A stretch of DNA of 6,025 nucleotides. Source: Pseudomonadota bacterium. GTDB taxonomy: Bacteria; Pseudomonadota; Alphaproteobacteria; Rhizobiales; Hyphomicrobiaceae. Positions 1 to 6,025 of the stretch are shown here, piece by piece. The position numbers and the translations under genes are program-made. Under the pieces are notes generated by a model. It was not told the DNA's origin. It did no database searches and saw only the letters and a program-made list of their open reading frames with translations. The stretch covers positions 1 to 6,025 of the forward strand of contig JAKALI010000273.1 of the NCBI GenBank assembly GCA_021813195.1, in the 5' to 3' direction. How positions within the stretch are numbered: the first letter of the stretch is position 1; each line of letters opens with the position of its first letter.

Positions 1-1
1 C

Positions 2-652
2 GCTCGAGAAATTGAGCGGATGGGGCTGGAGCGCTTTTCCATGCGTTCGGCTGCACGCGCCATCGGCTGCGACGCGGCGACCCTCGTCTATCACTTTGGC
101 TCGAAGGAGGGTCTGGAACGAAGGGTCGCCGACCAGCTGCACACGGCGATCCGCAAACCCGATCCGACGCTGGCCTGGGATCAGAGGCTCGTCTTTCTGG
201 CCCGGCAGTACCGGGCTCTTGCCAAGCGCAAGCCGAAAACCTTTCCGCTGCTTTTGCGGTATTGGACAACAGGACCAGCGGATCTGGAGGTGGCTGAGGA
301 ATTTTACCGCGCCCTGGCCGATGCGGGCGTGCCGCCTGCGGTGTTGCCGGCCCTCGAAACCGGACTTTATGCGGCAATACTCGGGCTGTGTTCGGGCGAG
401 GTTGGTGGGCTCGTGCGCGCGCCGGAGCCATCGACCCTTGCGGAGATCGAAAGTAAAGAGGGCTTGGAGATCATGCGCAGCATGCTGGCTCAAATCTGTC
501 GTATTCACGCCGATGATGTCTTCGAACACACGATCCGCGCTCTCGTGGTGGGGCTAGGCGGCGTAGGTCAGCCGGCAAAGACATGCGCACCGCAGCCTGT
601 GAAGGCGGCCTCTGCGCCGGCTCGCCCCGGTTGCCGGCGTCATCGCACGTAA
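2..652 (+). CDS. TetR/AcrR-family transcriptional regulator, 5' end outside window
   Basis: DNA-binding repressor-type regulator, predicted cytoplasmic. The frame is open back to base 2 (ARE IER MGL...), so the ATG at 20 is probably internal and the true start lies before the window. Seen: a TetR-type helix-turn-helix in the first 40 residues, with the recognition-helix pattern [20 protein letters not shown] followed by GSKEGL, the family's usual HTH ending. The remaining roughly 150 residues are helical and would form the ligand-binding and dimerisation domain. They resemble the TetR C-terminal class with a long leucine- and alanine-rich core. The last 30 residues (after VVGLGGVGQ) are a Pro/Ala/Arg-rich tail that looks poorly conserved. 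It stands on the same strand as proB with about 140 bases between them. Its ligand and targets cannot be read from the sequence, and regulation of proBA by it is only a possibility. Confidence 0.85.
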
Positions 653-791
653 GCTCACCGGGTCGCTGCCGGTCCGCAAAAACAGTGGCCAGCAGTTCTG
701 TCCAATTCCCGCCATGGCAAGAAATGGTCTTGCCCCGATCGCCTGTTGGAGCGTATTGCGCTCTCCTCATAGCCAGCTAATCGTCAATGCG
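653..791. other. Intergenic gap between the regulator and proB
   Basis: This stretch of about 140 bases must hold the proBA promoter if proBA has its own. I see no convincing sigma-70 pair, no operator palindrome and no strong Shine-Dalgarno sequence. The frame of proB is open through its second half up to an ATG at 714, so part of it could be coding. Confidence 0.4.
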
Positions 792-2006
792 ATGCCCTGC
801 TCTGAACACAGCCAGATCGCCAAACAAGCCGTGCGCCCCGAATGGGCCGCCAGTCGCCGGATCGTGGTCAAAATCGGCTCGGCGCTTCTTGCTGACCGCG
901 CCACGGGGACACTGAAATCGGATTGGCTGGCTGCGCTCATGTCTGACGTGGCCGAGCTTAAGCGTGCCGGCAAGGACGTCATTCTGGTGTCCTCAGGGGC
1001 GATCGCGCTTGGCCGCTACCGGCTCGGATTGCCCAAAGGATCTTTGGAATTGGAGCAGAGCCAAGCCGCCGCCGCCGTGGGTCAGATCAGCCTGGCGGCG
1101 GCCTATCAAAGCCTTGCCGCCCAACACGGCCTCACGGTTGCGCAAATCCTGCTCACGCTGGGCGACACCGAAGAGCGCCGCCGCTATCTGAACGCGCGCC
1201 ATACCATCGAGACGCTGCTGCGTCTGGGGGCCATTCCTGTCGTCAATGAAAACGACACCGTCGCGACAGCTGAGATCCGCTATGGCGACAACGACCGCTT
1301 GTCGGCCCGTGTCGCCTCGATGACATCGGCTGATTGTCTCGTTCTGCTTTCGGATGTCGATGGTCTTTATACGGCGCCGCCGAACAGTCGAGCCGATGCG
1401 CGCCACATTCCACTCGTGACGGCGATCACGCCTGAGATCGAGGCGATGGCCGGGGGCGTCGGGACCGAACTGTCCAAAGGCGGCATGAAGACGAAAATCG
1501 AAGCTGGTCGCATCGCGCTGGGTTCCGGGGCGCACATGGTCATCACGTCCGGTCTTGTCCTCCATCCTCTGCGTGCGATCGAACAAGGCGCGCGGGTGAC
1601 GTGGTTCTTGGCCAAGCAGGATCCGGTCACGGCAAAGAAGCGCTGGATCTCGGGTCAGCTCGAGCCGCGCGGTGTTTTGCATGTGGATGCGGGTGCCGAA
1701 CGCGCGCTACTTTCAGGTAAGAGCCTTCTGCCAGCGGGTGTTGTGCGCATCGAAGGCAACTTCGACCGCGGGGACGCCATCATCATCCGCTCGATGGATG
1801 GACGTGAATTGGGCCGCGGCCTGGCTGCTTATCCCAAAGCGGAAGCTGACCGTATCATGGGCAAGAAGAGTTCCGACATCGAGGCCATCCTTGGGTTCGA
1901 TCGAGGGGCTGAGCTAGTGCATCGCGACGATATGGCAATCACGGTGACAGTGATAGACGAGAACACGGCGGCAATCGGTGCTCCGGGACAGGCAACGACG
2001 TCATGA
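792..2006 (+). CDS. proB: Glutamate 5-kinase (gamma-glutamyl kinase)
   Basis: Cytoplasmic enzyme that phosphorylates L-glutamate with ATP to gamma-glutamyl phosphate, the first step of proline synthesis. With the ATG at 792 it has 404 residues. Seen: an amino-acid-kinase domain with VVKIGSALL (Lys27), SSGAIALG from Ser67, NEND at 152-155 followed by TVATAEI and [14 protein letters not shown], and the [12 protein letters not shown] loop (Lys233, Lys235). After RWISG (about 285) comes a PUA domain with [12 protein letters not shown] and GNFDRGDAI, ending near HRDDM. It is longer than the E. coli enzyme (367 residues), mainly through about 20 extra residues at each end. The start is uncertain: ATG at 714 gives 430 residues but a poor N-terminus, and neither ATG has a good Shine-Dalgarno sequence. 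I prefer 792 because homologues place the kinase motif close to the start. It overlaps proA by four bases. Feedback inhibition by proline is known for the family. Confidence 0.95.
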
Positions 2007-3295
2007 GCGCGCACGTGATGGTAGATTCGGCGGACGATCTGGCCCACGCAATGCTCGCGATTGGCGCCGCTGCGCGCAAGGCGGCACACATACTCGCCGT
2101 TGCATCATCCGATCAGAAGAACACCGCTCTTTTCGCCGCTGCGCGCTGGCTCTACGATGACATGCCACTAATCTTGGAGGCCAATGCCGTAGACGTTGCC
2201 GCCGCCAAGTCCGCAGGGCAGACGTCCGCCTACATCGATCGTTTGATGCTCGATCGCAAACGCGTCAACGCTATCGGCGAGGGACTGGAAGCGATCGCGC
2301 GGCTGCCTGATCCCGTCGGCACGATCCTAGCAGAGTGGACGCGGCCCAATGGTCTGCGCATCTCTCGCGTTCGCGTTCCGATTGGCGTGATCGGCATCAT
2401 CTACGAGAGCCGGCCCAATGTAACGGCGGACGCCGGCGGGCTGTGTCTCAAGGCCGGCAGCGCGGCTATTTTGCGGACCGGCTCGGACTCCCAACGCTCA
2501 GCCGCCGCCATTCACGCCTGTCTCGCAAAGGGCTTGCGGGAAGTTGGCTTGCCGGAGGCAGCCATCCAACTGGTACCTGTGACGGACCGTGCGGCAGTGG
2601 GCCATATGCTGGCAGGTCTCGGTGGTGCCATCGATGTCATTGTTCCGCGCGGCGGCAAGAGCCTCGTCCATCGCGTGCAAACCGAAGCGCGCGTGCCGGT
2701 GTTTGCTCATCTGGAGGGTATCTGCCACACCTACATCGACAAGGCCGCCGATCTGGATATGGCGCGGCGCATCGTGCTCAACGCCAAGATGCGCCGCACG
2801 GGCATATGCGGGGCGACCGAGTGCCTGCTCGTGGATAAATCCGCCCCCCGCGAGGTTCTTCCCGCACTCGTCACGGCATTGATCGATGCCGGCTGCGAGG
2901 TGCGCGGCGACGAGTCTACGCGCGCCGCCGCTGCCCATGTCGTTGCTGCCGCGCCGGACGATTATGGGCGGGAATTTCTCGATGCGATCATCGCGGTCAA
3001 GGTCGTCGATGGCGTCGATGGTGCGATCGCCCACATCGCGCGCTATGGCTCACAGCACACCGATGCAATCATCACGTCCGATCCCGAGGCCGCTGAGCGG
3101 TTCTTGAAGCACGTCGACAGCGCGATCGTGCTCCACAATGCCTCTACACAATTTGCCGATGGGGGCGAATTTGGCTTCGGGGCGGAGATCGGTATCGCGA
3201 CCGGCAAGCTGCACGCGCGGGGCCCCGTCGGCGTGGAACAATTGACCAGCTTCAAATATGTCGTGAGGGGCGACGGCCAGACTCGCCCGGGCTAG
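2003..3295 (+). CDS. proA: Glutamate-5-semialdehyde dehydrogenase (gamma-glutamyl phosphate reductase)
   Basis: Reduces gamma-glutamyl phosphate with NADPH to glutamate-5-semialdehyde, which cyclises and goes on to proline. It acts directly after ProB, and the family is thought to channel the unstable intermediate between the two enzymes. 430 residues, against 417 in E. coli. Seen: aldehyde-dehydrogenase fold with [11 protein letters not shown] (134 onward), [15 protein letters not shown], the VPRGGKSLV loop, [11 protein letters not shown], and the catalytic cysteine Cys269 in [24 protein letters not shown] and [17 protein letters not shown] follow near the C-terminus, and the protein ends in the usual VRGDGQ. 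No key residue is missing. The start ATG shares ATGA with the proB stop, so the two genes are translationally coupled in one operon. In many Rhizobiales obgE precedes proB and nadD follows proA. Neither is seen beside the pair here. Confidence 0.97.
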
Positions 3296-3343
3296 AGCAC
3301 GCGATGTGCCCCACGTGTTTGCGCTGACTTATCCATGACTGTC

Positions 3344-3377
3344 GCGGCGCAACGCCCCGCCGCAAGCCTGTGGCGTT
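3344..3377. terminator. Possible terminator hairpins between convergent proA and rpmJ
   Basis: Two overlapping inverted repeats lie in the 84-base gap between the stops of proA and rpmJ. GCGGCG (3344-3349) pairs with CGCCGC (3358-3363), and AACGCC (3351-3356) pairs with GGCGTT (3372-3377). The two cannot form together. Neither is followed by a T run, so an intrinsic terminator is plausible only from position. Confidence 0.3.
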
Positions 3378-3379
3378 GG

Positions 3380-3505
3380 TCAGCCTTGGCGGGCCTTGAA
3401 GCGGCGCTGCGTCTTGTTGATCACATAAACGCGGCCCTTGCGGCGCACGATGCGGTTGTCGCGATGGCGCGAGCGTAAAGATTTCAAAGAGTTGCGGACT
3501 TTCAT
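3380..3505 (-). CDS. rpmJ: 50S ribosomal protein L36, 41-residue cysteine-free type
   Basis: Smallest protein of the large ribosomal subunit; it binds 23S rRNA. The 41 codons read from the ATG at 3505 to TGA at 3380. Seen: start [18 protein letters not shown], then [18 protein letters not shown] and the end KARQG, all typical of this protein in alphaproteobacteria. About 40% of residues are Lys or Arg. The zinc-binding Cys/Cys/Cys/His set of the 37-38 residue form is absent, so this is the zinc-independent type, which is the normal one in this group. There is no strong Shine-Dalgarno sequence. It is a single gene convergent with proA. It is easily missed because of its length, but the match leaves little doubt. 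Confidence 0.95.
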
Positions 3506-3680
3506 GGCGATGACCGTTCGGTGTTTTTTGGACTCGCTCGCCGCCAGAGATCGATCAAGGCCGCCCTCGAGCGTTCGAGGACCGCGCGCTGGGCAGCGAG
3601 CGTTGGAAAAAGACGCGGGACCCTAGGCGCTCATGGCGCGGCTGTCAACTGATGCGGCCTCAGAGACCGCCCGGTCCGGT

Positions 3681-3697
3681 CCGCGCGCGCCGCGCGG
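3681..3697. repeat. GC-only inverted repeat
   Basis: CCGCGCG (3681-3687) and CGCGCGG (3691-3697) are perfect complements around a CGC loop. It is the first of two hairpins within 90 bases. The role is unknown. Confidence 0.5.
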
Positions 3698-3711
3698 TGA
3701 AGTAGCGGCGC

Positions 3712-3770
3712 CGGAACCCGGCGTCCCTCCTAGCAAAAGCTGACGGACGTGAGGGTAGGACGCCGGTCCG
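3712..3770. repeat. Long imperfect hairpin
   Basis: CCGGCGTCC (3718-3726) pairs perfectly with GGACGCCGG (3758-3766). The stem is extended outward by CGGA (3712-3715) with TCCG (3767-3770) across a two-base bulge. The interior contains a small AGC-AAAA-GCT hairpin. In total 13 pairs form the main stem. No T run follows on either strand, so it is not a classical terminator. It could be part of a structured RNA or a DNA-binding site. Confidence 0.5.
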
Positions 3771-4164
3771 TTTCCTTATCCGTCGGCGTCGCCCGGCTCG
3801 CCATGCGCTGGTGCTTTGGCGTCGTCAGCGCGTTCTGGGCGTTTTCTTCAGCACGAACATGTCGAGCATCGCTTTGGCCGGAAGCGTCGTCAGTTTAGTG
3901 TGCTCGGCTCGTAGATGCGTTGCATCCGAATGATCCAAGCCGCCGCCGCTGGCCGCTCAAGTGTCAAATTTCGGATCCCGTACCGGCGATCCGCGTCCGC
4001 CGTTTGCGCCCTGCCTCTGGCTACCGCAGGATCGAAATGTTCTGCTGTTCCGGAAACCGGCTTTCACGCAGCGTGCCCGTTTCCCTCTCAGACGACGGAG
4101 TTTGCATCAAAACGGGAGCATTCCACGGGGCAAGGTCACGCGACTGCGAAGTCGTCCGTATGCC

Positions 4165-4209
4165 TGGTGGGCACTAGAGGGATCGAACCTCTGACCCCTT
4201 CCATGTCAG
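4165..4209 (-). other. 3' half of tRNA-Val(GAC), probable attachment-site scar (attR type)
   Basis: Read on the minus strand, this is the 3' part of a tRNA. It has a loop CTGACAT with anticodon GAC (4209-4203), the stem half GGAAG (4202-4198) and the variable region GGGTC. The T arm is AGAGG-TTCGATC-CCTCT (4192-4176). The 3' acceptor strand AGTGCCC, discriminator A and encoded CCA (4167-4165) complete it. The opposite anticodon half (minus strand of 4214-4210, CTCCC) pairs at four of five positions. There is no D arm and no 5' acceptor GGGCACT, so it is not a working tRNA. Such 3' halves arise when an element integrates by recombination in the anticodon or T arm: one end keeps a whole tRNA and the other keeps this scar. 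The missing 5' side faces high coordinates, so the element lies there. Recombinase and HTH genes next door agree with this. Confidence 0.85.
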
Positions 4210-4272
4210 GGGAGGCTACTTTTTTCAACTTATTGTTTTTCTTCATGTTTTCTCCGTCCGTTTTTTAGTGTG

Positions 4273-4515
4273 TCAGGATTGTGCCAAAGATTTTGATGAA
4301 CCCATCCTTGTGAACGCCGTTTCCGTGGCTTCCCGCTCGACTTCTTTATGCAACTCGACGGCGCTCGGCTGGGGCAGGCGGCCGAACACGCACACGTAGG
4401 CCGTCTCACGGGAGACCTGGCAGGCAACTGCGATATCCTGAAAGCCGTAGCCCGCGCGGGCCATGGCCTCGGCCTCGGCGAGACGCCGTTGGATGGCTGC
4501 GGGCGTGATCTTCAT
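4273..4515 (-). CDS. Small helix-turn-helix protein coupled to the integrase remnant
   Basis: 80 residues from the ATG at 4515, chosen because AGGAGG lies seven bases upstream and because that ATG overlaps the stop of the preceding frame in ATGA. I do not recognise the family. Seen: a helical N-terminus (KITPAAIQRRLAEAEAMA), then a likely helix-turn-helix in GYGFQDIAVACQVSRETAY (about 24-42), a short FGRLPQPSAVE linker and a charged helix (LHKEVEREATE). It stands between a recombinase remnant and the attachment scar, 63 bases from the scar. Small DNA-binding proteins in this position are often excisionases (recombination directionality factors) or element repressors, and that role is inferred here from position only. 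A longer frame from an upstream start at 4656 exists but runs antisense-like through the integrase remnant and is less likely. Confidence 0.65.
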   Translation of the reverse strand: MKITPAAIQRRLAEAEAMARAGYGFQDIAVACQVSRETAYVCVFGRLPQPSAVELHKEVEREATETAFTRMGSSKSLAQS

Positions 4516-4796
4516 GACGGATCCTCCTTGGTGTTGGGTGTGATATCGATCATCGGGCCGTGATCGAGCACGTTGGTGGCGTGGGTGACGACGTGATCGA
4601 TCCGCGAGTGCTCCAAGTGCCCGTAGTGATCTTGCAGCATGCGCAAGGACGACCATCCCCCGGCGCGCAGCACGTCCAGCGTGATGGCGGCATAGGGCTC
4701 GACGTCAGTCGCGATGCGGGACGCATGGACACGCCAGGGAGGAGGTCTTTGCCGCAACTGTGAATTGCGGATCGCTGGCGTTGCTGAGGACCGTGG
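4512..4796 (-). pseudogene. C-terminal remnant of a probable tyrosine recombinase (integrase)
   Basis: Only the last part of the catalytic domain is left. Seen: LDVLRAGGWSSLRMLQDHYGHLEHSRI, in parts LDVLRAGGW, SSLRMLQ and DHYGHL. This resembles the end of phage-type integrases, in which GGW.S...M....Y.HL carries the nucleophilic tyrosine; here the Tyr codon is at 4625-4623. The upstream Arg and the R-H-x-x-H block are not present, so it cannot be active. The frame continues upstream without a stop into an unrelated IS3 orfA remnant, giving a chimeric frame open from 4919. Its stop overlaps the start of the HTH gene (ATGA). It lies about 300 bases from the tRNA scar, as expected for an element integrase. 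The assignment depends on a short motif, so the family is likely but not certain. Confidence 0.6.
4523..4528 (-). promoter_or_regulatory. Shine-Dalgarno AGGAGG deciding the HTH gene start
   Basis: A perfect AGGAGG on the minus strand with a seven-base spacer to the ATG at 4515. It lies inside the end of the integrase remnant, so ribosomes finishing that frame could restart here. Confidence 0.75.
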
Positions 4797-4950
4797 CTTG
4801 GCGATGCAGTACGCGCCGCGCAGGCCCCGCGTCACGATGCAGATCTTCTCCTCGACTGAGACGTGCCGCCAGGTATCTCGCTGGTTTGCCCAGGCGATCT
4901 GCTCCGCGCTCCGCGGAGCCTACGTGTCGCGTGGTCTCATTGTGTCCCAC
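4797..4950 (-). pseudogene. IS3-family transposase OrfA, truncated and frameshifted
   Basis: N-terminal piece of an OrfA with the block SAEQIAWANQRDTWRHVSVE then EKICIVTRGLRGAYCIA. In the family this usually reads like RDTWRHVSAEEKIRIVLEGLRGE.SIAELC, the start of the helix-turn-helix. The probable original start is GTG at 4950 (GHNETTRHVGSAERG...). That frame is lost at a small repeat, GCGGAGCGCGGAGC, around 4900-4913, beyond which coding continues in another frame. In the second frame a TAG stands at 4922-4920. The sequence ends after about 45 residues, so no functional OrfA is made. Confidence 0.65.
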
Positions 4951-4980
4951 CGTGGGGTTACGATGAGACAGAAAATCTCA
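4797..4980 (-). mobile_element. Left-end remnant of an IS3-family element
   Basis: The minus strand starts near 4980 with TGAGATTTTC, an end beginning TG as is usual for IS3-family termini. It runs through a palindrome-rich leader (ATGAGAC 4963-4969 against GTCTCAT 4934-4940, with CCCAC-C-GTGGG inside) into orfA. Similarity to orfA stops near 4800, where the integrase remnant begins. The rest of orfA, all of orfB and the right end are missing. The exact outer end is inferred and no target duplication can be checked. Confidence 0.6.
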
Positions 4981-5123
4981 CTTACGCCATCAGCTGGAGT
5001 CGTTCGGTACGTCCAGACCGGGGAACACGCGTGACCGAAATCGATCATGGTATTGATACCGGAATACGCCCAGTTTTGCGGGGCGACGGTCGGCTGAATT
5101 GCTCCCGCCTGTGGGGGCACCAT
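4920..5123 (-). pseudogene. Unrecognised small gene, cut by the IS3 end
   Basis: This frame starts at an ATG six bases after the last sense codon of the two-helix membrane protein gene (TAA TTG ATG), as if co-translated. I do not recognise it. The first 47 residues (start MVPPQAGAIQPTVAPQNW, then AYSGINTMIDFGHACSPVW and TYRTTPADG) look like real coding sequence, with ordered mixed composition and a single Cys. From about residue 48 the frame enters the IS3 left end and finishes at a TAG after VTPRWDTMRPRDT, so its tail is IS-encoded. The original C-terminus is lost. There is no signal peptide or membrane segment in the remaining part. A chance frame cannot be ruled out. Confidence 0.4.
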
Positions 5124-5126
5124 CAA

Positions 5127-5366
5127 TTAGTTCACCGATTGAACCACTTTGCCGGACGGCAGATGGGACGGCATCGGGCCGGGGCTGAGCAAGAAGCCGA
5201 GGAGGGCCCAGATCGCTACGAATATGACCCACCCCCATTCAATCTGACCCGGTTGCGCGCCTCTGATCAACGTTGCGATCGCATGGAGTTGCCGCCAGCA
5301 GGCCCACGCCATGAGACCGAGGATGAGCAAGGCCAGAATGACGAAATTCGGGTCGGTGGGCTTCAT
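5127..5366 (-). CDS. Small two-helix inner-membrane protein, unknown function
   Basis: 79 residues. The ATG at 5366 is chosen because AGGAGG lies exactly six bases upstream; a longer open frame reaching 5549 has a non-membrane, atypical extension and no such site. Seen: a first hydrophobic helix at about 8-24 (FVILALLILGLMAWACW), then RQLHAIATLIRGAQPGQIEW, a loop region with two Arg and one His. A second helix follows at about 44-60 (WGWVIFVAIWALLGFLL), then a polar tail with SPGPMPSHLPSGK. The short N-terminus before helix 1 has one Lys and one Asp, so both ends may face the same side. Size and layout resemble small accessory proteins of conjugation or phage modules, such as holin-like or pilus-assembly helpers, but no motif decides this. 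A second small frame follows immediately and may be its partner. Confidence 0.75.
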   Translation of the reverse strand: MKPTDPNFVILALLILGLMAWACWRQLHAIATLIRGAQPGQIEWGWVIFVAIWALLGFLLSPGPMPSHLPSGKVVQSVN

Positions 5367-5372
5367 GAGGTT

Positions 5373-5378
5373 CCTCCT
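5373..5378 (-). promoter_or_regulatory. Shine-Dalgarno AGGAGG for the two-helix protein
   Basis: A perfect AGGAGG on the minus strand, six bases before the ATG at 5366. It is the best ribosome site in the window and argues that this small gene is, or was, efficiently translated. Confidence 0.8.
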
Positions 5379-5522
5379 CTTTGGCGAACAAAACGTTGAG
5401 ATCATTTCATCGTGGCCGTTCCTCGCGCCAGTTCGGTTCCAGCGCCCTCGGCAGTTGGCCGTAATGCCGGGCCCCACGACGCGCTCGCACATGTGAGCTC
5501 CGTCCAAGTGGCCGGTCCGATT
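5379..5522. other. Gap between the membrane-protein gene and the IS3 element
   Basis: On the minus strand a frame ends at TGA 5409-5407 after an arginine-rich segment (RARRGARHYGQLPRALEPNW then REERPR). It could be the tail of a gene cut off by the IS to the right, but it has no recognisable domain. No promoter for the membrane-protein gene is evident. Confidence 0.3.
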
Positions 5523-5600
5523 TGGCCTGCTCCCCTGATCCGAGGCCACGTTTAAGTATCGAATCCGGCTATTTCCAAGCTCTCGAACGGAGACAAGGAC

Positions 5601-5879
5601 ATGGCACGGAAAGGCAAGTCGACCGAGGAGATCATCCAGGCTTTGCGCGAAGCGGAGGTCCGTCTTGGACAGGGCGAGACGGTGGGGAAGATCTGCTGGG
5701 GCTTCGGTATCTCAGAGCAGACGCACTACAAGTGGCGCTGCGAGTACGGCGGCCTGAAGCTTGGCCAAGCGAAGCGCTTGAAGGAACTCGAACGCGAGAA
5801 CGAACGGCTGAAGAAGGCGGTTTCCGAACTGACCTTAGACAAGCTTATTTTGAAGGAAGCTTTGACGGGAAAATACTAA
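5601..5879 (+). CDS. IS3-family transposase OrfA
   Basis: 92 residues. DNA-binding half of the IS3 transposase: it recognises the terminal repeats, and on its own it tends to act as a regulator of transposition. Seen: a Tnp_1-type helix-turn-helix (STEEIIQALREAEV, then GETVGKICWGFGISEQTHYK and W), the YGGLKL.QAKRLKELE segment, and a leucine-zipper-like helix from about 60 to 88 (RLKELERENERLKKAVSEL, TLDKLILKE). The length is normal for the group. The ATG at 5601 has GGAG at 5589-5592 and AAGG at 5595-5598 upstream. It ends with GGA AAA TAC TAA, where the -1 frame of orfB overlaps. One oddity is a Cys-Trp-Gly stretch (KICWGFGIS) where relatives often have a more polar turn. It belongs to a different IS3 branch from the remnant at 4797. 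Confidence 0.93.
   Translation: MARKGKSTEEIIQALREAEVRLGQGETVGKICWGFGISEQTHYKWRCEYGGLKLGQAKRLKELERENERLKKAVSELTLDKLILKEALTGKY
5867..5873 (+). promoter_or_regulatory. Programmed -1 frameshift site G_GGA_AAA
   Basis: In the orfA frame the codons read ACG GGA AAA TAC TAA. GGGAAAA therefore fits the X_XXY_YYZ slippery heptamer exactly, four bases before the stop codon. Slipping back one base continues into the orfB frame and makes the OrfAB fusion that is the active transposase in this family. A weak hairpin (GCCC 5880-5883 with GGGC 5895-5898) follows and might stimulate slipping. Confidence 0.8.
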
Positions 5880-6025
5880 GCCCTTCCCGGAAGCGGGCGT
5901 GCGTGGATCACGTGCGCTCGCAGCTTCCCGTTTCGGAGCGTCGGGCGTGTTCGGTTGTCGGACAGCCCCGCGCAACGCAGCGTCGAAAGCCTAAGATCCG
6001 TGACGACGAGGCCGCGCTGACCGAA
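5879..6025 (+). CDS. IS3-family transposase OrfB, N-terminal part
   Basis: 49 residues in the -1 frame relative to orfA, open to the window end. Seen: SPSRKRACVDHVRSQLPVSE then RRACSVVGQPRATQRRKPK and IRDDEAALTE. This is the usual start of OrfB in this IS3 branch, an HTH-like segment with the SERRAC..(L/V)GQ.R.TQR pattern, followed in the family by the rve DDE integrase domain, which would lie past base 6025. No independent good start is visible, so it is probably made as OrfAB by frameshifting. It appears intact as far as seen. Confidence 0.85.

Follow-up and report, generated by a model that had tools for sequence, protein, structure and literature searches.

The mechanism by which mobile elements integrate into tRNA genes is textbook knowledge, and the element described here is of a known kind. 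According to the Islander study (PMC4383910), a 3′ fragment is present in 3760 of 3919 islands, and the site is centred on the anticodon in 2083. In the class "A" islands of that study, an intact tRNA is regenerated at one end, a 3′ fragment in the same orientation is found at the other, and the crossover falls in the anticodon loop. This is the arrangement we propose for the stretch of 6025 nucleotides analysed here (hereafter "the window"), in which, as compared with the Islander description, the fragment end is visible alone and the recombinase is a remnant. A second precedent comes from Bradyrhizobium USDA110, where the borders of the symbiosis island are described as carrying a tRNA-Val of 75 bp and a partial one of 45 bp; for S23321, a relative in which the island is absent, the 75-bp copy alone is described (PMC4036050). 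The 45-bp partial gene has the same length as positions 31–75 of the tRNA discussed below, a likeness of description and not of sequence. It concerns the CAC isoacceptor, as opposed to GAC in the window, and the main tRNA-Val symICE element of Bradyrhizobium is given as about 0.5 Mb (PMC4036050, PMC9174649). In the window, none of the genes was recognised as a symbiosis gene. The isoacceptor of the window, tRNA-Val-GAC, is also the reported integration target of the Citromicrobium phage vB_CbaS-RXM (PMC12486242). Here too the likeness is one of description and not of sequence, and the ORFs scanned in the window include no phage structural gene.

Comparable systems were found among relatives, in the genomes G066 and G104 and other genomes of the Hyphomicrobium sulfonivorans family. 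Their elements share the locus and the crossover position with the window, and the remnant in the window has a relative in the G066 recombinase. They differ in that their recombinase lies beside the intact tRNA, whereas the remnant of the window lies at the fragment end. A literature search for tRNA-Val/rpmJ genomic islands and for Hyphomicrobium tRNA islands and integrases returned no account of this locus.

The 3′ half of a tRNA-Val(GAC) gene is located on the minus strand at 4165–4214. Over 4165–4208 the sequence is identical (44/44, E 1.6e-21) to positions 32–75 of the tRNA-Val(GAC) of relatives, and a weaker extension of the match reaches 4214 (48/50 against the loci L112 and L113), with mismatches at tRNA positions 28 and 31. 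The identity thus starts at tRNA position 32, and weakly at 26, which is where a crossover in the anticodon loop would place it. The half gene comprises most of the anticodon loop with GAC, the 3′ strand of the anticodon stem, the variable region, the T arm, the 3′ acceptor strand and CCA. It extends to the 3′ end of the tRNA and lies on the same strand as rpmJ, as does the native gene in relatives. The initial annotation had recognised this half gene on the minus strand with T arm, variable region, CCA and GAC, and the match bears it out. It had also taken the border of an integrated element to be defined within a few bases. This part holds with a correction, as the exact match stops at 4208 and the border falls between 4208 and 4214. 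The border is accordingly fixed to about seven bases, with the chromosome side known. ARAGORN called zero tRNAs in the window, and the three weak matches from an Rfam scan (E ≤ 5) were all below the gathering scores of their families and none was a tRNA; such silence is expected for a half gene. With up to three mismatches, the 44-mer of the half tRNA is shared by 46 of 103 genomes of the H. sulfonivorans family and by 15 of 397 genomes of an order-wide sample, 13 of these 15 also belonging to the family set. Together with the proA identities given below, these occurrences make a Hyphomicrobiaceae-like host likely. Exact 45-mers of the half tRNA gave 0 matches in IMG/VR.

The native state of the locus was established in the same 103 genomes of the H. 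sulfonivorans family, in 99 of which rpmJ was found. In H. sulfonivorans itself, a response-regulator gene is followed by tRNA-Val(GAC) and, 22 nt further on, by rpmJ and then a gene for a TPR-like protein, all of them sharing a strand; we take the response regulator to be CpdR, and the TPR assignment is likewise presumptive. An intact tRNA-Val(GAC) precedes rpmJ on the same strand by no more than 470 nt in 60 of the 99 genomes (gaps of 18–470 nt), which represents the empty site. After removal of eight duplicate loci, ARAGORN found an intact, co-oriented tRNA-Val(GAC) ahead of rpmJ within the fetched stretch of 71 distinct genomes, i.e. these 60 and a further 11 at distances of 761–10341 nt. 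In G052, G065, G067 and G104 the intact tRNA is on the rpmJ contig at 20–52 kb, in G066 it is on another contig, G105 holds a fragment only, and the contig of G086 starts inside the tRNA. In 21 of the 99 genomes the stretch examined ahead of rpmJ, ranging in length from 0 to about 4.2 kb, contains no tRNA; this number includes one genome with no upstream DNA (G012, locus L211). The tRNA is displaced (by more than 500 nt, to another contig, or present as a fragment only) in 17 of 99. Because rpmJ is natively preceded by a co-oriented, intact tRNA-Val(GAC), the half gene in the window has the chromosome on its CCA side and foreign DNA on the other.

The displaced genomes reproduce the break seen in the window. 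Ten of the 17 retain a 3′ half ahead of rpmJ (G066, G104, G105, G064, G055, G057, G052, G070, G054 and G063), and eight of these ten halves are cut at tRNA positions 26–31 (at 26, 30 or 31), those of G054 and G063 starting from 39. The halves of G104 (positions 26–75) and G066 (30–75) are unchanged, and that of G105 (31–75) has two changes. Decayed halves from position 31 (26 in one alignment of G057) were found at −74 to −17 of rpmJ in G064, G055, G057, G052 and G070, shorter decayed ones covering positions 39–75 in G054 and G063, and a further decayed half in G066. The eight decayed halves were equalled by 0 of 200 shuffles; in a repeat of the control on 300 nt, 1 of 200 shuffles did as well as the halves of G054 and G063. 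Several decayed halves, for instance those of G066, G052 and G070, share changes and are thus not independent events. No 3′ half was found in the remaining 7 of the 17 displaced genomes (G053, G058, G069, G011, G018, G065 and G067). Among the undisplaced genomes, the 31 intervals that measure 45 nt or more served as a control, and with a threshold of 1 of 100 shuffles 0 of them held a 3′ half; the other 29 of the 60 intervals are shorter. Two genomes show both ends of an element. In G104, a single contig carries a cpdR-like gene, the intact tRNA, an adjacent 407-aa recombinase of family PF00589, then 43 kb, followed by the 3′ half and rpmJ. In G066, the cpdR-like gene, the intact tRNA and the recombinase are on contig C29, and the 3′ half and rpmJ on C7. 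ARAGORN also called a tRNA-Val on the G104 fragment (loci L115 and L132), and these calls were dropped as a half gene. Among the seven genomes with decayed halves only, a recombinase match between tRNA and rpmJ was obtained for G070 alone, below the cut-off; for G067, five recombinase matches are listed, none on the contig concerned. Taken as a whole, the locus is a natural record of one integration site, with scars that have decayed to differing degrees. In locus L118 of G066, two 3′ halves precede rpmJ (at 12006), an undecayed one at 8667–8712, about 3.3 kb upstream, and a decayed one at −63 to −17. The presence of two halves in one genome implies that successive integrations occur at one site.

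The half gene in the window stands at the native place of the tRNA, is cut as in the relatives, and has recombinase remains on its foreign side. On these grounds we attribute it with high confidence to the distal attachment site of an element that entered tRNA-Val(GAC) through an anticodon-loop crossover, with rpmJ on the chromosomal side. A distal attachment site had been claimed from the sequence of the window alone, and the comparison lends it support through the native synteny (60 of 99 genomes), the 3′ half in 10 of 17 displaced relatives and the whole pattern in G104 and G066. The comparison with relatives that had been suggested placed an intact tRNA natively upstream of rpmJ; a fragment without an insertion, which would speak against a distal site, was encountered in none of the 31 undisplaced intervals. 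Counted against the distal site are the 659-nt spacer between half gene and rpmJ, the proBA neighbour, the recombinase at the opposite end, the confirmation of one IS instead of several, the status of the intact partner tRNA as a prediction, the scarcity of recombinase matches in the genomes with decayed halves, and the seven of 17 displaced genomes that are without a fragment.

In the proposed mechanism, the host would be a Hyphomicrobiaceae-like chromosome with the native order cpdR – tRNA-Val – rpmJ, and the element would integrate site-specifically into its tRNA-Val(GAC). The element would carry a copy of the tRNA 3′ half, and a tyrosine recombinase would join this copy to the chromosomal gene by a crossover within the anticodon loop. 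Next to cpdR the tRNA would be rebuilt with the 3′ half from the element, and the original 3′ half would be displaced to the far end, where it would stay with rpmJ. The intact tRNA-Val and the remaining element should then lie beyond position 6025, and the recombinase remnant presumably once belonged to this element.

That remnant, a C-terminal piece of a tyrosine recombinase (P0001), occupies 4512–4835 on the minus strand and was identified by its similarity to the recombinase of G066. A tblastn search against 229 fetched loci gave a single match at E ≤ 1, namely the recombinase (PF00589) that abuts the intact tRNA-Val of G066 (E 4e-4). The resemblance involves residues 54–83 of the remnant (about 4587–4676), with 13 of 30 residues agreeing in the region of the presumed catalytic tyrosine (a judgement made by eye). 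In a shuffle control, 0 of 100 sequences gave an equally good match to G066, the best reaching 0.004. A relative of the same length, P0002 (71% identity), is found on one contig of 1224 bases; it likewise matched the G066 recombinase in tblastn (5e-4), with three other places at 0.14–0.47. In the protein collection, P0001 retrieved itself and P0002 only, and no full-length relative; P0001 is present on 4 contigs, of which the longest has 6982 bases. Searches of the remnant against Pfam, PHROGs and PDB gave no match, those against plasmids (tblastn) and IMG/VR no relative, and one against 397 genomes of the order, run as a search without a positive control, 0 matches. A profile of the fetched recombinases scored the remnant no higher than shuffles; its motif filter had kept 10 of 20 loci, one of them clearly misplaced, so that little weight attaches to this result. 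The recombinase remnant of the initial annotation is thereby upheld in part: it resembles a recombinase that sits beside tRNA-Val, but the likeness is faint and is matched by no Pfam, PHROGs or PDB entry.

The remnant is located at the 5′ (element) side of the half gene and on the strand of the tRNA. Conversely, the recombinases of G066, G104 and G070 (the latter below the Pfam cut-off) lie past the CCA end of the intact tRNA and are convergent with it. The distal-end recombinase may belong to an element of other polarity, or it may be what remains of a second element. The latter would apply if successive integrations at the same tRNA had produced a nested or tandem array, the remnant being left from another element, which is a special case of the distal-site reading. 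The two 3′ halves before rpmJ in G066, the position of the remnant at the distal end, unlike in relatives, and a spacer longer than in the 60 undisplaced relatives are in line with such an array; a second tRNA remnant, on the other hand, is absent both from the whole window at E 0.05 and from the last 150 nt before rpmJ, and we consider an array rather unlikely. That the native tRNA-Val instead lost its 5′ part through a rearrangement, by IS-mediated deletion or otherwise, with no site-specific integration and a merely coincidental break in the anticodon loop, is very improbable, since the break lies in the same few bases (positions 26–32) as in G066, G104, G105, G064, G055, G057, G052 and G070, chance alone would place a break within these seven of 75 nt about once in ten, and a tyrosine-recombinase remnant is found on the broken side; in its favour are an IS3-family orfA 1.4 kb away, the unusual downstream neighbour of rpmJ, which may reflect a rearranged region, and the fact that the intact partner tRNA-Val of the window element is an inferred one.

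Within the distal-site reading, a more specific version can be put forward tentatively, as a possibility somewhat short of an even chance. The tRNA-Val(GAC)–rpmJ interval would be a site used repeatedly within this bacterial family, with decaying scars, at which elements of different polarity share the anticodon-loop crossover, and the window element would be one with its recombinase and a helix-turn-helix gene at the rpmJ end. The latter gene is an 80-aa ORF on the minus strand (4273–4515) with weak helix-turn-helix similarity below the Pfam cut-offs, the start of which overlaps the recombinase stop codon by ATGA. It has two relatives among predicted proteins, at 94% and 86% identity, and none further: the cluster of P0003 includes a contig of 29.7 kb, and P0004 comes from one 1224-base contig, which may be that of P0002. 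A search of the ORF against plasmids and one of P0003 against IMG/VR gave no match. As a guess, the ORF possibly encodes a small recombination or regulatory protein. Between this ORF and the half gene, on the element side of the crossover, lies an AT-rich stretch (4215–4272); the GC content is 0.485–0.505 in 200-nt windows over 4100–4399, as compared with about 0.6 around it. This stretch is a possible attP arm. Further into the foreign side, a 140-aa ORF with hydrophobic stretches and no family above its cut-off is found on the minus strand at 5127–5549. An IS3-family orfA follows on the plus strand (5601–5879), the remainder of the IS running past the window end. Several IS elements had been claimed for this side, a number not borne out, as this IS is the one confirmed among the ORFs scanned.

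The chromosomal side starts with the spacer (3506–4164), the 659 nt of which compare with 18–470 nt in the 60 undisplaced relatives. Next comes rpmJ for the type B 50S ribosomal protein L36 (3380–3505, minus strand), the gene that natively adjoins tRNA-Val(GAC) downstream in relatives. Beyond it, the window has proBA where relatives have the TPR-like gene. The two genes are plus-strand ORFs: one at 2003–3295 with an Aldedh domain, which we take to be proA (gamma-glutamyl phosphate reductase), and one at 714–2006 with AA_kinase and PUA domains, presumably proB (glutamate 5-kinase). The early statement that the CCA side faces rpmJ and proBA is consistent with these assignments. A motif search placed rpmJ beside proA in 0 of 80 proA loci (the best 80 of at least 586 in the GTDB collection), and no proA match was listed in the rpmJ stretches of relatives, many of which are short. 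IMG/VR yielded one distant locus for the window proA. In the window, rpmJ and proA are convergent neighbours (3295–3380). Among the best 80 of at least 586 GTDB loci, the highest identity to the window proA, 72%, was that of a Hyphomicrobiaceae MAG (L018).
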